DNA of 64,000 bases from Paenibacillus sp. FSL H8-0537 (GTDB lineage: Bacteria; Bacillota; Bacilli; Paenibacillales; Paenibacillaceae), in NCBI RefSeq assembly GCF_038051995.1, contig NZ_CP150290.1, forward strand, positions 5,260,001 through 5,324,000, written 5' to 3'. Each line of letters opens with the position of its first letter. The first letter of the stretch is position 1. The translations under genes and the position numbers were made by a program. This document shows positions 1-64,000 of this stretch, piece by piece. The notes under the pieces were generated by a model. The model searched no databases. It was not told where the DNA came from and worked only from the letters and a program-made list of their open reading frames with translations.

Positions 1-1729
1 CATGGGCGATAAACAAATAGGTCAGATTCATTTTTTGCTGCAAATGCTGCATGAGATTGACGATCTGTGCCTGAACCGACACATCAAGCGCCGATACCGC
101 TTCATCCGCAAGAATAAAGCTTGGATTAAGCGCTATGGCGCGGCCAATGCCAATACGCTGGCGCTGCCCGCCGGAAAGTTCATGCGGATAGCGGCTGTAC
201 CAGTCTGCCTTCAGTCCGACTAGCTCCATCAGCTCCTCTACGCGTGCTTTTCTTTCCTTGCTGCCAGACTTGTCATGGACACGCAGCGGCTCGCCGATAA
301 TGTCGCCGATACGCCAGCGCGGATTAACCGAGCCATACGGGTCCTGAAAAACAATTTGCATATCGCGCCGCGCCTGCCGCAGCTCTGAGCTGCTTTGCCC
401 GGTCAGCTCCCTGCCCTGAAACTTAACGCTACCAGCTGTCGCCTGCTCCAATTGCAAAATCACCCGACCAAGCGTCGATTTGCCGCTGCCAGACTCCCCA
501 ACGAGGCCAAAGGTTTCCCCTTGTTTAATGGAAAACGTAACATTGTCCACCGCTCTGACCTGCGGGCCCGAACGATGAAGCAAACCTCTCTGAATCGGAT
601 AAAATTTGCTTAGTCCGCTTACCTCGAACAGATTTCCGCCTTGCTGACCAGCTTCTTGGGGAGACCCAATCGGAAACTCTGTTCTAAGGGCATCTGTCAG
701 CGTTACTGCGCTAGTGCTTTTGTCAGTGCTTGTTCCAGCAGCCCACTCCTCGGATTGAACGAGCTGCTCGGCATGCCAGCATGCGGTCAGTCGCTTGCCA
801 AGCGCAAGCAGCGGCGGGCTTACGCTGCGGCAGCTATCCGTGGCATATGAGCAGCGCGGGTGAAAGCGGCAGCCGGGCGGCAGCTCCGACAGGCTTGGGA
901 TCGAGCCCTCGATGGAATGAAGCTTGACGCTGCGGTCGCTGTCCATCGTCGTAATCGATTGCAGCAGTCCTCTCGTATACGGATGATACGGCTGCTCGAA
1001 CAGCTCCGCCGCCGTCGCTTGCTCAACAACCTGCCCGGCATACATGACGATAATGCGATCCGCCATCTCGGCGGCAATGCCCATATCATGGGTCACTAGC
1101 AAAATCCCCATATTAAATTCTTCTTTAAGCTCTTGCAGCAAATGGAGAATTTGCGCCTGGATCGTCACATCCAGAGCCGTCGTTGGCTCATCCGCTATAA
1201 GCAGCTCCGGACCGCAAGCGAGCGCCATTGCGATCATAGCCCGCTGCAGCATGCCTCCTGACAGCTCGCCAGGATACTGCTTCATCCGCGCCTCCGGCTC
1301 AGGAATGCCGACGCGGTGCAGCAAATGGACAGCCCGCTCCCATGCCGCACTCTTTTTGCCGCGCTTATGGCGCTCGATGACCTCGGTAATTTGGCTCCCG
1401 ATTGTAAAAATCGGATCAAACGCCGCCATCGGCTCTTGGAAAACCATCGCCATCCGCTTGCCGCGCAGCGCGCGCAGCTCCTTCTCCGGCATCGCTACAA
1501 GATCCGCATCGCCAAGCCGTATGCTGCCTCCGGCAATAACGCCATTCTCATAGTCGATCAGGCGCATAATGGCTTTGGACGTAATCGTTTTGCCGCTGCC
1601 GGATTCGCCAACGAGACATACCGTTTCCCCAGGCGCAATATGAAGCGAAACGTCTGTAATTGCCCTTAGCAAGCCCCGTTTCGTCTTAAAATCAACCGTT
1701 AGATGCTCCATCGTGAGCAATTGGCTCAT
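1..1729 (-). CDS. Fused dipeptide/oligopeptide-type ABC transporter ATPase (partial, 3' end outside window)
   Basis: Cytoplasmic ATPase subunit that would power uptake through the two permeases just upstream in the operon. No stop occurs across 576 codons before the window ends. Two ABC domains are fused in one chain. The first has Walker A GESGSGKT at residues 41-48, an LSGGM signature and Walker B LLIADEPTTALD, followed by the HPYTRGL tail typical of the oligopeptide/dipeptide family. After a linker the second has Walker A GESGSGKS, signature LSGGQRQR and a Walker B with ADEA in place of ADEP. The visible part ends at the H-loop (FIAH). The ATG at 1729 follows GGAGG. Families of this kind usually use two separate ATPases (DppD and DppF); a fused form is known but less common. 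It closes the visible operon of monooxygenase, binding protein and two permeases. Confidence 0.93.
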   Translation of the reverse strand, partial: MSQLLTMEHLTVDFKTKRGLLRAITDVSLHIAPGETVCLVGESGSGKTITSKAIMRLIDYENGVIAGGSIRLGDADLVAMPEKELRALRGKRMAMVFQEPMAAFDPIFTIGSQITEVIERHKRGKKSAAWERAVHLLHRVGIPEPEARMKQYPGELSGGMLQRAMIAMALACGPELLIADEPTTALDVTIQAQILHLLQELKEEFNMGILLVTHDMGIAAEMADRIIVMYAGQVVEQATAAELFEQPYHPYTRGLLQSITTMDSDRSVKLHSIEGSIPSLSELPPGCRFHPRCSYATDSCRSVSPPLLALGKRLTACWHAEQLVQSEEWAAGTSTDKSTSAVTLTDALRTEFPIGSPQEAGQQGGNLFEVSGLSKFYPIQRGLLHRSGPQVRAVDNVTFSIKQGETFGLVGESGSGKSTLGRVILQLEQATAGSVKFQGRELTGQSSSELRQARRDMQIVFQDPYGSVNPRWRIGDIIGEPLRVHDKSGSKERKARVEELMELVGLKADWYSRYPHELSGGQRQRIGIGRAIALNPSFILADEAVSALDVSVQAQIVNLMQHLQQKMNLTYLFIAH

Positions 1730-1774
1730 TTCGCTTCCTCCTTCCGCCTATTAAGCACGGCGTTCTATGCTGTC

Positions 1775-2671
1775 TTATGCTCGGCTTTGCTTCGGATCTA
1801 ATTGATCGCGAACCTTGTCACCCAATATGTTGATGGAAAGAACAAACAGCGTGATGGCAAGGCCCGGAAAGGTGCAGATCCACCAGGCTACGGTCAAATA
1901 GCCGCGGCCCTGAGAGAGCAGCGCTCCCCAGTCCGGAATTTCTTTTATCGTGCCAAGCCCTAGAAAGTTAAGGCCTGCTCCGGTCAAAATCGCCGTGCCA
2001 ATGCCGATTGCCGCCATGACAAACATTGGGGATAAAGAATTCGGCAGCACATGCCGTACAAAGATCGATAGGCTGGATGTGCCAATAGAGCGTGATGCAG
2101 TAATAAAGGACCTTCCTTTAATACTCATGATTTGCCCGCGCATTACCCGCGCGTACCCAGGTATCGATGCCGCCGCGACAGCAAGCACGACATTCATCAG
2201 GCTTGGCCCAAGCGCCGCTGCAATCGCAAGAGCGAGCAGCACGCCCGGAATCGTCATAAGCACGTCAATCAGCCGCATAAATACAGCATCTACCACACCG
2301 CCAATGTATCCCGCTATCGCTCCAATCGCTCCGCCCGTCACACAGCCGACAAGCACCGAAATGAAACCGATCAGCAAGGAATCCCGGCTGCCATGCACGA
2401 CAACGCTGAATACGTCACGTCCAAAATAATCGGTTCCGAACACATGCTGAAGACTTGGCGGCTGCATAATTTGATCCGTATCCATCAGCGTAGGCGAATA
2501 GGGAGCAATCAAGCTCGGAATTAAAGCACAGCTAATAATAAACAACACGATAACCGCTGCGGCATAAATCAGGAGATCCGTAGGCGCCAGCCTTATTTTT
2601 TTGCGGGATTTCGCAGCCCCTTCTGCCCTGCTTCCTTGCCATATCTGTTTGCCAATGACGGCTTGCTTCAT
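1775..2671 (-). CDS. Dipeptide-type ABC transporter permease (DppC/OppC-like)
   Basis: Inner-membrane permease of 298 residues, the usual DppC length. An N-terminal cytoplasmic stretch leads to a first membrane segment near residues 30-52, then a periplasm-side loop with the family's FGTDYFGRDVFS sequence and a block of further membrane segments. It lies 28 bp after the partner permease and 45 bp before the fused ATPase, all on the minus strand. The substrate cannot be read from the permease. The neighbouring FMN monooxygenase suggests a small organosulfur or organonitrogen compound rather than a peptide, which is inference from context. Confidence 0.93.
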   Translation of the reverse strand: MKQAVIGKQIWQGSRAEGAAKSRKKIRLAPTDLLIYAAAVIVLFIISCALIPSLIAPYSPTLMDTDQIMQPPSLQHVFGTDYFGRDVFSVVVHGSRDSLLIGFISVLVGCVTGGAIGAIAGYIGGVVDAVFMRLIDVLMTIPGVLLALAIAAALGPSLMNVVLAVAAASIPGYARVMRGQIMSIKGRSFITASRSIGTSSLSIFVRHVLPNSLSPMFVMAAIGIGTAILTGAGLNFLGLGTIKEIPDWGALLSQGRGYLTVAWWICTFPGLAITLFVLSINILGDKVRDQLDPKQSRA

Positions 2672-2699
2672 TTGAATCTTTTGCCCCTTTCTGCCTACG

Positions 2700-3626
2700 C
2701 TACCCGGTACGCCTTACGCGCGGATCGATCAACGTATAGGAAATGTCCACAAGCAAATTCACAACAATGTACACGATCGCCGAGAAAAAAATAACGCCCT
2801 GCACGACCGGCAAATCCTTCGCCATAATCGCATCGGCAATAATTCGTCCAATGCCTTGGCGCGAGAACACCGTCTCAATGACCACTGTCCCCGCCATCAA
2901 ATCGCCAATAATAACGCCAACCATCGTCAATGCGGGAATCAGTGCATTTCGCAGCGCATGCTTATACATGATGAACCGCCCCGGCAAGCCCTTTGCCCGA
3001 AGTGTAACGATAAACGGCTCATTAATGACCTCAAGCATGCTATTGCGAACCATCCGAACGATAAAGCCTGAGCCAACGAAGCCGAGCGTAACGGCGGGCA
3101 GCACCAGCGTGCTGAAGCCATCCGAGCCCATTGCCGGAAACCAGCCCAGCTGTACTGAGAAAATAAGAATAAGCAAAATGCCCGACCAAAATGTCGGCAT
3201 CGAAATGCCGAACAAACCAACCATTCGCGCGACGATGTCAATCCAGCGATTGCGGTGAATCGCCGACAGCACACCTAGCGTGACGCCGATAACGACGGCA
3301 ATGAGCGAGCTTAACGCCGTCAAAGCGAGCGTGGCGGGAAAATGCTCGACGATCTTCTGCAATACCGGCTCCGAATTAACGATCGATTTGCCAAAATCGC
3401 CCTGCAGCACATGCAGAAAATATTCCCCAAACCGCTCATAGAACGGTTGGTTCAGCCCGAGCTGCTCCCGCAAATTAGCAATCATCTCCGGTGTGGCGGA
3501 AGACGGATCAAGAATAAGGAGCGCAGGGTCGCCGGGCAGCACATTGACGATACAAAAGACGAGCACCATCGTGCCGACCAGCACCAGCAAGGACGTATAA
3601 AGCCGAACGCTTACCGCTTTTAACAT
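2700..3626 (-). CDS. Dipeptide-type ABC transporter permease (DppB/OppB-like)
   Basis: Membrane permease of 308 residues. It begins with a membrane segment near residues 10-30 followed by the DppB-type stretch with NVLPGDPALL and the EQLGLNQPFYERFGEY region. It ends with the conserved DPRVR motif seen at the C terminus of DppB/OppB proteins. It pairs with the DppC-like protein immediately downstream and follows the binding protein by 48 bp. Together with the fused ATPase these make a complete importer of the peptide/nickel/opine class. Confidence 0.93.
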   Translation of the reverse strand: MLKAVSVRLYTSLLVLVGTMVLVFCIVNVLPGDPALLILDPSSATPEMIANLREQLGLNQPFYERFGEYFLHVLQGDFGKSIVNSEPVLQKIVEHFPATLALTALSSLIAVVIGVTLGVLSAIHRNRWIDIVARMVGLFGISMPTFWSGILLILIFSVQLGWFPAMGSDGFSTLVLPAVTLGFVGSGFIVRMVRNSMLEVINEPFIVTLRAKGLPGRFIMYKHALRNALIPALTMVGVIIGDLMAGTVVIETVFSRQGIGRIIADAIMAKDLPVVQGVIFFSAIVYIVVNLLVDISYTLIDPRVRRTG

Positions 3627-3674
3627 ACTGCATCTCCGCTCCTTCCCAGCTTTTATACTTAAATTACGATATGC

Positions 3675-5357
3675 TTACTCGGCTATATACACATCATTAA
3701 AGATCGGATAGCCCAGCGAGTCAAAAGCTAATCCTTGCACCTTTTTCGAGGCAGCTACTGTATAAGGGAATACATAAATCGGAATAATGACGGCCTTATT
3801 AATGATGAGCTGCTGTGCTTCCTTATAGATCGCTTCACGCTTCGTCTGGTCCTGCTCGGTCGCCCCATCCTCAAGCAGCTTATCCAGCTCGGGATCGGAT
3901 AAATTCGGCAGGTTTTGGCGTGCCCCCGGCGCTGTTGTGTGATAGATAGAATAAAGCGCGTTAGGATCAGAGTTTACCTGGCTATTGCCGTACAGATCAT
4001 AGTTATTGTTCGCATAAACGACGGTCGCGACATCCTTCGTAATCTCTACATCTACCTGAATGCCCAGCGGCTTAAGCTGCTGCTGCACGATTGCGGCAAT
4101 ATCATTGCGCTTCTCGCGGTTCGGCGAGCCATCGACATAATGGAGCGTCAGCTTCTTCCCGTCTTTTTCCCTGATGCCATCTGCCCCTGCTTTCCAGCCC
4201 AGCTCGTCAAGCAGCTGCTTTGCTTTCTCGATATCCGGCTTTACGCCGCCTTCAAGCGAAGCGTCATAGCCGAAAATGCCTGGTGAAAGCGGCGACCACG
4301 CCTGCTCATACGTTCCGAGATACAGCGTTTTGACGATTGCCTCGACATTGATGCCAAGCTGCAGCGCCTGCCGAGCCTTAAGCTCATTCCATGGTGCCTT
4401 GCTATGATTGATGAACAGCGTATAAGGCAGGCCAACGGTACCCGCTTGGTATAGCTGGCTGTTCGCATCGTTTTTGAAAGAGAGAATATTTTGCGGCGGC
4501 ACCGTCTCAGCGGCAAGCACCTGCCCGCTTTGGACGCTGCCGATCCGCGTAGCCTCCTCAGGCACAATTTTGAAAATGATTTTATCCAAATTCGGCGCGC
4601 CCTGCTGGCTGACCGTTTCCGGCGCCCAGTTGTAATCGGGGTTTTTCTCCACGACGATTTCTGAATTTTTATCCCATTTTACAAACTTGAATGGCCCTGT
4701 TCCGACAGGATGCTTAGTGAATTGATCCCCATCCTTCTTCGCCGCCGTCGGCGACACAATGCTGAGCAGCGCTTGGCTTACATTGCCCAAGAACGCTTGC
4801 GACGGCTCGGATAGGTTCAATTTGACCGTAAACTCATCAATGACCTCCGACGATTCATAAGGCCTAACGAGCGCTAAAGCATTCGCTGCTTTGGTCTCCG
4901 GGTCAATGATCCGGTCAAAGCTATATTTTACCGCTTCAGCGTTGAAAGGTGTGCCATCCTGAAACTTAACGTCCTGGCGAAGCTTGAACGTATACGATTT
5001 TCCATCCTCCGAAATCGACCATTCCGTTGCCAGCCAAGGCTTAATTTCTCCGCCCGGAAGCTGGACGACCAGCGTATCGTAGAGCGTACGAATGACCCTG
5101 ACTGCAACGGCAAGGCCGCTGCGATGCGGATCAAGCTGATCGGGAGAGGTGGCGAGCGCATAGCTTAGTTCGCCGCCTTGAGCAGGTGCGCTGCTCTGCT
5201 CTGCCGAAGACGCAGGGGCGGCACCAGAGATGTTCCCGCCCGTATTCGCGCTGCTCTTGCCCCCTCCTCCGCTGCATCCTGCCAGTACAAGGGTAACCGC
5301 TAGGGCGAGGCTGGTCATTTTCATCCAAACCGCTGGTTTGCTGTATGCTTTGCTCAT
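3675..5357 (-). CDS. ABC transporter substrate-binding lipoprotein, family 5 (DppA/OppA-like)
   Basis: Extracellular lipoprotein of about 560 residues that captures the substrate for the adjacent importer. The N terminus has positive charges, a hydrophobic stretch and lipobox LAGC, followed by a Gly/Ser/Ala-rich linker. The mature part shows the family 5 pattern: LDPHRSGLAVAVRVIRTLYD, LATEWSISEDGKSYTFKLR and the KFQDGTPFNAEAVKYSFDR block. The ATG at 5357 is preferred because AGGAAGGGTGAGGG precedes it; an in-frame GTG at 5366 overlaps that ribosome binding site. Only 14 bp separate it from the monooxygenase gene, so the two are almost certainly co-transcribed. Confidence 0.93.
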   Translation of the reverse strand: MSKAYSKPAVWMKMTSLALAVTLVLAGCSGGGGKSSANTGGNISGAAPASSAEQSSAPAQGGELSYALATSPDQLDPHRSGLAVAVRVIRTLYDTLVVQLPGGEIKPWLATEWSISEDGKSYTFKLRQDVKFQDGTPFNAEAVKYSFDRIIDPETKAANALALVRPYESSEVIDEFTVKLNLSEPSQAFLGNVSQALLSIVSPTAAKKDGDQFTKHPVGTGPFKFVKWDKNSEIVVEKNPDYNWAPETVSQQGAPNLDKIIFKIVPEEATRIGSVQSGQVLAAETVPPQNILSFKNDANSQLYQAGTVGLPYTLFINHSKAPWNELKARQALQLGINVEAIVKTLYLGTYEQAWSPLSPGIFGYDASLEGGVKPDIEKAKQLLDELGWKAGADGIREKDGKKLTLHYVDGSPNREKRNDIAAIVQQQLKPLGIQVDVEITKDVATVVYANNNYDLYGNSQVNSDPNALYSIYHTTAPGARQNLPNLSDPELDKLLEDGATEQDQTKREAIYKEAQQLIINKAVIIPIYVFPYTVAASKKVQGLAFDSLGYPIFNDVYIAE

Positions 5358-5371
5358 ATCCCTCACCCTTC

Positions 5372-6709
5372 CTATACGGTCGTCACCTTGGTTTTGGCAT
5401 AACGGTTTTCCGGCACAGGTACGCCGAGATGTCCGCGCAGCGTGTCATGCTCATATTCCTCACGGAACAATCCGCGCTCCTGCAAAATCGGCACAACCTG
5501 ATCAACAAACTCCGTCAGTCCCGTCGGGATAGAGGATCCGACAATAAAGCCGTCTACCGCCCCCTGCTCAAACCATTGCTGAATTTGATCCGCTACTCTC
5601 TCTGGCGTGCCGATGAACGTCGGCCTTGGCGTCGTTTCTTGAAGCGCCACCTGGCGAAGTGTCAAGCCGCCTTCCTTCGCCTGCCGTTTGATACGGTCCG
5701 TCGTGCTGCGGAAGCTGTTTAGTCCAATTTCGCCCAGCTCCGGGAACGGCTCATCAAGCGGATATTGTGAAAAGTCATGGTGGTCAAAATAACGTCCCAA
5801 GTAATCGAGCGCCTTCTCAATATTTACAAGCTGCGCCAGCTCCTGATATTTGCGTTCTGCTTCTTCATCCGTCGCCCCAATGATTGGCGCAATGCCTGGC
5901 AAAATCGCGATATCCTCCGAATAGCGTCCATGCGCAGCAGCACGGCCTTTCACATCATCATAAAATTGCTTGCCCTGCTCGATAGATTCAAAATGGGCAA
6001 ATACCGCATCCGCTACTTTAGAAGCGAAGTTTTTGCCATCCTCCGACGAGCCTGCTTGAAAAATAACCGGATGCCCCTGCTTCGATCTGGAAATATTCAG
6101 CGGCCCCTGCACCGAGAAAAACTCGCCTTTATGGTTCAAGGTGTGCAGCTTTTCCGGGTCAAAAAACTGGCCGCTTTCTTTATCGCGAACAAAAGCGTCA
6201 TCCTCCCATGAATCCCACAGCCCCCGCGTCACTTCCAAATATTCATTTGCAATCCGGTAACGTGTCGGGTGGTCGGGATGCTCCGTCTTGCCAAAGTTTT
6301 TCGCTGAGCCTTCAAGCGGCGATGTTACGATGTTCCAGCCTGCACGGCCGCCGCTAATATGATCAAGCGAGCTAAATTGTCTCGCTACAGTGAAAGGCTC
6401 GCTATAGGAAGTAGAAAGCGTACCGACTAGGCCAATCTTCGATGTAACCGCACCAAGCGCAGATAAAATCGTCAATGGCTCAAAGCGGTTTAAAAAGTGG
6501 GGAATGGATTTTTCATTAATATATAAGCCATCAGCAATGAATACAAAATCAAGCTTGCCCGCTTCTGCCTTCTGCGCCTGCTGCTTGTAAAATTCAATAT
6601 TAACACTTGCGTCAGGCTGTGCGTCTGGATGTCTCCATCCAGCAATATTCCCGCCTACTCCGTGCAAAATAGCGCCTAGCTTCAATTGTCTCTTTTTAGT
6701 TGTGGTCAT
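5372..6709 (-). CDS. NtaA/DmoA-type FMN-dependent monooxygenase (luciferase-like)
   Basis: Cytoplasmic flavin monooxygenase of 445 residues, the normal size for the NtaA/SnaA/DmoA group of the bacterial luciferase superfamily. Family features include the N-terminal [18 protein letters not shown] stretch, the FVFIADGLY segment, [30 protein letters not shown] and [18 protein letters not shown]. Known members oxidise nitrilotriacetate, dimethyl sulfide, dibenzothiophene-type or related compounds with FMNH2 from a separate reductase; no reductase gene is seen here. It is the first gene of an operon with a complete importer, so the probable role is breakdown of the imported compound to release sulfur or nitrogen. 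The exact substrate is unknown. Upstream lies a possible sulfur-responsive operator. Confidence 0.9.
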
Positions 6710-6748
6710 GATTGTTCCCTCCTGTTGGTTGTTCGCTTCTAATTTTTT

Positions 6749-6773
6749 ATTATTCCTAGTGGTTTTGTCGTAT
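6749..6773 (-). promoter_or_regulatory. Possible sulfur-responsive operator before monooxygenase operon
   Basis: On the minus strand, about 40-64 bp before the start codon, ATAC is followed after 11 bases by TAGGAATAAT. A very similar arrangement, ATAC then TAGGGATTAT, lies before the sulfate transporter operon at 45951-45976. The TAGGAAT core resembles the ATTCCTA half-site I associate with CymR in Bacillales. The match between the two loci is seen directly; CymR as the regulator is inference. Confidence 0.35.
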
Positions 6774-6889
6774 TTAATAATGATTGAAACGAGTTTACCA
6801 TCGTTTGCCGAATAAAAGCCAATAGAGCTTTTCTATTTTGGCATAAAAAAAATCAATGCTGCACAGCTAGAGGAATATTCAGGCTCGCG

Positions 6890-7290
6890 GATTTTTCTAC
6901 TGAGCACAGACGACGTTTAATCCAAAGAAACGATTTGCCGCATCGTAAGGAGCAAAAGGTGGAAGCCGCTTCCATCTGGAAGATGCAATGTGGAACTTCA
7001 ATGATCCATTAACGCGGGATTGGGCTTGAGATCGTATGCGAGCCAGCTGCTGATTAAATGTAGCGCCACATAGATACACTTGGTGGACACAGCAGCAGCT
7101 ATTTCAATAGAATCATGGGTTGTGGCACAAGTTGCTGACTCAGGAGCCGCTAATGCACTGCTCATTTCCATTTTGTGGAGATAATGAGATCCATAGCGGA
7201 TTTCCTGTCCGCTTACCGCCTGAACTCGTCGCAGCAGCCAGAATAGCGGAACCTCAGTCCCTCAAAAAAAGGAGGGTGCAGCCCAAGCGT
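6890..7290. repeat. Non-coding repeat-like segment between operons
   Basis: The 6710-7344 interval holds no convincing gene. Two motifs near its end are related: ATAGCGGATTTCCTGTCC from 7192 and ATAGCGGAACCTCAGTCC from 7242. The whole stretch reads like an interspersed non-coding repeat of the kind common in Paenibacillus intergenic DNA. That attribution is from memory and could not be searched. A 60-codon open frame at 6897-7079 has no ribosome binding site and no family resemblance. Confidence 0.35.
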
Positions 7291-7344
7291 TCTTAGGTTC
7301 TGCAACAATCGCATGCTTCGGCTCCCCAAGCTTAATGTGAAATG

Positions 7345-7391
7345 AAAAATGGCTCAGCATGAGATTAATTCCCTCATGCTGAGCCATTTTT
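7345..7391 (-). terminator. Bidirectional-looking intrinsic terminator after ABC exporter
   Basis: A perfect 19-bp stem, 7345-7363 pairing with 7373-7391, with a 9-base loop. The stem starts in an A-run and ends in a T-run, so it could act on both strands. It lies 51 bp after the exporter's stop codon and nothing on the plus strand needs it. Confidence 0.85.
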
Positions 7392-7441
7392 TTGCCATCT
7401 ACTTACGTTGTTAGTCTCTAGTTAGTGTCCAGTAGCCTCTG

Positions 7442-9157
7442 CTAAGCGCCGAACTGCGCTTTATGCAGGCGGTTATATACGCCTTTAATGGCCAGCAGCT
7501 CATCATGGCTGCCCTGCTCTTTAATGCCTTCCTCCGTAACGACAACGATGCGGTCAGCATTTTTGATCGTCGCAAGACGATGCGCAATAACGAGCGTCGT
7601 GCGCCCTTTGGACAGCTCAGCCAGCGCCTGCTGAATAGCTGCTTCCGTGGCCGTATCAAGCGCCGAGGTCGCTTCATCAAGAATAAGGATTGGCGGATTT
7701 TTCAGGAACATGCGGGCAATGGAAAGGCGCTGCTTCTGTCCGCCTGACAATTTAACGCCGCGTTCGCCGATCAGCGTGTCCATTCCTTGGCCCTGCGAAA
7801 GAATAAGCTCTTCCAGCTGTGCTCTGCGAGCCGCCTCCCAAATTTCTTCTTCGGTAGCATTCAGCTTGCCGTAAGCAATATTTTCGCGAATGGTGCCATC
7901 AAACAAGAACACATCCTGCTGCACGATACCGATTTGGCCGCGCAGTGAATCCAGCTTAATTTTCCGAATGTCGAGGCCGTCAATTTCAATCGCCCCGTCT
8001 GTAACCTCATAGAAGCGCGGCAGCAGGCTGCATATCGTGGTTTTGCCGGCTCCCGATGGACCAACAAGAGCTACCGTCTCTCCTGTTTTCACAGTTAAAT
8101 CAATATGATTCAAAATCGATTTGCCTTCCTCATAACCAAAGGATACATCGCGGAACGTAATTTCTCCCTCCAAGCGGCTAATCACCTTGGCATCCGGCGC
8201 ATCCTCAATATCCGGCTCGGTTTCGAGCAGCTCCAAATAACGCTTAAAGCCAGCAATTCCCTTCGGATACGTCTCAATAACCGAGTTGATTTTTTCAATT
8301 GGACCAAGAAACACATTGGAAAGCAGGACAAATGCCATAAATTCACCGAACGTCATTTGGCCTTGAATCACGAACCAAGTACCGCAAGCGAGTACAAACA
8401 AGGAAACAAATTTCATCAGTATGTAGCTGATCGATGAGTTCCAAGCCATAACACGGTAAGCGACCAGCTTCGTTTGCAGAAAACGACCATTGTTCACTTC
8501 AAATTGATCCACTTCATGCTTCTCGTTGGAGAACGCTTGAACGACGCGAATGCCGCTAACTGTATTTTCAACGCGGGCATTATAGTCGGCAATATCGGAA
8601 AACATTCGATGGAACGCCTTGGACATCTTGCGGCTGAAATACAGCGACAAGTAGACCATCAGCGGAATAATAATAAACGTCAGCACCGCCAGCTGCCAGT
8701 TGATGGTCAGCATGAGCCCGAATGCGCCCAGCAGCGTCATAATGGCAATAAACATGTCCTCCGGCCCGTGGTGGGCAATTTCCCCAATATCCATCAGGTC
8801 ATTCGTCATCCGAGATACAAGATGCCCCGTCTTATTATTGTCGAAGAAACGGAACGATAGCTTCTGAATATGGTTGAACAGCTTGCTGCGCATATCCGAC
8901 TCTATTTGAATGCCGAGCTTATGCCCCCAATACGTCACCACATAATGGAGGAACGCACTTACTACATAAATACCAATCAGGCCCACACAGGACCATAAAA
9001 TCCATTTCCAATTGCCCGAAGGCAGCAAATCATCCACGACCCGGTTCAAGGCAAGCGGGAACACCAGCTCCAGCAAAGCTGCAAACACCGCGCAGGAGAA
9101 GTCCAGTATGAACAACCCCTTATAAGGTCGGTAATAGTCAAAAAAACGGCGAAGCAT
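7442..9157 (-). CDS. ABC exporter, fused permease-ATPase half-transporter (iron-regulated)
   Basis: Membrane exporter of 571 residues, the usual size for MsbA/YfiB/YknU-type half-transporters that work as homo- or heterodimers. An N-terminal membrane domain of about six segments fills roughly residues 1-310. The ATPase domain has Walker A GPSGAGKT, Q-loop region IGIVQQDVFLFDGTIRENIAYG, signature LSGGQKQR, Walker B ILILDEATSALD and H-loop IAHR, all intact. It is a single-gene unit with its own terminator. A 17 of 19 Fur-box match about 57 bp before the start indicates expression during iron starvation, so export of a siderophore or an iron-linked metabolite is plausible. No siderophore genes lie nearby, so the substrate stays open. 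Confidence 0.93.
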   Translation of the reverse strand: MLRRFFDYYRPYKGLFILDFSCAVFAALLELVFPLALNRVVDDLLPSGNWKWILWSCVGLIGIYVVSAFLHYVVTYWGHKLGIQIESDMRSKLFNHIQKLSFRFFDNNKTGHLVSRMTNDLMDIGEIAHHGPEDMFIAIMTLLGAFGLMLTINWQLAVLTFIIIPLMVYLSLYFSRKMSKAFHRMFSDIADYNARVENTVSGIRVVQAFSNEKHEVDQFEVNNGRFLQTKLVAYRVMAWNSSISYILMKFVSLFVLACGTWFVIQGQMTFGEFMAFVLLSNVFLGPIEKINSVIETYPKGIAGFKRYLELLETEPDIEDAPDAKVISRLEGEITFRDVSFGYEEGKSILNHIDLTVKTGETVALVGPSGAGKTTICSLLPRFYEVTDGAIEIDGLDIRKIKLDSLRGQIGIVQQDVFLFDGTIRENIAYGKLNATEEEIWEAARRAQLEELILSQGQGMDTLIGERGVKLSGGQKQRLSIARMFLKNPPILILDEATSALDTATEAAIQQALAELSKGRTTLVIAHRLATIKNADRIVVVTEEGIKEQGSHDELLAIKGVYNRLHKAQFGA

Positions 9158-9213
9158 GTCATCATTCCTCTTCTGTCATAATGGTAAGCCTTATTGGAAA
9201 ACAATCCAATACT

Positions 9214-9232
9214 GATAATGATTATAATTATC
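9214..9232 (-). promoter_or_regulatory. Fur box upstream of ABC exporter
   Basis: GATAATGATTATAATTATC matches the classical 19-bp Fur box GATAATGATAATCATTATC at 17 of 19 positions. On the minus strand it contains a TATAAT that could be the exporter's -10 element, so bound Fur would block RNA polymerase. Confidence 0.85.
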
Positions 9233-9330
9233 AGCCTTTCCAGTTTATCGCAGCCTTATTTTTAAAGCAATGGACAAAATGGAGATGAACAAAAAAATAA
9301 TACATCCACTTTCACAATATAAAAAAAACA

Positions 9331-9359
9331 AAAAAAGACCTACATTAAAATTAGGTCTT
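9331..9359 (-). terminator. Intrinsic terminator of sugar transporter operon
   Basis: On the minus strand AAGACCTA pairs with TAGGTCTT (9352-9359 with 9335-9342) around a 9-base loop and is followed by a long T-rich tract. It lies 17 bp after the last permease gene. Confidence 0.8.
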
Positions 9360-9375
9360 AAAATTATTTAATCGT

Positions 9376-10257
9376 TTACCCTTTAACCGAACCCGCCGCA
9401 ATCCCTTCAACAATACGGTTGCTGAGGAACAGAAACGTAATCAAAATCGGAAGAATGCTAATCATAAGAGTGGCTCCGATTGCCCCCCAATCCGTCGTGT
9501 ACTGACCGATAAAATTTTGCACGCCGACAGTCAATGTTTTATAAGAATCAGAGCTAATAAACGTGTTAACAAAAATAAATTCATTCCAGTTGTAAATCAT
9601 GTTGATGATCGCCGTTGTAGCAAGCACGGAGCTTGTCATCGGGAGTACGATCTGGACGAACATCCGATTGACCGAGCAGCCGTCAATTATAGCGGCTTCC
9701 TCCACCTCGCGCGGTAGCGCATAGTAGAACCCGAGCAGAATCATGATCGTAATCGGCATGTTGAAAGCAACATAAGATAAAATCAGAGACAGGGGATGAT
9801 CCGTTAGCCCCACTTTATTAAACAGGCTGAACAGCGGGATTAGCGTGGAATGAACCGGAATCATCATGGCCACCATGAATAATCCCAGTACAAGCGAGCT
9901 GCCCTTCCATCTCATTCTTGTGACGGCATAAGTGACTAAACTGCCCAGCAGCACAGTTATTAACGTAGCTGAAACGGTGATCCAGACGCTGTTAAAAAAA
10001 TAAACATCAATGTTCCCGGCGCTCCAAACCTTCTCATAGTTTTCCCATCGAGGATTCATCGGCAGAGACAAAGGCGGGAGATTAAATACTTCCTGATTGT
10101 TTTTAAGAGAGAAAAACAACAGCCAGACAAGAGGAAATAGCTGCAGCGCCGCAACCACAATTAAAACGGCATATAAAACGCTATACCCCAGCCTGATGCC
10201 GATCCCCGGTTTTGCTTCCGACAGCTCACTCCGAATTCTGATATTCCCAGTAACCAT
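9376..10257 (-). CDS. Carbohydrate ABC transporter permease (MalG-like)
   Basis: Membrane permease of 293 residues of the CUT1 sugar-importer class. It has an N-terminal membrane segment near residues 25-50, the loop with NYEKVWSAGNIDVYFFNSVWI, and the cytoplasmic EAA loop EVEEAAIIDGCSVNRMFVQIVLP that docks on a shared ATPase. No ATPase gene is in the cluster, which is normal for CUT1 systems that borrow an MsmX/MsmK-type ATPase. It is the last gene of a kinase, regulator, binding protein and two-permease cluster. Confidence 0.93.
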   Translation of the reverse strand: MVTGNIRIRSELSEAKPGIGIRLGYSVLYAVLIVVAALQLFPLVWLLFFSLKNNQEVFNLPPLSLPMNPRWENYEKVWSAGNIDVYFFNSVWITVSATLITVLLGSLVTYAVTRMRWKGSSLVLGLFMVAMMIPVHSTLIPLFSLFNKVGLTDHPLSLILSYVAFNMPITIMILLGFYYALPREVEEAAIIDGCSVNRMFVQIVLPMTSSVLATTAIINMIYNWNEFIFVNTFISSDSYKTLTVGVQNFIGQYTTDWGAIGATLMISILPILITFLFLSNRIVEGIAAGSVKG

Positions 10258-10270
10258 GAAGTCTTCCTCC

Positions 10271-11152
10271 TTACGAGTATTGAATCGTATCCTTTGAGGC
10301 CGTTAATTTGCGAATGACCCAAGTGACAGCCAGACAAATGACCAGCAGAAAAAAGCCGATTGCGCTGCCATATCCAAAATCGTAGGCTCGAAATGCTTCA
10401 TGATACATGTAAGAGGCCATAACTTCGCTCGCCCCATTGGGACCGCCGTCTGTCATAACAAAGATCAAATCAAAATATTTCAAAGAGCCCACAACAGCCA
10501 GTACAATCGTTACTTTAATCACTTCCATCACAAGCGGCAGCTTAATTTTCCAAGCAATTTGCAGGGCATTCGCTCCGTCAATCCTGGCCGCTTCCTCAAG
10601 AGATGCCGGAATATTTTTCAGAGCCGCATAATAAATCAAAATATAAAAACCCGCATACTGCCACAAAATCGGAATAAATAAAGCAAACAATACGAGCGAT
10701 GACTCAGCTAGCCATGCGGGAGGGTTGGCAAACCCAAGTGATTCCAGGATGCTGTTCAGCACGCCGTTAGTTGGATGATAGATTTTGAGCCAAAGCTGCG
10801 CAATCGCTACCGATGATAGAAGCATAGGGATGAGATAGATTTTGCGAAATAATTGAGCTCCTTTGATTCGCGCGGCTAACACCATTGCTACAATAAGGTA
10901 GAGCAGAAGGCTCATTCCCGAGAAAACGGCAAGCAGCAAAGAATGCCACGCGCTGTTCCAGAAAGTTTCATCCTTGAACAAAGCAAGGTAATTATCCAAC
11001 CCAACGAAGGTCATCGCACCAATGCCATTCCATTCATTCAAACCGTAATAAGCGGTTAACACAATCGGAATATAAACAATAGCTAATATTAATAACAGAG
11101 ACGGCAGCACGTATAAAGCAATTATTTTTTTGTTCGAAAGCACTTTGTCCAA
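10271..11152 (-). CDS. Carbohydrate ABC transporter permease (MalF-like)
   Basis: Membrane permease of 293 residues, partner of the MalG-like protein 13 bp downstream. It shows an N-terminal membrane segment (IIALYVLPSLLLILAIVYI) and the EAA loop SLEEAARIDGANALQIAWKIKLP. The start chosen is a TTG at 11152 because GGAAAGGAG lies 8 bases before it. An in-frame ATG at 11227 would add 25 residues before the membrane segment and lacks a good ribosome binding site. The sugar cannot be deduced. Confidence 0.9.
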   Translation of the reverse strand: MDKVLSNKKIIALYVLPSLLLILAIVYIPIVLTAYYGLNEWNGIGAMTFVGLDNYLALFKDETFWNSAWHSLLLAVFSGMSLLLYLIVAMVLAARIKGAQLFRKIYLIPMLLSSVAIAQLWLKIYHPTNGVLNSILESLGFANPPAWLAESSLVLFALFIPILWQYAGFYILIYYAALKNIPASLEEAARIDGANALQIAWKIKLPLVMEVIKVTIVLAVVGSLKYFDLIFVMTDGGPNGASEVMASYMYHEAFRAYDFGYGSAIGFFLLVICLAVTWVIRKLTASKDTIQYS

Positions 11153-11246
11153 TTGGGCCGACTCCTTTCCTTCATGATGAATGAGCGGAAGACATATTCG
11201 GGACTTGCCCGCAGTTATGTCTTCCACCGATCAATCTTAAGGGAGA

Positions 11247-12572
11247 TTATTTCCCTTCGGAAATGGCTTTATCATGCTCTTCCGAGAATTTCTCAGGCGT
11301 CACTGCCTTTCCAAACAGAGCTTGAATCATATTCAGATGAGTTTCGGCTGCACTCGCCTGCATTTGAACATCTGCAAATAAGGTAATGCTGCTTGCTTGA
11401 TTCATTTCATTAAATAAATCAATGTAAAGCTGCGGCAGCTCCATGCTGGATGTATCCACTTTAGTCGCAGGAATAACGCCCGCCCCAGTCACCGCTTGCT
11501 CTCCCCACTGAGTTACAAAGTATTCGACGAATGCTTTCGCTTCCGCTTTTACCGCAGAATTTTCGGATACGAATAGACCGACACCCGGACCCCCTACCCA
11601 GCTGTTAATGTCGCCTTTTCCGCCCTCAACTTTCGGGAATTTAAAGAAACCAACACTGTCGCGAAATTCTTTCGGGATATCTTCATTTGTCGTAAAGTTT
11701 GGCAGCTCCCATGTGCCCATCATATACATGGCAGCTTTGCCATTCAGAAACTCCGACTTTGCTTCCTCATTGGACAAACCGTTGAAACCCTTCACGAACG
11801 CATTGCTGTCTACTAGTGTCTGTACTTCAGTCGCTGCTTGCAGCAATCCTTCGTCTGTAAAGGCTCCTTCGCCGTTTATCGCTCCGGATAATGTCTGCTG
11901 CCCGGCGATTCGATCAGCTAGGTACATATACCAGAGCGACCCCGTCCAACGGTCCTTGTTGCCAAGCGCAATCGGCGCAATTCCATTTTCGGACAGTGTT
12001 TTTGCAATAGCCTTTAATTCCTCGTAGGTTTGCGGGATTTCAAGCTTGTATTTCTCGAATAAGGATTTATTATAGTAAACCGGAGCAATGTTGAATTCAA
12101 GTGGGAGCGCGTACGTTTTACCGTCAATCGCATATGCCTCTGTCGTACCGGATACGAACTTGCCGTTCAGCTCGCCGCTAAGCAAGTCGTCTACAGGTGT
12201 AAACAGCTTTCCTTCCACGTACGGCTGCAAGAACCCGGCCGCCCACGTTACACCGACATCCGGCAGTTTATTGGATGCCGAAAGCACCTTCAGCTTGTTT
12301 TTATATTGCTCGTTATCCAGCACTTCTTGCTTGATCGTCACATTCGTATGCTCATCCTGATAGGCTTTAATGATTTGATTTACGATTTTGTTTTGGCCTG
12401 CTGACACACCCTCCGGCCATAAATGCATAAAGTTAATCGTGACCTGCTCACCGCTCTCGCCTGCTGTCTCCTTACTGCCACTGCTGCTTTCATTACTGTT
12501 TGTGCCGCAACCAGCTGCTACCAGAACCAGGCAAAACGCCAATAAGAGCATCAATCCTTTTTTCTTGAACAC
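11247..12572 (-). CDS. Sugar ABC transporter substrate-binding lipoprotein (family 1)
   Basis: Extracellular lipoprotein of 441 residues. The signal peptide ends in a lipobox (VAAGC, about residues 18-22), followed by a Ser/Asn-rich linker. The mature part has family 1 traits: a NFMHLWPEG strand, the GKTYALPLEFNIAPVYYNKSLFEKY segment and GKAAMYMMGTWELPNF. The start is GTG at 12572 with AGGGGA 7 bases upstream. A housekeeping-type promoter and a cre-like site precede or overlap the start. It leads the transporter half of the cluster, followed by the two permeases. Confidence 0.93.
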   Translation of the reverse strand: MFKKKGLMLLLAFCLVLVAAGCGTNSNESSSGSKETAGESGEQVTINFMHLWPEGVSAGQNKIVNQIIKAYQDEHTNVTIKQEVLDNEQYKNKLKVLSASNKLPDVGVTWAAGFLQPYVEGKLFTPVDDLLSGELNGKFVSGTTEAYAIDGKTYALPLEFNIAPVYYNKSLFEKYKLEIPQTYEELKAIAKTLSENGIAPIALGNKDRWTGSLWYMYLADRIAGQQTLSGAINGEGAFTDEGLLQAATEVQTLVDSNAFVKGFNGLSNEEAKSEFLNGKAAMYMMGTWELPNFTTNEDIPKEFRDSVGFFKFPKVEGGKGDINSWVGGPGVGLFVSENSAVKAEAKAFVEYFVTQWGEQAVTGAGVIPATKVDTSSMELPQLYIDLFNEMNQASSITLFADVQMQASAAETHLNMIQALFGKAVTPEKFSEEHDKAISEGK

Positions 12573-12579
12573 GTTTACA
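12566..12579 (-). promoter_or_regulatory. cre-like site overlapping start of binding protein gene
   Basis: On the minus strand TGTAAACGTGTTCA fits the CcpA consensus TGNAANCGNWNNCA at every fixed position except the W (here G). It spans the GTG start codon, a location where CcpA can act as a roadblock. Carbon catabolite control would suit a sugar importer. Confidence 0.4.
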
Positions 12580-12605
12580 TCCCCTTTAATCCTAATGTAA
12601 GCGTA

Positions 12606-12634
12606 TTAATACCGCTTTAATTAGATTGTAGCAA
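12606..12634 (-). promoter_or_regulatory. Putative sigma-A promoter for binding protein gene
   Basis: TTGCTA and TATTAA are separated by 17 bases on the minus strand, about 34 bases before the start codon. This would separate transcription of the transporter genes from the regulator genes upstream. Confidence 0.45.
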
Positions 12635-12682
12635 CACTTTTAGCAAGCCGTAAGGACATAAGCATTGGGAGTAATACCATAA

Positions 12683-13471
12683 TTATTGGATCATTTTTTC
12701 AGAATGAGAGACGTTTTGACGATACTGCCTTGGACTAGTGCCCTCTATGGAACGAAACACTTTGACAAAATATTTTGCTGTTTGGTAGCCCACCTGCTCT
12801 GAAATTTCCGCAATCGAGTCTCTCGTATTGACCAGCAGTTCCTTGGCCCGCTGCACTCGTCTGCGACTCAAATAGTCGCTGAAGGTGAGACCTGTCTGCT
12901 CTTTAAACAGAACGCTGAAGTAGCTGGCATTCATATGCAAATGATCTGCAACTGCACGCATAGAAACCTGTTCGCTCAGATGATCATCGATATGGCGGAG
13001 CGCATCACGCACCTGAATGCTGTACTGCTTCTCCTCTTGCACCGTACCTAGTAATTTGGGGTCAAAAAGTTTCTCCATTCTCACCATCCGGCTTATCTCT
13101 TCTTCCCTTTTCAAAGCCAGCTCGACTGCTTGCACTAATTTTTCTTTAACCAGTGGTTTTAGCAAATATGAGACGACCCCAAGCTGAAGTGCTTTCTGAG
13201 CATAATCGAATTCGGGATGCCCGGAAATAACAATAACCACAGGGGGAAGAGTCATCGCGCTTAATCGTTCGACCAGCTCCAGGCCTCCCACCTCCGGCAT
13301 TCTAATATCGGTCACGAGCAGATGAGCTTCATTTTGCTGCAACCAAGCTAAAGCCTCCACTCCGCTGGATGCCATTTCGATTCGATGTCGGCCGCAGGAC
13401 CACGCTTCCAGCGTTTTGCGAATTCCCTGCCTTGTTCTAGGTTCATCATCTACGATTAAGATGGTCTTCAT
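12683..13471 (-). CDS. YesN-type response regulator with AraC HTH domain
   Basis: Cytoplasmic transcription regulator of 262 residues. The receiver domain covers roughly residues 1-125, with DDE near residue 8, phospho-acceptor D in LLVTDIRMP near residue 55, and the LLKP lysine. The C-terminal 100 residues hold two AraC helix-turn-helix motifs, with HMNASYFSVLFKEQTGLTFSDYL in the first and IAEISEQVGYQTAKYFVKVFR in the second. Its start overlaps the upstream kinase gene by 26 bp, which points to translational coupling. It is expected to switch on the sugar transporter genes immediately downstream. Confidence 0.93.
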   Translation of the reverse strand: MKTILIVDDEPRTRQGIRKTLEAWSCGRHRIEMASSGVEALAWLQQNEAHLLVTDIRMPEVGGLELVERLSAMTLPPVVIVISGHPEFDYAQKALQLGVVSYLLKPLVKEKLVQAVELALKREEEISRMVRMEKLFDPKLLGTVQEEKQYSIQVRDALRHIDDHLSEQVSMRAVADHLHMNASYFSVLFKEQTGLTFSDYLSRRRVQRAKELLVNTRDSIAEISEQVGYQTAKYFVKVFRSIEGTSPRQYRQNVSHSEKMIQ

Positions 13472-15227
13472 TTATTCCATTCCCTTCCAATTTATTAGGT
13501 ATCTCAAACGTAACGGAAGTTCCGCAACCAGGCTCGCTCGCAATGTCCAGCCCGCTTCCAGCTGCATGATAATAAAGCCTCAATCTACGCTCCACATTGG
13601 ACACGCCAACACCTGTCCCTTTGAAGCTGCTCGCATAACCTTCTTTCATGAATGCTTGGAGAGACTCCACTGCGGCTGCGTCCATGCCCGGTCCATCGTC
13701 CGTTATAATCACTCGCGTAAACCCTTCCCGGCTTGAAGGCTCGGCACGAAGAACAACAGTCCCCGGCCCGAGTCGCTGCTCAATTCCATGCAGGATAGCG
13801 TTCTCTACGAGCGGTTGAATTAATAGTTTGGGCACGGGTACAGTCCTGCACGCCTCTGCAGCCTCTATTCGCCACGACAGCCTGTCAACCATCCGCATCT
13901 CCATAATTCTTAAATAACGTTCTGCATGATCCATTTCATCACCTATCGTAACCCACTCATCATCCTCAGTTCGGTTGATCACATAACGGAACAAGCCTGA
14001 CATGGCGACTACAATTTGTGCGAGGTCCTCTTCCCCTTTATCATCAAGCTCCCAATAAAACGCTTCCAATGTATTAAACAGAAAGTGAGGATTAATTTGG
14101 GCTTGCAGTGCTTTCAGTTCAGTTCTACTCTGTATAATTTCCTTCTGGTATACCACCTCAATTAGTTCATTCAAGGAATCGACCATTTGGTTATATGTAT
14201 TGTTGAGCTCATTAATCTCCATGGTTGAGGCGGTATTCGGGTTCGCTTTCAACGTGCCCAATCTCGCACCGCGCATCGCTTTAATCAAGTTTAATATCGG
14301 CCGAGTAATCATCGTTGACAAAATAAAGCTCAAGACCAGAAACAACAAACCCCCGACCGCACCAGATACAAGAATAGCCGTCCGTAGAACTGAAATACCT
14401 GCCGTTGCATAATTTACAGGTGTCAATATGGCCAGCTTCCACCCCGTCTCCTTCGATTGCTGCTCAATCGCTATATACGATTCATCGCCCACCGTAATCG
14501 TTTCTCCGCCATGATTAAGAATATTTCCCTCACCTGCATCCATAGCTAAATCAGAAAAAATTTCTTGGCCCGCCCCATCAAATAGAGCCATATGCTCCCG
14601 CGTTTCATTCTCATTTTCCGTTACGGCAGCTGTGAGCTCAAAATAGCTTTTTTCAATATGAACGACTAAATAGCCAGCATGGATGAAAGAACGGTCCACT
14701 AAACGTATATGGCGAATAGCAATGACAACGTTTGCATCCTGTGGGTCAAAGCCAAGCCAAACCAAGCGTCCTTTTCCGCTATCTGCTTGTTCAATCCACT
14801 CCTTCGGCACCCGGCTTTCCAGACTAATATCATCTAGCGGAAACAGCCTTCTATAATCGCTGCTGTACATTTCAAGTGCCCGGATACCCGTGACATACGC
14901 TTCATATTTTCGGGCTTCCTGCTGCAGCGACTGACGCTCCTCAAAGCGGATCGGCTTGCCAGCGATTTCCCGCGTCAATAATCGCTGGATAGACGCATTC
15001 GTAGCCACCTGCGCGGTAAGCGTATCGATTTGTCCCAGAAGCACGTCAAGCTTCCCCATAGCTTGAACGGCAGTCTGTTGAATATGCTTCTCCGCGCTGT
15101 TTCGCAAGAGCACGGATACCTGGCCATACATAAAGTAGCCGACCGATGCCAGCACAATAACCATAACAAGCATAAACCCAATTAATATCTGGTTGCGCAG
15201 CGTATTCAACTGCCCTAGCTTCTTCAA
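13446..15227 (-). CDS. YesM-type sensor histidine kinase
   Basis: Membrane sensor kinase of 593 residues. A first membrane segment near residues 13-35 and a second near residues 280-305 bracket a large extracellular sensor region. A HAMP segment (TMITRPILNLIKAM) follows. The His kinase domain of the YesM/LytS class has the phospho-acceptor in INPHFLFNTLEAFYWEL, and the ATP-binding domain shows LVENAILHGIEQRL and ITDDGPGM. Pairing with the YesN-type regulator is typical for sugar uptake clusters in Paenibacillus. The ligand is probably the transported sugar or its binding protein. Confidence 0.93.
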   Translation of the reverse strand: MKKLGQLNTLRNQILIGFMLVMVIVLASVGYFMYGQVSVLLRNSAEKHIQQTAVQAMGKLDVLLGQIDTLTAQVATNASIQRLLTREIAGKPIRFEERQSLQQEARKYEAYVTGIRALEMYSSDYRRLFPLDDISLESRVPKEWIEQADSGKGRLVWLGFDPQDANVVIAIRHIRLVDRSFIHAGYLVVHIEKSYFELTAAVTENENETREHMALFDGAGQEIFSDLAMDAGEGNILNHGGETITVGDESYIAIEQQSKETGWKLAILTPVNYATAGISVLRTAILVSGAVGGLLFLVLSFILSTMITRPILNLIKAMRGARLGTLKANPNTASTMEINELNNTYNQMVDSLNELIEVVYQKEIIQSRTELKALQAQINPHFLFNTLEAFYWELDDKGEEDLAQIVVAMSGLFRYVINRTEDDEWVTIGDEMDHAERYLRIMEMRMVDRLSWRIEAAEACRTVPVPKLLIQPLVENAILHGIEQRLGPGTVVLRAEPSSREGFTRVIITDDGPGMDAAAVESLQAFMKEGYASSFKGTGVGVSNVERRLRLYYHAAGSGLDIASEPGCGTSVTFEIPNKLEGNGINEDHLNRR

Positions 15228-15341
15228 GAGCTACATTCCTTTCTATTCTCTATTCCGTCCTATCGTTCGCCCATATATTCTACCTCGTTTTCCATTAATT
15301 TCATATAGCAGATGCCTAAGCAGCAAAGTCTTCTTTGTATT

Positions 15342-15371
15342 AAAAAAACCTCCTAAATTTCAGGAGGTTTT
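15342..15371 (-). terminator. Intrinsic terminator of aldehyde dehydrogenase gene
   Basis: Minus-strand stem AAAACCTCCT/AGGAGGTTTT with a 7-base loop followed by T residues, 11 bp after the dehydrogenase stop codon. Confidence 0.8.
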
Positions 15372-15381
15372 ACGATTGCAA

Positions 15382-16761
15382 TTATCGGAGCAGCTTGCGA
15401 ATCAGCTTCTTGCCCCACTTGGACGTCGGATAGCGGAATGGCATGTCAAAGCGTGTTGTTTGCTTAAGCAAGCTTTTCTGGTGAGAGAAAGTGTAAAAGG
15501 TCTTCTCCCCATGATAGCTGCCCATGCCGCTGTCCCCTACTCCGCCAATAGGCAAATGCGGCGACGCCATATGCATTAATGTATCGTTAATGCAGCCGCC
15601 TCCAAAGGACAATCCCCTTGTAACCTGCTGCTGAACAGCTGTGCTTTCCGTAAACAAATACAACGCAAGCGGGTGCGAACGAGCGGCAACAGCCGACATG
15701 ACCTCCTCAATCGAATCAAACTCAAGGAGCGGAAGCAGCGGGCCAAAAATCTCCTCTTGCATAACTGGCGCCTGCCAGTCCAAGCCCTCCAGCACCGTTG
15801 GCGTAATGACCCGGCGCCCAGCATCCTTCTCCCCGCCAATGATAATGCGTCCGTCATTCATAAAGTCGGCAAGCCTTGCAAAGTGCCGATCGCTAATAAT
15901 ATGCGTGTAGCTGTCATTATGGAGCGGCTCGCTGCCGTACAACTCTTCAATCGCAGCCTTCAGCAGCTTGACGAAGCGCTCCTTCACCTCACGGTGAACG
16001 TATAAATAATCCGGTGCAACGCAGGTTTGTCCAGCGTTTGTAAACTTGCCAAATGCAATTCGCTTCGCTGCGAGTGCCAGATTCGCATCCTTATGCACGA
16101 TACAGGGACTCTTGCCCCCCAGCTCCAGCGTAACCGGCGTCAAATGCTGAGCTGCTGCCGTCATTACGATTTTGCCTACGCCAACGCTCCCGGTAAAAAA
16201 GATATAATTGAGCTTCTCAGCCAGCAGCTCCGTGCTTACCGCTGCATCCCCCAATACCGTCGTTGCCCACTCCGGCTCAAAGGCTTCCGCTATGATCACC
16301 GCCAACGTATCGGCTACATTCGGTGCAAGCTCTGATGGCTTCAAAACGACGGTATTACCGGCTGCAATGGCTCCAATTAGTGGAACAAGCGCAAGCTGGA
16401 CCGGATAGTTCCACGGTGCAATAACAGCTGCTACGCCATAGGGCTCAGAAATAACTTTGCTGGTGCTGCCTATATGCGTCATCGCTGTTTTGATGCGCCT
16501 CGGCTTCGCCCAGCCCCTTATATGCTTAATGGTATGCCTAAATTCCGTATAAATGAGGCCAAGCTCCATCGCATACGCATCAAACTCTGATTTATTTAAA
16601 TCCGTCTTTAAAGCTGCCAGCAGCTTCTGCTCATGCTTTTGCATCACCTCACGCAGCTTTTCCAGCTTCTGAATACACGCATCAACCGAGCGTGTCTTGC
16701 CGCTTTCAAACCATTTTCTCTGCCCCGCAACGACTTCAGCCATCGTTATTGTTTTCATCAT
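15382..16761 (-). CDS. Aldehyde dehydrogenase family protein
   Basis: NAD(P)-dependent oxidation of an aldehyde to the acid. At 459 residues it fits the shorter class 3/fatty-aldehyde type. The catalytic residues are intact: Glu in TLELGGKSPCIV and Cys in FTNAGQTCVAP. The cofactor-binding FTGSVGVGK segment is present, as are the PWNYP and EEIFGPLLP motifs. The C terminus is basic and hydrophobic (KWGKKLIRKLLR), resembling the membrane-associating tail of some fatty aldehyde dehydrogenases. It stands alone on the minus strand with its own terminator, so the substrate is not indicated by neighbours. Confidence 0.92.
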   Translation of the reverse strand: MMKTITMAEVVAGQRKWFESGKTRSVDACIQKLEKLREVMQKHEQKLLAALKTDLNKSEFDAYAMELGLIYTEFRHTIKHIRGWAKPRRIKTAMTHIGSTSKVISEPYGVAAVIAPWNYPVQLALVPLIGAIAAGNTVVLKPSELAPNVADTLAVIIAEAFEPEWATTVLGDAAVSTELLAEKLNYIFFTGSVGVGKIVMTAAAQHLTPVTLELGGKSPCIVHKDANLALAAKRIAFGKFTNAGQTCVAPDYLYVHREVKERFVKLLKAAIEELYGSEPLHNDSYTHIISDRHFARLADFMNDGRIIIGGEKDAGRRVITPTVLEGLDWQAPVMQEEIFGPLLPLLEFDSIEEVMSAVAARSHPLALYLFTESTAVQQQVTRGLSFGGGCINDTLMHMASPHLPIGGVGDSGMGSYHGEKTFYTFSHQKSLLKQTTRFDMPFRYPTSKWGKKLIRKLLR

Positions 16762-16940
16762 CTTGCATCCTTTCCTTGCAATGAACCCTGCTAAATAGAA
16801 ATTTCTGTTAAGATAAAGGTAACTTGCTTTATAGTAGACTGCAAGTTATGCACTTTTAACTGATAAACTTGTAGGCTGGTAAATAAAGTACAGCAGCATA
16901 AAAAGCTTAAGCTATTATAACTGAAAGGAGAACTTATCAT

Positions 16941-17276
16941 ATGCCTCATTTATTATTTCGCGGTGTGCCTGCCCCTGGCTTGCGCAGCCTCGCTCCTGAG
17001 CTCGTTCAAGAGCTCGCCGTCCTCTGTGATTGCGGAGTAGACAATTTCACAATAGAGTGCCTTGCAACCACTTCTATTTACGGGGGGCTTGCCCATGATC
17101 GTTCGTTCCCTTTTATTGAAATTGGCTGGTTTGAGCGCGGACAGGAGGTCCGGGACCGCTTTGCCGCTATTGTACACCGTTATATGGAGAAGCTTGAGTC
17201 GGGGGAAGCAGAGATCGCATTTCGGACCTATAAAGAGAGTGCTTATTATATAGAGGGCAAGCCTTATAGCACCTGA
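16941..17276 (+). CDS. DUF1904 family protein
   Basis: Small cytoplasmic protein of 111 residues that begins MPHLLFRGVP, the opening typical of DUF1904. The family has a tautomerase-like fold with Pro-2 next to the start Met, and that proline is present; enzymatic activity is not established. GAAAGGAG lies 12 bases before the ATG. It is divergently arranged relative to the aldehyde dehydrogenase, with about 180 bp between the start codons. Confidence 0.8.
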   Translation: MPHLLFRGVPAPGLRSLAPELVQELAVLCDCGVDNFTIECLATTSIYGGLAHDRSFPFIEIGWFERGQEVRDRFAAIVHRYMEKLESGEAEIAFRTYKESAYYIEGKPYST

Positions 17277-17356
17277 TAGCACATGCCTGCTGCTTGATTG
17301 GACAGGTTGTAAATGATGGTTTCATTTGGTAAGATGGACGGGTAACTATCTACAAA

Positions 17357-17408
17357 GCACAAATAACCCCTTACGCCAATAAGAGGTCAATAAGCTTTAT
17401 ATTTGTGC
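17357..17408 (+). other. Hairpin leader upstream of DUF1540 gene
   Basis: GCACAAATA at 17357-17365 pairs perfectly with TATTTGTGC at 17400-17408. Inside, ACCCCTT and AAGAGGT form a second stem with one mismatch. The fold lies about 30 bases before the DUF1540 start codon. There is no T-run after it, so it is not a terminator; it may be a leader RNA element or a protein-binding palindrome. Confidence 0.4.
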
Positions 17409-17438
17409 ACCGACTACTAACCATGGGAGGTGATAGTA

Positions 17439-17591
17439 ATGGCTAAAGACGTATTGTGCGAAGTCGACTCTTGCCGTCATTGGGTAGATGACAACAAATG
17501 CAGCGCTTCATCAATCTATATCGTTAGCAATAGCGCAGATATGGCGCACGAAGCGAGCGAAACAGATTGCCGAACTTTCGAAATTAAATAA
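17439..17591 (+). CDS. DUF1540 domain-containing small protein
   Basis: A 50-residue cysteine-containing protein. GGGAGGTGATAGTA precedes the ATG, a near-ideal ribosome binding site. The pattern C-x4-C-x8-C-x22-C (CEVDSCRHW, NKCSA, TDCRTFE) is that of DUF1540, a short presumed metal-binding domain common in spore-forming Firmicutes. Its function is unknown. The gene is preceded by a strong hairpin. Confidence 0.85.
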   Translation: MAKDVLCEVDSCRHWVDDNKCSASSIYIVSNSADMAHEASETDCRTFEIK

Positions 17592-17643
17592 CTGATCTGA
17601 TGGAAGGGATGTTGCGGTCCCTTCTTTCTTTATGTATTTTACC

Positions 17644-17662
17644 AATAATGATTATTATTATC
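17644..17662 (+). promoter_or_regulatory. Fur box upstream of CWC protein
   Basis: AATAATGATTATTATTATC matches the 19-bp Fur box at 16 of 19 positions. It lies 51 bp before the start codon of the CWC gene. Confidence 0.75.
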
Positions 17663-17713
17663 AAGCATTTTAATTAATTTTTTTTGACCCTTAGAAGAAA
17701 GGGGCTTTCCTCC

Positions 17714-17938
17714 ATGAAAAAATGTCCATTATGCGGCGGGCCAAACGGCTGCGCCATAGAAGCAGGGCTCGCGCCCCACTCCTGCTGGTGCTTCCGTGAG
17801 CGCGTTCCGCAAAGCCTGCTTGAACAAATACCGCCTGAACAGCGCAACCAGTCGTGCGTCTGCCAAAACTGCGTCAAACAAGGTGAAACGGCTGGCGCCA
17901 TCCATTGGCGGGGCAGCGCGTTTCAGTCCGAGAAATAG
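17714..17938 (+). CDS. Cysteine-rich CWC family protein, 3' end supplied by a repeat
   Basis: A 74-residue protein with the CWC family pattern: CPLCGGPNGCAIE at the N terminus, HSCWCF in the middle, then P-x3-L-x2-IP and CVCQNCV. Such proteins probably bind a metal through clustered cysteines; the role is unknown. The ATG at 17714 is chosen because it opens directly on the conserved domain; the in-frame TTG at 17684 adds ten unrelated residues. The conserved domain ends at CVCQNCVKQ. The last 18 codons and the stop lie inside the first unit of the 98-bp tandem repeat. The upstream Fur box implies expression in low iron. Confidence 0.82.
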   Translation: MKKCPLCGGPNGCAIEAGLAPHSCWCFRERVPQSLLEQIPPEQRNQSCVCQNCVKQGETAGAIHWRGSAFQSEK

Positions 17939-18178
17939 AGAGACAGGATGAAAACATCATATCCTTTCCTATATTTCAAGGTGAAACGGCTGACGCCGTC
18001 CATTGGCGGGGCAGCGCGTTTCAGTCCGAGAAATAGAGAGACAGGATGAAAACATCATATCCTTTCCTATATTTCAAGGTGAAACGGCTGGCGCCATCCT
18101 TTGACGGCGCGGCGCGTTTCATTCCGAGAAATATAGAGAAGAGATCGACACATCATATCCCTTTCCTATATTTCAAGC
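17879..18178. repeat. 98-bp tandem repeat, three copies
   Basis: Units start at 17879, 17977 and 18075 and are 98, 98 and 99 bp long. The first two differ at only two or three positions; the third is more diverged. Each unit holds two dyads: TGAAACG...CGTTTCA near its start, and GAAATA...AGGAT facing ATCCTTTCCTATATTTC in its second half. A related unit and a partial copy lie at 53428-53590. The array fills the space between the CWC gene and the convergent GGDEF-EAL gene. Confidence 0.9.
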
Positions 18179-18191
18179 GTAAACGACTGTC

Positions 18192-20297
18192 TCAATGCTT
18201 CAAATCGCCCCATATGCCATCATTTTCCGCTTGAATCGTTAAATACTTTTCCTCCAGCACTTGGGCTGGCAGCGGACGGCAATAATAGTAGCCTTGAATT
18301 TCCTTGCAGTCATGACTGGTCAGAAAATCGAGCTGCTCCTTCGTTTCAATGCCTTCCGCTATGACCTCCATTTTTAAATGCTTGGCCATGGAAATAATCG
18401 TGGCGACAATCGCTTGATCGCTCTCATCCGTTGTAATATCGATGATGAAGGAACGGTCTATTTTCAGCTTATATATTGGATAATGCTTTAAGTAGCTGAG
18501 CGAGCTGTAGCCCGTCCCGAAATCATCGAGGCTGATTTTAACGCCAGTGCTATTTAATTCATTTAATATCCCAATGGAATGCGAGGCGTCCATCATCATG
18601 CTCTCGGTAATTTCCAGCACTAGAAAGCTCGGATCAAGCCCCGTCTCTTCTAAAATGACATGAATTTGCTGAACCAGATTCGGCTGAAGAAACTGTCTTG
18701 CCGATAAATTGACGGATACCGATGCGAAAAAAACACCCTCATCATGCCACTTTTTCATTTGCCTGCAAGCCTCGCGCATCGTCCACTCGCCAATGCTGTA
18801 AATCAAGTCGCTTTCTTCAGCCACCGGAATGAATACACCAGGCGATATAATGCCTTTGGTAGGATGCTCCCATCTGATCAGCGCTTCAACGCCAATCATC
18901 CGATTGTCGGCGGAGCTGATTTGCGGCTGGTAGTACAATCTAAATTCCTCGCGCTCCATCGCCTTGCGCAGCTCGTTTTCCAGCTCCAGCCTGAGCTGCA
19001 GCTGCTCATTAAATTCATACGAATAAAACTGATACCCGTTTTTACCGTTGCGCTTCACTTCATACATCGCGGTATCGGCATTTTTAAGCAGTTGTACCGT
19101 ATCCTGTCCATTGTCCGGATAGACGGCAATTCCAATGCTGACCGTCGTATAAAAATCGGTGTCCTTCAGGCGGTAGGGCTGCTGAATGGCAGCCGTAATC
19201 CTTCCTGCCAGCAGCGCAAGCTGCTGCTCATCCTGAAAGCGATTAATTAATAACGTAAATTCATCTCCTCCCATACGGGCTACTAAAGTTTCACTGTCTC
19301 TAACACAAGATTGAATACGACTGCCCATCTCCTTCAGGAACACATCCCCGTAGGCATGTCCAAGTGAATCGTTAATATTTTTGAAACGGTCAAGATCGAG
19401 CACCATGACGGCAAAACGGGAAATCTGCTTGCTCCCATCGTTAAAACCTGCACTACTGCGCTCAATCATTTTCGACAACTGCTGATTGAACTGGAGACGG
19501 TTCGGCAGACCGCTTAAAGAATCATGAAAAGTCTGGTGAATCATTTCGCGCTCTGCTTTTTTACGGGCGCTATTATCTCGTATGATCGTCAAAACCGCTG
19601 GACGGCCGTTATGGTCAATCATTTTACTCATCGTCTCAACCTCAAATACCTCATTGCGAAAGCTGATCAGCCTAATTTCCTCTATATTGGAGCGCTGCTT
19701 CGTCTGACGCATCATTTTTATTCGCTCGGCTACGATATCCCAATCACTCGGATGAATAAAGCGAAAAACATCCTGGCCAATCAGCTGTTCGCTGGTCCCG
19801 CCAATCGTTTGCTCAGCCACATCGTTAATGAACACGATTTTGGAGTCCTGATGAATAACAATGGGATCTATGTACAAGCCCAGCAGCTCGTTGTAACATG
19901 CCCTAATAGCTTCACTTTCCTTCTGCTGCCTAACCGATTCCGAACGATCCCGAATGAGAAGATGGCTGCCTAAGCTGCGGCTGCTTGCATCATAAGGGAG
20001 CTTATACAGCTCCCAACTGATAACTTCCCCATCTAAATCGTCAAAATATAAAAAATGGCGCTCGGAACAGGTGCCATCTGACCGGCTCAAAAATTGCTCA
20101 AGCCTTGCTCCCTCCTCCTCCGTTATTCGTCTCAGCTTTGACAATCTGGCTCCCGGAAGCAAATCGCGGATAGCCTCCCGCTGATATTTTTTAGCAGCCT
20201 CATTCATATGAAGAATGAAGCCGTTTTCTCCTATTGTTATAATCGGCTCAGGAAACTGCTTATACATATTTGGCAAAGATTTCTTCCAATAGTCCAC
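18192..20297 (-). CDS. PAS-PAS-GGDEF-EAL c-di-GMP turnover protein
   Basis: Protein of 701 residues without membrane segments, so probably cytoplasmic. Two PAS-like sensor domains fill about residues 15-250. The GGDEF domain has MGGDEF; no RxxD inhibitory site stands at the usual place before it. The EAL domain keeps all main catalytic motifs: EALIRW, VNLSARQF, LEITES, DDFGTGYSSL, LKID, AEGIET and QGYYYCRPL. Phosphodiesterase activity is therefore likely, while cyclase activity is uncertain. It lies 25 bp after a paralogue with a very similar GGDEF-EAL half. The 3' end abuts the tandem repeat array. Confidence 0.93.
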   Translation of the reverse strand: MDYWKKSLPNMYKQFPEPIITIGENGFILHMNEAAKKYQREAIRDLLPGARLSKLRRITEEEGARLEQFLSRSDGTCSERHFLYFDDLDGEVISWELYKLPYDASSRSLGSHLLIRDRSESVRQQKESEAIRACYNELLGLYIDPIVIHQDSKIVFINDVAEQTIGGTSEQLIGQDVFRFIHPSDWDIVAERIKMMRQTKQRSNIEEIRLISFRNEVFEVETMSKMIDHNGRPAVLTIIRDNSARKKAEREMIHQTFHDSLSGLPNRLQFNQQLSKMIERSSAGFNDGSKQISRFAVMVLDLDRFKNINDSLGHAYGDVFLKEMGSRIQSCVRDSETLVARMGGDEFTLLINRFQDEQQLALLAGRITAAIQQPYRLKDTDFYTTVSIGIAVYPDNGQDTVQLLKNADTAMYEVKRNGKNGYQFYSYEFNEQLQLRLELENELRKAMEREEFRLYYQPQISSADNRMIGVEALIRWEHPTKGIISPGVFIPVAEESDLIYSIGEWTMREACRQMKKWHDEGVFFASVSVNLSARQFLQPNLVQQIHVILEETGLDPSFLVLEITESMMMDASHSIGILNELNSTGVKISLDDFGTGYSSLSYLKHYPIYKLKIDRSFIIDITTDESDQAIVATIISMAKHLKMEVIAEGIETKEQLDFLTSHDCKEIQGYYYCRPLPAQVLEEKYLTIQAENDGIWGDLKH

Positions 20298-20322
20298 CTT
20301 ACCACCTCCGCTGTCTGCTGAA

Positions 20323-22791
20323 TCAGGAATGAAATGCTGTTTTCTCTTGGCGACTAGGTATGAAAAATCCCTCTTCTACATCAATAGCGGACAAAGGACG
20401 GCTGAAATAATAGCCTTGTATCTTCTCACAGTCTTTATCAGTTAAAATGTCCAGCTGGGCTTTCGTTTCAATGCCCTCGGCAATAACCTCCATATTTAAA
20501 TGCTGGGCCATGGAAATAATGGTGGATACAATGGCCTTATCATTGTCATTTTCCGTAATATCGCGGATAAAGGAACGATCGATTTTCACCTTGTGAATCG
20601 GGAACATCTTCAAATAGCTAAGCGAGCTGTAGCCCGTTCCAAAATCATCGAGACTAATCCGAACGCCAAATTCATTGAGCTGGTTCAAAATAGGTGTCGA
20701 TACCGATGCGTCCATCATCATGCTTTCGGTAATTTCCAGCTCTAAAAAATGCGGTTCAAGCCCCGTCTCCCGCAAAATATCCTTCACGTAATCGGCCAAA
20801 TACGGCTGATGAAATTGCTGCGAGGATAAATTGACTGAAACAGGAATGAGCGGTCCGCCCGCTAAATGCCATTTTCGCATTTGACGGCAGGCTTCCCGGA
20901 GCACCCAAGTTCCAAGCTCATAAATAATGCCCGTTTCCTCCGCAATCGGAATAAAAATGCCTGGCGACAGTACGCCTTTCGTTGGATGGTTCCAGCGGAC
21001 AAGCGCCTCAATTCCAATCATTTGCTCATCCTCGGCTCTAATTTGGGGCTGGTAGTAAAGCTCAAGCTCACCCTGCTCCACCGCTTTTCGCAAGTCGCCT
21101 TCGAGCTCAATTTTATTGACCAGCTTGTCATTGAGCTCAGCCGAATAATACTGATAACCATTTTTTCCTTTTTTCTTCACTTCGTACATTGCCGTATCTG
21201 CATTTTTAAGCAATTGGCTCGTATCCATTCCATGCTGCGGGTATAAAGCAATGCCGATGCTGGCCGAAACATAAAAGTCGCTTTCCTTGAGACGATACGG
21301 AAGCTGGATAGCATGAATAATTTTCTCGGCAATTTCCGTCACAATGCCTGCATCTGAATGAGGCACCAGCAGGGTAAATTCATCACCGCCCATTCGGGCA
21401 AGCAGCACATTATAGCCGTCTACACTGCTGAGGATTCGGTTGCCCATTTCTTGAAGGAACAGGTCGCCATAAGAATGACCTAACGAGTCGTTTATCATTT
21501 TGAACCGGTCGATATCCAGCACCATGATGGCAAAAACAGGGTCGTTTTCGTTCGTTTCCACCTCTGCCGGTTTTGTTTTCTCAATTTCTTCTTCCAGCAC
21601 CTGATTGAACATTCTGCGGTTCGGCAAGCCCGTCAGCTCATCGTGAAAGGCTAAATACTTCACCTTTTCCTCAGCCTGCTTCTCCTCTGAAATATCTTTG
21701 GCGATGACGTAAATACCTACAACAGCACCGCCCACAACAACCGGAGCGCTTACAACGCTAATATCAACGCGCTCCTCACCATTTCGCAATATGGCAGATG
21801 TATACCGCTGGGCTTCACCTTGAAAAGCTTTCGTAAACATCGCTACTGTATGATCCAGCTGGTCTGGCACAATATATGGCAAAAACAGATTTATAGGCTG
21901 ATGGAGCAGCTGCTCGCTTTTTAAGCCTGTAATTTCCAATGCAATTGGATTTAAGCCAATAATCTGGCCTTGAATATTAACGGTAATAATGCCATCTAAA
22001 TTGTTGTCGAATAACGACTTGTACCACTTCTCATGCTCGTCCAACTGCGTTTCCTTGCTCTCCAGCCGTTTGGAGACAAATAGGACCAGCAGCGACATCA
22101 AGCATGTAATTAGCGTTCCAGCTGTAATGACGTAAGCCAGCAGCTTATTTTCCAGTACCATTTCAAAAAAGATCGCCGTTTTAGTTTTCGAGCTGAATGT
22201 CGCCGCTATCATTCCTGTATAATGCATGCCTGCGATAGCCGCTCCCATAATCATGCCTGCGCTTAGCTTTTTCCAAAACATAACCTGCTTGCTGCTCTTG
22301 CGAAAATAAAATACGAGCCATAAAGCGGCAACAGATGCGGTAAAGGCAATAAAAATAGAAAGTGAAAACAGCAGCGGATCATAATGAATCTGAATCAGCA
22401 TAGCCTCCATGCCTACATAATGCATAACCGACACACCGGTCGCCAGCAGCAATCCTCCTGCCAGCAGCCTGCCGGTTTTCAATTCATCCCTTCCAATGAC
22501 ATAGAGCGCAGCGAATGCGGCCACGATGACGGCGAGAAGCGACAGCAGTACAACGATCAGGTCATAGGCTACTACGACCGGCAGGGAAAAGGCCATCATG
22601 CCGACAAAATGCATCGACCAAATGCCCATTCCCAAAATAACGGCGCCCAGCGTAATGCCGATCCAGCGTTTGCGGCCATAGGAAATACCGACCTTCTCGG
22701 CTAGATCCAAAGCTGCAAAAGACGCAAGTACTGCAATAATGTAGGAGAAAATAATTAGTGAGCTATCATAGGTGCCATGGAGATGCCCCAT
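20323..22791 (-). CDS. MHYT-PAS-GGDEF-EAL membrane c-di-GMP turnover protein
   Basis: Membrane protein of 822 residues. The N-terminal 250 residues form an MHYT sensor with seven predicted membrane segments and three repeats of the metal-binding signature (MHFVGM, MHYVGM, MHYTGM), thought to sense oxygen, CO or NO through copper. A PAS domain follows at about 260-380. The GGDEF domain has MGGDEF without an RxxD site. The EAL domain keeps EALVRW, VNLSSQQF, LEITES, DDFGTGYSSL, KVKIDRSF, AEGIET and QGYYFSRPL. The catalytic halves of this and the next gene are so alike that a tandem duplication with exchange of the sensor part is likely. Confidence 0.93.
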   Translation of the reverse strand: MGHLHGTYDSSLIIFSYIIAVLASFAALDLAEKVGISYGRKRWIGITLGAVILGMGIWSMHFVGMMAFSLPVVVAYDLIVVLLSLLAVIVAAFAALYVIGRDELKTGRLLAGGLLLATGVSVMHYVGMEAMLIQIHYDPLLFSLSIFIAFTASVAALWLVFYFRKSSKQVMFWKKLSAGMIMGAAIAGMHYTGMIAATFSSKTKTAIFFEMVLENKLLAYVITAGTLITCLMSLLVLFVSKRLESKETQLDEHEKWYKSLFDNNLDGIITVNIQGQIIGLNPIALEITGLKSEQLLHQPINLFLPYIVPDQLDHTVAMFTKAFQGEAQRYTSAILRNGEERVDISVVSAPVVVGGAVVGIYVIAKDISEEKQAEEKVKYLAFHDELTGLPNRRMFNQVLEEEIEKTKPAEVETNENDPVFAIMVLDIDRFKMINDSLGHSYGDLFLQEMGNRILSSVDGYNVLLARMGGDEFTLLVPHSDAGIVTEIAEKIIHAIQLPYRLKESDFYVSASIGIALYPQHGMDTSQLLKNADTAMYEVKKKGKNGYQYYSAELNDKLVNKIELEGDLRKAVEQGELELYYQPQIRAEDEQMIGIEALVRWNHPTKGVLSPGIFIPIAEETGIIYELGTWVLREACRQMRKWHLAGGPLIPVSVNLSSQQFHQPYLADYVKDILRETGLEPHFLELEITESMMMDASVSTPILNQLNEFGVRISLDDFGTGYSSLSYLKMFPIHKVKIDRSFIRDITENDNDKAIVSTIISMAQHLNMEVIAEGIETKAQLDILTDKDCEKIQGYYFSRPLSAIDVEEGFFIPSRQEKTAFHS

Positions 22792-22906
22792 TTCTTTCCC
22801 TCATTTCAGTTGGCAAATATTTAAATTTTCAGTAAATTTAATCCATTATAATAAATGTTGCAAAAACGCTCGCTTAGACTAAAGCAGCTATGCCATTGTA
22901 TATCGC

Positions 22907-24058
22907 TTATTGCGCAGACAAACGCTGGCTATGCTTGTATTGCCATTGATTGTACCATTGCTGCACCAGCGTCAGCGGCTCGGCATCAAACTCCTGCCTT
23001 AGCATCTGTATGAGCTGATCGTACTGCCGCTGTACAGCAAACCGTTCATTCATCCGATCATACAAACGCATCAGCTCAAAATAAATCTGCTCCTCGGAGG
23101 GCAGCTGTTTTTGAATGAGCAAATATTGCTGGACTGCCTTTGCCTCATTGCCAATCGAATCATAATGCTGGGCAATGCGCTGGGCATGACGCAGCCATAA
23201 GGTGCGAAGCCGACGACGCTCCGTTTCGGCCCATTCATACGCATACTCCAGCAAATAGTCGCCAGGGTACATTTCCAGCATCTGCTGATGCTGCTCTAAT
23301 GTTTCATCTGTTAGCGGAGGGATTCTCTTAATTTTTCGCTCCCACTCCTCCGTATCCAGAAGCACGCCATTCAAATCCAGCGTGTAGCCTTCATCACGGT
23401 TTACGATCCGAATGTCAACACCCTCTCTGTGCATCATTCGCCGAATTTGATAAATCGCCGTATACAGCTGGGAGGTGCCTTTCCGCCATTCGATTTCCGG
23501 CCACAACTGATCAAGCAAATCCTCCTTGCGGTTCAGCTTCCCGCGATGCTCCAGCAAATAGGCGAAAAGCTCCTGCGCCTTCAAGATTTTCCATTTGAGC
23601 GTTACGCTCTCATCGCCCTTCGGCCCAATGCGCAGTGATCGAAAGCAATGGATCATTTTAGCTGGGCCAGATACCAGTTGTGCAGCAGGAGGAGCAATTC
23701 TGGCCCGCTTTAATAGCCGTTCAACCGTTGTGCACAACCGCTCATGGTTGAAAGGCTTCATAATATAGTCATGAGCGCTAAGCTCAAATGCTTTCACCGC
23801 ATACTTCTCTTGCTCAGTTAGGAAAATAAGCATAACTTCCGGAAAGTGCTGCAGCACTTGCTCAGCAAGCTGTATACTGCCAAGCTCCTGCGTATCGATA
23901 TCTAAAAATAAAGCGATCGGAGGATCGGCTAAAATATGCTGGTACGCCAGCTCAGGATTAGAAAAGATTCCCACAATATCGATGCCTCCAATTTTCCCCA
24001 GCTCCTCTTCCAGAAGCTTAAGCGTTAGAGGCTCGTTATCTACCAATATAGTCTTCAT
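22907..24058 (-). CDS. Response regulator with winged-helix and BTAD-like C-terminal domain
   Basis: Regulator of 383 residues. The receiver has DNEP instead of the usual DDEP at the N terminus, the phospho-acceptor D in LFLDID near residue 54, and K in IMKPF near 105. Residues of about 140-225 look like an OmpR-type winged helix (LKAQELFAYLLEHRGKLNRK, DLLDQLW). The C-terminal 140 residues, rich in YLL and helix-forming stretches, resemble the BTAD/TPR-like domain of SARP regulators. No partner kinase is adjacent. The single acidic change may weaken metal binding or phosphorylation. It lies between fur and the MHYT gene on the same strand. Confidence 0.85.
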   Translation of the reverse strand: MKTILVDNEPLTLKLLEEELGKIGGIDIVGIFSNPELAYQHILADPPIALFLDIDTQELGSIQLAEQVLQHFPEVMLIFLTEQEKYAVKAFELSAHDYIMKPFNHERLCTTVERLLKRARIAPPAAQLVSGPAKMIHCFRSLRIGPKGDESVTLKWKILKAQELFAYLLEHRGKLNRKEDLLDQLWPEIEWRKGTSQLYTAIYQIRRMMHREGVDIRIVNRDEGYTLDLNGVLLDTEEWERKIKRIPPLTDETLEQHQQMLEMYPGDYLLEYAYEWAETERRRLRTLWLRHAQRIAQHYDSIGNEAKAVQQYLLIQKQLPSEEQIYFELMRLYDRMNERFAVQRQYDQLIQMLRQEFDAEPLTLVQQWYNQWQYKHSQRLSAQ

Positions 24059-24161
24059 GTTTTGTCACCTTCTTAACTGGTAGTTTAAGCCGCAAGTCCT
24101 ATACTTATATAACGGTTTACCAAGCCTTATTATCAATACCAAATAAAAATATGCCGTAAAA

Positions 24162-24203
24162 AAAAACGCTGAATCCCCTTTATTTGGTGGATTCAGCGTT
24201 TTT
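24162..24203 (-). terminator. Intrinsic terminator of fur
   Basis: A 15-bp stem, AAAACGCTGAATCC-type left arm ending at 24176 and right arm GGATTCAGCGTTTTT at 24189-24203, with A- and T-runs on both sides. It lies about 50 bp after the fur stop codon and could act on both strands. Confidence 0.85.
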
Positions 24204-24252
24204 AAGGCCATTGGCTGGCTTATATGCATGCATTTCTCCATAAAATTAACAA

Positions 24253-24735
24253 TTAGCTAGCTTTCGTATCTTTGCCTCGCTTGCAATCTCCGGCATTGCA
24301 GCCTTGAAACATGCCGGTGAAATCCAATCGGTGGTCGGTAACGGTGAAGCCGAATTCGCGCTGTACGCGCTGCTCCAGCTCAAGCAGCCAATCCTCTTGA
24401 ATTTCCTTCAGCACGCCGCATTTGGCGCAGATCAGATGATGATGCATATGCTCTTGGTTGTCGTCACGCAAGTCGAAGCGGGCAACGCCATCGCCAAAGT
24501 TCATTTTTTCTACAATATGCAGCTCGGTCAGCAGCTCAAGCGTCCGGTAAACGGTCGCCAGCCCGATTTCTGGGTAAGACTTCTTGACCAGCATATATAC
24601 GTCCTCTGCGCTGAGATGATCCTGCTCGTTCTCCAGCAGCACTCTTAAAGTCATCGCGCGCTGATGCGTCAGCTTGTAGCCCTTCGCTTTCAGCTGCTGG
24701 TTGATTCTATCTATATGATTTTCCAGTTCACTCAT
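24253..24735 (-). CDS. fur: Ferric uptake regulator (Fur family)
   Basis: DNA-binding repressor of 160 residues that uses Fe2+ as co-repressor. The N-terminal winged helix has GYKLTHQRAMTLRVLLEN and the recognition segment GLATVYRTLELL. The regulatory metal site is seen in HMHHHLICAKCG, with the structural zinc cysteine pair CAKC and a second pair near the C terminus (CNAGDCKRG). The histidine-rich segment and cysteines fit Fur better than PerR or Zur, but those remain possible. An upstream Fur-box-like sequence suggests autoregulation, and four more Fur boxes lie in the window. Confidence 0.88.
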   Translation of the reverse strand: MSELENHIDRINQQLKAKGYKLTHQRAMTLRVLLENEQDHLSAEDVYMLVKKSYPEIGLATVYRTLELLTELHIVEKMNFGDGVARFDLRDDNQEHMHHHLICAKCGVLKEIQEDWLLELEQRVQREFGFTVTDHRLDFTGMFQGCNAGDCKRGKDTKAS

Positions 24736-24772
24736 CGCTCATGAGCCTCCTTTGCATGCGGCTTGCAATTTC

Positions 24773-24791
24773 TCAATTTGTAATCATTATC
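24773..24791 (-). promoter_or_regulatory. Fur-box-like site upstream of fur
   Basis: The right half, AATCATTATC at 24782-24791, is a perfect Fur-box half; the left half is degenerate, giving 13 of 19 matches overall. It lies 38 bp before the fur start codon, consistent with autoregulation. Confidence 0.6.
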
Positions 24792-25127
24792 ATCTTAATT
24801 TTATTATAGATATATCAAAAAAGCAAGCTTCCTAGCTTTTCACAGCCAATAGGTTGTAGCATTAAGCATCGTTTTCTTTAGCACAGCTACTGTCTGAATC
24901 GCCATGCAGGCTGTATAATATAAATCACCAGCAGCACGCCTGCAACGGTACAAGCTATTTCTCCCGTTTTCTCTTCCATTCAGAATCTATTCATATCAGG
25001 CTCCGCAATTCATATTACGCTTTCAAACTCGTACATCTGACAGTATCGTTCATCATTTTATAAATTCAATTTTATCACAAATCCAAAAAAAAACAGTAGA
25101 ATCAACATTTTAGCAGTTACAGGACTT
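24792..25127. other. Intergenic stretch without a recognised gene
   Basis: About 330 bp between the divergent fur and diguanylate cyclase genes. One 30-codon open frame on the minus strand (24887-24979) would encode a single hydrophobic segment (VAGVLLVIYIIQPAW) but lacks a clear ribosome binding site. I see nothing else in it. Confidence 0.3.
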
Positions 25128-25157
25128 TTGGACTATAGAACGAATTTACTTTATACA
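25128..25157 (+). promoter_or_regulatory. Putative sigma-A promoter for diguanylate cyclase
   Basis: TTGGAC and TATACA are 18 bases apart, about 49 bases before the ATG at 25206. Confidence 0.4.
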
Positions 25158-25205
25158 ACGTTTTCCTTTGACACACTTTACGCGAAACGAAAGGAAGTCA
25201 TTACG

Positions 25206-26807
25206 ATGAAAGCCCCACATCCAGCGTATAAAAAGAGTAAAATCAGCTTGGCTACCGTACTTAGCGGTCTCGTTTCTTTATGCGTCCTGGTTACGATTAT
25301 CCTCGTGATGTTTTCAGCCTTCCAATCCAGCAAGCAATTAATGGAACGTACGGCCCTTTCCACTAATTTCTCCAAAGCGAGCAAAATGAGCGATACGCTG
25401 GACGCCTTAACCAAGACGATACGGTTAAGCCTGAAATACAGTGTGCAAAGAGATCAGGAGGGCATGTGGGACGGGCCTAATCAAGCCCAGAGGATGAATG
25501 AGGATTTAAATTTAATGAAGCACAGCAGCAATTTTTTTAATTCTATCGTGGTTGTGGATCAACATGGAATGATAAGAGGGGCTACGGAGGGAATAAATAA
25601 CTTAATCAATGAGCCGATTACGTCGGATTCCTTGAAACAAGCGCTGGCATCGAAACGGTCGAGCATATCGGACCCTTTTTTCGATGAACGAACGGGTAAT
25701 TTATTTATTATGGTAAGCGAGCCGCTGTATGACAAAAACCAGCAATACAAGGGCTTTATTGGCGGCAGCATTTATTTAAAGAAAAATAATGTTATGAATA
25801 CGATTTTCGAGAAAAATACGAATGACTTTTTGGAGTCTTATTTATATCTTGTGGATCAGCAGGGCAATCTACTGTTTCATCCTGACCCGATGCTTGTCGG
25901 CAGAAACATCAGCGAAAATATGGTCGTGAAAAAGCTAATGGCTGGGCAAAGCGGCAGCGAAACCGTCACTAATTTGGACGGCAGCGAGCTGCTCATCGGA
26001 TACGCCAACGTCAAGGAAAATGGCTGGGGTATCGTAGTAGCAACTCCTGTGCAAAGCATAAAGGATCAGCTCTTTTATCATTTCAAAAATGTTGCCATCA
26101 CGGTTGCCATACCACTGCTGCTGCTTATATTCGCTGTCGTTATATTGGCGCGAAGCATCGCCAATCCGTTTCTAAGGCTTTCGCAGTTTGTCAGTCAGCT
26201 TGGTGATCCAGGCGAGCTTAGCTCCTGGCGCAAAAACCACTGGATTAGGGAAACGGATCTGCTGATTAAATCAACCATTAATGTAGGATCGCTTATTCAG
26301 GCCCAGCATCATCAATTAACGAAAGATGCGGAAACGGACCCGCTGACGGGGCTCATGAACAGGCGCACCTTAATCAAGTTTTTGACGTTATGGATGGAAG
26401 AGAATCTGCCCTTCTCCATTATTATTATCGATATTGACCGTTTCAAGCGAGTCAATGATAAATATGGCCATCAAGCAGGCGATGCGGTGCTTAAGCAACT
26501 GGCGCAGACCGTCATTCATGCCATTCGGCCAGAAGATATCGGCTACCGCTATGGCGGGGAGGAGCTTGTTATTTTGCTTCAGCAGACGACGCTTGCGGAA
26601 GCTTACTTAGTTGCCGAACAGCTGCGAATGGAAGTGGAGGGGGGAGTAGATCCGGTTGTAGGACGCGTAACGATCTCACAGGGAGTCGCGCAATATCCGC
26701 TGCATGGCACCAGCCCCGAGGAGCTGCTCCAGAAAGCGGATCAAGCGCTGTATCAAGCAAAAAATGCGGGCCGCAACCAGACGATTGCAGCGGATGCGGA
26801 GTTTTAG
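25206..26807 (+). CDS. Membrane diguanylate cyclase with extracellular Cache-type sensor
   Basis: Makes c-di-GMP from two GTP. The 533-residue protein has a first membrane segment near residues 15-40, an extracellular region of about 230 residues of the double-Cache type (FNSIVVVDQHGMIRGATEG, SYLYLVDQQGNLLFHPDP), a second membrane segment near 290-315, and a C-terminal GGDEF domain. The active site reads GGEEL, an allowed variant, and RPED stands five residues before it, matching the RxxD product-inhibition site. The ATG at 25206 is preferred because AAAGGAAG precedes it; an in-frame TTG at 25128 would coincide with the promoter. It is a single-gene unit. Confidence 0.92.
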   Translation: MKAPHPAYKKSKISLATVLSGLVSLCVLVTIILVMFSAFQSSKQLMERTALSTNFSKASKMSDTLDALTKTIRLSLKYSVQRDQEGMWDGPNQAQRMNEDLNLMKHSSNFFNSIVVVDQHGMIRGATEGINNLINEPITSDSLKQALASKRSSISDPFFDERTGNLFIMVSEPLYDKNQQYKGFIGGSIYLKKNNVMNTIFEKNTNDFLESYLYLVDQQGNLLFHPDPMLVGRNISENMVVKKLMAGQSGSETVTNLDGSELLIGYANVKENGWGIVVATPVQSIKDQLFYHFKNVAITVAIPLLLLIFAVVILARSIANPFLRLSQFVSQLGDPGELSSWRKNHWIRETDLLIKSTINVGSLIQAQHHQLTKDAETDPLTGLMNRRTLIKFLTLWMEENLPFSIIIIDIDRFKRVNDKYGHQAGDAVLKQLAQTVIHAIRPEDIGYRYGGEELVILLQQTTLAEAYLVAEQLRMEVEGGVDPVVGRVTISQGVAQYPLHGTSPEELLQKADQALYQAKNAGRNQTIAADAEF

Positions 26808-26848
26808 AGCAGCTAGCTGCGAAGAATGAAGTCGCAGCTAGCTGCTCT
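26806..26848. terminator. Hairpin between convergent genes, overlapping a stop codon
   Basis: A perfect 17-bp stem, 26806-26822 with 26832-26848, and a 9-base loop. It begins within the cyclase stop codon. There is no T-run behind it on either strand, so it may be a weak terminator or protect the 3' end of the mRNA. Confidence 0.55.
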
Positions 26849-26905
26849 TGCTTGCATGCATAAGGAAAGATGCTTGCTGATGCCAGGTTTATTTTTCAAA
26901 TGGAG

Positions 26906-27688
26906 CTACAGCACCGCTGCCTTGCCGCCGTCAATATTGACGGAAGTTCCCGTAACGAAGGAAGCCGCTTCCGAGACGAGAAAAGCGATGACATTCGCCG
27001 CTTCCTCCGGATTGCCGATGCGTCCAAGCGGTATATCATGCCTCGGGCTTGCCGCAAACTCCTCCCACGATAGATCGGAAGCGCTCTGTTTCCACATGCG
27101 CTCTATTTGATCGCTGCGAATAAGGCCGATGCAGACAGCATTCACACGAATGCCATCGCCAGCCAAATCCTTGCTCATCGCTTTCGTCAGCGCAAGACCA
27201 GCTGCACGGCTTACCGAAGTGGGCAGCGAGGAGCCTGCCGGCGTCTTGCCGCCGATAGCCGTTACATTTACGATGGCGCCTCCCCCCGCCTTACGGAGAT
27301 AGGGAAGCGCCGCACGCGTGAAATGAATGGCCGCATACAGCTTGAGGTCAAGATCGGCTGCCCACGCATCAGGCTCTACCTTATCGAATGGCAGCGCTGC
27401 TGACGTCCCTGCATTGTTTACGAGAATGTCGACACCGCCAAGCTGCTGGACCACCTCGGCAACAGCACGCTGTACCTCGGCCTCGACCGATACATCGGCG
27501 GAGATGATAAGCGGCCTTTTGCCTGTCGCCTGCTCAATCCGTTCTGCTGCTTCTTGCAGCGACCCCTCCTGTCTGGCAACGATCGCCACCTCCGCTCCCT
27601 CAGCCGCCAGCCGCAGCGCGGTGGCAAGTCCAATTCCCTTGCTTCCTCCCGTCACAATGGCACGTTTCCCTTGCATACCCAAATCCAT
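26906..27688 (-). CDS. SDR-family oxidoreductase with altered active site
   Basis: Short-chain dehydrogenase/reductase-like protein of 260 residues. The NAD(P)-binding TGGSKGIG motif and NNAG are intact. The catalytic YxxxK is not: where YSASKAA would be expected the protein reads TSVSRAAG, so Tyr is replaced and Lys is Arg. Related FabG-like subgroups with this change are known, and the chemistry may be altered or lost. IRVNAVCIGLIRS and the C-terminal GTSVNIDGGK are normal. It stands alone on the minus strand; the substrate is unknown. Confidence 0.9.
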   Translation of the reverse strand: MDLGMQGKRAIVTGGSKGIGLATALRLAAEGAEVAIVARQEGSLQEAAERIEQATGKRPLIISADVSVEAEVQRAVAEVVQQLGGVDILVNNAGTSAALPFDKVEPDAWAADLDLKLYAAIHFTRAALPYLRKAGGGAIVNVTAIGGKTPAGSSLPTSVSRAAGLALTKAMSKDLAGDGIRVNAVCIGLIRSDQIERMWKQSASDLSWEEFAASPRHDIPLGRIGNPEEAANVIAFLVSEAASFVTGTSVNIDGGKAAVL

Positions 27689-27780
27689 TCTAATTCCTCC
27701 TGTCTACTATGTAATCAAACAAGGCTCTCATTATCGCTACCCATTCAGTCTAAACGTGCTGTGCCCTAATATCCAGTATA

Positions 27781-27816
27781 AAAAAAACATGCCGGGTCTA
27801 GTGAGCTCCGACATGC
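27781..27816 (-). terminator. Intrinsic terminator of AraC-type regulator gene
   Basis: On the minus strand CATGTCGG pairs with CCGGCATG (one G-T pair) around an 12-base loop, followed by seven T residues. It lies 13 bp after the regulator's stop codon. Confidence 0.7.
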
Positions 27817-27828
27817 TTCATCCTTTAT

Positions 27829-28248
27829 TTATAATCCAGCACTAAACCCAGGCACCGCATAAGCGGAAGGTGCTACACCGACCTCCTGCTTGAAGCGGCG
27901 GCTGAAATAATACGGGTCTTCGTAGCCAACCTGACGAGCGATGCTGCGCACCGTCGCATTCGTCTCCTTCAATAGTCCCTTAGCCCGGTCAATGCGAATG
28001 GCAATCAAATAATCAATTGGGCTGATGCCCATATGTTTCTTGAAGGCGCGGGAATAATGCTCCGGCGTAATGCCAACCATGCTGGCAAGCATATCCCTTG
28101 TAATTGGTTTTTGATAATGTCGTTTCATATATTCAACCGTCTGTCCAAGCTTGCTTCTTCCTCCTGCAACAGATTCGGTGTTATGCCTAAAGTGTGTATC
28201 CTCTTCTTGAAAGCCCATCCGTATCGAGTTTCTCATATGCTTTATCAT
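27829..28248 (-). CDS. Short AraC-family regulator (HTH domain only), iron-regulated
   Basis: Regulator of 139 residues that is almost only the AraC DNA-binding domain: first HTH with ITRDMLASMVGITPEHYSRAFKKHMGISPIDYL, second with VRSIARQVGYEDPYYFSRRFKQEVGVAPSAY. The first 30 residues are unrelated, and a ligand-sensing domain is missing, compared with 250-500 residues for typical family members. GGAAGGTGGG precedes the ATG. A 17 of 19 Fur box lies 50 bp upstream. In Bacillales, AraC-type regulators of iron-siderophore uptake (Btr) are Fur-controlled, so a role in iron acquisition is plausible. No target gene is adjacent. Confidence 0.88.
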   Translation of the reverse strand: MIKHMRNSIRMGFQEEDTHFRHNTESVAGGRSKLGQTVEYMKRHYQKPITRDMLASMVGITPEHYSRAFKKHMGISPIDYLIAIRIDRAKGLLKETNATVRSIARQVGYEDPYYFSRRFKQEVGVAPSAYAVPGFSAGL

Positions 28249-28297
28249 TTCCCACCTTCCCGGCCTATTGGCACAGCTGAATGATCACTCATCCATA

Positions 28298-28316
28298 TAT
28301 AATGATTATCATTATC
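28298..28316 (-). promoter_or_regulatory. Fur box upstream of AraC-type regulator
   Basis: TATAATGATTATCATTATC matches the Fur-box consensus at 17 of 19 positions, within a longer AT-rich dyad. It faces the regulator gene; the germination operon starts 150 bp away on the other side. Confidence 0.85.
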
Positions 28317-28464
28317 AATTATAATTCAAGCGTGCTTTTTTTTCAACACCCTGTCACAATAATTCACCACTTCTGAAAATATCTACTTCCTTACATAGGA
28401 AAGGAACACGCTGGAAACGCTAAGGACACGGAGTTGTTCTATCATCTGGAAGCGAGGGACTGCC

Positions 28465-30006
28465 ATGCTCGGATTCAAACGCAGCAATTGGAAGCACAAA
28501 ACAGCAAAGGCAGATTGGCAGCAGTCAGGCGATCATCCGTCTGAAAAGCAGCAGCCTCTTTCCCATCGATTAGATGAAAATATGGCAGAGCTGCGGCGTG
28601 TGTATGCGGACTGCGATGACCTCTCCTTCCATTCCTTGCGGATCGGCGAGCTCGCTGACGCCATGCTCGTGTTTCATATCAGCATGTGCGATAATGAGCA
28701 GCTGAATCTTTTCATTTTGCGTCCGCTTGCGAGCCATGCTGGCGGTTTGACTGCTGCAACTCCCGCACAGCTGCTGGGGTTGCTGCCCATCGCCGCTGCC
28801 AATACGATTCGCACATTGGAGGATGCTACTGTTGGCATCAGCAAAGGCATGCCGCTGTTATTTATCGATGGGAGCGAGGAGGCTCTGTCGTTTGGCCTGC
28901 AGAAAATCGAGCATCGCAGCATTGAGGAGCCTTCGGCGGAATCTACCGTTCGCGGCCCCCGTGAATCGTTTAATGAAGTGCTGTCCATTAATCTGTCGCT
29001 GCTGCGCCGCAAAATGAAAAGCCCGAAGATGAAGCTGCTCACGATGACCATTGGCGAATATACGCGAACCGATATCGGTATTCTCTTCTTGGAGGGAGCA
29101 GCAAATCCTGCTACCGTCGATGAGGCGCTGAAGCGGCTTGCCGCTATTGACACCGATGGTATTTTGGAAAGCGAGTATATTGAGGAGTGGATTGCCGACT
29201 CGCCTTATTCGCCATTTCCACAAATGATCGCAACCGAGAGGCCTGACGTTGTATGCGCAAATTTGCTTGAAGGGCGATTCGCCATATTAATTGATGGGAC
29301 ACCCTTTGCCCTCGTCGCACCCGTGACCTTGTTTTCCATGCTGCAGTCTGTCGAAGACTACTATCAGCACTTTATTATGAGTACCTTTGTACGCTGGCTG
29401 CGCTATGTTTTTTTCCTGCTGTCACTGCTTCTTCCATCAGCCTATGTCGCGATTACGACCTATCATCAGGAAATGATTCCAACAGTGCTGCTGCTCAGCA
29501 TCGCCAAGGCGCGGGAGGAAATTCCTTTTCCAGCACTCGTCGAAGCGCTGATTATGGAAATTGCCTTTGAAGCGCTGCGTGAAGCCGGGGTGCGGCTGCC
29601 AAGGCAGGTCGGTGCTGCCGTCAGCATTGTGGGGGCACTGATCATCGGACAAGCCGCTACTTCGGCAGGCATCGTCTCCGCGCCTATGGTCATTGTTGTA
29701 GCGACAACGGGCATCGCCTCGTTTATGATTCCGCGGTATGCAGCAGGCATTGCCTCACGTCTGCTGCGGTTTCCCATTATGCTGATGGCGGGCACGCTCG
29801 GGCTGATCGGCATGATGCTGGGGCTGATTTTAATCGTCATCCATTTATCGAGTCTGCGTTCCTTCGGTGTTCCCTACTTGTCGCCCGTTACGCCAGCCTC
29901 GATGGGGACCATTCGTGATGTCATCTGGCGTGCTCCCGCATGGATGAACGAAGCCCGCAAAGAAGGGCATCCTAGACGCAGCAGTCGAAGCGGGAACAAA
30001 AAATAG
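28465..30006 (+). CDS. Spore germination protein, GerA family A subunit
   Basis: A subunit of a GerA-type nutrient germinant receptor in the inner spore membrane. The 513-residue protein has the usual hydrophilic N-terminal domain (about 1-270, with FIDGSEEALSFGLQKIEHRSIEEPSAE and the RGPRESFNE motif), then the ANLLEGRFAILIDGTPFALVAPV block and several membrane segments. The PSAYVAITTYHQEMIPT and EIPFPALVEALIMEIAFEALREAGVRLPR motifs are hallmarks of this family. It opens a four-gene operon; transcription in the forespore would be expected, but no convincing sigma-G promoter was seen. Confidence 0.95.
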   Translation: MLGFKRSNWKHKTAKADWQQSGDHPSEKQQPLSHRLDENMAELRRVYADCDDLSFHSLRIGELADAMLVFHISMCDNEQLNLFILRPLASHAGGLTAATPAQLLGLLPIAAANTIRTLEDATVGISKGMPLLFIDGSEEALSFGLQKIEHRSIEEPSAESTVRGPRESFNEVLSINLSLLRRKMKSPKMKLLTMTIGEYTRTDIGILFLEGAANPATVDEALKRLAAIDTDGILESEYIEEWIADSPYSPFPQMIATERPDVVCANLLEGRFAILIDGTPFALVAPVTLFSMLQSVEDYYQHFIMSTFVRWLRYVFFLLSLLLPSAYVAITTYHQEMIPTVLLLSIAKAREEIPFPALVEALIMEIAFEALREAGVRLPRQVGAAVSIVGALIIGQAATSAGIVSAPMVIVVATTGIASFMIPRYAAGIASRLLRFPIMLMAGTLGLIGMMLGLILIVIHLSSLRSFGVPYLSPVTPASMGTIRDVIWRAPAWMNEARKEGHPRRSSRSGNKK

Positions 30007-30059
30007 CTCACGTCATCCAAAACCTGCCCAAAATGTTAACGGAGGGGGCTGAAGCTCCA

Positions 30060-31166
30060 ATGCTTGAAACTGGAAAAATATCATCGTCTCAAATGGCTAT
30101 TTTGCTTTATCCATCGATTCTCGCTACGTCGATTTTGTCTGTGCCCAGCATTACGATGACCCATGCCCATCAAGATATGTGGCTCTCTCCGATATGGGCA
30201 GGCTTGTTTGGCATGCTGACTGTATGGGTGGCCATCAAGCTGAATCGGCTGAAGCCAGACAGCACCTTGATACGAACGAGCTTCAGCCTGCTTGGAGCTG
30301 TTCCGGGTTTTCTGGTGGGTTTGTTTTATATTTTTTATTTGCCCCATCTAACAGGCATCATTATTCGCCAGTATGGCGAGTTTATTATTAGCAATGCACT
30401 GCCAATGACGCCGCAGTTCGTGGTTACCGGATCAATGGTGCTCGTATGTGCCATTAATGCCCGGCTCGGCATTGAGGTTATTGGCAGAACTTCTCAAATA
30501 TTCACAGCTGTATTTATCTTTCTTTCGGCCTTTCTATTTATTTTGCTAATCGGCGAGCTTCATCCTTCCGAGCTGCTGCCGATTGCCGAAAATGGCATAG
30601 GTCCATCGATTAAAGGGGCGCTGGCGCCAGCCGCCTGGTTCAGTGAATATATTTTGATCGCTTTTCTGCTTCCCTTTGTGAACGACCGTGAGAAAGCGAT
30701 GCGCAAAAGCATGCTATCGGTGCTGTTTGTCACCATTACAATGATTGCCACCAATCTCGTATGCTTGTTTCTTATGGGGGATTTGACTACCAGCTTTATT
30801 TATCCGGTGATGATTGCCGCCCGTTACATTACAATCGCCGACTTTATGCAGCATTTGGAAGCAGTCGTTATTGCCATATGGATTTCAGGCATTTTTGTGA
30901 AAATATCGGTATTTCTATATGTCTATTCGATTACTGTGGCAGATTGGCTTAAATTGAAGCATTACCGTTCTATCGTTATGCCACTTGCCTTTCTATGTAC
31001 GGTTTTTGCCTACTGGTCAGCCAGAAGCCAGGGCGATATCGCCAATTTGATCAGCATATCCGGAAACACGTATACAATCATAAGCCTGTTCGTGCTGCCT
31101 ATGCTGCTTCTGCTGCTCATGCTCCTTAAAAATAAGCTGACCCGTAAAAAGAAGGCTTCCCCATGA
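30060..31166 (+). CDS. Spore germination protein, GerA family B subunit (permease-like)
   Basis: B subunit of the receptor, a membrane protein of about 368 residues with ten predicted membrane segments and the APC-transporter-like fold of GerAB. Typical segments are SSQMAILLYPSILATSILSVPS at the start and HLEAVVIAIWISGIFVKISVF late in the protein. The ATG at 30060 is chosen because GGAGGGGG lies 11 bases before it; the in-frame ATG at 30033 lies upstream of that ribosome binding site. The gene overlaps the C-subunit gene by 4 bp. The B subunit binds the germinant in related receptors. Confidence 0.93.
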   Translation: MLETGKISSSQMAILLYPSILATSILSVPSITMTHAHQDMWLSPIWAGLFGMLTVWVAIKLNRLKPDSTLIRTSFSLLGAVPGFLVGLFYIFYLPHLTGIIIRQYGEFIISNALPMTPQFVVTGSMVLVCAINARLGIEVIGRTSQIFTAVFIFLSAFLFILLIGELHPSELLPIAENGIGPSIKGALAPAAWFSEYILIAFLLPFVNDREKAMRKSMLSVLFVTITMIATNLVCLFLMGDLTTSFIYPVMIAARYITIADFMQHLEAVVIAIWISGIFVKISVFLYVYSITVADWLKLKHYRSIVMPLAFLCTVFAYWSARSQGDIANLISISGNTYTIISLFVLPMLLLLLMLLKNKLTRKKKASP

Positions 31167-32383
31167 TGAGCAGCAAGCTGCACAATCTGCGACGCAAAAT
31201 CGCGCTCCTGCTTCTGGCGGCATGCAGCGCGACGCTTTTGCAGGGCTGCTGGGATCGAATGGAAATTAATGATTTGGCAATGGTGTTGGCAACCGGCATT
31301 GATCGAACCAAAGACGGTAAAGTTCATCTTTCGATTCAAATTTTCATTCCACGCCAAAGCGGCAGCAGCGCGACTGGAGGGACCGGTGGCAGTGAAGGGT
31401 CTCCGAGCGGCGTTACGATGGTGCGAACTGCCGAAGGAAACAATATTGCGGATGCAATGGCGCGGCTGCAGCGCAAAATTTCCCGCCACGTTTTCTGGGG
31501 CCATTGCGAGGCCATAGTCATTGGAGAAAAGACAGCAAAGCTCGGCATTCGCGAGTATATGGACTTTCTACTGCGCTTCTCCCAATTTCGCGAGCATGCC
31601 TATGTTTATATTAGTGAGCCTAAAGCACAGGATATCCTCTCCTTGCTGCCTCCTCTTGAGCGAAGCTCGGCGGAAGCTTTGCGCGAAATGGGCAACATGA
31701 AGCTGGGTACCAAAATGACGGTGCTTGATTTAGCCCAAGCGCTGGAGGGTCTAGGCAAATCAGCTGTTCTTTCCAGACTGAAAATTCCTCGGCCCGAGTC
31801 TGGACAAAGCAAGCTAGCTACCATGCCCTATATATTCGGACTGGCCATGATTCGCAATGACCGGGAAATTCACGTCGTGACCGAGCCGATGAGCCTTGGC
31901 GTGCTTATGCTGCTTAATCAGCTGGACAATATCGTTTTGACGGTTAATCCAGATGAAGCGAACAAACAAGCGGCTGTCACCATAAAACCGCAATTCATTC
32001 GCACCGAGTTTATTCCCGGCTTTGCTGACGGGAACTGGACGATGGAGGTCAACATTAAAACAAAGGGCGATGTCATCTTGAATACAACCGATCTGTCGCT
32101 CCTGCCACCGCCGAATGTGGAAAAAATTCAGGCTTTGTTTCAAGAACAGTTTAAGCAGCGAGCGGAAGCCGCACTGCAATTAACCCAGCATAAGCTGAAA
32201 ACGGATTTTTTTGGCTATGCGAATGCGTACCGCAATCATTTCCCACACAAATGGAAGGCAAAAAAGGCTCAGTGGGAAAGCGATTTTCCAAAAATAAAAA
32301 CGAAAATCCAAGTAGAGGTTCGCATTTTGCGTACAGGAAAATCCGGTGATCCGCAAGGGATACCGGGCCAATCCAATGAATAA
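31163..32383 (+). CDS. Spore germination lipoprotein, Ger(x)C family C subunit
   Basis: C subunit of the receptor, a 406-residue lipoprotein on the outer face of the inner spore membrane. The signal peptide ends in LLQGC with the conserved following WDRMEINDLA stretch. The family motifs VLATGIDRTKDG, HVFWGHCEAIVIGE and REYMDFLLR are present. The start ATG overlaps the B gene's stop region. Length and order A-B-C match the classical gerA operon. Confidence 0.94.
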   Translation: MMSSKLHNLRRKIALLLLAACSATLLQGCWDRMEINDLAMVLATGIDRTKDGKVHLSIQIFIPRQSGSSATGGTGGSEGSPSGVTMVRTAEGNNIADAMARLQRKISRHVFWGHCEAIVIGEKTAKLGIREYMDFLLRFSQFREHAYVYISEPKAQDILSLLPPLERSSAEALREMGNMKLGTKMTVLDLAQALEGLGKSAVLSRLKIPRPESGQSKLATMPYIFGLAMIRNDREIHVVTEPMSLGVLMLLNQLDNIVLTVNPDEANKQAAVTIKPQFIRTEFIPGFADGNWTMEVNIKTKGDVILNTTDLSLLPPPNVEKIQALFQEQFKQRAEAALQLTQHKLKTDFFGYANAYRNHFPHKWKAKKAQWESDFPKIKTKIQVEVRILRTGKSGDPQGIPGQSNE

Positions 32384-32413
32384 ATGCAGCATAAACATGC
32401 AGGAGGGCTCGCG

Positions 32414-32629
32414 ATGAAGGCACTATTTATTACAGGTATTGTGCTCGTCTCCGTCATTATTGTATATGGAGAAGCTCACGGGGGAAGGAGCAGCCGCCGG
32501 GAAATCAATACGGCTGTCACCATAACCGCCATAACGGCAGCTTTGGCGATTTTGCTCGTTTTTTTCCCCGACATGCCTGGCCCAACCGAGCTCATTGCTT
32601 TCCTGTTCAGCACCATTGGCATGAAGTAG
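32414..32629 (+). CDS. Small two-segment membrane protein in germination operon
   Basis: A 71-residue protein with two predicted membrane segments (ALFITGIVLVSVIIVYG and a second near VTITAITAALAILLVFF) joined by a charged loop with GGRSSRREIN. AGGAGGG precedes the ATG at 32414 by 6 bases; an in-frame ATG at 32384 lacks such a site. It lies 30 bp after the C-subunit gene. Small two-segment D proteins next to germination receptor genes are known to modulate receptor function in Bacillus; this is a positional candidate for one. Confidence 0.75.
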   Translation: MKALFITGIVLVSVIIVYGEAHGGRSSRREINTAVTITAITAALAILLVFFPDMPGPTELIAFLFSTIGMK

Positions 32630-32642
32630 CTGCAACTCGTTC

Positions 32643-33251
32643 TTAATTAACGCTGCGGATGTCGCCAATTACGTTTGTGCTGATTTTTAAATAATCAAAC
32701 GTTGCGACGCTGCCTTCGCCAATCGGTGATTGGGCTACGACGCCCACTTTAATCGTTGCGGGAACGTCCATCCCAAAATAACGAACCATTTTCCATTTGA
32801 CGCCATCATGCGAATAATGGAATGCAAAGCAATTGCCTGCCCGGGCAATACGCAAAAAAGGACGAACGATCTGGGCATCGCTGGAAACACAATCATCGGA
32901 GGCTCCACTCGTTACAACACTGAGAATGGACGGCATATCGTCAAAAAACTCCGAGCACAGCTTTGCCCAGTGGTCTTCATCCGCCATTATCATGATGCAG
33001 CCGGAATCGTACGTCTGCTTCATATCGACCGCAACGCGAGTGACGGCATAAAAATCGCCTTCAACTACTGTATATAGAAAAGGAGCAGAATTTTTCGTAT
33101 TTCCTCCTGCCGGATCGATAAAAAAATCGCCCATCGGCGGTGCTTGCACAATCAGCTGTTTATGCTCATTCACTTCCCAGCTCTTCGGCTCATTAATCCA
33201 TGACAGTTCCTTGCCTAGGCTTTGCTTGCTGCATCCTTCAAATACATTCAT
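32643..33251 (-). CDS. DUF1349 domain-containing protein
   Basis: A cytoplasmic protein of 202 residues. It has a concanavalin-like beta-rich sequence of the DUF1349 family: LSWINEPKSWEV at the start, FLYTVVEGDFYAVTRVAVDM, DSGCIMIMADEDHWAKLCSEF, and a C-terminal KVGVVAQSPIGEGSVATFDYLKI. The ATG at 33251 is preferred over one 13 codons upstream because GAAGGGAAG lies before it and the domain begins here. Related proteins are thought to bind carbohydrates; no activity is established. It lies 16 bp after an acetyltransferase gene. Confidence 0.85.
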   Translation of the reverse strand: MNVFEGCSKQSLGKELSWINEPKSWEVNEHKQLIVQAPPMGDFFIDPAGGNTKNSAPFLYTVVEGDFYAVTRVAVDMKQTYDSGCIMIMADEDHWAKLCSEFFDDMPSILSVVTSGASDDCVSSDAQIVRPFLRIARAGNCFAFHYSHDGVKWKMVRYFGMDVPATIKVGVVAQSPIGEGSVATFDYLKISTNVIGDIRSVN

Positions 33252-33267
33252 CGTGTTCTTCCCTTCT

Positions 33268-33732
33268 TTATGCGCCAAAACGCTTCTCATAACACATGCT
33301 CAGCTCATAGTCGACATATTCGCCAAATTTCCCGATAAATACATAGCCATGCTTTTCATAAAACTTCAACGACTCAGGCTGCTCGGGCCCCGTCTCCAGA
33401 CGAATGCCCGCAAACCCGAGCAGCTGCGCCTGATCCTCCAAAAAGGAAAGCATAGCAGCCGCGATGCCGAGCTTCCGGCTTTCTTTGCGCACGAAAAAGC
33501 GTTTCAGCTCCGTATATTGGGCATCGAGCGGCCGAATGGCACCGCAGCCCACAGGCTCGTCCCCGGAAAAAGCGACAATAAATGTAGTGTCCTTGATGCC
33601 CGGATCGGTGAAATCAAGTCCATGCACCTCTTCCGCCGGATAGCGTTCCAGCAGTTCCTCGTCTAGTAATTGAATGAGTTGGTGCAACGTTTCATCCAGT
33701 GGCTCTACGATACGAATACTTATGTCTTTCAT
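33268..33732 (-). CDS. GNAT family N-acetyltransferase
   Basis: A 154-residue acetyl-CoA-dependent acetyltransferase. It shows the GNAT core: VGCGAIRPLDAQYTELKRFFVRKESRKLGIAAAML, where the acetyl-CoA site motif RxxGxA is present as RKLGIA, then LETGPEQPESLKFYEKHGYVFIG. The acceptor is unknown. It is followed by the DUF1349 gene on the same strand. Confidence 0.88.
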   Translation of the reverse strand: MKDISIRIVEPLDETLHQLIQLLDEELLERYPAEEVHGLDFTDPGIKDTTFIVAFSGDEPVGCGAIRPLDAQYTELKRFFVRKESRKLGIAAAMLSFLEDQAQLLGFAGIRLETGPEQPESLKFYEKHGYVFIGKFGEYVDYELSMCYEKRFGA

Positions 33733-33829
33733 CTGTTATGCCTCCAAAGCTGCTTCTAGCAAGTTAGTAAATGAATGGAATATTTGCCATATGGCTATCG
33801 TACCTGTTTGCTCTCCACTTCGCAATCCA

Positions 33830-34402
33830 TTATTGCGTCAGCTGCTTTACCATTCGAATGTAGCGGTGTCCTGCCAGCTCCAGCTCCCCATCCTCGGCAT
33901 AGCCCATCCGAATATAGAGCGCCGTCGCCTTCTCGTTATCATCCAGCGCAATGAGCGATAGGCGGGGCCAGCCCGCATCCTTGGCCTTCTTCTCCAGCGC
34001 GCCGATCAAAGCCCGCGCTATCCCCTTTCCTTGATAGGCGGGATTTACCGCCACGGAATCCAAATAATATTCCCCGGGCCTTGCCTCCGTCATAATCTGA
34101 TAGCCAGCATGGGCTGGCTTCTGGCGGATTCGCGACAGCAGCGGAGCATCCAGCTTCTCAGCAGCGTCACCGCCGTAACCGAGCGCCATGCCAGCGATGG
34201 CCTCCCCCTCCCAGGCGACAAGCACATGCTCGTAGCTGAGCCTATTTCCTTTTTCCACATAAAAATCTGCCAGTATATTCATAGCCTCCTGCTCGTCTTG
34301 AGCCCCCGTTAGCGTACAGGCGATATCGCCAATCGCAGCATGCAGAAGCGGCATAATTTGCTGCACATCTTCTTTTTTCGCTGGAACAATCATTTCGCTC
34401 AT
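33830..34402 (-). CDS. GNAT family N-acetyltransferase
   Basis: A 190-residue acetyltransferase. The core motif AVNPAYQGKGIARALIGALEKKAKDAGW contains the acetyl-CoA-binding QGKGIA, and LIALDDNEKATALYIRMGY is the typical C-terminal part. The N-terminal helical region (VQQIMPLLHAAIGDIACTL) is longer than in the neighbour, which is not a close paralogue. The acceptor is unknown. About 76 bp separate it from the divergent helicase gene. Confidence 0.88.
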   Translation of the reverse strand: MSEMIVPAKKEDVQQIMPLLHAAIGDIACTLTGAQDEQEAMNILADFYVEKGNRLSYEHVLVAWEGEAIAGMALGYGGDAAEKLDAPLLSRIRQKPAHAGYQIMTEARPGEYYLDSVAVNPAYQGKGIARALIGALEKKAKDAGWPRLSLIALDDNEKATALYIRMGYAEDGELELAGHRYIRMVKQLTQ

Positions 34403-34478
34403 CTCCTATTGTTATTCTTCAATTAGTTTATCTTAATCCATTAAGCCATGCTATAATCAAGCACAGGTGATTATACAT

Positions 34479-36542
34479 ATGGAACAAACACGTACAAAAT
34501 ATTATCCCAGACCTTACGGTGTAACAACAAACATAATGCCACGGGCAAATCAGGCGACAGCTGATACGAGCAAACAGCTTGTCAGAAGCGGGGAAGCCGA
34601 TGCCGCTTTTTTCCGCTCGCTGGAACAGCACGGCATCCAGCTGAATGAGGCGCAAATTGCCGCTGTTCGCCATACCGAGGGGCCGCTGCTCACGCTCGCT
34701 GGAGCTGGCTCTGGCAAAACCTCCGTTCTCGTCTGCCGAACGGCTTATTTGCTGTCTGTCCGCAGCGTAATGGCTTCCCAGCTGCTGCTCATGACGTTTT
34801 CCAAAAAAGCAGCGGAGGAAATGAAGTCGCGCATCGCCACGCTGCCCGGTATTTCTGAAAGTGCTGCCGCTGCGGTTGAAGCAAGGACCTTCCATTCTTT
34901 CTGCTTGCAGCTGCTGCGCAGGCGTGGCATGAGACAGGCGATTTTAGGCGACAGCGGCCGGAAGCAGATTTTTTTCAAGCGGCTGCTGCGCGAACGCAAT
35001 TTGCATGAGACGTATCAGCCGGAGACGCTTATTACGTTATTTTCAGCCTACAAGCTGGAAATGCTGGAGCTCCATGAGCTGCCAGCCCAAACAGAAGAGG
35101 ACAAGCAGCTGAAAATTTTGTTTGAATGCTATGAGCAGTGGAAGTCGGAGCAGCAGCTGATCGACTATGATGATATGCTGCTGGCCGCTTATCGGCTGCT
35201 GACGACCGATCAGAACTTGCTCGAGATGCTGCAGCGCCGCTTCCGCTACGTGATGATCGATGAGTTTCAGGATACGAATAAGGTGCAATATGAGCTGATT
35301 AAGCTGCTTGTTAAGCAGCATGGCAATTTGATGGTCGTTGGCGATGATGACCAGACGATTTATTCGTTTAACGGGGCGCGCAACGATTATATTTTGAATT
35401 TTGAACAGCAATATCCGACCAGCAAAAATGTTGTGCTCGACATTAACTATCGCTCCGGGGCTGCCATTGTCGGGCTGGGCAATGTGATTATTAGCAGCAA
35501 CAAGCAGCGCCGTCCCAAGTCGCTCAAAGTGGCGAAGACGCAAAGTCACTCCCCAACATTTGCAAGGCCCGGCAATACCGACGATGAGGCCCAGCTGATT
35601 GTCAATAAAATTACGGAGACGCAGAGCCAGGGGAAGCGCAGCTATCAGGATTTCGCCATTTTGTTTCGTACGGCAAGCAGCAGCCGCGCCATCTTCGACC
35701 AGCTGGTCATACGGCAAATTCCGTTTATTGATTATGGCGGAGGCGAGTCCTTTTATGAGCAATGGGTCGTAAAGCCGATCATTGCCCATTTGCGGCTGGC
35801 GATCGATCGGCGTCATTTTGATGCGATGCAAAATATACTGGCGACGCTTTATGTCAAGCCGGAGCAGGCTATGGCTTTCATTTGGAACGAAGAGAAGCAG
35901 CAAGCCAAAAAATGGCCGCTGATCCACCTCGTCCGCTTCCCCGGCATTAAGGAATTTCATCAGGAAAAAATCAAAGAGCGGCTGCGGCTCATTCGCTCCT
36001 TGCCTAAGCTTAAGCCTGAGCAGGCTATTCGCCTGCTGCGCGATGGCTTTTATGACAATTACATCCAAGCCGATAAAAGCCAGACGCTTACCGAGCACAA
36101 GGACGCCTTGAAGGAAACGCTGGACGAGCTGGAAACCGCTTCCAAACGTTTTGCCACGATTGCCGATTTTTTGGCATTCGTGGACGAAATTGCAGTGAAG
36201 CTGCAAGAAATGAGGCAGCTCAAGCTGGCGAGCCGTGGTGCTGACGCCGTCCATTTTATGACGATCCACAAATCAAAGGGTCTGGAGTTTCCCGTTGTAT
36301 TCGTCAGCGGGGCATCCGATGGCATTTTACCGCACAGCTCCGCGCTGTCCGCGAGCAAAAATAGTGACCGCAGCGCTATTCAGACGGGTGATGACGTTGC
36401 CGAGGCTGCACTGGAGGAAGAACGCCGGCTCGCTTACGTCGCCGTTACGCGTGCCAAGGAAGAGCTGTACATCAGCTCGCCTGGTTATTATCGCGGCAAA
36501 CCGGCGGCCGTTTCTTCTTTTTTACTCAACGCTTTTAAATAA
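34479..36542 (+). CDS. UvrD/Rep-type superfamily 1 DNA helicase
   Basis: ATP-driven 3'-5' DNA helicase of about 687 residues, close to PcrA/UvrD/Rep in length. Motifs in order: Q-motif LNEAQIAAV, Walker A GAGSGKT, motif Ia TFSKKAAEEMKSR, motif II FQDTN preceded by VMIDE, motif III VGDDDQTIYSFNGA, motif IV LDINYRSG, motif V HKSKGLEFPVVFV and motif VI AYVAVTRAKEELYIS. The ATG at 34479 is used because CAGGTGA lies 8 bases upstream; the GTG at 34467 is inside that site. A TATAAT stands at 34452-34457. The role may be in repair; which of the paralogues it is cannot be told. Confidence 0.92.
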   Translation: MEQTRTKYYPRPYGVTTNIMPRANQATADTSKQLVRSGEADAAFFRSLEQHGIQLNEAQIAAVRHTEGPLLTLAGAGSGKTSVLVCRTAYLLSVRSVMASQLLLMTFSKKAAEEMKSRIATLPGISESAAAAVEARTFHSFCLQLLRRRGMRQAILGDSGRKQIFFKRLLRERNLHETYQPETLITLFSAYKLEMLELHELPAQTEEDKQLKILFECYEQWKSEQQLIDYDDMLLAAYRLLTTDQNLLEMLQRRFRYVMIDEFQDTNKVQYELIKLLVKQHGNLMVVGDDDQTIYSFNGARNDYILNFEQQYPTSKNVVLDINYRSGAAIVGLGNVIISSNKQRRPKSLKVAKTQSHSPTFARPGNTDDEAQLIVNKITETQSQGKRSYQDFAILFRTASSSRAIFDQLVIRQIPFIDYGGGESFYEQWVVKPIIAHLRLAIDRRHFDAMQNILATLYVKPEQAMAFIWNEEKQQAKKWPLIHLVRFPGIKEFHQEKIKERLRLIRSLPKLKPEQAIRLLRDGFYDNYIQADKSQTLTEHKDALKETLDELETASKRFATIADFLAFVDEIAVKLQEMRQLKLASRGADAVHFMTIHKSKGLEFPVVFVSGASDGILPHSSALSASKNSDRSAIQTGDDVAEAALEEERRLAYVAVTRAKEELYISSPGYYRGKPAAVSSFLLNAFK

Positions 36543-36572
36543 ATATATGCCTATTAGTGGGGTGGCTACTGG

Positions 36573-37568
36573 ATGAACGATCAGCTTAGAACCTTTTTAC
36601 AATTAGGTGATGCCGTTATTATTACGGATGACCAGCATCAAATATTAGAAATCAATTCGAGCTATGAAGCGATAACCGGCTACAGCCGCAGAGAAATATT
36701 AGGTAAAACGGCCGGTATTGTTCGCACCAGCCTTACTCCTGGGCATATTCATGAGAGCATGAAGGAAGCGTTAAAGGCAAAGCGGCCATGGTCTGGCGTA
36801 TTCATTAACCGCCGCAAGGATGGACAGCTGTGGCATTCCTCCATTACCATTACACCTTTATATATGGATGAGAGCTGGTATTATATCGGCATTTTCCGTG
36901 AATTGGAGCAGCTCCCTAGCGGCTTCTATATGCCTCAGGAACGAATTGGGCATATTCAAAGCTCGCTGCTCAAGGTGCTCGCCATTTCCTGTGAAATTCG
37001 CGATCCTGGCATTGAGTCGCATCTTGTGCGGGTGAGGGATCTTACGGAGGAGCTTGTGCGTTATCATAATGAGCGCATGCAGTTGGGATGGAAAGAAGAA
37101 CGGCTTAGCCGCATCGCCTCAGCGAGCATTTTGCATGATATCGGAAAATCAGGCATTCCCGAGGGGATTTTGTATAAGCCAGGTCCGCTCGCTGACTATG
37201 AACGCACCATTATTGAAATGCATACGTTTATTGGCGTCGACATTATTGAGAAGATTTTCAATGAGTTTAATGACGAGCTGTTTACTAGCGAGCTGACAGC
37301 GAGCAGGCATATTATTTTGCACCATCATGAACGGTGGGATGGCGAGGGCTATCCGCATAAGCTTGCTGGAGAAGCTATCCCCATTGAAGCGCGAATCGTA
37401 AGCATCGTTGATGTTTTCGACGCCCTTACCAGCAAACGCCCCTACAAGGAAAAATGGTCGGAGGTGCAGGCGCTCGCTTACATTAAAGAGATGCGCGGCA
37501 CCCAGTTTGACCCGGACTTAGTCGATTCATTTATTCAGCTTAATAAACAAAAAGAGGGATTGGCGTAA
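36573..37568 (+). CDS. PAS-HD-GYP phosphodiesterase
   Basis: Cytoplasmic protein of 331 residues that probably hydrolyses c-di-GMP. A PAS domain fills about residues 5-115 (ITDDQHQILEINSSYEAITGYS). The HD-GYP domain follows from about 125: HDIGKSGIPEGILYKPGPL, HTFIGVDII, HHHERWDGEGYPHKLAGEAIPIEARIVSIVDVFDALTSKRPYK. The metal-binding HD, HDxGK, HH and GYP signatures are all present, so it should be active. It lies 30 bp after the helicase gene on the same strand and ends inside a terminator hairpin. Confidence 0.93.
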   Translation: MNDQLRTFLQLGDAVIITDDQHQILEINSSYEAITGYSRREILGKTAGIVRTSLTPGHIHESMKEALKAKRPWSGVFINRRKDGQLWHSSITITPLYMDESWYYIGIFRELEQLPSGFYMPQERIGHIQSSLLKVLAISCEIRDPGIESHLVRVRDLTEELVRYHNERMQLGWKEERLSRIASASILHDIGKSGIPEGILYKPGPLADYERTIIEMHTFIGVDIIEKIFNEFNDELFTSELTASRHIILHHHERWDGEGYPHKLAGEAIPIEARIVSIVDVFDALTSKRPYKEKWSEVQALAYIKEMRGTQFDPDLVDSFIQLNKQKEGLA

Positions 37569-37584
37569 GTGCCAATCCCTCTTT
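37551..37584. terminator. Bidirectional terminator between HD-GYP gene and ferritin
   Basis: A 14-bp perfect stem, AAAGAGGGATTGGC with GCCAATCCCTCTTT, and a 6-base loop. It overlaps the stop codon of the HD-GYP gene and ends 6 bp before the ferritin stop codon, so it serves both convergent genes. Confidence 0.85.
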
Positions 37585-37589
37585 CTCAT

Positions 37590-38093
37590 TTATTCCGCAG
37601 GAGGCGTGAACGTACGCTGTGCAAATTCAGCATCCAGCATATAAAACGCGTTGCTGTCTTTATCAATGCGTTTCAGCTTCGAAATGATACCGTCGAACAA
37701 GGACTCCTCTTCTACCTGCTCATCGATGAACCATTTCAGGAAGTAGATCGTCGCGTGCTCGCGCTCGCTGAGCGCAAGGTCAGCAAGGTTGTAGAACTTG
37801 CGAGTGTTTTGCTGTTCATGCGCGTAAGCACGCTCGAACGCATCCAGCATCGATGCATATTCGTTCTTAGGCTCATGCAGAGCAGACAAGGTAGCACGAC
37901 GGTTGCGGTCGTTTAGGAATTTATATATTTTCATGCCATGGAAACGCTCTTCCTCAGCCTGGATAATAAAGAAATTCGCAAACCCGTCCAGACTTTCACC
38001 AGAACAGTAGGCTGCCATTGCAAGATACACATGCGCCGAATAAAATTCAAAGTTCATTTGTTCGTTTAAAGCTTCAGCTAATTGATCATTCAT
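37590..38093 (-). CDS. Ferritin (FtnA-type iron storage protein)
   Basis: A 167-residue iron-storage subunit that forms a 24-mer shell and oxidises Fe2+. The ferroxidase ligands are seen: E in NEQMNFEFYSAHVY near residue 17, and E and H in AEEERFHGMKIY near 47-53, with further acidic residues in HEQQNTRKFYNL and the E-rich DEQVEEESLF. The sequence resembles bacterial non-haem ferritin. Its gene is beside a DUF1450 gene with a Fur box, which suggests local grouping of iron genes, though ferritin itself has no clear Fur box. Confidence 0.93.
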   Translation of the reverse strand: MNDQLAEALNEQMNFEFYSAHVYLAMAAYCSGESLDGFANFFIIQAEEERFHGMKIYKFLNDRNRRATLSALHEPKNEYASMLDAFERAYAHEQQNTRKFYNLADLALSEREHATIYFLKWFIDEQVEEESLFDGIISKLKRIDKDSNAFYMLDAEFAQRTFTPPAE

Positions 38094-38138
38094 TACTTAT
38101 GCACCTCTTCTTTTTCGGAGTTGCCTCTATCTTAACAC

Positions 38139-38168
38139 AAAAAAGGAGGACGGCAAAAGCCGCCCACC
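38139..38168 (-). terminator. Intrinsic terminator of DUF1450 gene
   Basis: On the minus strand GGTGGGCGGC pairs with GCCGTCCTCC (two mismatches or wobbles) around TTTT, followed by six T residues. It lies between the DUF1450 stop and the ferritin start. Confidence 0.75.
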
Positions 38169-38174
38169 CTATAT

Positions 38175-38393
38175 TTATCCAATTAATTTTTTTAATTCTT
38201 TATAAAGCTTCTCGGCTGACGGAGCGCTGACCATCTTGGACTTCACCACGGCAAAACATTCATGCCTGCATGTTTTGCAATTTCCGAGACAGTCGGACTT
38301 CTTCATCTTGATGTCGGGAAACTTATCCTTCATCGCCTTATAGACCGGCTTCGTCCCGTTTTTGAAATTTTTGGTGCAATATTTGATCTTCAA
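38175..38393 (-). CDS. DUF1450 family protein (ferredoxin-like cysteine pattern)
   Basis: A 72-residue protein with KIKYCTKNF at the start and the cysteine block DCLGNCKTCRHECFAVV, the pattern of DUF1450 (YuzB-type). The spacing resembles thioredoxin-like 2Fe-2S ferredoxins, so metal or cluster binding is possible; no role is known. The TTG at 38393 is preferred: GGGGTGA lies 9 bases before it and the homologous region begins here. The in-frame GTG at 38405 overlaps this ribosome binding site. A 15 of 19 Fur box about 100 bp upstream suggests iron-dependent expression. Confidence 0.75.
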   Translation of the reverse strand: MKIKYCTKNFKNGTKPVYKAMKDKFPDIKMKKSDCLGNCKTCRHECFAVVKSKMVSAPSAEKLYKELKKLIG

Positions 38394-38494
38394 TAGGTGT
38401 GTCACCCCGCTGCCGCAACGGCTGTCTGATTACGGTTGACGCTTTTGTATGATCAGGCAATCGTCCGCTCGATCCAAAAGGCCCCCTATCAAAT

Positions 38495-38513
38495 GATAGT
38501 AATAATCATTACC
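38495..38513 (-). promoter_or_regulatory. Fur box upstream of DUF1450 gene
   Basis: Read on the minus strand, GGTAATGATTATTACTATC matches the Fur-box consensus at 15 of 19 positions. It lies between the DUF1450 gene (about 100 bp away) and the 3' end of the protease gene, so it can only serve the former. Confidence 0.65.
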
Positions 38514-38544
38514 GTTGTCAATAGCCACGGGGCAGCGGCCAAAC

Positions 38545-39960
38545 TTATTTTTTCAATAGTTCTATGCCTCGCTGCAGCTGAGTATCTTCCTTATCCAGCT
38601 TTTCCTTGAGCAGCTCAACAATTTTGTACGCCGTCTTGTCATTAAGCGATCCGGTAACGTCCACCTTCTCTGCCTTCTGAAAAGCGCGCATCGCCGCCTC
38701 CGTCGCATCATCGAACAAGCCGTCTTTGCCCACGGACGCATAACCGAGCTCCTTCAGCATGGATTGCAGCGTCTTGACGTCTTCGCCGTAGCTGCCGTTT
38801 TTCAGCTCGCTGCCGACCGGAAGCGGCCGTAAGCTTGCAAATGCAGGCAGGCTGACAACCTCATTAGGCATGACGCCAACCTTGTGAATCCACGTGCCAG
38901 CAGGTGTTTTCCACTGTGCCTCGGTCAAGCTGAGCACCGAGCCATCCTTAAATTGCTCAAACGCCTGAACGACGCCTTTGCCATACGTTTTCTCGCCAAC
39001 GATCGTTGCTCCCGCCGACTCCTTAAGCGCGGCTGTCAACACCTCGCTTGCACTTGCCGACTGGCCGTTCACTAGCACAACGATTGGAATCGTCCACTCT
39101 TCCTTTTGGGTCGATTTATAAACAATCGGGCTGCTTTCTTCTTTATAGACGACCTCCAGAATCACTTTTCCCTTCGGAATCAGCTTACTGCCAATCGCAA
39201 TCGTCGGCTGCAGCAGTCCGCCTGGATTAGAGCGAAGATCCAGCAGCAGCTTCGTCATGCCCTGCTCCTTCATTTTCGCTACCGCTTCATCAAATTCTGT
39301 AGCCGTCTTCTGGGCGAAGCGGCTAATCGTAATATGTCCGATGCCATCCTCCAGCATCTCTGAGGTTACGGTATACACTGGAATCGCCTCACGCTTAAGC
39401 GTGATCTCGATTGGCTCCGTCTCTCCCAAGCGCTGCAGCGTCAGCGTCACCTCGGTACCGGACTTGCCGCGCATAAGTGCAATCAGATCCTGAAACTTAA
39501 TCGCCTTCGTATCCTGGCCGTCAACCGCCGCAATAATATCGCCGGATTGCACGCCTCCGCGTTCTGCCGGCGCTTTGGGGGTCAGCGCATGAATGATGAA
39601 CTGCCCATCCTGCTCACGCACCTCCGCCCCAACTCCAGAAAACTCGCCTTCATAACCTTGCGTATAGGCATCGCCCTGTTCCTCGATTAAATAGCGGGAA
39701 TACGGATCTTCAAGCGATGCTACCATTCCCTCGGAGGCGCCATTAATCAAATCCTCGCCATCCGCTCCATTTAAATATTTATCCATAATGGTATTGTAGG
39801 ATACCGCAAAGTTCTGGAATGCAGGCTCTTTCAGCATCGGATAACGATGCCCCATCCAGAGCCACCCCACTGCGAACCCGGCAACCATAAATAATATAGC
39901 CCCAACCAGGCCAATTAACAGCACTCTGCGCCGTGCAGCAGCATGTGTAAAATACCTCAA
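38545..39960 (-). CDS. S41 family C-terminal processing protease (CtpB-like)
   Basis: Membrane-anchored serine protease of 471 residues. A membrane segment near residues 13-35 anchors it outside the membrane. A PDZ domain follows at about 95-175 (GVGAEVREQDGQFIIHALTPKAPAERGGVQSGDIIAAVDG), then the S41 catalytic domain with the catalytic Ser in NGQSASASE and Lys in GEKTYGKG. The C-terminal 70 residues form a peptidoglycan-binding domain (LQSMLKELGYASVGKDGLFDDATEAAMRAFQ). CtpB in spore-formers processes sporulation signals, but several paralogues exist, so the role is not certain. Confidence 0.93.
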   Translation of the reverse strand: MRYFTHAAARRRVLLIGLVGAILFMVAGFAVGWLWMGHRYPMLKEPAFQNFAVSYNTIMDKYLNGADGEDLINGASEGMVASLEDPYSRYLIEEQGDAYTQGYEGEFSGVGAEVREQDGQFIIHALTPKAPAERGGVQSGDIIAAVDGQDTKAIKFQDLIALMRGKSGTEVTLTLQRLGETEPIEITLKREAIPVYTVTSEMLEDGIGHITISRFAQKTATEFDEAVAKMKEQGMTKLLLDLRSNPGGLLQPTIAIGSKLIPKGKVILEVVYKEESSPIVYKSTQKEEWTIPIVVLVNGQSASASEVLTAALKESAGATIVGEKTYGKGVVQAFEQFKDGSVLSLTEAQWKTPAGTWIHKVGVMPNEVVSLPAFASLRPLPVGSELKNGSYGEDVKTLQSMLKELGYASVGKDGLFDDATEAAMRAFQKAEKVDVTGSLNDKTAYKIVELLKEKLDKEDTQLQRGIELLKK

Positions 39961-40034
39961 CTCGTCATCTCCCCAGGTTCAACTCTCATCCGCTTTCTTT
40001 ACTGTATCTTATTGAAGGGGGATGGAGCAAATTT

Positions 40035-40756
40035 TCACAAAAGAACCCGCCGCTGCTCTCGTGCCGAGGTGAGACAGGCCTCAATTACCGCAGTCCCCGC
40101 TATCGCATCTTCAGGACCAAACAGCGGCTGTTCCTCACCAGCGGCAATCTGTGCAATTCGGTTGATTTGCATCACATACGTGTTCAGGTTGAAAGGCCCT
40201 TCCTTACGCTGGCCATCCTCCGTATGTACGAAAAAATAATCCTCTTCACCCGGGCCAAAAGCGTTCGGCAGCTCAATCCGCCCCTTCGTCCCGAGAATTT
40301 CCATGCGGTTGCGGTAAGCCGCCCACATGCCGCAGTCGAATACGAGGCTTACATCATTTCCGAACTCCAGAATGCCAGAAGCCATCATATCTACCCCGCC
40401 ATGACGATGCCTGCCGTCTGTGCCGCCTTTGCCATTTCCCCCGCATCCGCTGCCGTGATTGCAAATGGTTTCTCGCAAAGCACATGCTTGCCGGCCTCAG
40501 CCGCTTTAATCGCCCATTCTTTATGTAAATGATTCGGCAGCGGAATATAGACCGCATCAATATCCGGGTCAGCGAGCAGCTTCTCGTAGGAGCCGTATGC
40601 TTTTTCAATGCCTAGCCGCTCTGCTGCCTCAACAGCTCGTTCGATGCTGCGGCTTGCAATCGCGACCGCCTCGCCTCGCTCTGCCTGCTGTATGGCTGGA
40701 ATCATCGTATGTATCGCAATACTCGCACCGCTTAAAATTCCCCATCTTAGCTTCAT
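40035..40756 (-). pseudogene. Gfo/Idh/MocA oxidoreductase, inactivated by internal deletion
   Basis: Two pieces of one gene. The 5' part, 40756 to about 40393, gives the NAD(P)-binding half with WGILSGASIA, AIASRSIERAVEAAE, VYIPLPNHLHKEWAIKAAEAGKHVLCEKP, then a TAG after GIVMAG. The 3' part, about 40408 to 40035, is in another frame and gives the C-terminal half with VDMMASGILEFGNDVSLVFDCGMWAA and the VIEACLTSAREQRR end. The central segment of roughly 90-100 codons, including the catalytic region of the C-terminal domain, is missing compared with the 330-residue family norm. The loss shifts the frame, so no whole enzyme can be made. A base error cannot explain the lost block. Confidence 0.85.
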
Positions 40757-40909
40757 CCTTGCCCATCCTCTCTCTATCCATTCTTTAACAGTCTTTTCTA
40801 TTATACAGGAAAAGCCGGTGATCGCTTGTACGAACGCCGATTTTTCGCTACAATCAACCTAGCTTATGTACACGATAAAGATGCTTGGAGAGGGGAACAT
40901 ATTGTCATT

Positions 40910-41707
40910 ATGTATAAACTAATTGCAATTGATGTAGACGATACACTGTTGAACGATGAACTCATTGTGACTGAAGGAACGAAACGCGCCATGGAGGAAG
41001 CGATCGCGAAAGGCGTAACGGTGACGCTGGCTACCGGAAGAATGTACGCTTCGGCCAGACAAATCGCTGAGCAAATCCAGCTCAATGTGCCCATCATTAC
41101 GTATCAGGGCTCGCTAGTAAAAACGCTGCTGGACGGCAAGGTGCTGTATGAGCGCAGTGTGCCTACCGATGCGGCCAAGGAGCTGTATGCTTTTACAGAA
41201 AAACATGGCCTGCATTTGCAGCTTTATGTCGATGACCAACTGTTTGTGAAGGAAGCGAATGATAAAGCACTTATGTATTCGCGCCTATCCAAAATCCCTT
41301 ACACGGTAGCACCAGATTTCGAGGAGCTGCTGGAGCAGCCGAATACGAAAATGCTGATTATCGATGAGCCGGACTATCTCGATGAAATTGCTGAGCAGCT
41401 CAAGGCGCTTATCGGCGACCGTGTGCATATTACGAAATCCAAAGCTCATTATTTAGAGTTTATGCATAAAGAAGGGACAAAAGGACATGCGCTGCGTTTT
41501 ATGGCTGAGCATCTTGGCTGCACAATGGACCAAACGATTGCAATCGGCGATGCATGGAATGATCACGAGATGATCGAAGCGGCTGGACTTGGCGTAGCAA
41601 TGGCTAATGCGATTCCAGCGCTGAAAGAGGTTGCTAATTATGTGACGCTTAGCAATAATGATGAGGGCGTTCGTCACGTATTTGAAAAATTCGTTTTAAA
41701 CTCGTAA
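40910..41707 (+). CDS. Cof-type HAD-IIB phosphatase
   Basis: Cytoplasmic HAD-superfamily phosphatase of 265 residues with the Cof/YbjI-type cap. Motif I is DVDDTLL, motif II TLATGRM, motif III K in the region EFMHKEGTKGHALRFM, and motif IV GDAWNDHEMI. The ATG at 40910 fits the usual start of the family; an upstream ATG at 40826 would add 28 unrelated residues. GGAGAGGGG lies about 14 bases before it, a little far. Sugar phosphates or cofactors are typical substrates. Confidence 0.9.
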   Translation: MYKLIAIDVDDTLLNDELIVTEGTKRAMEEAIAKGVTVTLATGRMYASARQIAEQIQLNVPIITYQGSLVKTLLDGKVLYERSVPTDAAKELYAFTEKHGLHLQLYVDDQLFVKEANDKALMYSRLSKIPYTVAPDFEELLEQPNTKMLIIDEPDYLDEIAEQLKALIGDRVHITKSKAHYLEFMHKEGTKGHALRFMAEHLGCTMDQTIAIGDAWNDHEMIEAAGLGVAMANAIPALKEVANYVTLSNNDEGVRHVFEKFVLNS

Positions 41708-41710
41708 GGG

Positions 41711-41927
41711 ATAGGTGTAGGTGAGATGGGATTCTGCGCTGCGCGAAAAGGTGGGGGTTACGATCGCCATTGCTGTTGAATTTCCTCGAATTAGCCGTGA
41801 ACGGCTGAAATTCCACAGCAAGGAGATTAGGCTTCGAAGCCGCTTTCTTCCAGAAAGCTCTGTTGAGCACTTCGTTTCTCCACCCCCACCTTTTCACTCC
41901 GCTACGACCCGCTCACCTATACAACCT
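41711..41927. repeat. Structured palindromic element, copy A
   Basis: A 217-bp intergenic palindrome. TAGGTGAG (41718-41725) pairs with CTCACCTA (41912-41919). Inside, AAAAGGTGGGGG (41746-41757) pairs perfectly with CCCCCACCTTTT (41883-41894). Within that lie a large hairpin (TTGCTGTTGAATTTC facing GAAATTCCACAGCAA around AGCCGTGAACGGCT), the palindrome GGCTTCGAAGCC, and GCTTTCT/AGAAAGC. Copy B at 46045-46217 has the same plan. Confidence 0.75.
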
Positions 41928-41961
41928 TAAAGCGTTTACCGATTTTTTTGGGGCAATAAAA

Positions 41962-42005
41962 CAAACCGTGGAGCTGGCTCATTTAATCGCCAGCTCCACG
42001 GTTTG
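41962..42005. terminator. Bidirectional terminator between HAD and sulfate-binding genes
   Basis: A 17-bp perfect stem, 41962-41978 with 41989-42005, and a 10-base loop, flanked by A- and T-rich DNA. The two genes are convergent and both may use it. Confidence 0.8.
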
Positions 42006-42073
42006 TTTGTTGTTACAACATTTATTACAATGTCTAATTACATGGTTACAAGCAACTGCACTTTTGACTGCAA

Positions 42074-43153
42074 TTAAATACCTGCAAGCACTTGGTACCA
42101 GATGCCCTTTTTGGAATAGAGCGTCTTCTTTACCTCGGGCCAGCCGCCGAGGTAGCTGATGTCGAACAGCTGCTCAGGAACTACGTATTTGCTCGCCGAT
42201 TCCTTGGCTACTGTCTCATTTACAGAACGGAAACCGTAATCGACAAGCACACGCTGCGCTTCATCGCTGTGCAAATAATGGATGAATGCTTCGGCCACCT
42301 CGCGGGTGCCGTGCTTGTCTGCATTTTTGTCTACTACCGTCGCTGGGTTTTCAATCAGAATCGTGCTTTTCGGCACGACGATATGATAGTCCTTACCCTG
42401 CTTAATGCGGGCGAGCAGTTCGTTCTCATACGTCACGATCACGTCGCCGACACCGTATTCGAACGCCGCCATAGAAGCACGGCCGCTTTTATCAAGCGAT
42501 TCTACGTTGGCATGGACCGCCTTGAGGAAGTTTTTTGCAAATGCCGGGTCCTTGGCACCTGTCTCTTCCTCCGACTGCTTCAATCCCGCGCCGTAAATTG
42601 CATTAATATCCCACTGGGCGCCGCCAGATGTTTTCGGGTTCGGATAGACAATCTTTACTCCGCTGCGAGTAAGATCGGACCAATCTTGAATGTTCAGCGG
42701 ATTGCCTTCACGTGTGCCAAGCACAACAATCGACTTGGTCACAAATTCGCCGTCCGCTTGCTCCTTCCAATTCGGGTTGATAAGTCCCGCATCGGCAATT
42801 TTGTTGACGTCACCCTCCAGCGCCAGCACGGCAACGTCGGCATTAAATCCACCTATAATGGCACGCGCTTGTGTCCCAGAGGCTTCATAGGATTCCTGAA
42901 ATACAACCTTTTGTCCCGTTTGCTGCAGCCAGTAAGCCTGGAACTGCGGCAAAATTTCGGCGAAAGCATCCTTCACTATGGAGTATGCACCAATGACAAG
43001 CGTGACATCGCCGTTTGGAACGGAAGATTCCACCGCCGGATCATTGCCTTGCGCTTCGCCGCAGCCCGCTGCAACAAGCAGCAGGGCGGTCGCAAGCAAC
43101 AGGGCAAATATACGGCGGCTTGTTGTCTGAATAGCATTCATAATGGCATACAA
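42074..43153 (-). CDS. sbp: Sulfate/thiosulfate-binding lipoprotein
   Basis: Extracellular binding protein of 359 residues for sulfate or thiosulfate. The signal peptide ends in LVAAGC. Family sequences include FQESYEASGTQARAIIGGFNADVAVLALEGDV and VTYENELL, with the C-terminal region FDISYLGGW. Some members of the family bind molybdate, but the permeases and ATPase identify sulfate. It is the last gene of the operon, 33 bp after cysA. Two in-frame start codons (43153, 43141) are possible. Confidence 0.92.
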   Translation of the reverse strand: MYAIMNAIQTTSRRIFALLLATALLLVAAGCGEAQGNDPAVESSVPNGDVTLVIGAYSIVKDAFAEILPQFQAYWLQQTGQKVVFQESYEASGTQARAIIGGFNADVAVLALEGDVNKIADAGLINPNWKEQADGEFVTKSIVVLGTREGNPLNIQDWSDLTRSGVKIVYPNPKTSGGAQWDINAIYGAGLKQSEEETGAKDPAFAKNFLKAVHANVESLDKSGRASMAAFEYGVGDVIVTYENELLARIKQGKDYHIVVPKSTILIENPATVVDKNADKHGTREVAEAFIHYLHSDEAQRVLVDYGFRSVNETVAKESASKYVVPEQLFDISYLGGWPEVKKTLYSKKGIWYQVLAGI

Positions 43154-43186
43154 CTCTTTCTGCTCGATGTTTTCAAACCCAAGCTA

Positions 43187-44251
43187 TTAGATATGAATTG
43201 GCATTGGATCTTCCTTCAGGCTGTTTTCCTGAATCCAGCTCTCTTGATCATTAAACAAATACGCCCGGTGCACCAGCACTTGAACGCGGTCGCCCGGCTG
43301 CAGCACATCCTTCTCCAGCGAACGGTAGGTAACAAGCTTAACCGAGCCTACCTCAAGCTCAACCAGCCACTCGCTGCCGCGGAAATGAATATGCTTAACG
43401 TTTGCTGCAAGCGTCGCAGATGCAAGGCGAATTTCGCCCGGCTTGCCGATTTCTATATACTCGGGGCGGATGAGCGCCTTTGTTCCCGGTTTGCCAGCAG
43501 CAGAGTCAAAGCCTTTCAATGCGCCAACATCCTCGACAATTGTCGATTCCCCGATAAAGCTCGCTACGAACGGCGTCTGCGGGTCCTTGTAAATCGCCCA
43601 TGGCGAGCCCTTCTGCTCCAGCCTGCCCTTGCTGATAATCATAATTTCATCAGCAACCTCAATCGCCTCATCCTGGTCATGCGTGACGAAAATCGACGTA
43701 ATGCCAACGCGCTCAATCATTTCCTTGAGCCAAGTGCGCAGCTCCGTGCGAATTTTCGCATCAATCGCCGCGAAAGGCTCATCGAGCAGCAGCAGCTGCG
43801 GCTCAGGCGCGAGTGCTCTAGCGAAGGCGACACGCTGACGCTGGCCTCCCGATAGCTGGTGGGCATAACGATGCTCAAAGCCTTTCAGCCCTGTAAGCTC
43901 AACAAGCGTCATCACACGCTCGCGGATTTGTTCTTTGGTTTGCTTTTTCACCTTAAGTCCAAAAGCGATATTATCATAAACGGTCATATGCTTGAACAGC
44001 GCATAGTTCTGGAATACAAAACCGATTCCGCGCTCCTGCGGCGGCAAATCATTGACGCGCTTGCCATGGAATACGATATCGCCAGAGGAAGGCGACTCAA
44101 GCCCTGCCAGCATGCGGAGAATTGACGTTTTGCCGCCGCCGCTCGGCCCCAGCAGGCCAATGAGCTGGCCTTTCTTAATATCGAAGCTGACATCCTGCAC
44201 CGCATGAAAATCCCCGAAGCTTTTGTTTAAATTACGGACTTCAATATGCAT
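43187..44251 (-). CDS. cysA: Sulfate ABC transporter ATPase
   Basis: ATPase of 354 residues that energises the sulfate importer. Walker A GPSGGGKT, Q-loop FVFQNYALF, signature LSGGQRQR, Walker B LLLLDEPFAAID and H-loop VTHD are all intact. The C-terminal 110 residues form a TOBE-type regulatory region, as in CysA. It starts 3 bp after the cysW stop, with probable translational coupling. Confidence 0.93.
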   Translation of the reverse strand: MHIEVRNLNKSFGDFHAVQDVSFDIKKGQLIGLLGPSGGGKTSILRMLAGLESPSSGDIVFHGKRVNDLPPQERGIGFVFQNYALFKHMTVYDNIAFGLKVKKQTKEQIRERVMTLVELTGLKGFEHRYAHQLSGGQRQRVAFARALAPEPQLLLLDEPFAAIDAKIRTELRTWLKEMIERVGITSIFVTHDQDEAIEVADEIMIISKGRLEQKGSPWAIYKDPQTPFVASFIGESTIVEDVGALKGFDSAAGKPGTKALIRPEYIEIGKPGEIRLASATLAANVKHIHFRGSEWLVELEVGSVKLVTYRSLEKDVLQPGDRVQVLVHRAYLFNDQESWIQENSLKEDPMPIHI

Positions 44252-44254
44252 GGC

Positions 44255-45052
44255 TTAATGCACTTCCTTTCGTTTCTTGGCCCATTCCATTAAAAGCAGC
44301 AATCCTACGGAGAACGCCGCAAGCACGAGCGCAACCCCGTTCGCAGCCACAACATTAAAATTTTCCACATCCTGATACACGAGCGTCGTTGCCGTCTGCG
44401 TCTTATTCATAATATTGCCGGATACGACGAGCACAGCGCCAAACTCGCCAAGCGAGCGGGCAACCGTCAGCACAACACCGTAAATGACACCCCAACGAAT
44501 CGACGGCCATGTCACCTGCCAGAACGTATACCACGAGTATGCGCCAAGCGTAGACGCCGCCTCCTCCTGCTGGGCCCCGATTTCCTGCAATACGGGCAGT
44601 ACCTCGCGCACCATGAGCGGGAAAGTGACGAACAGCGTTGCAAGCACCATGCCTGGCAAGGCGTAGACGATTTTAAAGCCCGACGCTTCAAAAAAGGTTC
44701 CAATAACGGTACTTGGTCCAAGAATAAGGACAATCATCAAACCGCCGATAACCGGAGACACTGCAAACGGCAGGTCTACCAAGCTGTTCAGCAGGCGCTT
44801 GATACGCGGCCCAATCCATTTTGCCCGTACCAGATAAAGCGCAAGCATGACCCCGAAAAGTGTGTTTAATGCGGTTACAATAACGACGATTAATGCGGTC
44901 ATCTTAAGAGCATGAAGCGATTGCTGCCTTAGCAGCCCTTCAGTAAAACCGCTCCAGCCTTCTGCCCAGGACCCGAGCACGATTTCAACAAGCGGTATGA
45001 TAAGTAGAAGTATAAATACGACGTAAGTGAGCGTAATCCATAGTTTTCTCAT
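44255..45052 (-). CDS. cysW: Sulfate ABC transporter permease
   Basis: Membrane permease of 265 residues with six predicted membrane segments. The EAA-type loop reads EEAASTLGAYSWYTFWQVTWPSI and the SLGEFGAVLVVSGNI motif typical for CysW follows. It overlaps cysT by 4 bp and is followed by cysA. The sequence LNTLFGVMLALYLVRAKW is the usual beginning of the conserved permease domain. Confidence 0.92.
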   Translation of the reverse strand: MRKLWITLTYVVFILLLIIPLVEIVLGSWAEGWSGFTEGLLRQQSLHALKMTALIVVIVTALNTLFGVMLALYLVRAKWIGPRIKRLLNSLVDLPFAVSPVIGGLMIVLILGPSTVIGTFFEASGFKIVYALPGMVLATLFVTFPLMVREVLPVLQEIGAQQEEAASTLGAYSWYTFWQVTWPSIRWGVIYGVVLTVARSLGEFGAVLVVSGNIMNKTQTATTLVYQDVENFNVVAANGVALVLAAFSVGLLLLMEWAKKRKEVH

Positions 45053-45864
45053 TGGCCCGGCCTCCTGGATTGAATCAGGTTAACCGTCCACAAGATGACG
45101 AAGGATAAGGTGAGCAAAATAACGGAAACCGCCGCTGCTCCCTGCGGATTATCGCTTTCGATTTCCCCAAAAATATAAACTGATGCAATGAGCGTTTTGC
45201 CAGGAATGTTGCCCGCTACTAGCACAACTGCACCAAACTCGGCTATGCCGCGCGAGAATGCCAGCATCGCTCCGCTTATAATACCTGGAAGCATCGACGG
45301 TAAAATAATGCGAAAAAACGTCAGCGCTCTTGAAGCACCCATCGTATACGCCGCTTCTTCCTCCGAGCGATCCAGCTCCTCCAGCAAAGGCTGTACAGCG
45401 CGGATAACGAATGGGAAGGTGACGAACACCATCGCGATAATAATCGCCGGTTCATGGAATACGATATCGAAGCCAAGCTTCGTCGCCAAACCGCCAACAA
45501 AGCTTCGTGGGCCCAGCAGCAGCAAAATCATCAGCCCCGCAACCGCTGTCGGCAAAGCAAAAGGCAAATCGACGAGCGAGTTGAGAAATCTTTTCCCGGG
45601 AAATTTGTAGCGAATAAGCACCCAGCCAATCAGCGTTCCGAGAAAAATGTTGATTATCGTCGCAATAACGGCGAGCCTGACGGTGAGCAGCACCGCTTTC
45701 CACGCGAGAGGATCGCTTACGCTTACCCAGAACGGCTGCCAGCCTAGCGACAGCGATTGCGTGTAAATGCCGAAAATCGGAATAATAATCAGGATAATAA
45801 AATAAAGCATAACCGTACTTCGGAAGCCGAAGCTCCACCATTTGTTTCGAAACATAGCATTCAC
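45049..45864 (-). CDS. cysT: Sulfate ABC transporter permease
   Basis: Membrane permease of 271 residues, first gene of the sulfate operon. It has the conserved domain start FLGTLIGWVLIRYKFPGKRFLNSLVDLPFALPTAVAGL, the EAA loop EEEAAYTMGASRALTFFRIILP and the GIAEFGAVVLVAGNIPGKT motif. The GTG at 45864 is chosen because GGAGGG lies 10 bases upstream; the ATG three codons later lies too far from it. A longer reading frame upstream overlaps the probable promoter region. Confidence 0.92.
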   Translation of the reverse strand: MNAMFRNKWWSFGFRSTVMLYFIILIIIPIFGIYTQSLSLGWQPFWVSVSDPLAWKAVLLTVRLAVIATIINIFLGTLIGWVLIRYKFPGKRFLNSLVDLPFALPTAVAGLMILLLLGPRSFVGGLATKLGFDIVFHEPAIIIAMVFVTFPFVIRAVQPLLEELDRSEEEAAYTMGASRALTFFRIILPSMLPGIISGAMLAFSRGIAEFGAVVLVAGNIPGKTLIASVYIFGEIESDNPQGAAAVSVILLTLSFVILWTVNLIQSRRPGQ

Positions 45865-45949
45865 GTTGACGTTACCCTCCAGACCATCGACTCGTGTCGT
45901 AGGTGAAACCACAGACGAAAAGCGAAAAGTAAAAAAAGAAAGCAAAAAA

Positions 45950-45980
45950 GATAATCCCTATTAACAAACTTGGTATTATC
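45950..45980 (-). promoter_or_regulatory. Dyad operator upstream of sulfate operon
   Basis: GATAATCC and GGTATTATC form an inverted repeat (outer arms GATAAT/ATTATC) 86-116 bp before cysT. On the minus strand it contains ATAC and TAGGGATTAT, as in the element before the monooxygenase operon at 6749-6773. It may be a sulfur-responsive operator of the CymR type; no T-box or S-box leader was recognised. Confidence 0.4.
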
Positions 45981-46044
45981 AATTTAGCAGATCATATTAG
46001 TCCAAGTCAATGCTAATTTGGCCTTTTATTTGTGGAGTTCAACT

Positions 46045-46217
46045 GATTGCTGGAAATAGGGTCTGTGCTGCGTGAAAGGTTTGGCTTACGATCGCTGTTG
46101 CCCGCGGAATTCTTCGATTGTACCATGTTTATGGTAGAATTCCGCAGGCAAAGGCGAGCGCTCCGCTTCTCCAGCTCAAACCTTTCACTCCGCTCCGCCC
46201 CTCTTCCAGCTACAATT
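46045..46217. repeat. Structured palindromic element, copy B
   Basis: A 173-bp intergenic palindrome. GCTGGAA (46049-46055) pairs with TTCCAGC (46204-46210). GTGAAAGGTTTG (46072-46083) pairs perfectly with CAAACCTTTCAC (46177-46188). A long hairpin with GCGGAATTCT and AGAATTCCGC arms and an inner ACCAT/ATGGT stem fills the centre. It lies between the sulfate promoter region and the IMPACT gene terminator. Copy A is at 41711-41927. Confidence 0.75.
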
Positions 46218-46311
46218 GAAAAACCACAGAACAAAATCGCCAAAACCGCTCAGTAAAAAAGATAAAAGAATACAGATAAAAAATAAAAGAACAAAAACAA
46301 TAAACCATGAC

Positions 46312-46363
46312 AAAAAACGCCTTATTCATTATCCCCAATGGGTTTATGAATAAGGCGCTTTTT
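46312..46363 (-). terminator. Bidirectional-looking terminator after pgi-IMPACT unit
   Basis: Stem GCCTTATTCAT/ATGAATAAGGC (46319-46329 with 46346-46356), with A-runs on one side and T-runs on the other. It lies 31 bp after the IMPACT gene stop. Confidence 0.8.
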
Positions 46364-46393
46364 TGCAATTATTAAAAGCAAATGATGGGCTGC

Positions 46394-47029
46394 TTATTCG
46401 CCCTCAATATAATAGACGCTCTCGCCTGCTTCTATCTCGGCTTGGCCCTGCGTCAAATCCGTCATCCACGCAATAAAAGCTTCCGCCTCCGGCTCCGCCG
46501 GCAAACAGCTGACGATGACGCGGTCCGTAAACTCGGTGCCGCCTACGCGTATGCCACGGCCGTGCAGCTCGTTCTCCAGCTTGCCATACCAAGTATAGTC
46601 AACGGAAACCCGCACCTCGCGGTGCAGGACGTTTACAATCTCGCCTGCCGCTTCGATTCCGGCTACCGCGCCGTCTGTGTAGGCCCGGACGAGTCCCCCG
46701 GCGCCCAGCATCGTGCCGCCAAAATAGCGGGTGACAACGACGGCGATATTTTTGAGACCCTTGTGCTTAATGACCTCCAAAATCGGCTTGCCCGCCGTGC
46801 CGCTTGGCTCGCCGTCGTCAGACTGCTTCTGGAATTGGTCACGCTCCCCCACCATATAGGCGGAGCAGTTATGCGTAGCGGTTTTGTGCAGCCGCTTGAT
46901 CTCGTCAATAAACTGCACCGCTTCCTCCTCGGTCTCTACTGGCTTTGCATAGCCAATAAAACGGGAGCGCTTGATGACGATTTCGGCATGGGCCTGCTGC
47001 CTAACCGTTCGGTAACGTTCAAGCTTCAT
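46394..47029 (-). CDS. IMPACT/YigZ family protein
   Basis: A 211-residue cytoplasmic protein of the YigZ/YvyE family. The conserved SDDGEPSGTAG and RYFGGTMLGAGGLVRAY segments are present in the N-terminal half, with a ferredoxin-like C-terminal part. Eukaryotic IMPACT relates to translation control; the bacterial role is unclear. It lies 24 bp after pgi and shares its terminator. Confidence 0.92.
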   Translation of the reverse strand: MKLERYRTVRQQAHAEIVIKRSRFIGYAKPVETEEEAVQFIDEIKRLHKTATHNCSAYMVGERDQFQKQSDDGEPSGTAGKPILEVIKHKGLKNIAVVVTRYFGGTMLGAGGLVRAYTDGAVAGIEAAGEIVNVLHREVRVSVDYTWYGKLENELHGRGIRVGGTEFTDRVIVSCLPAEPEAEAFIAWMTDLTQGQAEIEAGESVYYIEGE

Positions 47030-47053
47030 CAGGAAGGAAGTCGGAAACGACGC

Positions 47054-48409
47054 CTACAGGCGCGCTTCCAGCTCCGCTTTCTCCTTCTCGTAGCCCGGTT
47101 TGCCAAGCAGCGCGAACATATTTTTCTTGTATGCTTCTACGCCCGGTTGGTCAAATGGATTTACGCCGAGCAGGTAGCCGCTGATGCCGCAAGCCTTCTC
47201 GAAGAAATACACGAGGTAGCCGAAGGTGTATGGCGAGAAATCTGCAATGTTGACGATAAAGTTAGGAACTTGGCCGTCTGTATGCGCAAGCAAAGTGCCT
47301 TCAAATGCCTTTTTGTTGACGAAGTCCATCGTTTTGCCCGTCAGGAAGTTCAGACCATCCAGATCCGCATCGTCATGGCCGATGGAAATGTGCTCGGACA
47401 CTTCCTTCACTTGAATAACGGTTTCGAAAATGTTGCGGTTGCCCTCTTGGATGAACTGGCCCATCGAGTGAAGGTCTGTCGAGAAATCAACGGAGGAAGG
47501 ATAGATCCCTTTGTAGTCCTTGCCTTCGCTCTCGCCAAACAACTGCTTCCACCACTCCGATACGAAGTGAAGCGAAGGCTCGTAGTTAACGAGAATTTCA
47601 GTTGTTTTGCCTTTGCGGTACAGCGAGTTGCGGGCAGCCGCGTATTGGTAGGCTTCATTTTCAGCCAGATTCGGGTTGCTGTATTCTTTGGCAGCGTCAG
47701 CCGCGCCTTTCATAATTGCATCAATATCAACGCCAGCCGCTGCGATAGGCAGCAAGCCTACAGCTGTCAATACGGAATAGCGGCCGCCTACGTCATCAGG
47801 AATGATGAACGACTCGTAGCCTTCTTCGGATGCGAGCTTTTTGAGCGCGCCTTGCTGTTTGTCCGTCGTTGCATAAATACGCTTGCGTGCAGCTTCCTTG
47901 CCGTATTTTTTCTCCAGCAGTTCACGGAACAGACGGAAAGCGATCGCTGGCTCGGTCGTTGTGCCGGATTTGGAAATAACGTTGATCGACCAGTCGCGGC
48001 CTTCAAGCAGCTGCGTCAAATGCGTCACGTAAGTGGAGCTGATGTTGTTGCCGGCAAAAAGCACTTGCGGCGTCTTGCGCTGCTCATGCGGCAGCAAGTT
48101 ATAGAAGGAATGCGACAGCATTTCGATCGCTGCGCGCGCGCCTAGGTAAGAACCGCCGATGCCGATTACGATCAGCACCTCGGAGTCCGATTTAATTTTT
48201 TCAGCCGCTTGCTTGATGCGGGCGAATTCATCTTTGTCATAGTTTTCAGGAAGGTCAATCCAGCCCAGGTAGTCAGAGCCTGCACCCGTGCCGTTATGTA
48301 GTTGGTCATGCGCAAGACGAACCTGCTGCGTCAAGTTGTCGATCTCATTTTGCCCAATAAAAGTTAGTGCTTTGCTGTAATCGAAATGTACCGTTTTACT
48401 CATAAACAA
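47054..48409 (-). CDS. pgi: Glucose-6-phosphate isomerase
   Basis: Cytoplasmic enzyme of 451 residues that interconverts glucose 6-phosphate and fructose 6-phosphate. The short Gram-positive form is fully present: [18 protein letters not shown], the phosphate-binding [34 protein letters not shown] and the C-terminal [14 protein letters not shown]. Catalytic Glu, His and Lys regions ([30 protein letters not shown]) look normal. AGGAGG lies before the ATG. A sigma-A-like promoter is seen about 85 bases upstream. Confidence 0.95.
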
Positions 48410-48493
48410 ATAAGCCTCCTTAGGAATATAAACGGCATCGCTGCCGTTTTTAAAATATCGTACGATTAACGGCGGGGCTCAAGCTTCCCCCCA

Positions 48494-48522
48494 CTGATAA
48501 TCAACATCATGTATAGCGTCAA
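48494..48522 (-). promoter_or_regulatory. Putative sigma-A promoter of pgi
   Basis: TTGACG and TATCAG are separated by 17 bases on the minus strand, 85-113 bp before the pgi start codon. Confidence 0.45.
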
Positions 48523-48629
48523 ATCTACAATATCGGATTTAAACTATAAAAACAAGCTTATAACAATGAAATCTTGATGAAGAAGCCGTATAATGAAAGG
48601 AAAACGCTAACCATGGGAGGAACCTTTTG

Positions 48630-49526
48630 ATGAAAACAGCAGCTTTTATCGGACTTGGTGTAATGGGTATGGGAATGGCGGCGAACCTGCTGCGCAAAGG
48701 CTATAGCGTCACGGTGTACAACCGCACGCCCGGAAAAGCGGCAGCGCTAATCGAGCTTGGAGCGACTGCAGCATTAACTCCGGCCGAAGCGGCCGCTGGC
48801 AGCGATGTCGTGATTACAATGATCAGCAATGATCAAGCAATACGGGACGTTTATTATGGTGAAAATGGGATTTTCAGCGCCGTCCGTTCCGGCACTGTGC
48901 TTATTGACAGCAGCACCATCTCGCCAAGTCTGGCGCGCGAGCTAGCGGCAACCGCCGAGCAGAAGGGCGCCTCGTTCCTCGATGCCCCGGTTACAGGCAG
49001 CAAGCCGGCAGCCGATGCCGGAACGCTTGTATTTATGATTGGCGGCAGCAAGGCGGTGCTCGACGCCAATGACGACATTTTGCTAGCAATGGGCGGCAAG
49101 CTCATCTATATGGGCCGCAACGGCAGCGGCTCCATTGCCAAGCTGGCGCATAATACAATCGTCGGCATCAACGTTGTTGCGCTGACGGAAGGCATGGCGA
49201 TTGCCGCAAGCGGCGGGCTCGACAGCAGCGCCTTTCTAGAGCTGGTGCAGGCCGGCAGCGCATCGAGCAAATCGGCTGAGCTGAAGGGCCCTAAGCTGAT
49301 CAATGCCAACTATGATGTGCAGTTTTCGCTGGAGCTGATGCTCAAGGACCTTAAGCTGTCCTCCGTGCTGTCAGACAGCCTGCGCGTGCCCACACCGCTG
49401 CTGGAGTCGGCGAAGAGCATGTTCCAGGTCGGCGAGTCAATGGGACTGAGCGGGCTGGATATGTGTGCCGTAGCGCAAGCGTACGAGCAGTATATCGGGC
49501 GCAAGCTCGGCGGTGGCAGCTTGTAG
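48630..49526 (+). CDS. 3-hydroxyisobutyrate dehydrogenase-like NAD(P)-dependent oxidoreductase
   Basis: Cytoplasmic beta-hydroxyacid dehydrogenase of 298 residues. The cofactor motif GLGVMGMGMAANL is at the N terminus, the substrate-binding DAPVTGSKPAADAGTLVFMIGG follows, and the catalytic Lys lies in GSIAKLAHN. Substrates in the family include 3-hydroxyisobutyrate, tartronate semialdehyde and succinic semialdehyde. GGGAGG precedes the ATG at 48630; the TTG just before is unlikely. It is a single-gene unit. Confidence 0.9.
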   Translation: MKTAAFIGLGVMGMGMAANLLRKGYSVTVYNRTPGKAAALIELGATAALTPAEAAAGSDVVITMISNDQAIRDVYYGENGIFSAVRSGTVLIDSSTISPSLARELAATAEQKGASFLDAPVTGSKPAADAGTLVFMIGGSKAVLDANDDILLAMGGKLIYMGRNGSGSIAKLAHNTIVGINVVALTEGMAIAASGGLDSSAFLELVQAGSASSKSAELKGPKLINANYDVQFSLELMLKDLKLSSVLSDSLRVPTPLLESAKSMFQVGESMGLSGLDMCAVAQAYEQYIGRKLGGGSL

Positions 49527-49534
49527 GCTTGCAA

Positions 49535-49606
49535 GTGCGCTAAGCTTGCCTTGTGCGCTAGGCTTGCCTTGCGTGCTAGGCTTGCCTTACGTGCTAGGCT
49601 TGTCTT
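49535..49606 (+). repeat. 18-bp tandem repeat, four copies
   Basis: Four consecutive 18-bp units begin at 49535, 49553, 49571 and 49589 with core GTGCGCTAGGCTTGCCTT and one to three changes each. It starts 8 bp after the dehydrogenase stop codon and has no further obvious role. Confidence 0.85.
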
Positions 49607-49689
49607 TCTAAGAAGCAATGTTTAAGCGCGAAGCGATAGGAATGGAAGAGCATGGATAGCGAAGGCCATTCGAATGCTCCTCTGATTAT

Positions 49690-49738
49690 AAAACCGGATA
49701 CAGCTTGTCCTTTAAAGTGACAGGCTGTACCCGGTTTT
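49690..49738. terminator. Intrinsic terminator after tandem repeat
   Basis: A long stem, AAAACCGG-TACAGC-TGTC pairing with GACA-GCTGTA-CCGGTTTT with two mismatches, followed on the plus strand by ATTTTTG. It can end transcription from the dehydrogenase gene and from the convergent DUF420 gene. Confidence 0.8.
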
Positions 49739-49772
49739 ATTTTTGCATGGCGAAGCGGAAACCCGCTCCTCC

Positions 49773-50330
49773 TTAATAGTACGGCGAAATCATCAAGTAG
49801 ACGACAACGCCCGTGAAGCTGACATAGAGCCAGATCGGCATCGTCCATCTCGCGATTTTGCGGTGGCGTTCGACCTGCATGGAGAGGCCTCTTGCCACAG
49901 ATAGCAGCGCCAGCGGCACAACGACGATTGCCAGCAAAATATGCGTAATCAGCACGAAGAAATAAATGCTCTTCAATGCCCCTTCGCCGCCATATTTCGT
50001 CGATTCCGTCAAATAGTGATAGGTCACATAGGACACGAGAAACAAGGTCGTCGAGACGAATGCCGCTCCAATAAAACGGCGATGCAGCTTGATGTTCTTT
50101 TTGATAATCGCAACTAAAGCTACGACCAGAGCAATAAACGTAAAGCAGTTAAAAACCGCATTGAGCAGCGGCAGCAATTTCACATTGAAGCCAAGCTCCC
50201 CGTCATAGGCCGGCAGAAAAAACAGCACCGTCACTAGCCCTACGATCACAACGGTCAAAATCGCAATCAGCGGCGTATAGTTTTTGTCCGGCAGCAGCTT
50301 AAGGCTCTGCTCCTGTTCCCTTTTACTCAT
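49773..50330 (-). CDS. DUF420 family membrane protein (CtaM-like)
   Basis: A 185-residue membrane protein with five predicted membrane segments. The family core is LLPLLNAVFNCFTFIALVVALVAI followed by HRRFIGAAFVSTTLFLVSYVTYHYL, with conserved histidines in KLHRRF, YHY, THI and ERHRKIARW that could bind haem or copper. DUF420 proteins such as CtaM are needed for haem A oxidase assembly in some Firmicutes. No cytochrome oxidase gene is adjacent. Confidence 0.88.
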   Translation of the reverse strand: MSKREQEQSLKLLPDKNYTPLIAILTVVIVGLVTVLFFLPAYDGELGFNVKLLPLLNAVFNCFTFIALVVALVAIIKKNIKLHRRFIGAAFVSTTLFLVSYVTYHYLTESTKYGGEGALKSIYFFVLITHILLAIVVVPLALLSVARGLSMQVERHRKIARWTMPIWLYVSFTGVVVYLMISPYY

Positions 50331-50507
50331 CGCTTCTTCCTCCTACAAATATGCTTCTCTTTCCAATATTTCAAGCAGAAAACAAAAGCTTCCTTCCCGA
50401 TTATGCCATGCCAAAGACCCCTATTTCAGACGTTTATGTCACAAAAAATCGAATTCTAAGCATGAATTAGAAAAGTTGACACAAATGAAGCGCCAGCCGG
50501 GCCCGCA

Positions 50508-50792
50508 TCAGCTTATCCGCATTCGCTGCATATAGCCGCTTAAGCTTTCATCGGTTGCCGCTTTATACATCTGAGAGAGATATACGGGATGAAGAAAAAC
50601 ACGCCCGGCAATCATCGTCAGGGATTCGGAATCTTAAAATCCAAGCTGGGGCTTGTAATCCTGAAAGGCCATCACGAGTCCCAGCATGGGCAAATATGAA
50701 AAGATCAGAACAAGAACTATACCCGGAATGAGCATGGCATGCAACGGCCAAGTGAGCTTGAAATTCCACCTCCGCATCGCTCTTTGTTTCAA
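50508..50792 (-). pseudogene. Fusion scar of LplB-type permease start and YesN-type HTH fragment
   Basis: A TTG start at 50792 with GGAGGGGG before it opens a 52-codon frame that ends with TAA at 50634. It encodes the beginning of an LplB-type sugar permease: WPLHAMLIPGIVLVLIFSYLP with GLVMAFQDYKP. After the TAA, in the same frame, 50633-50511 encodes a piece of an AraC-type DNA-binding domain of a YesN-like response regulator (SLTMIAGRVFLHPVYLSQMY, then SGYMQRMRIS) and ends with TGA at 50508. The body of both genes is missing. This looks like a deletion that joined two genes of a second sugar-uptake cluster. Confidence 0.75.
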
Positions 50793-50827
50793 TAAATCCC
50801 CCTCCATTTAACCTTCTTCTTATTTAT

Positions 50828-50841
50828 TGTTAGCGGTTACA
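50828..50841 (-). promoter_or_regulatory. Perfect cre site upstream of permease remnant
   Basis: On the minus strand TGTAACCGCTAACA fits the CcpA consensus TGNAANCGNWNNCA at every fixed position. It lies 36 bp before the TTG start of the LplB remnant, as expected for catabolite repression of a sugar transporter. Confidence 0.65.
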
Positions 50842-50941
50842 GAAGCTATTGTAGCTTTCCAAAGCCATGGGGAGATATAACAATGTTTTAGGATTTATGT
50901 TGTTTGGTTAAGGAAACATCGGTTATTCGATGAACGACGAA

Positions 50942-50973
50942 AAGGGCTGCTTCGCATATGCGAAGCAGCCCTT
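50942..50973 (-). terminator. Intrinsic terminator of tkt-ppnP unit
   Basis: A 32-bp perfect palindrome with centre at ATAT, followed by TTTT on the minus strand, 18 bp after the ppnP stop. Confidence 0.8.
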
Positions 50974-50990
50974 CCTTTGATTTTGGAATC

Positions 50991-51308
50991 TTATTCGTAA
51001 ATGTACGAGCAGCAGTAGTCTGCTACCGTCGCAACTTGAAGCTTGAATTTCGTGTTGGCAGGCACAGTGAACTCGCCTTTGCCTTGAATGTGCAGCCACT
51101 CCGTCTCGCCAGGAAGCAGCACTTTCAAATCACCAGCAAGAATTTCCATAATTTCTACGCAGTCTGTACCGAACTCGTAGTCGCCTGGCAGCATAATGCC
51201 GAGCGTTTTTTTCGTGCCGTCCGCGAACAATACAGCGCGGCTTGTTACTTTACCGTCAAAATAAACGTTAGCTTCTTTGACGACCGTTACATTTTCAAAT
51301 TGAGACAT
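50991..51308 (-). CDS. ppnP: Pyrimidine/purine nucleoside phosphorylase (PpnP, DUF1255)
   Basis: A 105-residue cupin-like enzyme that splits various nucleosides with phosphate to give the base and ribose 1-phosphate. The family sequences [44 protein letters not shown] and the ending [10 protein letters not shown] are all present. It lies 29 bp after tkt; ribose 1-phosphate could feed the pentose phosphate pathway, a metabolic link inferred from context. Confidence 0.92.
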
Positions 51309-51337
51309 GGCGGTATAATCTCCTTCTATTTCGAAAA

Positions 51338-53356
51338 TTAAAGTACGGATTTCACTTTGCTTACAACGTTCTCAACCGTAAAGCCATATTCAGCGATGAC
51401 GCGGTCGCCAGGAGCCGAAGCGCCGAAACGGTCGATACCGATAATCGTGCCTTGATCGCCAACATAACGCTCCCAACCGAATGGGGAAGCCATTTCGATA
51501 GCAACGCGTGCTTTAACCTCAGGAAGCAATACAGAATCTCTGTAAGCTTTGTCTTGCTTCTCGAACAGATCCCAGCTCGGAAGGCTGACAACGCGAACTT
51601 GAATGCCTTCTTCTGCAAGAGCTTTCTGAGCAGCAACAGCCAGTTGAACCTCAGAGCCTGTAGCAATGATTTGCGCTTGCGGCTTGCCGTCTTTCGCATC
51701 GGATACAACGTATCCGCCGCGGCGGATGCCTTCGCGTGCGTTATCAACAGAACCTTCAAGAATCGGCAGGTTTTGGCGAGTCAGAACAAGCGCTACTGGA
51801 TTGTTTGTGTTCTCCAGCGCATAAGCCCATGCTGCGGAAGTTTCATTGCCATCAGCTGGACGAATAACCGTCAGATCAGGGATGATGCGAATCGAAGCAA
51901 GCTGCTCGATTGGCTCATGTGTAGGACCGTCTTCGCCGACTGCAATACTGTCATGCGTAAGTACGTATACAACAGGAAGCTTCATCAGCGCTGCCAGACG
52001 AATAGCTGGACGCAGGTAGTCGGTAAATACGAAGAACGTACCGCCGAATACTTTCAGACCTGTATGAAGAGCAATACCGTTCATTGCAGCAGCCATACCG
52101 AACTCGCGAACGCCGAAATAAATGTTACGGCCATCGTAGCTGCCTGGCTTGAACACTGGCAAGCCTTTCAGGTGAGTCATCGTCGAGCTTTCAAGGTCAG
52201 CGGAGCCGCCAACAAGGCTAGGGACATTTTTCGCTAGGCCGTTCAGGGCATTACCGGAAGCTACGCGAGTCGACACAGGCTTGTCTTCTGTTGTATAAAC
52301 AGGAAGGTCTGCATCCCAGCCAGCTGGCAATGAACCGGAAGTTGCGATTTCGAATTGAGCAGCAAGCTCAGGATTTGCTTTTTTGTATTCAGCAAACAAA
52401 GCATCCCATTGCGCATTGGACTCTTCACCTTGCTTCTTCACTTCTGCGAAGTGTGCGCGAACTTCGTCTGGCACGAAGAACTGATTATCTTCTTCCCATC
52501 CGTAGAACTGCTTAGTCAGCTTCGTTTCTTCAGCGCCCAGCGGTGATCCGTGAGGACCTGCATGTCCGCCTTTGCCGCCTTTGTTCGGGCTGCCGTAACC
52601 GATAACCGTCTTCACTTCGATCAAAGTCGGTTTAGCATGGTCTGTTTGCGCTTCTGCAACCGCTTTGGACAAAGCATCCAGATCGTTGCCGTCTTCTACG
52701 CGCAGCACTTGCCAGCCGTATCCTTCAAAACGCTTCTGAACGCTCTCCGAGAAGGACAGGCTCAGTTCGCCATCGAGGGAAATATCGTTCGAATCATATA
52801 GGACAACCAGTTTACCCAGCTGCATGTGACCAGCCATGGAAGCCGCTTCATGTGAAATACCTTCCATCAAGTCGCCGTCGCCACAAACCGCATAAGTATA
52901 ATGGTCGATTACGTTAAAGCCTTCTTTATTGTAAGTAGCAGCAAGCTGAGCTTCTGCAAGCGCCATACCAACGCCCATAGCCACGCCTTGTCCCAATGGA
53001 CCAGTCGTTGCGTCAACGCCAGCTGTGTGGCCAAACTCAGGGTGACCCGGAGTCAGGGAGCCCCATTGACGGAAGTTTTTCAGCTCCTCAATTGGAAGAT
53101 CGTAGCCGGAGAGGTGCAGCAGGCTGTAAAGCAGCATGGAGCCGTGTCCTGCGGAAAGTACGAAACGGTCGCGGTTTACCCAAGTCGGGTTAGACGGGTT
53201 GTGAACCATGTTTTTAGCGAAAAGCTGATAACCCATTGGAGCTGCACCCATTGGCATGCCTGGGTGTCCAGATTTTGCTTTCTCAATCGCATCGATCGCA
53301 AGCGTACGGATCGTATCAATCGAAAGCTGGTCAACTGATTTTTGAGTAACTGTCAT
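51338..53356 (-). CDS. tkt: Transketolase
   Basis: Thiamine-diphosphate enzyme of 672 residues that moves two-carbon units between sugar phosphates. The N-terminal [14 protein letters not shown], thiamine-binding [13 protein letters not shown] with ND-type pocket, and the central [29 protein letters not shown] motif are intact. The ATG at 53356 opens on the conserved sequence ([28 protein letters not shown]) with GGAGG upstream. A longer frame up to 53656 adds 100 codons that are a translation of the interspersed repeat and is rejected. The gene forms a unit with ppnP. Confidence 0.95.
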
Positions 53357-53427
53357 TAGCTTGTTTCCTCCTAAAAATCCATTCTGGTCTTCTTGTTTTA
53401 AGTGTTGCTCTCTCTTTAGAAGCATGG

Positions 53428-53590
53428 CAAGGTGAAACGGCATTCGCCGTCCTCTGGTGGCGCGGCGCGTTTCATTCCGAGAAATATAGAGAAAGGATGA
53501 GAAAATCATATCCTTTCCTATTATTTCAAGGTGAAACGGCTTTCGCCGTCCTCTGGTGGCAAAGCTTCCGTTTTGCGATGAAATATAAGG
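53428..53590. repeat. Second copy of 98-bp-type repeat, upstream of tkt
   Basis: A complete 99-bp unit starts at 53428 and a partial second unit at 53527 degenerates after about 45-65 bp. The unit shares AAGGTGAAACGGC, CGCGTTTCA, CCGAGAAATATAGAGAA and TATCCTTTCCTAT with the array at 17879-18178. It begins 72 bp before the tkt start and may lie in its leader. Confidence 0.88.
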
Positions 53591-53716
53591 CGGAAAGCCT
53601 GCATTTTTCAACATGCTTATAGGTCGTGCGCAAATGAACACAATGGCTTTGAACATTGTAACACCCGCCAGAGCAGTTTGCCTATTAAAAATTATTGATA
53701 AATAACCGTGAAAAAC

Positions 53717-54607
53717 CTAATTAAATACGACCGTCTTGTTATGATGAACGATAATCCGGTCCTCAATATGCCATTTAACTGCACGGGCAAGAACGACACG
53801 CTCAATCGTGCGGCCAATCCGCTTCAAGTCGTCCACATTATCCCTGTGGCTGACCCGCTGCACGTCCTGCTCGATAATTGGACCGCCGTCAAGCTCCTCT
53901 GTTACATAATGCGCTGTAGCTCCGATGATTTTCACGCCGCGCTGGTAAGCCTGCGCATACGGCTTGCCGCCAACGAAAGCAGGCAAAAAGGAATGGTGAA
54001 TATTAATGATGCGATTCGGGAATTGCTCGATGAATTTCGGCGAAATAATTTGCATGTAACGGGCAAGCACGATAATGTCTGCTTTATCCGCAACAACCTC
54101 CATCTGCTTACGCTCCGCTTCCGCTTTCGTATCCGCAGTGACCGGAATGTGGTGATAAGGAATACCGAAGCCTTCCACCATTTCGCGCATATCCGGATGA
54201 TTGCTGACGACCATGGCAATATCGGCATCAAGATCGCCGGCTTTCCACTGCCACAGCAGTTCCATCAGGCAATGATCTTCTTTGGAAACGAAAATCGCCA
54301 GGCGCTTCTTGCGGCTTGCACGGAACGTATGCCATTTCATATCGAAACGGTCGGCAACACGGGCAAAATCCTCCACTAATACAGGCAGCTCCTTGTCGAG
54401 GTCAGTCAAATCGAACTCAAAACGGATAAAAAACATTCCGCCCTCCGGGTTCATTGTGTACTGGTCGGACTGCACAATATTTGCCCCATGCTCATATAGA
54501 AAATGGGAAACGGCTGCCACGATTCCAGAACGGTCCGGGCAGGAAATAAGCATGCGAGCCCGTCCGCTCTTGGCGGACGGCTGCTGCGATATAGATGGTG
54601 ATGACAT
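53717..54607 (-). CDS. purU: Formyltetrahydrofolate deformylase
   Basis: A 296-residue enzyme that splits 10-formyl-tetrahydrofolate to formate and tetrahydrofolate, giving formate to purine synthesis. An N-terminal ACT domain (LISCPDRSGIVAAVSHFLYEHGANIVQSDQY) is followed by the formyltransferase-like domain with VLARYMQIIS, the IINIHHSFLPAF segment and GATAHYVTEELDGGPII, which carries the catalytic Asn-His-Asp triad. The ATG at 54607 has GGAAGGAAG upstream; a TTG at 54631 is less likely. It lies 65 bp after nfo on the same strand. Confidence 0.95.
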   Translation of the reverse strand: MSSPSISQQPSAKSGRARMLISCPDRSGIVAAVSHFLYEHGANIVQSDQYTMNPEGGMFFIRFEFDLTDLDKELPVLVEDFARVADRFDMKWHTFRASRKKRLAIFVSKEDHCLMELLWQWKAGDLDADIAMVVSNHPDMREMVEGFGIPYHHIPVTADTKAEAERKQMEVVADKADIIVLARYMQIISPKFIEQFPNRIINIHHSFLPAFVGGKPYAQAYQRGVKIIGATAHYVTEELDGGPIIEQDVQRVSHRDNVDDLKRIGRTIERVVLARAVKWHIEDRIIVHHNKTVVFN

Positions 54608-54672
54608 GTATTTCAAACTTCCTTCCTTCAACTATTATCTTCATTCTATTCATCATTTATAAATCTTTATAT

Positions 54673-55791
54673 TTAGAGCACAGCTTTGCCTGCAAACCAT
54701 GCTGTAATCCGTTGATTAATTTGCTCTTCCGTCAGTGCCGCCGGCAATACGCCGCCTTCAATAACGAGGTCGTAAATCCGCTCCATTGGCTCGCGAGGAT
54801 CAGCTTTTCTCGCTTTGGCATCCGCCTTAAGCAGCTCCCATGTCGACAGTACAAATGCACGGTCAATGCCTTGCGGTACAAAAAACTGCTGGAGTTTCGC
54901 AACATCCTCCAAGAAGCTGTCGCCAAACCGCTGCTGAACTTCGCCGCGAAGCAAGGCGATTTCTACTTCGTACATCGGACGCTCGGTTTTGGCATCCTTG
55001 CCGATCCATGGCGTCTCCAAAACAAATGGACGACCTTTAAGTCCCTCATGATGGACAATGGCTTGGATAGCATCATAACCCAAATATCCCGAGCCTATCG
55101 GCGTATGGCGGTCCTTTGCCGCTCCACGCGGATTTTTGCTGTCATTCACGTGGACTACTGCAACTCGGTTAAGTCCTACGAGCTTGTCAAACTTGTCCAG
55201 CACGCCGTCCAAATCATCAACAAGATCGTAGCCTGCATCATGCATATGGCAAGTATCCATACAAATCGTCAGACGGTTGTTGCTTTGAACCTTATCAATA
55301 ATTGCTGCCAGCTCTTCAAAGCTGCGGCCGATTTCCGTGCCTTTGCCAGCCATCGTCTCAAGCGCAATATTGACATTCGTTTCCTTCGTGCCTTCCAGCA
55401 CTGCATTCAGCCCTTCGGCAATACGGCCGATGCCATATTCAGCATCCTTGTCAGTGTAAGCGCCTGGGTGCAGCACAATGTTCTGCACACCAATAGCAGC
55501 CGTACGGCGGATTTCCTCCTGCAAAAATTCAACAGCCAGGTTATAGGTGCTGTCCTTGTAGGAGCCGAGATTGACAATGTACGGAGCATGAACAACGATC
55601 TCATCAATACCTGTTGTTTGCATTAAAGCTTTGCCTTCTTCAATATATAGCGTGTCAATCGGCTTTCTTCGCGTATTCTGCGGTGCGCCGGTATAAATCA
55701 TGAATGTGCTGGAGCCATAAGAAATAGCCTCCGTTGCTGCTGTCTGCAGCCCTTTGTCCGAAAATGAAACATGGGAACCGATTTTCAACAT
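54673..55791 (-). CDS. nfo: Endonuclease IV (AP endonuclease), long form
   Basis: Cuts DNA at abasic sites with three metal ions. Metal ligands are seen in [49 protein letters not shown] and FVLETP. The core of about 280 residues is followed by a tail of about 90 ([21 protein letters not shown] to the end), giving 372, longer than E. coli Nfo. Extended forms occur in Bacillales. The ATG at 55791 opens on LKIGSHVSF, the conserved start; a frame ten codons longer has a poorer site. Confidence 0.93.
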
Positions 55792-55893
55792 CGTTATATA
55801 ACGCCCCTTTCGGTTTATCACACCTATTTTACAAGGAATGTCGAAATAAATCTAGGAATACGCTATAATTCATCCATGAGGTGAAAATTGGAT

Positions 55894-56331
55894 ATGAAAT
55901 CAGCTCCTGATTGGTTTATGTATTTCATCATTTTCTGGGCAATCGTCATGGTCGTATTCATGGCAATCGGCGGTTTCTTTATGTTCCGCAAGTTTTTGAA
56001 GGTGCTCCCTCAGCGGGATGGCAAGTCCAAGCTCGATTGGCAAAATTATTGGGTGGACAGAAGCCGCAGCATGTGGACCCAGGAATCGAAGCTTTTTCTC
56101 GATGAGCTGGTTGCGCCTGTCCCATCTGCATTCCGAGATATAGCGAAGCACTCCATAGCTGCCAAGATCGGTCAAGTAGCTATTGAATATGAAGCCAAAG
56201 AGGTCACACGAGCACACTGTGTAGAAGGATACATACGGGCTACACCCAAAAGAGACTACAAAGTACTTGTTACCTTTCTCGAGAAGCAAGGCATTGATTA
56301 CAGCCCTTTCAAGCATCTGCTCAACAAATAG
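55894..56331 (+). CDS. DUF2621 family membrane protein
   Basis: A 145-residue protein with one N-terminal membrane segment near residues 8-32 (YFIIFWAIVMVVFMAIGGFFMF) and a cytoplasmic part that starts with FRKFLKVLPQRDGKS. The sequence resembles the DUF2621 family (YneK-like), typical of Bacillales, function unknown. AGGTGA lies 9 bases before the ATG at 55894. It is divergent from nfo. Confidence 0.78.
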   Translation: MKSAPDWFMYFIIFWAIVMVVFMAIGGFFMFRKFLKVLPQRDGKSKLDWQNYWVDRSRSMWTQESKLFLDELVAPVPSAFRDIAKHSIAAKIGQVAIEYEAKEVTRAHCVEGYIRATPKRDYKVLVTFLEKQGIDYSPFKHLLNK

Positions 56332-56494
56332 CGTTTCTTAGTTTTACCATTTACGATTAGCCTGGCGCTGGCTGTTTAATGAGTCTTCTGTCCGTGTAAG
56401 AACATGTACGAGCATGGCGACGGCTCGCTCTGATCTCTTTTTTTGGAACCTATTGCGATCAGATTTCGTTTATACTGCCAGGAGGTGCTTCACA

Positions 56495-56986
56495 ATGACA
56501 AAAAATAATAAAACCAAAAAAAGCAGCTTGATGGTGACGAGCTCCCTATTAGTAGCAATTATGCTCGCAACCGCCGCTTGCTCAAGCAATAGCAATAATG
56601 CTCCCGCTGCATCCAGCAGCCCGGTTGCCACAGACGAGCAGCCAGCTACCGTATCGCCAACGCCAGAGGAAAGCCCTGCTCCATCACCGAGTGATGGCGG
56701 AAGCGTAACAGAGCCTGGCGAAGCGTCGCCAGAAAGCAGCGCAGGAACAGACACGCCGACTGCTAACCCGGATCTAAAAAACGGTGAAGGTGTATTCAAT
56801 GGCATTATCGACACCCACTCCATTGAAGTGGACACGCCAAGCGGCACCATCGTTTTGCAAATAGATGATAAGCTGCTTGATGTCATTAATACACTGCCAG
56901 AGAAAAGCAATATTAAATACCAGTATGTTGAAAAGGATTTAGACGGTTTCACGCAAATGTGGGCGGAGAAAATCGAGAAACAATAA
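56495..56986 (+). CDS. Lipoprotein of unknown function
   Basis: A 163-residue secreted lipoprotein. The signal peptide with KKSSLMVTSSLLVAIML ends in the lipobox TAAC. A long Ser/Pro/Glu/Thr-rich linker fills about residues 32-100, and the C-terminal 65 residues form a small folded part (GVFNGIIDTHSIEVDTPSGTI to KNIKYQYV-like end). AGGAGGTG precedes the ATG. I do not recognise a family. The following epimerase gene starts 18 bp later, so both may be co-transcribed. Confidence 0.8.
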   Translation: MTKNNKTKKSSLMVTSSLLVAIMLATAACSSNSNNAPAASSSPVATDEQPATVSPTPEESPAPSPSDGGSVTEPGEASPESSAGTDTPTANPDLKNGEGVFNGIIDTHSIEVDTPSGTIVLQIDDKLLDVINTLPEKSNIKYQYVEKDLDGFTQMWAEKIEKQ

Positions 56987-57004
56987 TGGAAAGCTGGTGG
57001 ATGC

Positions 57005-57910
57005 ATGCGGATCGCGGTAGCAGGAGGTACTGGTTTTGTCGGACAAGCATTGGTCAAGGCTCTTCTGGAGCGGCGTGATGAAGTATGGATTATTTCGCGC
57101 TCTGGACGGAGCCAAAACTCGCCTGTAGGAAAAGGCCTCCATTATATAACATGGAGCGAGCTTGCCGAGCATCCTCAAAAGCTGGAGGGAATTGACGCCA
57201 TCATTAACTTGGCTGGCGAATCCATCAATCAAAGATGGAGCAACGAGGCCAAGCAGCGAATTCTTAACTCCAGGCTGACTGCAACCGCACGCATCGCCCA
57301 AATCGTCCAAGCTCTAAAAGGCAAACCAAAGGTTGTCGTTAATGCTTCAGGCATTTCAGCCTACGGGCTGTCAACTACCGAAACCTTTGATGAGTACAGC
57401 CCGACTGCCGTAACAGACTTTTTGTCAGAGGTGGTCAAGCAATGGGAAAAAGCTGCCGACGCGATTAAGGTAGAACGTCTGATCAAGCTAAGAGTAGGCG
57501 TCGTCTTGAACAAAACAGGCGGCGCTTTCCCATTAATGGCGCTTCCCTATAAGTTATTTGGCGGTGGACGGATGGGCAGCGGACAGCAATGGATATCTTG
57601 GATTCATCTGGAGGACATTGTTCGCCTCATCATCTTTTGCGTGGATCAGCCAAATGTGAATGGTCCTGTTAACGCTTCTGCTCCAGAGCCTGTTACGAAT
57701 GACAGCTTTGGGAGAGCGATCGGCAAAGCAATGCATCGGCCACACTGGTTCCCAGTTCCCGCTTTTGTGATGAAAGCTGCGGTCGGCGAGCTTGCAACGC
57801 TGCTGCTCGATGGACAGCGGGCGCTTCCGCGTGTCGCCTTGGACAATGGATTTACTTTCCTATATCCGAATGTCGAGAGCGCAATGGAGCATATGTACAA
57901 AAAGTCCTAA
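57005..57910 (+). CDS. TIGR01777-type NAD-dependent epimerase/dehydratase
   Basis: A 301-residue extended-SDR protein of the YfhF/YfcH type. The NAD(P)-binding GGTGFVGQALVKAL is at the N terminus, followed by NLAGESINQRWSNEAKQRILNSRL, which is diagnostic for the family. The C-terminal DUF1731-like part has LLDGQRALPRVALDNGFTFLYP. The reaction is unknown. It overlaps nothing and is 15 bp from the convergent FHA gene. Confidence 0.92.
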   Translation: MRIAVAGGTGFVGQALVKALLERRDEVWIISRSGRSQNSPVGKGLHYITWSELAEHPQKLEGIDAIINLAGESINQRWSNEAKQRILNSRLTATARIAQIVQALKGKPKVVVNASGISAYGLSTTETFDEYSPTAVTDFLSEVVKQWEKAADAIKVERLIKLRVGVVLNKTGGAFPLMALPYKLFGGGRMGSGQQWISWIHLEDIVRLIIFCVDQPNVNGPVNASAPEPVTNDSFGRAIGKAMHRPHWFPVPAFVMKAAVGELATLLLDGQRALPRVALDNGFTFLYPNVESAMEHMYKKS

Positions 57911-57924
57911 GCCTGCTCCTTCCA

Positions 57925-59538
57925 TCAGTTGCCTTGCTTCAATTCATATTTAGGACCATTTACTCCAGCTAGCTGGACAATATCTCCTACTGAAAATGGA
58001 TAGGCTTTGTAAGCAATCATCGTTTGTCCGTTCAGCATGCTTCCATTTCGGGAGCCAAGATCTTTGATGAAGCAGCCTTTGTCGTCTCTATAACATTCGA
58101 GGTGCAGCCGAGATATTCCCTGCGCTTCGTCACCATAGTTGACCTGTTCGCCTATACGGCCAATTGTAAATCGGCCTTTCTCCCAATCGAGCCTCTGCCC
58201 TTGCCCTTCCCACTCCCTCTGGAGTGAGAGTCCGCTATTGGCAGCAGGCTTTTTGTTATGCTGTCCTAGCAGCACGGTCGCTTCCTCTCTTCTAGTTGAT
58301 GCAGATTGCGAGGAAACTGTCTTTTTAAACGCGGGCACAGCTCCCTCCCTATCAACAGCCGATTTAGGGGGATGAACCAGCTCTTCCCATCTTTGATTTA
58401 TTCCTTTATGACGTGAGTGGCTAAACGATTCTTCCATATTCTCTTCCTTCATTCTCTCTTCTTCTACTAATTCCGATTCAGCAATAACGCTTTTTTTGAG
58501 CCATATGGCTAGCAGTCCAGCCACACCGCCAAGCGATAAACCCAGGCATATAAACAGCTTGCTGCTAGAAGGAGACGTCAAATAAATATAGCGCCATATA
58601 CAAGCCACTATTACAATGATTAAAGCGCTTAATAGCCACTTTCCTTTTCGAGCTGGCGCAGGCTCCTCCTCACTAAAACTATATGGAGGCAGAGGCTCGG
58701 CTTCTATCTCCCAATTGCCTGCGGCAAAAAAACGCTCATTTGGCGAATCATCCATAGTCGTTTCGCTTTTTTTGATCGCATCGCTATCGTGGCCAAACTC
58801 TCCAGCTTCTGCGTGATGCTTAGAACTGCTATGATCGGAAGGCTTGTCTGGCCTCATAATGCCAGCAAAATTAGCATTGCTAGCAATACTAGTACTGCCA
58901 GCATAATCTGGCCCGCTTGTGCTAGGCGCGGACGCAGGACGGCGATACGAACCCTCATACATTTTACTGATGCGCTCCAGCAATTGCGAACGGATCATGC
59001 TAACCGTAGCATCTTCTCTGCTTAACAAACGCAATATATGCTGAAACTCTTCGCCATTTATTTCTTCTATATAAGAGGACCAGCGTACTGCCAGAGCTAG
59101 CAGAGAGTTCGTACAGCTTGGAGCAGCCTGGCCTGTATTACTCGGTTTTAAAGGCATATACACGAGAAAAATATCGCTTAGCTGCTCGCCGACAAATATA
59201 TGTGATTCTTCCAGCAGGCAGCCTTCAGGGCGAAGCATATAATGGCGACACTCATCCAGCGCTTCTATAATACCAAGCAGCACGGCATAAAACTTCTCCA
59301 TTGTCAGTGATTGTATCTGCAAGCGATGAAGCAGCAATTTTTTGCCGCTTATTCGATATCTGAATGTAATGAGCCCATCAAGCTCAAACCATTCCATTGG
59401 CAGCATATGTGGAATCGAGCCGCCTTGCAGCATTTGCAGCTCTACATCGTCGAGCTCCTGTCTGCGTATGCCTCCCTCACGATCCAGAATTAGCTCATGA
59501 CCACGATTCATCGCATAATCTACAATAAAGTTCCCCAT
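57925..59538 (-). CDS. DUF6382-FHA domain protein of pilus locus
   Basis: A 537-residue protein. The N-terminal 200 residues match the DUF6382 type (MGNFIVDYAMNRGHELILDREGGI, then LLLHRLQIQSLTMEKFYAVLLGIIEALDECRHYML). Two membrane segments lie near residues 300-345. The C-terminal 90 residues form a forkhead-associated domain that would bind phosphothreonine: FTIGRIGEQVNYGDEAQGISRLHLECY, DLGSRNGSMLNG. Such proteins often accompany Tad-type pilus genes in Firmicutes and may regulate them through a kinase. It is the last gene in the visible pilus locus. Confidence 0.85.
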   Translation of the reverse strand: MGNFIVDYAMNRGHELILDREGGIRRQELDDVELQMLQGGSIPHMLPMEWFELDGLITFRYRISGKKLLLHRLQIQSLTMEKFYAVLLGIIEALDECRHYMLRPEGCLLEESHIFVGEQLSDIFLVYMPLKPSNTGQAAPSCTNSLLALAVRWSSYIEEINGEEFQHILRLLSREDATVSMIRSQLLERISKMYEGSYRRPASAPSTSGPDYAGSTSIASNANFAGIMRPDKPSDHSSSKHHAEAGEFGHDSDAIKKSETTMDDSPNERFFAAGNWEIEAEPLPPYSFSEEEPAPARKGKWLLSALIIVIVACIWRYIYLTSPSSSKLFICLGLSLGGVAGLLAIWLKKSVIAESELVEEERMKEENMEESFSHSRHKGINQRWEELVHPPKSAVDREGAVPAFKKTVSSQSASTRREEATVLLGQHNKKPAANSGLSLQREWEGQGQRLDWEKGRFTIGRIGEQVNYGDEAQGISRLHLECYRDDKGCFIKDLGSRNGSMLNGQTMIAYKAYPFSVGDIVQLAGVNGPKYELKQGN

Positions 59539-59612
59539 CGGTTCTCCCCCTTTACTTGCAGCTCGTTTCTTTATGAACAGCTAATCTAAGTAAAGCTAAC
59601 ACGCTGTTAGTG

Positions 59613-60125
59613 TTATGTAAGCATAAGCCACGCAGTTAATGCCCCGGGTACTACTGCAAGCATAAATGGAAAGGTAGTCCCTCCCGCTGCCCAGCCTCCA
59701 AGCTCCTTGCGTCTGGGCTCTGCGCCTCTGTGCAACAGCAGCAGCAAGCCACTAAAAACCCTTCTGCTAAAAGGCCTATTAAACAGGACAAGCAGTACGC
59801 CAATTAAGCCAGCATATAAAATGGCATACATCATCATTTGCAGCACCGTACTTGTGCCAACCCATGCACCCAGGGCAGCGAACAGCTTAACATCCCCTGC
59901 GCCAATTCCTCTCGCCATATGCAATATAAACAGCGGTACAAAGCCTGCGGCAGCACCAATTAACCCCATCCATAATCCACTCCAGCTGCCAACGACAGTC
60001 TGATATAAGCAGCCTGCTGCAAAAAAAGATACGGTCAAACGATTTGGGATAATCATGGAACGCAAATCTGTCAGTAACGCAGCGATGAGCAGCACGGCTG
60101 CCGCTGCAAACGGTATGGTGAGCAT
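59613..60125 (-). CDS. A24-family prepilin peptidase (TadV/CpaA-like)
   Basis: A membrane aspartic protease of 170 residues that cleaves prepilin leader peptides. The two catalytic aspartates lie in DLRSMIIPN and GAGDVKLFAALG, both intact. Four to six membrane segments are predicted. The ATG at 60125 is chosen with GAGAAAGGGG 9 bases upstream; the longer frame to 60191 overlaps the preceding gene. It belongs to the pilus locus and would act on Flp-type pilins that are not in the window. Confidence 0.9.
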   Translation of the reverse strand: MLTIPFAAAAVLLIAALLTDLRSMIIPNRLTVSFFAAGCLYQTVVGSWSGLWMGLIGAAAGFVPLFILHMARGIGAGDVKLFAALGAWVGTSTVLQMMMYAILYAGLIGVLLVLFNRPFSRRVFSGLLLLLHRGAEPRRKELGGWAAGGTTFPFMLAVVPGALTAWLMLT

Positions 60126-60171
60126 TACATTCTGCCCCTTTCTCCTTGTATGCTTGTTGGCTCGCACATTT

Positions 60172-61131
60172 CTAATTTGATTTTTTCTCAACCTGAAAAT
60201 GCATGGATGCTTGCTGATTGCCCACTCCAGCTATCAGCTCCCACATGCCTGGCGTCGTATTGCCCGACACAAGCCATGTCCACTGTACAAATCCGTCGTT
60301 GCCCGCTGTCGCCTCGCCAAGATGCTTGGCCTGGCTTTGCCCACTTTTGTACATTACTTTTAATGAAGCAGTTGCACCCGGCTTTGTTAGTACAATAGCC
60401 GTAGCTTTGCGACCCGGTCTGAGCGGCACAGGTGATATCGATATAATTTGCAGTGGAATATGGTCGGGATCAATTTGCGCTGCTGAATCTTGCGCCGCTA
60501 CAGCGTCGCTTATCCATACCCGCTCTGAAGCCTGCTCCCTTAAAACCAGCTTTTGCCTCATGAAGGGCAGCTGCATTGGAAATTCATATTCCGCTTCGAT
60601 AATCAGATAAGGCTGCTGCTTATTTTTCAAATCCGGCAGCGATAGCCTTGAAAGCCTGATTCTATCTTTCTCCAGTACAGCCTCGTCTGCATGTTGACGG
60701 AGCAGCGGTTCTACCGCTCCTCTTCCAAGTTCCGTTGCTGCCATATCTTTAAGCGGTGTCCAATCGCCGCTTAATGCAGAGGAAGCTAGTGTTCCTGCCG
60801 GATCAGGCAGCCACTTGGCAGCATCACCTGCCGCAGCGCTCCAATCAGCGAGCGGCAGGTGTGCAGCACTAAATTCCGATATAGATGCAGAAAATTTCTG
60901 ATAGGTTAACTCTACAGGATATATATGAGCGGCAATTTGCCTGGCGGAATGCGAGGCTGCTGCTTGAAGCGCCATTTGAAGTGCGCACACACGTATAAAA
61001 ATAATGAATACCATCAGCACAAGCAGGAGCATCGGCATAACTAGCGCTGCTTCCATAACGATGCTGCCGCGCTCCCCCTTACGGCGATCAGTATGACCAG
61101 CCAATCGTCTGCGTCGTTTCATAGCGGCCAT
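60172..61131 (-). CDS. TadE-like pilus assembly protein
   Basis: A 319-residue membrane-anchored protein. The N-terminal basic stretch is followed by ERGSIVMEAALVMPMLLLVLMVFIIFI, the TadE-type leader with the Glu that follows the prepilin-like site. The rest is extracellular, about 270 residues. The C-terminal part has a beta-rich domain (TKPGATASLKVMYKSG to VGNQQASMHFQVEKK) unusual in small TadE proteins. It overlaps the end of the upstream TadG-like gene by 44 bp, a sign of translational coupling. Confidence 0.82.
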   Translation of the reverse strand: MAAMKRRRRLAGHTDRRKGERGSIVMEAALVMPMLLLVLMVFIIFIRVCALQMALQAAASHSARQIAAHIYPVELTYQKFSASISEFSAAHLPLADWSAAAGDAAKWLPDPAGTLASSALSGDWTPLKDMAATELGRGAVEPLLRQHADEAVLEKDRIRLSRLSLPDLKNKQQPYLIIEAEYEFPMQLPFMRQKLVLREQASERVWISDAVAAQDSAAQIDPDHIPLQIISISPVPLRPGRKATAIVLTKPGATASLKVMYKSGQSQAKHLGEATAGNDGFVQWTWLVSGNTTPGMWELIAGVGNQQASMHFQVEKKSN

Positions 61132-63364
61132 TCGTCACCCTTCCCTGCAATAATCCATAGCTTCCTAGCAGCTGCATGACACCAGGCAAAAACCACAGCT
61201 GTGCAGTTGTCCGCACCTCTCCTGTTACAGCTGTGGAAACACCAGACAGAGTAACCCCGCTATTTTGCTCAATAACCGCAATCATTCTAGACACGACTGC
61301 TTCTTTGTTAGCGCCGCCATGCAGAAGCATAAAAAGCCGCAAATAATCGGTATACGAAATTTCTACATTGACATATTTAGATAACGGGGCCGATCCCCGA
61401 TTGGCAAATGCGAGCATGTCTTCCATCGTCTTCTCCAAGCCATAAATAAGCGAGCAAGATAAAATCAAGAGGGGATGTCCAGCAGGTCGGCAAGTAGACA
61501 ACCCTTCCATAGTGCGAATTGCCATGCGTACGCTAAACAGCTCGCCATAAGCTGCGGCCACATTGCCTATGCGATTATGAAAACCATAAATCACATATTC
61601 GGCTTCTTGATTATGAAAGGTCAGCGCCTGCGTGAGCTCAGCGGTATCCCCATATTCAAGCATCATCTTCAATTGCTGCGGGGCAAAAAACGAATATCGC
61701 TGCAATACATACTCGCCAAAATATACAGTATCTCTAGCCTGCTCCAGCATATCGGCTACCCCGCCGAACAAGCCATTTGAAAGCTCCGCAGAAGCTTCAG
61801 CCTGAGCATGGGCATCGTCGCCAAACGTTTTTGTTTCAACATTTGAGCCTTGCGCAGCGGCTGCATTAAATTGCAAATTTCCATTGTAGCGCTCTTCCAG
61901 CTGATTAAATATTGCCTGCTGTTCTTCTGAACCAGCAACGCTTTGAAAACCCTCCAGCATGTTGCCTGCCTTTTTCCATAACGAGCCTAGCTGCTTTTCT
62001 TGCTCTTTACGCTGCTTTTCGAGTCCTTCATTTGCTAGCTCCTGCTGACGCTTGGCAATAATAGTACCTGGCTGAACATACAGACCTGCATATTGTCCAG
62101 ACTGCATAATCATTTTCGCTAATCCAGTATGGAGTATGGTTGAGTAACGATCTACTAGATCAAGCAGCACCGTAAATGCTGAGGTGAATCCACTTGCTTC
62201 GTTATGAAAAGCTGTATACGACTGAGCCTGATCATCCAGTTCAGCTCCATATTCAGTGAACCAAGCGTCGGGTAAAATCAGCTGGTCCGCTGTCTTTTGT
62301 ATATCCTGCAGTTCAGAGACCGCTCCGGACGGCAAAGATTGCAAATCCGAGCCTACGACTTGTTTGCCAGATACGCGGTCATATCCGCTATAGGCGGGAG
62401 ACTGTTTCGCCTTGCTTTCAACCCGCCGCATTTCCTCATTCAACAGCCTTGCTTGCTCCAGCTCGTCCTTCGCCGTGCTTTGCAGCTCTACATGCTCGCG
62501 CATCACCTTAGCGCTCAGTTTCTTGAGCTCATTAATCAGCGTAATTGCTTCTGATTTATATTCCGCTCTTTCCTGCGTATATTTTGGTGCTTTGCCTGCG
62601 GCTATTAATTGCTCGTCAACGATGACCCAGCCGGCATATTCCTCATAACGCCGACTAAGCGATGCTGCTGTCCCATCTCCTGCTCTTGAGATATCCAGCT
62701 CCCCATACGGCAGAAGCGCCTTCAAGCCGCTTGTTCCCACTGCATCAGAAGCCTGCTTTTGCAAGGCTAATATACGAGCGATACTCGCTTGGCGATTGTC
62801 ATACAGCTTGCGCAGCTGCTCCAGCAGGTCCACTGTCACAGCCGACTCCTTCATCGCCTCCGACATAGGAGTAAACTTGGAAGCCAGCTCCAGTGTAAAA
62901 TCAATCGGTGCTTTATATTTCATCTCTTCCAGCACCTGTCTTTCAAACACCTTATGGCTGCCCAATACCGCTGCCTGATCCGTATGTGAATGGACTACAT
63001 TGGCATCAATTGGCCGAGAAAAAGCAGCGGATGATGCACTACGCTCCACATTCGCTTTTACAACCTCGCTATAAATCGTATCTGCACTTGTCCCGCCTCG
63101 CCCAAATAATCCGTATTGCTCATAAAGCTGACTATCGAAGGCAGATAATACGGATCGTATACCTGCTCTAGCTGCATCCTCGGTTATTTTATGGAGAGCT
63201 GCTATTCTGGCGTAATCAATAAGGATGGACATGAACAGCAAAAGCGACGATAGCACCATAGCGGAAAATATAGTAACTGCACCTTCACGCCGCCACAGCC
63301 ATTTGCGTAAGCAGCTTTTTCTGGCTACATACTGACTCAGCCTTTCAGATCGGCTTGCTTTCAT
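61088..63364 (-). CDS. TadG-like/DUF5702 pilus locus protein
   Basis: A 758-residue membrane-anchored protein. The N-terminal REGAVTIFSAMVLSSLLLFMSILIDYARIAALHKITEDAARAGIRSVLSAFDSQLYEQYGLF stretch, here in outline, is the Tad pilin-like membrane segment of DUF5702 proteins; a long extracellular helical region with coiled-coil character (KELSAK, EQARLLNEEMRRVESKAKQ) follows. It overlaps the upstream TadE-like gene by 4 bp and the next gene by 44 bp. Its role in the Tad apparatus is structural or unknown. Confidence 0.8.
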   Translation of the reverse strand: MKASRSERLSQYVARKSCLRKWLWRREGAVTIFSAMVLSSLLLFMSILIDYARIAALHKITEDAARAGIRSVLSAFDSQLYEQYGLFGRGGTSADTIYSEVVKANVERSASSAAFSRPIDANVVHSHTDQAAVLGSHKVFERQVLEEMKYKAPIDFTLELASKFTPMSEAMKESAVTVDLLEQLRKLYDNRQASIARILALQKQASDAVGTSGLKALLPYGELDISRAGDGTAASLSRRYEEYAGWVIVDEQLIAAGKAPKYTQERAEYKSEAITLINELKKLSAKVMREHVELQSTAKDELEQARLLNEEMRRVESKAKQSPAYSGYDRVSGKQVVGSDLQSLPSGAVSELQDIQKTADQLILPDAWFTEYGAELDDQAQSYTAFHNEASGFTSAFTVLLDLVDRYSTILHTGLAKMIMQSGQYAGLYVQPGTIIAKRQQELANEGLEKQRKEQEKQLGSLWKKAGNMLEGFQSVAGSEEQQAIFNQLEERYNGNLQFNAAAAQGSNVETKTFGDDAHAQAEASAELSNGLFGGVADMLEQARDTVYFGEYVLQRYSFFAPQQLKMMLEYGDTAELTQALTFHNQEAEYVIYGFHNRIGNVAAAYGELFSVRMAIRTMEGLSTCRPAGHPLLILSCSLIYGLEKTMEDMLAFANRGSAPLSKYVNVEISYTDYLRLFMLLHGGANKEAVVSRMIAVIEQNSGVTLSGVSTAVTGEVRTTAQLWFLPGVMQLLGSYGLLQGRVTNGRYETTQTIGWSY

Positions 63365-64000
63365 TTTTCACCTCCATTTAATGATCCTTTGGCGTTACTC
63401 TTACTGTCTTGTTTGCTATAGGTGGATAGCACCTGACTAGCCTGTTCCTTCCCGCTGCCCTGAGGACTGCCAGCAAATTTAGCCGTATAATATCTAACCA
63501 AATCAACGCCACGAATAAAATCGACAGGATCGGTAACCGGGCTGGAAGCAACCGTCTTAGGCTCCCGAATGCCTAAGATACGCTCAAGCGGCTGCATAGA
63601 CACAGGCTGTAAAAGCTTTGTCTCAATATGGCGCTGAATGACCGTACGATGGTAGCCAATGCTCCCCTCAAAAGGAAGCCCTCGCTCAGCATCCATCCAC
63701 CCTGCAGCCGCTGCCATTTTTTGTTCAGGCAAGCTATCCCCAGCAGCCCCTTCCAAAGGCAAAACTAACTGGAAATCCGTTGACTCGGTGCCTAAGCCGA
63801 ACAAAGAGCTGAGCATCCGCTCCTCATTCATTCGCCAGTATAGGCTATCGTATTCACCTTCCGGCAGTAGGCCCGTCCGCGGATTACGGAAGCTGTTATC
63901 CCAACCGAAGGCCGTACGCTCCGTCGTAACGGAAGCCGAATAATAAAGCACTGTCTTCTGGTACATGTACATCCCAAGCAGGAGAAACAACAAAATAACA
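63361..64000 (-). CDS. TadE-like protein (partial, 5' end outside window)
   Basis: The visible 213 codons are open to the right edge, so the start is missing. The visible part begins in a hydrophobic membrane segment (VILLFLLLGMYMYQKT) followed by an extracellular region of about 195 residues with charged and proline-rich segments. Position and the membrane segment suggest another TadE-like minor pilin-type protein. A 4-bp overlap (ATGA) connects it with the next gene. Confidence 0.75.
   Translation of the reverse strand, partial: VILLFLLLGMYMYQKTVLYYSASVTTERTAFGWDNSFRNPRTGLLPEGEYDSLYWRMNEERMLSSLFGLGTESTDFQLVLPLEGAAGDSLPEQKMAAAAGWMDAERGLPFEGSIGYHRTVIQRHIETKLLQPVSMQPLERILGIREPKTVASSPVTDPVDFIRGVDLVRYYTAKFAGSPQGSGKEQASQVLSTYSKQDSKSNAKGSLNGGEK

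Follow-up and report, generated by a model that had tools for sequence, protein, structure and literature searches.

The window analyzed here is a stretch of 64,000 nucleotides from Paenibacillus sp. FSL H8-0537 (NZ_CP150290.1, positions 5,260,001 to 5,324,000) that contains a sulfate-type ABC operon with an imperfect palindrome on either side. Copy A (41714–41930) has a HAD-hydrolase gene on one side and the 3' end of the operon on the other, and copy B (46045–46217) lies between the first permease gene of the operon and a UPF0029 gene. Each of these intervals includes an outer stem, and we place both elements on the - strand, which is the inferred folding strand, whereas the initial annotation had described copy B on the + strand. 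The structured core covers 138 model positions at 46061–46199 in copy B and takes a longer form at 41732–41908 in copy A, both again on -. The covariance model described below, R1, scores these cores at 140.5 and 100.3 bits, respectively, on the + (model) strand, but the two copies belong to its training set and the scores are not independent.

The two copies share three sequence blocks. TGYGCTGCGYGAAA occurs exactly at 41735 in copy A and at 46064 in copy B, and TTACGATCGCYRTTG at 41758 and 46086. The third block, CCTTTYCACTCCGCT, is exact in copy A (41889), but copy B is one T short and can be aligned only with a 1-nt gap or, ungapped, with 2 mismatches. The closing stem of copy B, helix 2 of the structure, consists of GTGAAAGGTTTG (46072–46083) perfectly paired with CAAACCTTTCAC (46177–46188), and that of copy A is spelled differently, as AAAAGGTGGGGGT/ACCCCCACCTTTT (41746–41758 with 41882–41894). 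Apart from the missing T, the shared blocks and the perfectly paired but differently spelled stems are present where the initial annotation had put them. Inside its closing stem copy B has inner helices and an apical hairpin (46089–46160) that include a strongly conserved CG.TCGC/GCGA.CG helix, and copy A carries the extra two-hairpin module of the long form at 41822–41860; like the inverted repeats of the closing stems, these features are given without a strand.

In both copies the fold is far better than in dinucleotide shuffles of the same sequence. On the + strand the z-scores are -6.66 for copy B and -8.71 for copy A, with a fold as good in 0 of 200 shuffles in either case, and on the - strand they are -7.22 and -6.72. 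The folding energy of copy B is -78.9 kcal/mol on - versus -72.7 on +, following the strand preference of the family as a whole (see below). Copy A goes against this preference, with -93.4 kcal/mol on - and a slightly better -96.0 on +.

A search of the window with R1 returned copies A and B together with an antisense reading of B, followed by weak matches at E = 0.17 (antisense, inside A), E = 0.36 (37541–37595) and E = 1.3 (27107–27187). Rfam 15 gave no matches in the window at the gathering score. When five loci were searched against it at E ≤ 1, two matches were obtained, both at locus L089 and both below the gathering score: a group II intron fragment (E = 0.0004) that lies at the edge of the locus, outside the element, and a ylbH leader (E = 0.38) that overlaps the element in part and that we treat as chance.

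Two other repeats were observed in the window. A 20-bp inverted repeat without mismatches, with a run of T at its end, adjoins copy A at 41959–42008, between convergent genes, and is perhaps a bidirectional terminator. An unrelated family of tandem 98–99-bp units (AAGGTGAAACGGC.. ..GAAATATAGAGA..) is found at 17884–18099 and 53433–53551, with three and two units, respectively, as counted by one conserved block. Sequence similar to this tandem repeat is present inside elements of another genome, G010 (L145–L147), and at loci L021 and L032 of the genome from which the window derives (hereafter the source genome).

Distribution and genomic context of the family

A BLAST search with copy B against the source genome gave 37 places at E ≤ 0.1, the best of them other than B itself at E = 9.1e-28. 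We oriented and aligned 23 of the source-genome copies, wrote a 42-pair structure for them, and built R1 from this alignment. With R1, ∼40 copies are identified, dispersed over the chromosome of this 7.0-Mb genome and occurring on either strand; by rough gene calls, 37 of 39 lie outside open reading frames of at least 120 codons. Antisense model matches (10 of 88 in relatives and 12 of 59 in the source genome) and duplicate rows (which reduced the source-genome set from 47 to 40) were dropped from the alignments. The core measures 135–181 nt in the 40 source-genome copies and 78 copies from relatives, and 124–147 nt in 97 of 98 copies from other species collected from named records; the remaining named copy is a partial match of 87 nt. 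Cores longer than 165 nt make up 9 of 40 source-genome copies, 5 of 78 relatives' copies and 0 of 98 named copies, the last set having been found with a pattern in which two blocks could be no more than 80 nt apart and which therefore excluded most long forms. On the folding strand, the family has the conserved stretch CUGGAGAAGCG. On C1 of the source genome three inverted pairs of copies (1682890/1683404, 5993579/5994318 and 509327/510039) have starts 0.5–0.75 kb apart. No clear common gene lies between the members of the three pairs, and we rejected the idea that they are composite units.

The family extends well beyond this genome. In a draw of relatives, R1 matches at E ≤ 0.01 in 25 of 40 genomes including the source genome, with matches in 20 of 24 others of the same genus and in 4 of 15 from elsewhere. 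At E ≤ 1e-5, it matches 233 of 296 genomes, representing 31 of 48 genera, in a draw from the order, and 27 of 299 in a draw from the class; these 27 are the source genome and 26 members of its family. A pattern scan of named records with the exact blocks CGATCGC, GCGAACGC and CGCTTCTCC gave at least 80 loci, of which 79 of 80 were confirmed by R1; conservation of these blocks in the named alignment is consequently a matter of construction. The one listed named locus without R1 confirmation (L289) is in a Kiritimatiellota record, and the genera among the named matches listed are Paenibacillus, Saccharibacillus, Gorillibacterium and Fontibacillus. The portions consulted of the literature on Paenibacillus repeats, MITEs and structured RNAs contain no description of the family, although it could be listed in the supplement of one survey (PMC11109978). 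The family is a MITE-like structured repeat, of a known kind and order-wide, that turned up neither in Rfam 15 nor in the literature searched.

The initial annotation had pointed out that both copies flank the sulfate transporter operon. The flanking position is real, and with B upstream of the operon and A downstream it would suit a cis-regulatory leader of sulfate transport, but the operon looks incidental given that ∼40 copies are dispersed over the chromosome beside varied genes. Ten neighbor proteins of other copies comprise two solute-binding proteins, an ABC ATPase, a transport permease, a chemotaxis receptor, RelA/SpoT, an HD phosphohydrolase, DnaJ and two proteins without a family; 4 of the ten are parts of ABC transporters. 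The copies have no consistent position before genes of one function, as a cis-regulatory RNA or riboswitch would. Moreover, R1 at E ≤ 1 finds nothing in the intervals at B of G016, G008, G001, G021 and G017, at A of G008, G001 and G017, or in the operon region of the sister genome G013, and three of the five relatives have a match to the stretch from B to the operon but none to B itself. Copy number, varied neighbors and absence in relatives thus rule against regulation of the sulfate operon, and we consider a leader of that operon highly improbable. The best reading is that the family is MITE-like with a structured core under selection.

The orientation of the copies relative to their neighbors is uneven. 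Among 112 copies (37 from the source genome and 75 named), all four arrangements of flanking genes occur (51, 24, 20 and 17), with both genes along the folding strand in 51 cases versus both against it in 24 (p = 0.002 jointly, 0.064 and 0.024 for the two sets apart), and 37 copies lie between convergent or divergent genes. These figures rest on rough gene calls and leave out 16 copies inside called open reading frames (14 named, 2 source-genome) and 9 named copies lacking a called neighbor on one side; an earlier count, in which orthologues shared by the source genome and G013 were still included, gave 33:14 of 71. On the folding strand, the 5' flank is T-rich and the 3' flank A-rich in the source-genome and relatives' copies, and these stretches are perhaps terminators of the neighboring genes. 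Free-standing small RNA genes would be consistent with the covariation and strand asymmetry described below. However, a count of 8-mers shared among the 220-nt flanks, a crude test by which promoters could be missed, yielded little besides inverted repeats and the T- or A-rich stretches, and we give a family of such genes very little credence.

Covariation and strand asymmetry in the core

The initial annotation had taken the compensatory change between copies A and B as a sign of selection for the fold. We compared the aligned genomic copies with shuffled alignments and with alignments in which the pairing partners had been slid. In the 23 source-genome copies, 92% of alignment cells are paired versus 81% when shuffled and at most 49% when slid, two-sided change is seen in 26 of 42 pairs, and 0 of 500 shuffles score as high on any of five measures. 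For the 98 named copies the corresponding values are 89% paired versus 67% shuffled and at most 47% slid, with a covariation score of 0.54 versus 0.16 shuffled and at most 0.12 slid, and two-sided changes in 934 cells versus 279 shuffled; 35 of 42 pairs show two-sided change, a number matched by 1 of 500 shuffles. At individual pairs, each of the four Watson–Crick types is well represented (for example, CG 29, GC 21, TA 17 and AT 16). The alignment was fitted to the structure, which leans the values towards it, and the copies are related, so that the cells are not independent. Covariation is strong and supports the fold in both sets, as expected of a structured RNA. Selection for the fold is borne out, and the outcome that would have spoken against it, numerous copies lacking covariation, was not observed.

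Some positions facing each other in the hairpin are consistently mismatched. Columns 11/179 have C opposite T in 22 of the 23 source-genome copies and T opposite T in the other (paired in 0 of 23), columns 33/147 have purine opposite purine in all 23 (paired in 0 of 23), and columns 9/181 have T opposite C in 22 of 23 (paired in 1 of 23). A palindrome upheld merely by self-copying would tend to lose such mismatches. This bears on the possibility that the family is a palindromic MITE at the DNA level, without any selected RNA, in which the compensatory changes arose when quasi-palindromes were corrected by template switching during replication, or when one copy converted another: correction of this sort is strand-symmetric and should erase mismatches, yet none of the 23 copies has a pair at columns 11/179 or 33/147.

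A second feature that bears on these ideas is the kind of mismatch present in the helices. A DNA process that is blind to strand should leave as many G·T as A·C mismatches. Over 36 helix pairs read on the strand of the initial annotation, A·C outnumbers G·U by 29:6 in an alignment made from sequence only, 86:27 in the relatives' copies, 53:10 in the source-genome copies and 121:33 in the named copies, a 3- to 5-fold excess in the main helices, where shuffled partners give mean ratios of 1.18–1.40 and maxima of 1.28–1.62. Counted by position, the ratios are 21:4 (source genome), 22:6 (relatives) and 23:4 (named), and counted by copy they are 27:1, 43:12 and 65:9. This strict count leaves out 6 of the 42 pairs (the two outermost, three at the junction and the last apical pair), a choice made after the per-pair counts of the source-genome and relatives' copies had been seen; the named set alone was counted after this choice had been made.

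The excess depends on the pairs counted, and this dependence favors an explanation at the DNA level. With all 42 pairs it vanishes (33:44 sequence-only, 100:135 relatives, 60:64 source genome, 148:162 named), and with the three junction pairs alone removed the counts are 33:19, 97:60, 60:26 and 144:87, respectively. The G·U surplus is located mainly in the junction pairs, whose register we had set; in the RNAalifold register the junction is mostly Watson–Crick, and the 36 pairs together with the re-registered junction give 33:15, 99:46, 60:21 and 141:48, an A·C excess of 2.2- to 2.9-fold. Folding energy, which involves no choice of pairs, also differs between the strands and is lower on the opposite strand in 36 of 40 source-genome, 66 of 78 relatives' and 85 of 98 named copies. 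The bias of main-helix mismatches in four alignments and the difference in folding energy both run counter to a purely DNA-level palindrome.

Read on the complementary strand, an A·C mismatch is G·U, C·T is G·A and A·A is U·U. Because the A·C pairs of the annotated strand are G·U pairs on the opposite strand, the latter is probably the folded one, whether as RNA or as single-stranded DNA; for copies A and B this is the - strand of the window. The case for selection on one folded strand is good, though not free of choices. G·T is better tolerated than A·C in DNA hairpins as well, and the asymmetry is compatible with RNA and single-stranded DNA alike. The folding strand might then act as single-stranded DNA, as a substrate for folded-strand recombination or single-strand transposition, and the persistent mismatches would accord with a protein that recognizes a DNA hairpin. 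The sole partner found for the family is, however, an IS630-type (DDE_3) transposase, and IS630-type transposases act on double-stranded ends. We regard a role as single-stranded DNA as quite unlikely and favor RNA as the form in which the strand folds.

Ends, mobility and comparison with known repeats

The cores are set in longer inverted repeats of more than one kind. One of four end types is present at both ends in 13 of 40 source-genome, 15 of 78 relatives' and 13 of 98 named copies, and none is recognized in one shuffle of each flank; in 27, 63 and 85 copies, respectively, no recognized type is found at both ends. The outer arms of copies A and B pair, yet match none of the four types. 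Of the source-genome copies with both ends recognized, six are IS630-type and seven are CTAGAAGCGTGGTGAA-like, and two further end types occur in other species. At L102 and L103 (G010), L203 (G022) and L247 (named), the core lies inside another inverted repeat that is AATCAGTGCTTGACC-like, the first three judged by eye.

Like MITEs, the family consists of short, numerous and dispersed copies, and an autonomous element with the same ends is present, for the IS630 type only, in the source genome and in G010. The source genome has three identical IS630-type transposase copies, and G010 has IS630-type transposases (DDE_3, with HTH_33 in another frame), whose ends are the same as those of some core copies. 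CTA..TAG bounds the three identical IS630 copies and, on both sides, some of the core copies (L112, for instance), and a target-site duplication of TA may be read from these element ends alone. At L140 of G010, a transposase and a core lie inside one outer pair of IS630-type ends, a unit that may be a nested insertion in which the transposase simply inserted into or beside the repeat. None of the five DDE_3 loci scanned in the source genome contains a core, and no partner transposase was found for the end type of most source-genome copies with recognized ends. The DDE_3 transposase is also absent from 9 of 10 other genomes searched, several of them rich in copies, and mobility in those genomes is therefore old or due to other enzymes.

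Recent amplification is apparent in G010. TATAAGTTGAACT with at most one mismatch occurs there at 105 forward and 100 reverse sites, compared with 14 and 7 for a reversed control. Among the 19 scored of 208 candidates and joined matches, at least 18 places besides the query are 90–96% identical over the element. At these places similarity starts at query positions 420–428, within 6 nt of the left repeat, and ends at 606–639, the repeats being at ∼427 and ∼620.

We compared four sites between genomes for polymorphic presence and target-site duplication. At the site of copy A in G013 the core is absent while both outer arms are kept, meeting close to a CGCT repeat with a difference of one base, a state consistent with hairpin deletion. 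At the site of copy B the left half is kept, followed by ∼1.7 kb of other DNA; this DNA (L139) is absent from the window and, by eye, contains an open frame. For L112 compared with the source genome and L056 compared with G013, the core is lost with remnants left or extra bases missing, and G207 holds the L056 copy as a full-length BLAST match. Presence thus differs between genomes, but none of the four sites (A, B, L112 and L056) is a clean empty site and we read the differences as losses. Terminal repeats, amplification, the core deletion at A and the losses at two other sites would all fit a palindromic MITE maintained at the DNA level, but in view of the kept mismatches and the strand differences we think this account unlikely.

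The best interpretation of these results, to which we assign a probability of roughly 0.6, is that copies A and B belong to a MITE-like repeat with a core whose folded strand is under selection and most likely acts as RNA. The family would be old and order-wide, with a conserved core of ∼140 nt (∼180 nt in the long form) predicted to fold into a single long, imperfect hairpin enclosed by longer inverted-repeat arms. Some of these arms are IS630-type terminal repeats, with an apparent target TA inside CTAG, and others are different sequences. The ends and the recent amplification of the family in one species suggest that copies bearing the ends of a transposase are moved by it in trans. The fold would be retained by selection on one strand, as suggested by covariation, kept mismatches and wobble asymmetry. 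That strand would most likely be RNA, with the copy co-transcribed as a leader, trailer or intercistronic sequence, and by stabilizing, cleaving or insulating the transcript the hairpin could conceivably render an insertion tolerable.

The initial annotation had offered a new structured noncoding RNA and a REP/MITE-like element as alternatives. The choice may not be forced, as both could apply. A MITE-like repeat is what we find, but the REP type finds no support: REP elements are palindromes of 20–40 bp in the part of the source consulted (PMC3733652), whereas the core here measures 124–181 nt apart from the single partial match of 87 nt. A more far-reaching version is possible but doubtful, namely that the core is an ancient functional RNA domain of the whole order, its fold itself selected because it serves the host transcript or lets insertions survive, and that it rides in MITEs whose two to four unrelated kinds of ends are interchangeable vehicles. 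Small structured repeats are often viewed as decaying transposon debris. The order-wide span of this family and a fold kept through many paired changes contrast with that view, and strand asymmetry in the main helices would separate selection on a folded strand from symmetric upkeep of a DNA palindrome. The family could be offered to Rfam and used in the annotation of Paenibacillus genomes.

Several known systems resemble the family by description, which is the only level at which we compare them. RUP is paired with an IS630 element. BOX and RUP of Streptococcus pneumoniae are interspersed and have a strong predicted RNA fold, BOX being modular, and mobilization by transposases through shared ends is proposed for repeats of this sort in the portion consulted of PMC3049150. 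The present family is alike in its interspersion, predicted fold and proposed mobilization in trans, but differs in its host, in a core that is combined with several kinds of ends, and in an acting strand deduced from mismatch asymmetry. In size and in insertion at TA, which is the apparent target here, ERIC and Correia also resemble the family. They are short palindromic repeats that act on mRNA via RNase E (ERIC) or RNase III (Correia), the effect of ERIC depending on its orientation, according to the sections consulted of PMC10969869 and PMC3049150. These repeats belong to other phyla, and the same sections mention neither covariation nor changing ends.

Another such system is bcr1 of the Bacillus cereus group, a 147–167 bp repeat described in the part consulted of PMC2267715 as having conserved structure and the characteristics of a mobile element. 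It is likewise a structured repeat of similar size in a Gram-positive host, but in that description it is specific to the B. cereus group. A survey of noncoding RNA in 50 genomes counts, in its consulted sections, 250 mobile or repeat candidates, including multi-copy motifs with conserved structure for which the DNA form may be the relevant one (PMC11109978). The MRSC-65-2 motif described there is unlike the present family in its UYCCGG repeat and its occurrence in diverse phyla; the family could be one of the other candidates. An RNA-seq study of P. riograndensis reports 27 small RNAs in the portion consulted. The count of A·C versus G·U that indicates a folded strand here is applicable to ERIC, BOX, bcr1 and Correia as well, and could help to tell which of them act as RNA.
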